From: an uncultured Thermoleophilia bacterium
Lineage (GTDB): Bacteria > Actinomycetota > Thermoleophilia > UBA2241
DNA: 18,379 bases
Direction of reading: 5' to 3'
Assembly (NCBI GenBank): GCA_903921965.1
Contig: CAIXSE010000047.1
Coordinates: 1-18,379 of the forward strand
The notes under the pieces were generated by a model that saw nothing but the letters and a program-made list of their open reading frames with translations, searched no databases and had not been told where the DNA came from. Positions within the stretch are counted from its first letter, which is position 1. Each line of letters starts with the position of its first letter. Made by a program: the position numbers and the translations under genes. Positions 1-18,379 of this stretch are shown one piece after another.

Positions 1-202
1 CGTCACCGACGTGGACCTGCGCGACAAGATCGTCGCCACGAGGTCGACGGGCGACACGTCGGTGGCAGCGATCATGAGCACCCCCGTGAAGACCATCGGC
101 GCCGAGGTGTTCGCCTCCGAGGCGGGCATCGTCAAGATGGAGTCCGGCGTGAACCACCTCCCGGTGGTCGACGTCCAGGGCGAGGTCATCGGCGAGCTGT
201 AG
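1..202 (+). CDS. CBS-domain protein, C-terminal part (5' end outside window), ends at in-frame TAG
   Basis: The open frame enters from the left edge (codons begin at base 2). It starts with VTDVDLRDK, typical of the end of a first CBS domain, and continues through a nearly complete second CBS domain (IMSTPVKTI ... HLPVVDVQGEVIGEL). It stops at TAG 200-202, at a point where CBS domains normally run on for several more residues. CBS pairs usually bind adenine nucleotides and regulate an attached catalytic domain. The next gene is in the same frame only 12 bases later and encodes the nucleotidyltransferase domain that normally follows CBS pairs in one protein. I infer this is the regulatory half of a split or stop-interrupted CBS-DUF294 gene. 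The N-terminal part, often a cyclic-nucleotide-binding domain in this family, is not visible. Confidence 0.8.
   Translation, partial: VTDVDLRDKIVATRSTGDTSVAAIMSTPVKTIGAEVFASEAGIVKMESGVNHLPVVDVQGEVIGEL
200..202 (+). other. In-frame amber stop between CBS and DUF294 domains
   Basis: TAG interrupts an otherwise continuous frame: ...GEVIGEL, stop, AGSLMSMDALSPFALRHFI... The sequence after the stop continues the usual end of a CBS domain and its linker into DUF294, so only one codon seems affected. TCG (Ser) or CAG (Gln) differ from TAG by one base. Confidence 0.7.
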
Positions 203-214
203 GCAGGCAGCCTG

Positions 215-1234
215 ATGAGCATGGACGCGCTGAGCCCGTTCGCCCTGCGCCACTTCATCATGGGCGCGGCCACCGTGGACGAGGTGGCGGAGTGGGCCCG
301 CGACCTGCCCGAGCTGTTCGTCGACCTCGTGGACGCGCACCTGGACGAGGCCGCCCTCATGCGCATCGTCACGCTGCTGCACGACGCCATGACCGTCCGC
401 CTGCTCAAGCTGGCGGAGCAGCGCCTGGGGCCCGCGCCGGTGCCCTACGCCTGGCTCGCCTTCGGCAGCGCGGCGCGCGGCGAGCTGACCCTGGTCTCCG
501 ACCAGGACAACGGCCTGGCCTACGCCGACGGCGACGACCCGGCGGTGCACGGGTACTTCTCGCAGCTGGCCGCCGACGTCAACGCCGGCCTCGAGCTGTG
601 CGGGTTCCGCGCCGACCAGCACGGGGTCGTTGCGCGCAACCCGGCGTGGCGCATGACGCGCTCCCGGTGGCGCGACGTCTTCGAGACCTGCCTGCGGGGC
701 TCCGACAACGAGCGGCTCATGCAGGCGGCGATAAGCTTCGACTTCCGCCGCGTGCACGGCGAGCTGTCCATCGTGCGCGCGCTCACGGAGAGCGTGCGCA
801 AGGCCCCGCGGTACTGGCGCTTCCTCAGCGGCCTGGCCGAGCTGGCCACCGAGATCCGCACGCCGCTCGGCTTCCGCCAGCGCCTCACGGGGCCGGTCGA
901 CATCAAGGCGAGCGGCCTCATGCCCATCCAGAACCTGGCACGCTACTTCGCCTTCGCCGCCGGCTTCACGCCGGCCGGCACCGTGGAGCGCCTGCGCGCC
1001 GTCGAAGAGGCGCACGTGCGCGGCAGCGACTCGGCGCCGATGCTGCGCGAGGCCTTCGCGAGCATGTGCACGCTGCGCCTCGAGCACCACGCCGCGGCCG
1101 TGCGCGAGGGGCGGCGCCCCACCGACGCCATCGACTCCGCCAAGCTCGGGCCCATGGGGCACGCGCAACTGCAGGAGGCGCTGCGCGTCGTCGTCGCGGC
1201 CCAGCGCAAGCTGCCGCAGCGCGCCGTGCTGTGA
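215..1234 (+). CDS. DUF294 nucleotidyltransferase (GlnD-like catalytic domain), possibly the 3' half of a TAG-split gene
   Basis: A 339-residue protein with a nucleotidyltransferase signature at residues 84-99: FGSAARGE followed by DQDN. Gly84-Ser85, Arg88, Glu90, Asp96 and Asp98 fit the GS...R.E...D.D pattern of the Pol-beta/GlnD superfamily. An N-terminal helical segment (1-75) and a C-terminal helical domain (about 200-335) match the two DUF294 regions. Known relatives carry cNMP-binding and tandem CBS domains in front of this unit and are presumed signal-transduction nucleotidyltransferases; their substrate is generally unknown. The ATG at 215 lacks a strong ribosome binding site, with only AGGCAGG at 202-208 nearby. 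The preceding CBS frame is the same, separated by TAG 200-202, so translation may depend on coupling or readthrough, or the gene may be disrupted. A second ATG lies at 221. A GC-rich hairpin follows the stop. Confidence 0.85.
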   Translation: MSMDALSPFALRHFIMGAATVDEVAEWARDLPELFVDLVDAHLDEAALMRIVTLLHDAMTVRLLKLAEQRLGPAPVPYAWLAFGSAARGELTLVSDQDNGLAYADGDDPAVHGYFSQLAADVNAGLELCGFRADQHGVVARNPAWRMTRSRWRDVFETCLRGSDNERLMQAAISFDFRRVHGELSIVRALTESVRKAPRYWRFLSGLAELATEIRTPLGFRQRLTGPVDIKASGLMPIQNLARYFAFAAGFTPAGTVERLRAVEEAHVRGSDSAPMLREAFASMCTLRLEHHAAAVREGRRPTDAIDSAKLGPMGHAQLQEALRVVVAAQRKLPQRAVL

Positions 1235-1237
1235 CGG

Positions 1238-1255
1238 GCCGGGCGCACGCCCGGC
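1238..1255. terminator. Hairpin at convergent junction (putative bidirectional terminator)
   Basis: GCCGGGC, a 4-base loop GCAC, then GCCCGGC: a perfect 7-bp stem just after the nucleotidyltransferase stop and before the end of the opposing DsbA-family gene. There is no T-run, as is common in very GC-rich genomes. Confidence 0.5.
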
Positions 1256-1288
1256 GCCCGGCCGTCCAGACCCCGGCCTTCTGCGGCC

Positions 1289-1942
1289 TCAGCCCCCGGC
1301 GAGCTCCGCCGCGCGCCGCACCGCCGCCGCCAGCACGGCCGGCGGCTGGGCGCCGCTCACCGCCAGGCGGCCGTCCAGCACGAAGGCGGGGACGGCCGTG
1401 ATGCCTGCCTCGCGGGCGGCGCGCTCCTCGGCCCGCACGGCCTCGGCGTAGTCGTTCCCGATCAGGATCTCGCGGGCACGGTCGGCGCCCAGGCCGGCTT
1501 CTCCGGCGAGCTCCACGAGCACCTCGCAGTCGCCGGTGTCGCGGCCCTCCGCCCAGCAGGCACGGAACAGGCCGTCGGCCAGCGCCTGCTGGACGGCCTC
1601 GCCGCCTTCGGCGAGCGCCGCCGCGAGGAGCCTGTGGGCGCTGAACGTGTTGGGCCGCACGCCCCCCACCGGCGGGTCCGCCATGCGCAGGCCCTCGCCG
1701 GCGGCGATGGCCAGCAGCCGCTCGTTGACCGACTCCACCACGGAGGCGTCGTACTTGCGCGCGAGGTACTCCGCGGCGTCCACGCCCTCCGCCGGGACCG
1801 TGGGGTCCAGTTCGAAGGCGCCGTACCGCCACGTCACGCCGGCCGCCTCCGGGCCCAGTCCCTCCAGTGCTTCTCGCCAGCGCGACGCGCCGACATAGCA
1901 CCACGGTCAGACGACGTCCGACCAGATCACCACCTCGGTCAC
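1289..1942 (-). CDS. FrnE-like DsbA-family thiol oxidoreductase, predicted selenoprotein (UGA = Sec12)
   Basis: Read from GTG 1942 through TGA 1909-1907, this is a 217-residue DsbA-family protein beginning VTEVVIWSDVV-U-PWCYVG. FrnE-like proteins normally have DVVCPWCY here, so the TGA falls exactly on the first cysteine of the CxxC redox site, giving U12-P-W-C15. Downstream family features are intact: FELDP near 44-48, RPNTFSAHRL near 96-105, and the cis-proline loop TAVP (Pro185). Length is normal for FrnE-like proteins. The start is fixed by AAGGAGGT four bases upstream. A hairpin suited to a bacterial SECIS begins a few bases after the TGA. There is no signal peptide, so it should act in the cytoplasm as a thiol/disulfide oxidoreductase or isomerase. 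The alternative is a nonsense mutation or sequencing error. A conventional caller would start at the GTG at 1837 and lose the active site. Selenocysteine machinery genes are not in the window. Confidence 0.85.
1866..1909 (-). promoter_or_regulatory. Putative bacterial SECIS element with its UGA codon
   Basis: On the minus strand the TGA (1909-1907) is followed by GUGCU (1901-1897) pairing with AGCAC (1871-1867), extended by two G-U wobbles. Inside is an apical GCGC-GUC-GCGC stem-loop (1890-1880). The apical loop begins with G about 21 bases after the UGA. Known bacterial SECIS elements lie directly downstream of UGA inside the coding region and carry a G at the start of the apical loop. The fold was drawn by eye and no energy was computed. 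The high GC content makes some hairpin likely by chance. Confidence 0.55.
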
Positions 1943-1946
1943 GGGG

Positions 1947-1954
1947 ACCTCCTT
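1947..1954 (-). promoter_or_regulatory. Shine-Dalgarno of the UGA-containing DsbA-family gene
   Basis: AAGGAGGT on the minus strand, a full anti-SD match, sits four bases before GTG 1942-1940. It shows that translation is meant to begin upstream of the in-frame TGA, not at the internal GTG at 1837. Confidence 0.8.
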
Positions 1955-2145
1955 CGCTCGCTGCCTTCCGGGTCACCATGCCCGCGGTGGGGCGTGCTCA
2001 AGCCGGGCGCGGGTCCGCCCGGGACCCACGGTCGCGCCGCTCCCCGGGGCGCCCGGGCGCGCCCGAGCGCCGGTCGCATGGTTGCGCCGCCCCCCGGCCG
2101 CCGACACACTGCACGGTGACGTGTGGTCGAGGGAAGGGGGAAGCT

Positions 2146-3159
2146 GTGAGCCGGCCGAGTCTTCGCCGGGGCAGTCCGGCGTCCGTCCTGGGAGCAGCGC
2201 TCCTGTCAGTGTTCGCGGTGCTGGCCCTGGGGTCCGCCGCCGCGCCGGCCGCCCTGGCGTACGCCGACTACGTCCACGGCGGCATCTCACCGGTGGCCTG
2301 CGAGGTGTGCCACACCGACAACCACACCAACTGGCCGGTGGCCAGCGAGAAGTGCCTGACCTGCCACACCGGGTACGACGCACCCGACCTGCCGGTCACC
2401 TGCTGGACCTGCCACACGCCGGGCCAGGACATGAGCGGGGCGCGCGACGACGCGGCCTGCACCGCGGCGTGTCACCTGCCCGGCGGCGAGACGGTCCGCC
2501 ACACGGCGCACGACGGAGGCGGGCCCGCCTGCACGACGTGCCACCCCGTCAGCCCCACCATCAGCGACGCCGGCGGCGACCCGCACCACGTGGTGCCGGT
2601 GCCCGCAGCGCCGGTGGTCGCGGGGTTCTCGCCGGCCGGCGGGGCGCCGGGGACGGCGGTCACCGTGACGGGCACGGGTTTCACCAAGGTCACCCGCGTC
2701 ACGTTCGGCGGCACGCGAGCCTCCACGTTCACCGTGATCTCCGACACGCGGCTGGCCACCCTCGTGCCGCCCGGCGCCGAGACGGGCCCGGTGACCGTAC
2801 AGAACGCCGGCGGGACGGGCACGAGCGCGGAGAGCTTCGTCGTGCCCGGCCGGGTCACCGCCACCGTGACGCTCGCGGTCTCGCCCGCGAGCGTGCGCCG
2901 CGGGAGCAGGGTGGCGCTCACGGGCGCCGCCGGCCCGGCGTCGCTGGGCACGGCCGCCGTGGCGGTCACCGTCCAGCGCCGCGACGGCGCCCGCTGGACG
3001 GCGGTGACGACGCACTCCGTGCTCACCGCCGCCGGCGGCTCCTACGCCTGGGCGTGGCGTCCGCCGCGGGCCGGCGCGTACCGCGCCCGCGCGGGGCTCG
3101 CGGCAACGGCCGGGCACACGGCGGCGCGCTCGGCGTGGGCTGGCTTCACCGTGAGATGA
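2146..3159 (+). CDS. Secreted multihaem c-type cytochrome with IPT/TIG domain
   Basis: Start GTG 2146 follows a GGAAGGGGGAAG ribosome site and puts a signal peptide at the N terminus: basic RPSLRR, a hydrophobic stretch about residues 12-34, then AYA near 38-40. Residues 50-135 contain five haem-binding-like motifs: CEVCH (52-56), CLTCH (70-74), CWTCH (86-90), CTAACH (105-110, with three residues between the cysteines) and CTTCH (129-133). Several extra histidines could serve as distal ligands. Residues about 157-240 form an IPT/TIG immunoglobulin-like fold (FSPAGGAPGTAVTVTGTGF is its hallmark), and 245-337 look like a second beta-rich Ig-like domain. The protein is 337 residues and likely exported. 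I infer an extracytoplasmic electron-transfer protein with adhesive or scaffold domains; its partner is unknown. An upstream in-frame extension was rejected because it would bury the signal peptide. Confidence 0.82.
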   Translation: MSRPSLRRGSPASVLGAALLSVFAVLALGSAAAPAALAYADYVHGGISPVACEVCHTDNHTNWPVASEKCLTCHTGYDAPDLPVTCWTCHTPGQDMSGARDDAACTAACHLPGGETVRHTAHDGGGPACTTCHPVSPTISDAGGDPHHVVPVPAAPVVAGFSPAGGAPGTAVTVTGTGFTKVTRVTFGGTRASTFTVISDTRLATLVPPGAETGPVTVQNAGGTGTSAESFVVPGRVTATVTLAVSPASVRRGSRVALTGAAGPASLGTAAVAVTVQRRDGARWTAVTTHSVLTAAGGSYAWAWRPPRAGAYRARAGLAATAGHTAARSAWAGFTVR

Positions 3160-3181
3160 CGCCGGCCGGGCACGAGGGCGT

Positions 3182-3216
3182 CCCGCGCGAGCCGGGCGCC
3201 CGGCCTCCCGCGCGGG
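3182..3216. terminator. Hairpin at convergent junction (putative bidirectional terminator)
   Basis: CCCGCGCG (3182-3189) pairs with CGCGCGGG (3209-3216), and the loop holds the self-complementary GCCGGGCGCCCGGC (3191-3204). It lies between the cytochrome stop and the stop of the opposing membrane-protein gene. Confidence 0.55.
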
Positions 3217-3972
3217 TCACCCCGCCGCGGCGTCCCCCGCCTTCCTGGCCTCCTGCCGCGCCTTCGTGCCCTTGTCGAGCGTGCCGGCCAGCAGGAAGCC
3301 GATCAGCATGAGCACCAGCGCCGCCATCTCGGCCGGATAGAGGCCCGTCGTGTCGCCGAGGCGCGCCCGCGACCCCGACGCCGCGATCAGCGCCGCGCCG
3401 GCGGCGATGAACACGTTCGCCCACACGCGGTAGCCGAACTCGCGCTTGCGCACGAAGCGGATCACCGACCACAGGGCGCCGCCGAACAGCAGGATCGTCC
3501 CCGAGATGTTGATGGGCAGCGACATCACCCGCGGGAAGCTGAGGCTCTCGCCCAGCGCCTGCCCGCCCACGGTGATGCCGGGCACGAGCTTGCTCACGTC
3601 CAGCTGGACGGTGAAGGTCCCGATGAAGAACACCACCATGCAGACGACGAGGAAGACGAAGTAGTAGTCGCCCCACTTGCGCTTGCGTGCCACGAGGTAC
3701 AGCGTGCCGAGGCCGAGGAAGCCGACCAGCGATGCCGCGATCACGATGTAGATGCGGTAGATGAACGGCTTCCAGTCGCCGCTCGCCTCGGAGTACGTCT
3801 CGAAGGTCGCCGCCAGGGCGTAGAGGAACAGGCCGATGGACCAGGCCAGCTGGTGCATGCGGCGGCGCTTGAGGTACTGCCAGAAGACGAGGCCGAAGAA
3901 GACGTAGCCGAGCGCGGCGGTCGCGGCCGCCCAGGCCCAGTTGGACCAGAAGTCCGATGCGGTGGCGATCAT
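3217..3972 (-). CDS. Seven-helix integral membrane protein of unknown function
   Basis: A 251-residue protein with seven clear hydrophobic segments at about residues 12-34, 41-60, 70-94, 102-122, 150-170, 181-198 and 212-232, and a short basic C-terminal tail (KGTKARQEARK). I do not recognise the family. Charged and aromatic residues near the second and third helices (WSIG...ETYSE, WKPFIYRIY) and the loop with YPAEMAAL before the last helix could be functional. No haem, metal or transport signature is evident. Start ATG 3972 has GGGAGG about nine bases upstream. It lies downstream of two PAS histidine kinases on the same strand, separated by 117 bases containing a terminator-like hairpin, so co-transcription is uncertain. 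A 7TM sensor or membrane anchor is a guess only. Confidence 0.8.
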   Translation of the reverse strand: MIATASDFWSNWAWAAATAALGYVFFGLVFWQYLKRRRMHQLAWSIGLFLYALAATFETYSEASGDWKPFIYRIYIVIAASLVGFLGLGTLYLVARKRKWGDYYFVFLVVCMVVFFIGTFTVQLDVSKLVPGITVGGQALGESLSFPRVMSLPINISGTILLFGGALWSVIRFVRKREFGYRVWANVFIAAGAALIAASGSRARLGDTTGLYPAEMAALVLMLIGFLLAGTLDKGTKARQEARKAGDAAAG

Positions 3973-4056
3973 GCGCGAGAGCCTCCCGGTAGCGGGCGCC
4001 GCTGCCGCGGCGGGGTCGGCACAGGATACTCTCGATGCCGCGCGAGGGCGAGAGAG

Positions 4057-4085
4057 GCGGCGGGCCTGCGGCGGCCGCCCGCCGC
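4057..4085 (-). terminator. Terminator-like hairpin after the first PAS kinase
   Basis: GCGGCGGGC and GCCCGCCGC form a 9-bp perfect stem with an 11-base loop just past the stop of the five-PAS kinase. On the minus strand it is followed by CTCTCTC rather than a T-run. Confidence 0.45.
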
Positions 4086-4089
4086 GCCG

Positions 4090-6762
<2,673 letters not shown>

Positions 6763-6860
6763 AGGTGCTCGATCCTTTCAGGCCGCCGGCGCACGCCAGA
6801 TGGGCGACCCCACAGGACGGGCCGGGCCCCTACGGCCGTCGTCACAGGTGGCTGATCCGC

Positions 6861-6890
6861 ACTCTAGACCGCACCGAGCCCCGGCGGCAA
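6861..6890 (-). promoter_or_regulatory. Candidate sigma-70-type promoter for the five-PAS kinase
   Basis: On the minus strand TTGCCG (6890-6885) and TAGAGT (6866-6861) are separated by 18 bases, with 4/6 matches each to TTGACA and TATAAT. They lie about 100 bases upstream of GTG 6762 in the 152-base gap between the two kinase genes. Found by eye, so it may be chance. Confidence 0.3.
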
Positions 6891-6914
6891 GACCGCGGTG
6901 AGGGCGGCCGGCAT

Positions 6915-9224
6915 TCAGCCGGACGGCGCCCCGAGCGTGAAGAAGAAGGTGGCGCCCCCGTCGACGGCGCCCTCGGCCCAGCAGCGGCCGCCGAGGCGCG
7001 AGACGATGCGCCGCACGCTCGCCAGGCCGATACCGGTGCCCGGGTAGTCCTCGGCGGCGTGCAGGCGCTGGAACGGCTGGAACAGCTTGCCGGCGTAGGC
7101 CGGGTCGAAGCCGGCGCCGTCGTCCCTGACGAAGAACGCCGTCTCACCGTCCGCCTGCAGCGACCCGACGAGGATGTGGGCGGGGTCGCGACCGGCCGTG
7201 AACTTCCAGGCGTTGTCCAGAAGGTTGCCCAGCAGGACTTCCGCGAGCTGGGCGTCGGTCACCGCCCGGCAGCCCGGCTGCACCGTGAGCTCCACGTGCC
7301 GTCCGGGATCCGCCAGCCGCAGGTGGTCGCCCAGTCGCAGGGCGAGCCGGCTCAGGTCCACGGCGTCGAACGCGAGGTCCTGACGGGAGAGCCGCGACAG
7401 GGCCAGCAGGGCGTCGATGAGCTGGCCCATCTTCTGTGCCGCGGAGCGGATGCGTGCCAGATGCCGCAGGCCCTCACCGTCGAGCACGCCGGCGTAGTCC
7501 TCGGCAAGGATCTCGCTGAACCCGTCCAGCGCCCGCAGCGGCGCCCTGAGGTCGTGGGAGATCGAGTAGGCGAAGGCCTCGAGCTCGCGGTTGGCGGTCT
7601 CGAGCTGCGAGGTACGCGTCTCGACGCGCTGCTCGAGCTCCGCGTTGAGCCGCCGCAGCTCCTCCTGCGCGCGCACCCGGTCGCTGACGTCCTCGAGCAT
7701 CGCGGCGAGGTAGTCGAAGTCGCGTGCGCCGGGCTGCCGTACTGCGTGGACGACGAGGTGCGTGTACACGATGCTCCCGTCCTTGCGGACGAAACGCTTG
7801 TCCATGGCATACCCCTCGATGTCGCCGGCGACGAGACGCGCGAACTGCGCCAGGTCGGGGGCGAGGTCGTCGGGGTGCGTGAGCTCGGCCCACGTCATGC
7901 GCCGGAGCTCGTCCCGCGGGTAACCGAGCATCGCGCAGAGGGCGCGGTTGACCTCGATCCAGCCCTTCTCGGGATTCGTGGTCGCCATGCCGATGTTGGC
8001 GCGCTCGAAGAAGGCACGGAAATGGACCTCGCTCGCCCGCAGAGCCTCCTCTGCCTCGTGCCGCTCCGTGACGTCCATGGTCACGCCGGCCACGCGCACG
8101 GGCCGCCCGGCGTCGTCGCGGACGACGTCGCCGATGGATTCCAGCCACACCTCACCGCGGCCCGGGCGCAGGATGCGGAACCTCCGCTTGAGCGACGCGG
8201 GGCCGGCGGCGGCTCCGTCCCTGCGGTCCACGGCCGCCACGCGGTCGTCGGGGTGCAAGCGCTCCTGCCAGGCCTGCCAGGGGTCGCTGTCGGGTGCGGC
8301 GCCGAAGAGCTCGTACTGCTGCGGCGACCAGACGAGCGTGTCGGTGACCAGGTCCAGGTCCCACAGGCCGAGGCGGGCCGCCCGCTGGGCACGCGCCAGC
8401 ATCTCGTCGGCCTCGCGCAGCGCCACCTGCGTCGCGGCCCGTTCGGTGATGTCGACGAACACGGCCAGCGCCCCGATCGGCAGGCCCTCGTCGTCGGTGA
8501 CGAGGCTCGTGGTGAGCTCGACCGGGAAGGACGAGCCGTCCCTGCGGGCGGCCGCCAGCTCCCCGGACCAGGTGCCGGTCCGCAGCATGGTCTCGCGCAC
8601 CACCCCGGCATCCTCGCTCGAGGCCCAGAACTCCACGGCCGGCCTGCCGATCACGTCCCCCGGGGTCGCGTAGCCCCACATGCGCAGGAAGGCCGGATTG
8701 ACGTAGCTCAGACCGCCGGCGAGGTCCGCGACGGCGACGGCGTTGACCGACTCCTCGAGGGCGCGCTCGCGCAGCTTCACCGCGGCCTGCTCGCGCTTCT
8801 GCTCGGTGAGGTCCTGCGCCACGACCAGCACGCCGGTCACCTCGCCCCGTTCCCTGACCGGCGTGTGCGTCACCTCGAAGTACCGGCGCTCCAGCAGGTC
8901 GTCGCCGGACCAGGCTCCGCCGGCCAGCTCCTCGCCGGCGAGGGCCCTGTCGAGGTTGGCCCGGGCCGTCTCGGCGTTTTCAGCTCTGTGCAGGTACTCG
9001 AAGAGGCTGTGGCCGAGCTCGGGGTCGGCGCCGTAGAGCGCCTTCATGACGGCCGCGTGGGCGGCGTTGAAGCTCGTGTAGCGGTACTCGCGGTCGAGCG
9101 AGAACACGGGGTCGGCGCAGTGCCCGAGCAGCGCGGCGGCGAGGGCGCCCTGCGCCGCCGGCGACACCCGCACCCCGCGGCCCGGTGCGGACGCAGGGTC
9201 CGCGCCCTCCCGCAGTCCGCTCAT
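6915..9224 (-). CDS. Soluble multi-PAS sensor histidine kinase (four PAS domains), paralogue of the neighbour
   Basis: A 769-residue cytoplasmic kinase. PAS domains sit at roughly 25-145, 150-265, 275-395 and 400-520, with PAC endings such as [30 protein letters not shown] and [11 protein letters not shown] short coiled coil precedes HisKA, with His557 in [13 protein letters not shown]. The HATPase has [21 protein letters not shown] and GTGIGLA. The last 219 residues align without gaps to those of the neighbouring kinase, identical at 132 positions by my count (about 60%), so the pair arose by duplication while the sensor halves diverged. Start ATG 9224 is chosen because GGGAGGAGGGGAG lies directly in front; the frame remains open upstream but encodes no PAS-like sequence there. 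No response regulator is adjacent, and its promoter is not evident. Confidence 0.9.
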
Positions 9225-9373
9225 CTCCCCTCCTCCCGGCGTGAGCACACGCTCGGTCTCACGCCCCGGTCGCACGCGTTCGCGGCGGGGCTGTCGACGC
9301 TTTCGGCGTGGACGGCGGACCGGATGACGGTCGGCAGCCGGCGTCGCGCGCCGCACGCCCTGTGGTTCCGGCA

Positions 9374-9379
9374 TACTAT
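9374..9379 (+). promoter_or_regulatory. Possible -10 element ahead of the phosphatase gene
   Basis: TACTAT inside GGCATACTATCGG is an AT-rich island in an otherwise GC-rich 190-base divergent gap, about 36 bases before ATG 9415. It matches TATAAT at four positions. No convincing -35 is visible at 16-18 bases. Confidence 0.25.
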
Positions 9380-9414
9380 CGGCCCAGCCAGGACCCGGGA
9401 AGAGAGGATGCGGC

Positions 9415-10233
9415 ATGCCCGACGACGACCTGTTCCGCGACGTACCGGCGGAGCTGCGCCGGCTGCTCGAGCTGGCGCGCGAGCTCGCGAGCGAGGCCGG
9501 ACGCGCGCACGCCGCCGGCCGCGCCGAGGGACTGCGCCTGCAGACCAAGTCGTCGCCGACCGACCTCGTCAGCCAGATCGACCGGCGCGTGGAGGACGCC
9601 ATCGTCGCGCGGCTCCGCGAGGAGCGGCCCGGCGACGCGCTCCTGGCCGAGGAGGGCAGCCTGCTGGAGGGGACGAGCGGGGTCCGCTGGGTCGTCGACC
9701 CGCTCGACGGCACCACCAGCTACGTCTACGACTACCCGTGCTTCGCCGCGTCCATCGGCGTCGAGGTGGACGGCGAGGCGGCCGTCGGCGTGATCCTGGA
9801 CTCGGCCACCGGCCGCCTGTTCTCGGCCGTCAGGGGATACGGGGCCGAGTGCGACGGCAGGCGCATCCGGGGGCGCGAGCCGCAGGGCCTCGCGCGCGCC
9901 CTGGTCGCCACCGGCTTCTCGTACGACGCCGCGCAGCGCGAGCGGCAGGGCGGCGTCGTGGCACGGGTGCTCCCCCAGGTGCGGGACATCCGCCGCGGCG
10001 GAGCCGCGGCGGTCGACCTCACCCACGTCGCCTCCGGCCGCGTCGACGCCTACTACGAGCTCGACCTCTCGCCGTGGGACTACACGGCCGGCGTGCTCAT
10101 CGCGCGGGAGGCCGGCGCGGCCGTGCGGCTGCTGCCGGCCGCCCACGGGCGCGGTCCCGCCGTGGTGGCCGCGCACCCCGCCCTCATCGAGGACGTGGTC
10201 GCCCTGCTCCGGGAGGCCGGGGCCCTGGTCTGA
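9415..10233 (+). CDS. Inositol monophosphatase family phosphatase
   Basis: A 272-residue protein with the metal-dependent IMPase/FBPase-superfamily signatures in order: TKSSPTDLVSQID (44-56), LLAEEG with Glu79-Glu80 (77-81), VVDPLDGTTS (93-102, metal ligands Asp95 and Asp98), and SPWDYTAG with Trp221-Asp222 (219-226). Length is typical. Family members hydrolyse inositol-1-phosphate, histidinol phosphate, sugar phosphates or PAP using Mg2+. The residues after DGTT (SYVYDYP in place of the usual NF..G.P) leave the substrate undefined. Start ATG 9415 has AGAGG seven bases upstream. It is divergent from the four-PAS kinase and convergent with the HAD phosphatase gene, so it is probably monocistronic. 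Confidence 0.88.
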   Translation: MPDDDLFRDVPAELRRLLELARELASEAGRAHAAGRAEGLRLQTKSSPTDLVSQIDRRVEDAIVARLREERPGDALLAEEGSLLEGTSGVRWVVDPLDGTTSYVYDYPCFAASIGVEVDGEAAVGVILDSATGRLFSAVRGYGAECDGRRIRGREPQGLARALVATGFSYDAAQRERQGGVVARVLPQVRDIRRGGAAAVDLTHVASGRVDAYYELDLSPWDYTAGVLIAREAGAAVRLLPAAHGRGPAVVAAHPALIEDVVALLREAGALV

Positions 10234-10244
10234 CGCGAGCGCCC

Positions 10245-10275
10245 CGGCCTGGGACACCCGCCCGGCCCGAGGCCG
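10245..10275. terminator. Possible hairpin at convergent junction
   Basis: CGGCCTGGG (10245-10253) can pair with CCC and AGGCCG (10266-10275) with one bulged G. It lies between the phosphatase stop at 10233 and the HAD gene stop at 10284. The stem is imperfect and no T-run follows. Confidence 0.3.
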
Positions 10276-10283
10276 CCCCCGGC

Positions 10284-10940
10284 CTACGCCTCCCTCAGCG
10301 CCAGGAGCTCGCCCGGCCGGCCGATGACCACGTCCGCGCCGTGCGCGAGGAGCTCCTCGGCCGTGCGGAACCCCCAGGAGGCGCCCACCGCCGGCATGCC
10401 GGCCGCCTTCGCCGTCTGCATGTCCACGTTCGAATCGCCCACGTAGGCGACCAGCGCCGGCGCCACCCCCAGCGCGGCGGCGAGCTCCAGGGCCACCGCC
10501 GGGTCGGGCTTCAGAGGCACCCCCGTCACGGCGCCGCGCACCTCCACGAAGTGGGCCGGCTCGAGGATCGCCTCGACGATCGTGAGCGTCAGGTCGTGCG
10601 ACTTGTTGGAGAACACGGCCAGCGGCAGGCCCAGGTCGCGCAGCCCGCGCAGCAGCTCCGGGACGCCGTCGTAGGGCCGCGTCCTGACCAGGCTGTGCAG
10701 GCTGTAGTCGGCGACCATGCGCTCGTAGCAGCGCGTCACCGTGCCTTCGTCGCGCCGCTCCGGCGGCAGCGCCTGTGCGGCCAGGTTCCAGAGCCCGCGG
10801 CCGATGAGGTAGCGGTAGTCGTCGTACCCGTGCGCGGGGACGCCCTCGGCGGCGAGCACGCGGTTCATGGCGTCGCCGATGTCCTCCAGCGTGTCGACCA
10901 GGGTGCCGTCCAGGTCGAAGACGACGGCGTCGTACCTCAC
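10284..10940 (-). CDS. HAD-superfamily phosphatase, phosphoglycolate-phosphatase-like
   Basis: A 218-residue HAD hydrolase. Motif I is VVFDLDGTLVDT, with nucleophile Asp9 and Asp11. Motif II is FSNKS (Ser111), motif III is PLKPDP (Lys144) and motif IV is VGDSNVDM (Asp169, Asp173), followed by SWGFR, usual in the Gph/PGP group. An alpha-helical cap occupies about residues 16-85. It should dephosphorylate a small phosphorylated metabolite such as 2-phosphoglycolate, but substrate cannot be read from sequence. The start GTG 10940 overlaps the decarboxylase stop in a GTGA arrangement (four bases shared), so the two are translationally coupled. The frame is open far upstream, but that stretch is the decarboxylase in another frame and has no family features. 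Confidence 0.88.
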   Translation of the reverse strand: MRYDAVVFDLDGTLVDTLEDIGDAMNRVLAAEGVPAHGYDDYRYLIGRGLWNLAAQALPPERRDEGTVTRCYERMVADYSLHSLVRTRPYDGVPELLRGLRDLGLPLAVFSNKSHDLTLTIVEAILEPAHFVEVRGAVTGVPLKPDPAVALELAAALGVAPALVAYVGDSNVDMQTAKAAGMPAVGASWGFRTAEELLAHGADVVIGRPGELLALREA

Positions 10941-12616
10941 GCGCCGGGCCGCCGGGCCGCGGCCTGCCCGGCCCTCACCACCTCGCCGAACCGCCGCAGG
11001 GTGTCCGAGGCGTCCAGTGGGCCGAGGCGCACCTGTACGAGCGAGAGCTCGCGGGGGTGCGCCTGCACGCGGTCGAGCGCGGCCTCCAGCTCGCCCTCCG
11101 TCGTCACCACCAGGCCCGGCGGACCCCCGAAGGCTCGCGAGAGGTCGGCGTAGCGCCACGGGGCGACGTCGTTGAACGGCCCCTCGTGCATGCTGCGCTC
11201 CATGAGGTAGCCGCCGTTGTCGAGCACGAAGACCGCCGCGCCGCGGCCCTGCCGCACGAGGGTCGACAGCTCCTGCGCGGTCATCTGGAAGGCGCCGTCG
11301 CCCACGAACGTGACGACCCGCCGCGACGGGGCGCCGAGCGCGGCGCCGAGCGTGGCCGGCACCGACCAGCCGATCGACGCGTAGAAGGACTGGCACAGCA
11401 CCGCCGCGCCGGCCGGCATCGGCATGCCGGCCACGCACAGCATGGCGTCGCCCACGTCGGCGAGCACCACCGGCTCGGGACCGAGCGCGCGGCGGGACAG
11501 CTCGTAGAAGCGCCGCGTGGTGAGCGGGGCGTCGCGGTCGGCGGGCGCGACCGGCGGGGCCGGCTGCCGCCCGCCGGGCCGCAGCACGGCCGCCGGAGCC
11601 GCCGCGGCAGCCGGGGCGGCGGCACGCAGCCCGCGCACGAAGTCCGGGAGCGAGACGCCGCGGTACACACGACTCCCGACGCGCACGCGGTCGTCCGCCG
11701 CCGCGACGAGGCGACGGCGCTCGATGCGAGCCGTGTCGAGCCCGAGGTCGAGGTCGGTCAGCAGGCTGCCGAGGGCGAGCACCGCCCCGGCGCCGTCCAC
11801 CGCGTCCCGCGGCGCGTCGTCGCCGAGCGCGCCGATGTGGACGCCGGCGAAGGCCGGGTGTGTCTCGGGCAGCACGGCCTTGGAGTGGACCGTCGTGACG
11901 AAACGGGCGCCGAGCTGCTCGACGAGGCCGAGCACCTCGGTCGCCAGACCGAAGCGCGCGACCTCGACGCCGGCGAGCACGGTGACGCCGCCCGCGCCGG
12001 CCCGTTCGAGCAGGGCGTGCGCCCGCGCGACGGCCTCGGCGAGGGCGGCGCCGTCGCCCCCCTCGGCCGGCGGCGGCGCGAACGGCCCCGGCGCGGCGCA
12101 CGGCGCCCGCGAGACGTCGACCGGCAGCTCGATGAACGCCGGCCGCCGCCCGGCGAGACACCTCGCCAGCGCGGCGTCGATGAGGGCCGGGGCGCTGCCG
12201 GCGTCGCGCAGCCGCACCGCGTCGGCCACGACGCCGCGGAAGGCCCTGTACTGGGCGTCGCCCGTCCCCACCGTGTGGTGGAGCAGGCCGCCGGGGCGCT
12301 TCGCGCGCGGCGGCGCCCCGCACACCGCCACCACCGGGACGCGCTCCGCGCTCGCCCCGGCGACGGCGTTCAGCACGCTGAACGCCCCGACGTTCCACGT
12401 CACCGCCAGCGCGCCGATGCCGGCGACGCGCGCGTACCCGTCGGCGGCGTACCCCGCGTTGAGCTCGTTGCAGGTCACGACGACCTCGGGGCCACCCGTG
12501 GTCAGCGCGTCGAAGAACGGCAGGCAGAGGTCGCCTGGGACCCCGAACACGTGCCCCGCACCAGCTTGCTCGAGGCGCCGCGCGAGGTACGCCGCCACCG
12601 TCCAGGTCCGTGTCAC
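10937..12616 (-). CDS. Thiamine-diphosphate-dependent 2-oxoacid decarboxylase (pyruvate/indolepyruvate/phenylpyruvate type)
   Basis: A 559-residue three-domain ThDP enzyme. The catalytic set of the pyruvate decarboxylase family is present: Asp29 (GVPGDL), Glu51 in CNELNAGYAADGYAR, the His113-His114 pair in LLHHTVGTGD, and Glu473 in GGYLMERSMHEGPFND. The cofactor motif runs from GDGAF (439-443) to DN (466-467), where most relatives have NN; the metal-binding second Asn is kept. It should decarboxylate a 2-oxo acid to an aldehyde in the cytoplasm. The His pair argues against acetolactate-synthase or oxalyl-CoA-decarboxylase types, and substrate choice is unclear. Start GTG 12616 has GGGAGG seven bases upstream; ATG 12664 is an alternative. 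It overlaps the HAD gene by four bases and is divergent from a short-chain dehydrogenase, which could reduce the aldehyde product (inference). Confidence 0.88.
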   Translation of the reverse strand: MTRTWTVAAYLARRLEQAGAGHVFGVPGDLCLPFFDALTTGGPEVVVTCNELNAGYAADGYARVAGIGALAVTWNVGAFSVLNAVAGASAERVPVVAVCGAPPRAKRPGGLLHHTVGTGDAQYRAFRGVVADAVRLRDAGSAPALIDAALARCLAGRRPAFIELPVDVSRAPCAAPGPFAPPPAEGGDGAALAEAVARAHALLERAGAGGVTVLAGVEVARFGLATEVLGLVEQLGARFVTTVHSKAVLPETHPAFAGVHIGALGDDAPRDAVDGAGAVLALGSLLTDLDLGLDTARIERRRLVAAADDRVRVGSRVYRGVSLPDFVRGLRAAAPAAAAAPAAVLRPGGRQPAPPVAPADRDAPLTTRRFYELSRRALGPEPVVLADVGDAMLCVAGMPMPAGAAVLCQSFYASIGWSVPATLGAALGAPSRRVVTFVGDGAFQMTAQELSTLVRQGRGAAVFVLDNGGYLMERSMHEGPFNDVAPWRYADLSRAFGGPPGLVVTTEGELEAALDRVQAHPRELSLVQVRLGPLDASDTLRRFGEVVRAGQAAARRPGA

Positions 12617-12636
12617 TGCCAGCCTCCCGTCCTCCG

Positions 12637-12659
12637 TGCGCCGGCTCCGATCCGGCGCA
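12637..12659. promoter_or_regulatory. Perfect hairpin in the decarboxylase 5' leader
   Basis: TGCGCCGG, a 7-base loop CTCCGAT, then CCGGCGCA: an 8-bp perfect inverted repeat 21 bases upstream of GTG 12616. It could be an operator or an mRNA hairpin in the leader. Its function is unknown. Confidence 0.35.
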
Positions 12660-12675
12660 TCCATCCGTCCCCGGA

Positions 12676-12717
12676 TTGTCGCAGGCCCGGCGGTGAGATT
12701 CACTAGCGGAAGTAGTG
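12676..12717 (+). promoter_or_regulatory. Candidate promoter with overlapping operator-like inverted repeat
   Basis: In the 206-base divergent gap, TTGTCG (12676-12681) and TTCACT (12699-12704), 17 bases apart, resemble a weak promoter for the dehydrogenase. A CACTA-N7-TAGTG inverted repeat (12701-12717) overlaps the -10. On the minus strand, GACAAT (12680-12675) is a possible -10 for the decarboxylase. A repressor bound here could control both genes. Found by eye only. Confidence 0.3.
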
Positions 12718-12822
12718 GAGCTGAGCGACTCGCGGCCCGCAGGGCGCGGCGCGAGGCGGACCACCGCCAGTGCATCAGCCGCCGGGCCGGGCCCCGGCGC
12801 GAGTCCCACCAGGAGGGAGACC

Positions 12823-13581
12823 ATGAGCGGACGTCTCGAAGGCAAGGTCACCATCGTCACCGGCGCGGGGTCGGGCATCGGCCGGGCGTCGGCCGTCCGG
12901 TTCGCCGAAGAGGGCGCCATGGTCACCTGCGTGGACATCAACGCCGCCACCGTGGAGGAGACGGTGGCGCTGATCGGCGACGCGGCCTTCGCCGTCTGCG
13001 CCGACATCTCCAACCCGTCCGCGGTGCAGCACTACACCGACGAGACGGTGCGCCGCTGGGGCCGCCTCGACGTGGCCTTCCAGAACGCCGGCGTGAACCT
13101 GCCCGGCGTGTTCCACGAAGTGCCAGACGACGTCATCGACCGCACGCTCGACGTGAACGTCAAGGGCACCATGTACGGGTGCCGCTACGCGATCCCGTAC
13201 ATGCTCGAGCAGGGCGGCGGCTCGCTCATCAACACGACCTCGGTCAACGGCATCGTCGCCGAGCCGTACCTCACCGTGTACGCCGCCTCCAAGGGCGCCA
13301 TCGTCATGCTCAGCAAGGGCATCGCCCTCGACTACGTGAAGAAGGGCATCCGCTGCAACGCCATCGCCCCCGGCTGGGTCGACACGCCGGTGAACTACGC
13401 GCACGCCGAGATGCTCGGCGGCCTCGAGCACGTGTACGCGACGATCGACTCGTTCCAGCCCATCGGGCGCCCCGGCGAGCCCGTGGAGATCGCCAACTGC
13501 GCCCTGTTCCTCGCCTCGGACGAGTCGTCGTTCGTCACCGGCACCGTGCTGGTGGCCGACGGCGCGATGACGGCGCAGTAG
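12823..13581 (+). CDS. Classical short-chain dehydrogenase/reductase (SDR)
   Basis: A 252-residue single-domain SDR. The cofactor loop TGAGSGIG is at 13-20, Asp38 ends the second strand (CVDIN), which favours NAD over NADP, and NAG is at 88-90. The catalytic tetrad Asn112, Ser140, Tyr153 (VYAASK) and Lys157 is complete. The C terminus SFVTGTVLVADGAMTAQ is typical of the 3-oxoacyl-ACP-reductase-like group. It should oxidise or reduce a hydroxyl/carbonyl pair in the cytoplasm; the substrate is not predictable. ATG 12823 has AGGAGGG five bases upstream. It is divergent from the ThDP decarboxylase, so reduction of the decarboxylase's aldehyde is one possibility. A strong hairpin follows the gene. 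Confidence 0.9.
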   Translation: MSGRLEGKVTIVTGAGSGIGRASAVRFAEEGAMVTCVDINAATVEETVALIGDAAFAVCADISNPSAVQHYTDETVRRWGRLDVAFQNAGVNLPGVFHEVPDDVIDRTLDVNVKGTMYGCRYAIPYMLEQGGGSLINTTSVNGIVAEPYLTVYAASKGAIVMLSKGIALDYVKKGIRCNAIAPGWVDTPVNYAHAEMLGGLEHVYATIDSFQPIGRPGEPVEIANCALFLASDESSFVTGTVLVADGAMTAQ

Positions 13582-13602
13582 GCGCGGACCGGGTCGCACG
13601 CG

Positions 13603-13645
13603 AGCGAGGGGGGCGGGGCGCCTGCGGTGCCCCGCCCCCCTCGCT
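13603..13645. terminator. Strong bidirectional terminator hairpin
   Basis: GCGAGGGGGGCGGGGC (13604-13619) pairs perfectly with its complement at 13629-13644 around a 9-base loop, with an additional A-T pair outside (17 bp in all). It separates the dehydrogenase from the 3' end of the opposing ATPase operon. Confidence 0.8.
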
Positions 13646-13671
13646 TCACCCTGCGCTCCCTCGCGCCGCCG

Positions 13672-14130
13672 TCACCCCAGCGCCAGGATGCTGAAGACCA
13701 GCACGAAGATGGCCACCGTCTCGATGATGCCGATCACGGCCAGGTAGTTGCTGAAGCCCTGGCCAGTCTCGGCGAGCGCGTCGGCGCAGTGCGCGCCGGC
13801 CCGGCCCTGCGCGTAGGCCGACATGCCGATGGCCAGGCCGGCGGCGATGCCGATGCCGAGCAGGGCCCACGGGTCGTACCCGGCGTCGGCCTTGCCGGCC
13901 ATGGTGATCATCAGGATCATGCCGTAGATGGTCTGCGAGAGCGGCGCGCCGACGAAGGTGATCATCGTGAACGGCGCCGGCTTGCCCTGCGACATGAGCT
14001 TCTTCCAGGCGCCCACGGCGCCGGCCCCGCCGTAGTAGGTGCCGAGACCCGACCCGACGGCGGCCAGGGCCATGGCGGCCACGGCGCCGATGCGGCCCAT
14101 CTCGGCGGCGGCTTCAGGAGTCATCGGCAT
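13672..14130 (-). CDS. atpK: V-type ATPase membrane rotor subunit K (c-ring, four-helix form)
   Basis: A 152-residue proteolipid made of two fused helical hairpins, with four membrane segments at about 13-37, 55-78, 88-112 and 128-151. Only the second hairpin carries the ion-binding carboxylate, Glu137 in GIIETVAIF; the equivalent in the first hairpin is SQTIYG, with no acid. This is the one-carboxylate-per-four-helices arrangement of Enterococcus hirae NtpK. Ser65, Gln66, Tyr69, Gln108 (AYAQGR) and Glu137 line up with the E. hirae Na+ ligands Thr64, Gln65, Tyr68, Gln110 and Glu139 (alignment from memory), so Na+ coupling is likely. Start ATG 14130 directly follows AGAGGAAGGG; ATG 14124 is equally possible. 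Last gene of the operon, 31 bases after subunit I. Confidence 0.9.
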   Translation of the reverse strand: MPMTPEAAAEMGRIGAVAAMALAAVGSGLGTYYGGAGAVGAWKKLMSQGKPAPFTMITFVGAPLSQTIYGMILMITMAGKADAGYDPWALLGIGIAAGLAIGMSAYAQGRAGAHCADALAETGQGFSNYLAVIGIIETVAIFVLVFSILALG

Positions 14131-14161
14131 CCCTTCCTCTGGTGGTGGGTCCGCCCGGCGC

Positions 14162-15961
14162 TCACGCGGTCTCGCGGCGTCTGGCGAACGGGGCGTACAA
14201 CGTGTGGCCCTGCCAGGCAAGGCCCTTGTGGGTGGAGAACTCGAGCGTGTTGAGACGCACGGCGTGCACCAGCACGCCGAGGCCCGCGAGCACGATGTTG
14301 AGGGCGTTCGCGAAGAGCAGCAGCAGGCTCGCGGCCACGGCGGTGAACACGCTGTCGAACCCGATGGACGCGGCCATGCCGTTGAACGCCGCCAGCACCG
14401 CCACGGACGCGTAGCCGACGGCGAACAGGCGGATGTACGAGAGGATGTCCACGAAGTTGCCCACCATGGTGAGCGGCAGCATCGCGTGGTCGATCCACTC
14501 CTCCCTGATCTCGCGCGGCGTCTTCATGAACACCGCCACGAGCACGATGCCGAGGCCCAGCAGGTAGAGCAGGTACGAGGGCATGCCGCGGCCCAGCACC
14601 GCCTGGCGGGCGAGGAAGAACATGGACCACACCACGAGGAGCCAGCCGATCTGGGACGGCACGCGGTACCAGTCCCGCCGCGACACGTACGTGGCGAAGT
14701 TCCACACGTGCGCGAACGACAGGTGCACGGCGCCGATGAAGAAGCACAGGTCGATGAGGTTGTCGCGCTCGGCGAGCCACGGCACGGACAGCGACTCGAG
14801 GGCCGGCGGCAGAGTGGGGATGCCGAAGTAGCTGCCGGTGAGCACGCCCCAGACGAGCGTCGCCCCGCCCACGATGTACATCATCGCGAGCATGTGACGG
14901 GGGATCCTCCTGAAGCGCCACTGCAGGACGGCGGTGAGGGCGAGCAGCAGGCAGGCGTACCCGGCGTCGCCGACGATGATGGCGAAGAAGAGGCTGAAGA
15001 ACGGCAGGAACACCCAGCCGACGTCGGACTCCCAGTACCCCGGGTAGATGTTCAGGAAATCGAACACGGTGCGCACGGGCCGGACCCAGCGCGCCTGGTG
15101 GAGCTGGACGGGGACGTCGTCGCCCTCCTGCGGATCGGCGAAGACCACCGCCCAGCCGTGCCCGGCCGCGGCGTCCCGCACGGCGTCGCAGCGGACCGCC
15201 GGCACGTAGCCCTGCAGGGCGGCCAGCTCGGCGGTCTCCGCCATGCCCGCGCGTACCTCTTCGAGGCTCACGCGGCCGGCCGTCTCGGCCGCGTACCGCT
15301 CCACGGCGTCGCGGCCGGCGGCCAGCTCCAGCAGCCGGCCGTCGAGCGCCTCGCGTTCGGCCCGTCCTCGCTCGAGGTCGGCGCGCAGCCCGGCCGTCGA
15401 GACCGGGGGCCAGGGGACCAGCTCGTACTCGCCCCCGAGATCGGGTGGCTCCTCTGGGTGCCCGCCCACGCCGGTCAGCAGCAGGTACCTGGCGGCGTGG
15501 TCGCCGCCCAGCTCGGCCAGCGCGACGCCCTCCGGCGGCTCCAGGTGCTCGCGGGCCGGCGCGACGGCGAGGGCCGTCCACACGCCGGCGGCGTCGAGGC
15601 GGCGCACGGCCTCCGGGTCGACGTCGCCGAACGGCGCGTAGCGGGCGAGCTGCGACTCGAGCGCGGCGGCGGCCTCCTCGAGCTCGCGCCGCCGCGCCAG
15701 CACCTCGAGCACGGCGGCGACCCGATCGGGAGCGTCCTCGGCGCCGGCGTCCGGGTCCGCGCCGGCCTCTGGCCGGGCGGGCAGGGCGGCCAGCGCGCGC
15801 CGCGCGTCCGCGAGGCGCGCGCGCAGCGCGTCCAGCTCGGCGCCCTCCGGCGGCCGTACGGGGGTCACGTGCACGACGCCGAGCTCGCCGAGCGCCTCCA
15901 GCGCCTCGTCGCGCCGCGACTCCCGGCAGACCAGCGTGAGGCGCTTCATGCGCACGATCAT
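14162..15961 (-). CDS. atpI: V-type ATPase subunit I (stator membrane subunit, a-subunit homologue)
   Basis: A 599-residue protein. The N-terminal half (about 1-315) is soluble and begins MIVRMKRLTLVC, followed by DEALEALGELGVVHV, the usual start of subunit I, with a long helical region (about 40-115). The C-terminal half has about seven to eight membrane helices from about residue 325. Near the end, Arg511 in LSYIRLFAVG and Arg569 in VHAVRLNTLEF correspond to the two conserved arginines that face the rotor carboxylate. It forms the ion half-channels and holds the peripheral stalks. Length is at the short end for the family. ATG 15961 has GAGGAG about ten bases upstream; a second ATG at 15949 is possible. 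It lies 70 bases after subunit D, with no gene between. Confidence 0.92.
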   Translation of the reverse strand: MIVRMKRLTLVCRESRRDEALEALGELGVVHVTPVRPPEGAELDALRARLADARRALAALPARPEAGADPDAGAEDAPDRVAAVLEVLARRRELEEAAAALESQLARYAPFGDVDPEAVRRLDAAGVWTALAVAPAREHLEPPEGVALAELGGDHAARYLLLTGVGGHPEEPPDLGGEYELVPWPPVSTAGLRADLERGRAEREALDGRLLELAAGRDAVERYAAETAGRVSLEEVRAGMAETAELAALQGYVPAVRCDAVRDAAAGHGWAVVFADPQEGDDVPVQLHQARWVRPVRTVFDFLNIYPGYWESDVGWVFLPFFSLFFAIIVGDAGYACLLLALTAVLQWRFRRIPRHMLAMMYIVGGATLVWGVLTGSYFGIPTLPPALESLSVPWLAERDNLIDLCFFIGAVHLSFAHVWNFATYVSRRDWYRVPSQIGWLLVVWSMFFLARQAVLGRGMPSYLLYLLGLGIVLVAVFMKTPREIREEWIDHAMLPLTMVGNFVDILSYIRLFAVGYASVAVLAAFNGMAASIGFDSVFTAVAASLLLLFANALNIVLAGLGVLVHAVRLNTLEFSTHKGLAWQGHTLYAPFARRRETA

Positions 15962-16031
15962 CGCGCCGCGCTCCTCGTCCCGCCGCGCCCGCGCGGACTC
16001 GCGCCCGGCCTCCGCGCCCGCCTGCGCCGGC

Positions 16032-16646
16032 TCACTCGGCGGCGCTCCCGGTCAGCACGCTCACGGCCTTGCCCTTCGCCAGCTTGGCGCGCGCCACGGC
16101 CGCCGTCTGCGCGTCGCCCTGGGCGATGCGGATCACGCGGATGTTCTCGAGGGTCCGCGGGATCATGACCTTCTCGAACAGGTTCACGCGCTGGGCGGTG
16201 AGGCGCAGCTCCTCGGCCAGCAGGTCGCGCTGCCGCTCGAGCACGAGCTGCCCGGCGCGCAGCCGCACCAGCTCGCCGAGCGCTTCGACGGCGTCGTCGA
16301 GCCAGGCCGGCGTGGCGAAGTAGTCGATCTCCACCGGAGCGAAGCTCAGGCCGGCGAGGACGGGCACGTTCACGCCGGCCACGTTGACGACCTCGAGCCG
16401 CACGTCCACCACACGCACGTGGTCGCCCAGGTCCGGCTGCGACGGCAGGAGCCCTGCCCACGGCCGGACCAGGGCGAGGAGCTCGTCACGGCGCGCCGTG
16501 CAGGTCTGCAGCTCGGCCTCGGCGCGCCGCACCTCGCGCTGGAGCTGCTGCTTCTTGAGCTCCAGCGTGGGCAGGAACCGCTCGTACCGGCGCAGCGCCT
16601 CGCGCTGCGCCTTGAGCTCGTTCTTCGTCTTCTTGAGCTTGGCCAC
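16032..16646 (-). CDS. atpD: V-type ATPase subunit D (central rotor shaft)
   Basis: A 204-residue protein, mostly alpha-helical. A basic N terminus (AKLKKTKNELKAQREAL) leads into a long coiled-coil helix to about residue 55. A short globular middle follows, then a second long helix (about 118-165, LVLERQRDLLAEELRLTAQRVN) and the family hallmark NLFEKVMIPRTLENIRVIRI. It forms the rotating shaft linking the A3B3 head to the K ring, equivalent to gamma in F-type enzymes. Start GTG 16646 lies three bases after the subunit B stop with only a weak GGGGTGAG ribosome site, so it is probably translated by coupling to B. Confidence 0.92.
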   Translation of the reverse strand: MAKLKKTKNELKAQREALRRYERFLPTLELKKQQLQREVRRAEAELQTCTARRDELLALVRPWAGLLPSQPDLGDHVRVVDVRLEVVNVAGVNVPVLAGLSFAPVEIDYFATPAWLDDAVEALGELVRLRAGQLVLERQRDLLAEELRLTAQRVNLFEKVMIPRTLENIRVIRIAQGDAQTAAVARAKLAKGKAVSVLTGSAAE

Positions 16647-16649
16647 AGC

Positions 16650-17987
16650 TCACCCCGCGGCCGGCGCGCCTGCGGCAGCCGGCCGCGCCCCGTCCGCCTG
16701 CGGCCAGAACCGTTCGACGAGGCTGGTGGGCACGCCCGTCTCCTGCGGCGTGAAACAGTCGGCCAGGATCCGCCAGCCCAGGTCCAGCGCGTCCTCGAGC
16801 GGGATGCTCACCGCGAGGTCCATCATCCGCGCCTCGAACAGCGCGCCGTACTTCAGCAGCTTCTCGTCCCAGGTGCTCATGCGGAAGCCCATGGACTGCT
16901 TCTCCTGGCTCTCCTTGAAGCCCGCGTAGAGCTGGATCATGGTGTTCATGATCGTGCGGTGGTCGTCTCGGGTGCGGGCGTTGACCTGCTGCTTCAGGCG
17001 GCTCAGCGAGCCGAACGGCTCGATACGGCCGTTCCTCAGGTAGAACTGCCCCTCGGTGATGTAGCCGGTGTTGTCCGGGATGGGGTGGGTGACGTCGTCG
17101 CCCGGCATCGTGGTGACGGCGAGCACGGTGACGGACCCGGCGCCCTCGAAGTCCACCGCCTTCTCGTACCTGGCGGCCAGCTGGCTGTACAGGTCGCCGG
17201 GGTAGCCGCGCGTGGAGGGGATCTGCTCCATGGTGATCGCCACCTCCTTGAGGGAGTCGGCGAAGTTGGTCATGTCGGTGAGCAGCACCAGCACGCGCCT
17301 GCCCTCCAGCGCGAACCGCTCGGCCACGGCCAGGCAGGTGTCGGGCACGAGCAGGCACTCCACCACCGGGTCGGCGGCCGTGTGCACGTAGAACACGGCG
17401 CGGGAGAGAGCGCCGGCCTCCTCCAGGGTGTCGCGGAAGTACAGGTAGTCGTCGTACTTCAGGCCCATGCCGCCGAGCACGATGACGTCCACCTCCGCGT
17501 GCAGGGCGATGCGGGCCAGCAGCGGGTTGTAGGGCTCGCCCGCCACCGAGAAGATCGGCAGCTTCTGCGACTCCACGAGGCTGTTGAACACGTCGATCAT
17601 CGGGATGCCGGTGCGGATCATGGTCCGCGGGATGACGCGGCGCGCCGGGTTCACGGCCGGCCCGGCGATGGGGATGAGGTCGTCCTCGAGCAGCGGCCCG
17701 CCGTCGCGCGGCGCGCCGCCGCCGGTGAAGACGCGACCGAGCAGCGCGTCCGAGTACGGCGTGAGCGCCTGCCTGCCGATGAAGCGGATCTCGGCATCGG
17801 TGGGCACGCCCCGCGTCCCCGAGAACACCTGCATCGTGACGCTGTCGCCCTCGATGCGGATGACCTGCGCCAGGGACGAGAAGCCGGGCGCCTCGATCAC
17901 GGCCAGCTCCTGGTTGCCGACGCCGGTGGCGCGCACGGTGACGACGTTGCCGGCGATCTGCGCGATCCGCTGGTACACCTTACGCAC
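16650..17987 (-). CDS. atpB: V-type ATPase subunit B (non-catalytic head subunit)
   Basis: A 445-residue RecA-fold head subunit. Recognisable segments are an N-terminal beta barrel (1-75), [35 protein letters not shown], the [20 protein letters not shown] segment and [22 protein letters not shown]. The P-loop GxxxxGKT is absent, as expected for the non-catalytic subunit. The wording of the later motifs resembles the Borrelia/Chlamydia-type V-ATPase more than archaeal A-ATPases, judged from memory. Start GTG 17987 lies inside the end of subunit A (8-base overlap GTGCGTAA), indicating coupled translation. Confidence 0.93.
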
Positions 17988-18379
17988 CGGCCACCGCCTC
18001 TTCGAGCATGCCGGTGAGACGGCCTTCGGCGGCGGCGAAGGCCGCGTCGTCCATCGCCGCCCTGTTCCAGTCCCTGGCGGCCTGCGTGAGCGCCTGGAAG
18101 AACGCGCGGGCGGCGTCCTTGTCGGGGAAGTCCACGTCCGCCGCCAGCACCTCGTGCACGCGCCCGAACACGTGGCGCTGGCGCTCGGCCGAGGACGCCC
18201 CATCGACGGCGTCAAAGGCGTCCTGCTGCAGGTAGACGGCGTCGAGGAACTCGGCCTTGAGGTACACGACGAAGTCGGCCATGGCCGTGCCCTCCTCCTC
18301 CACGACCTTCATCATCTCCTGCACCTCGTGGCCGCGGGCCAGGACGTCGCGGGCGAGCGCCAGCTGGTCCGGCGGCACG
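17980..18379 (-). CDS. atpA: V-type ATPase catalytic subunit A, C-terminal part (5' end outside window)
   Basis: The last 132 or so residues of subunit A, running off the right edge. The segment [42 protein letters not shown] is the C-terminal helical bundle that closes subunit A. YLQQDAFD corresponds to the conserved LQQNAFD, and ASSAERQR follows as in relatives. The nucleotide-binding domain and P-loop lie outside the window. It stops at TAA 17982-17980, overlapping the start of subunit B by eight bases. Confidence 0.88.

Follow-up and report, generated by a model that had tools for sequence, protein, structure and literature searches.

Does a TGA codon that falls within the active site of an otherwise open gene terminate translation, or is it read as selenocysteine (Sec)? 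This question is raised by a gene on the minus strand of the window, by which we mean the whole stretch of 18,379 nucleotides analysed here. The first-pass annotation considered it to be a probable selenoprotein gene of the FrnE-like DsbA type. We examined its reading frame, its relatives in genomes and protein databases, the RNA hairpin behind the TGA and the Sec machinery of related genomes.

Reading frame and active-site codon

Coordinates of the relevant features are collected in Table 1. The frame reads as it had first been described: on the minus strand it opens with GTG (1942-1940) behind a Shine-Dalgarno sequence, continues through VTEVVIWSDVV to TGA (1909-1907, codon 12) and PWCYVG, and stays open until the TGA stop at 1291-1289. 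Between GTG and this terminal stop there is only one in-frame TGA, and the rest encodes a whole FrnE-type DsbA domain. The read-through product matched Pfam DSBA (4.1e-35, residues 4-208) and the solved FrnE proteins of D. radiodurans (1e-34) and SCO1869 (3e-31). From general knowledge of the fold, Pro185 is presumably the cis-proline opposite the active site. When the read-through product was aligned with FrnE homologues, a check that had been proposed at the outset, residue 12 fell on Cys22 of D. radiodurans FrnE, and the TGA does occupy the position of the first Cys of CxxC, as claimed. In the published description of the D. radiodurans protein, Cys22 is the first Cys of the CxxC at 22-25 (PMC8945050).

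The predicted protein combines a DsbA-like thioredoxin domain with UxxC and a predicted cis-Pro, as in the FrnE/DsbA family. It has the PF01323 domain and UxxC of DsbA-like selenoprotein form 1, and, as in bacterial selenoproteins, its UGA stands where Cys homologues have a redox-active Cys. By inspection, no signal peptide is apparent at the start VTEVVIWSD, and no NCBIfam match was obtained for the window protein at 1e-3.

Table 1. Features of the predicted selenoprotein gene in the window
Feature	Position	Strand	Basis
Predicted FrnE-type DsbA-like selenoprotein gene, complete	1289..1942	-	Read-through frame of 217 residues, Sec at 12; Pfam DSBA; FrnE structures
Shine-Dalgarno AAGGAGGT, 4 bases ahead of GTG 1942-1940	1947..1954	-	Sequence
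In-frame TGA, predicted Sec codon, residue 12 of U-P-W-C	1907..1909	-	Same codon TGA in L001-L005
Cys15 codon, second active-site residue	1898..1900	-	Pairs with second Cys of FrnE CPWC
SECIS-like hairpin, 9 bp stem, loop GUC (1886-1884)	1875..1895	-	Same geometry in all six clade members; frozen synonymous sites
Pro185 codon	1388..1390	-	AVP invariant across 33-sequence alignment
182-aa ORF from table 11 calling, active site absent	1289..1837	-	

The closest neighbours of the predicted selenoprotein gene are a DUF294 nucleotidyltransferase gene (215-1234), which is convergent, and a divergent gene for which Pfam gave no match. Gene neighbourhood was rejected as a clue to function: among ten ORFs sampled around the five closest loci (L001-L005, see below), eight matched differing families and two matched none, and no shared partner was found. 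Elsewhere in the window, we observed a secreted-looking protein (2169-3159, plus strand) that has no Pfam match and whose N-terminal part shows, by eye, several CxxCH-like motifs, as well as a minus-strand gene run (13672-18378) that by eye resembles a V/A-type ATPase operon; the sole gene tested in this run (13672-14220) matched ATP synthase subunit C in Pfam.

Conservation of the UGA codon and of the downstream hairpin

A genome scan with alignment of relatives found 119 relatives, of which the best 80 loci were kept. Codon 12 was TGA in 18 of these 80, TGC in 47 and TGT in 15. In the window's five nearest loci (L001-L005, identity 50.9-65.9%), all from Thermoleophilia/Actinomycetota MAGs, the codon is TGA, as it is in the window itself, giving six of six genes in what we call the window clade. 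A chance stop had been judged unlikely in the first-pass annotation, and the distribution of TGA among these loci bears this out. No Cys form of the window clade was found among the relatives in this analysis.

The protein database yielded 3359 proteins under 1e-3, and the best 120 of them were examined. Among these 120 proteins, 94 lacked the active-site motif, 25 had a CPWC-like motif and one had Trp. The first Cys form (P0084, 54% identity) is outranked by 82 proteins, of which 81 start beyond the site and have no motif and one reads Trp, and 13 more motif-less proteins rank below it. One motif-less entry, P0021, is identical to part of the L001 product except for its first residue, and its truncation can therefore be ascribed to the UGA; the other motif-less entries are known from protein sequence alone and not from DNA. 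Calling the window with table 11 also gives the truncated 182-residue annotation that had been predicted, and two database entries, P0002 and P0003, are 182-aa proteins of this sort.

Since gene callers and database entries use an internal GTG or ATG, the true product might be a short protein made from such a start, with the upstream stretch untranslated or serving as a leader. We consider this highly unlikely, because the short form would have neither CxxC nor the first strand of the fold, the internal start positions differ between database entries, and all six clade genes share the start codon and, preceding the UGA, (D/E)VV(I/L)WSD(V/I)V.

The first 64 bases from the UGA align gap-free in the window and L001-L005. 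Each of the six genes has a hairpin with an 8-9 bp stem and a 3-nt loop (GUC, GGA or GGC) starting 20 nt after the UGA, and the loop is closed by C-G in three genes, by U-G in another two and by U-A in the last; the window hairpin has weaker outer pairing to about 1906-1864. As outlined in a 2026 review, the bacterial SECIS model comprises a loop of 3-9 nt, a stem of 4-16 bp, a distance of 16-37 nt from the UGA, a G within the first two loop positions that is often followed by G or U, and an MFE at or under -7.5 (PMC13188914). All six clade genes agree with this model, although it is a weak filter that 607 of 1697 background sites of the window genes and 30 of 87 Cys loci also pass. It was passed by 16 of the 23 same-class UGA genes outside the clade and by only five of the 13 UGA genes from elsewhere, the latter low rate being perhaps a result of examining minimum-energy folds only. 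A tighter hairpin shape, set afterwards, occurred at 81 of the 5072 codon positions in the window; this gene accounts for 18 of the 81, some of which are the hairpin itself.

Codon usage was compared in alignment columns where the six genes encode the same residue (M, W and codon 12 dropped), with permutations stratified by degeneracy. For codons 13-31, a region picked after the hairpin was seen, mean pairwise codon identity was 0.83 (9 columns), compared with 0.53 later (52 columns) and 0.55 upstream (5 columns), and none of 20000 permutations reached the value of the hairpin region. All six genes use GCA for codon 25; among their 244 later Ala codons, 10 are GCA.

Folding energy was also considered as proof of a SECIS and was rejected for the window clade, as it is not discriminating in GC-rich DNA. 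The stability of the window hairpin is unexceptional for such DNA (z -0.89), and the clade mean folding z of -0.67 gave p 0.10 versus the 87 Cys loci; as a set, the other 36 UGA genes fold more stably than the 87 Cys genes (p 1.8e-6). Support for the putative SECIS comes from conservation and not from energy. An Rfam scan of the window gave no family at gathering score.

Selenocysteine machinery, reading of the codon and origin

The window contains no tRNA genes, and the machinery was searched for in G001-G005, the genomes of L001-L005. The tRNA-Sec gathering score was rejected as a presence call, since 308 of 399 genomes pass it and it is non-specific; selC was called from high full-length scores together with ARAGORN. 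In G001-G005, tRNA-Sec scores were 65.9-72.8 bits over the full model, and ARAGORN reported tRNA-Sec with anticodon tca (UCA) in all five. Both SelA and SelB were over their cut-offs in G001-G004; in G005, SelA was not found and, at a looser threshold, SelB was represented only by a C-terminal fragment near a contig start plus weaker GTPase-like matches. SelB was over its cut-off in one of three genomes with the Cys form (G008). SelD exceeded its cut-off in G001, G002 and G004, and the gene has a TGA in frame in all three; in G003 and G005 it stayed below. FdhA was UGA-coded in G002, G003 and G005 (context HCART-U-HAPT). Thus, each of the five genomes has another UGA-containing gene of a known selenoprotein family. 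In G004, selD, selA, selB, selC and the Sec-FrnE gene all lie on one 367-kb contig.

We also surveyed 399 genomes of the class of G001, presumably Thermoleophilia. A match at 1e-20 or better was present in 127 of them, 28 of which had a TGA inside, at the active site in every case. SelB at 1e-60 or better occurred in 185 of the 399 genomes. It was present in 21 of the 28 UGA genomes. The corresponding figures were 35 of the 99 other genomes that had a match (Fisher p 2.3e-4) and 164 of 371 when every other genome was counted (p 0.0026). The remaining seven UGA genomes had no strong SelB at the 1e-60 threshold; missing genes are expected in drafts of unstated completeness.

The tRNA-Sec(tca), selA and selB genes of the relatives also bear on a rival reading, in which a changed code or a suppressor tRNA places a standard amino acid, for example Trp, at the UGA. 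A Trp at the Sec site is indeed displayed by the 303-aa JGI entry P0006. We regard such a reading as very improbable, in view of the Sec machinery of the relatives, the destruction of CxxC by a Trp and the use of TGA as the ordinary stop of 11 of the 13 window genes. For the last reason a genome-wide code change was rejected. The 13 genes are table-11 ORFs, which by construction leaves the other 12 free of in-frame TGA; what counts is their length, together with family matches for eight of ten non-overlapping ORFs searched against Pfam (nine of the ten tested whole). As a separate observation, P0006, which is known as a protein only, also has Trp where its relatives end, the pattern expected from automatic calling under code 4.

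A single stop in an otherwise intact gene, known from one record, could also stem from an error in sequencing or assembly, or from a nonsense mutation that recently turned a CPWC gene into a pseudogene; this is hardly credible in the face of five more independently assembled loci with TGA at the same codon and intact flanks, and of best-ranking database proteins that mostly look truncated at this very point.

Because the UGA, the coding sequence on both sides of it and the SECIS-like hairpin are conserved, and because the machinery is present in the relatives' genomes, the reading as Sec that had been proposed as probable is supported. The window gene is almost certainly a bacterial selenoprotein gene, as judged from sequence comparison, in which UGA is read as Sec at codon 12 of a 217-residue FrnE-type DsbA-like product. 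Translation would start at GTG 1942, SelB with Sec-tRNA(UCA) would recognise the hairpin just past the UGA, and Sec would be inserted at codon 12; the resulting enzyme, with the active site Sec-Pro-Trp-Cys, would be a thiol/disulfide oxidoreductase. That the window's own host encodes SelA/SelB/SelC/SelD, as the first-pass annotation had supposed, and inserts Sec, we infer from its five closest relatives. The enzyme would probably cycle through a Sec12-Cys15 selenenylsulfide, and by analogy with FrnE it may help to reduce or isomerise disulfides in the cytoplasm during oxidative or metal stress.

A quick tree was built from 91 rows (42 UGA and 49 of the 87 Cys loci) with residue 12 masked. The window clade (SH-aLRT 100) was placed within the Cys FrnE proteins and did not join the 36 remaining UGA forms. 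Of the latter, 23 carry UPFC, UPYC or UPWC and belong to the same class; the other 13 come from MAGs of Chloroflexi, Abyssobacteria, Nitrospiraceae and deltaproteobacteria. The tree topology favours an independent Cys-to-Sec change, and a single clade of all UGA forms was not rejected (AU p 0.22). The chances appear evenly balanced that the window clade, distinct from the other UGA clades (one of them in the same class), converted Cys to Sec independently within Thermoleophilia FrnE and fixed a SECIS of its own.

Two further groups of UGA-coded DsbA-like genes were observed. On the tree, the 23 more divergent genes from the class of G001 (L157-L179) lie closer to the UGA forms of deltaproteobacterial and Nitrospiraceae MAGs than they do to the window clade. 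The 13 from other phyla are L059, L061-L065, L067-L069, L071, L073, L076 and L079.

Comparison with known systems

If this reading is correct, databases list a clade of environmental actinobacterial redox enzymes with the active site missing, since gene callers take the UGA for a stop, and selenium use in disulfide chemistry would extend to a little-cultivated class. The matched Sec and Cys FrnE clades would also be material for testing what Sec adds to a similar enzyme. A search for literature on FrnE or Thermoleophilia selenoproteins of this clade found none among the open-licence papers listed, judged by titles and abstract openings.

COG2761 is the FrnE group. As the first-pass annotation stated, DsbA-like selenoproteins had already appeared in surveys, being known since 2005, when nine Sargasso Sea sequences of COG2761 were described (PMC1088965). 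According to the relevant parts of later sources, a 2006 survey contained one DsbA-like selenoprotein in Desulfotomaculum reducens (PMC1794560), a 2016 table gives numbers 41 and 45 for DsbA-like selenoproteins (PMC5029168), and they appear under PF01323 with UxxC in reviews from 2022 and 2026 (PMC9312934, PMC13188914).

Several known systems can be set beside the window protein. The NF041057 Rcas_1661 family of thioredoxin-like (seleno)lipoproteins is likewise thioredoxin-like and includes selenoproteins; its matches to L001 (E 0.017) and to three other UGA relatives (best 1.7e-9) were weak, at 14.7 to 37.6 bits far below the curated cut-off of 190. FrnE of D. radiodurans (DR_0659; PDB 5cnw, 5cp1) and SCO1869 (3gl5) belong to the same fold family by sequence, whereas the window protein has Sec in place of Cys and, on inspection of its translation, is without the C-terminal CxxxxC pair. 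In the consulted account of D. radiodurans FrnE, the mutant is sensitive to cadmium and diamide, and the protein is proposed to be a disulfide reductase with a C-terminal CxxxxC that aids its regeneration (PMC8945050). Because the window protein has no such pair, its Sec-Cys pair would probably be recycled by a partner such as thioredoxin. DsbA-like selenoprotein form 1, going by published descriptions and not by sequence, also has Sec first in UxxC and a UGA followed by a predicted SECIS (PMC1088965, PMC13188914, PMC9312934). The kind of protein, a DsbA-like UxxC selenoprotein, is already known; what is new is a member in a clade of its own that is widely recorded in truncated form.
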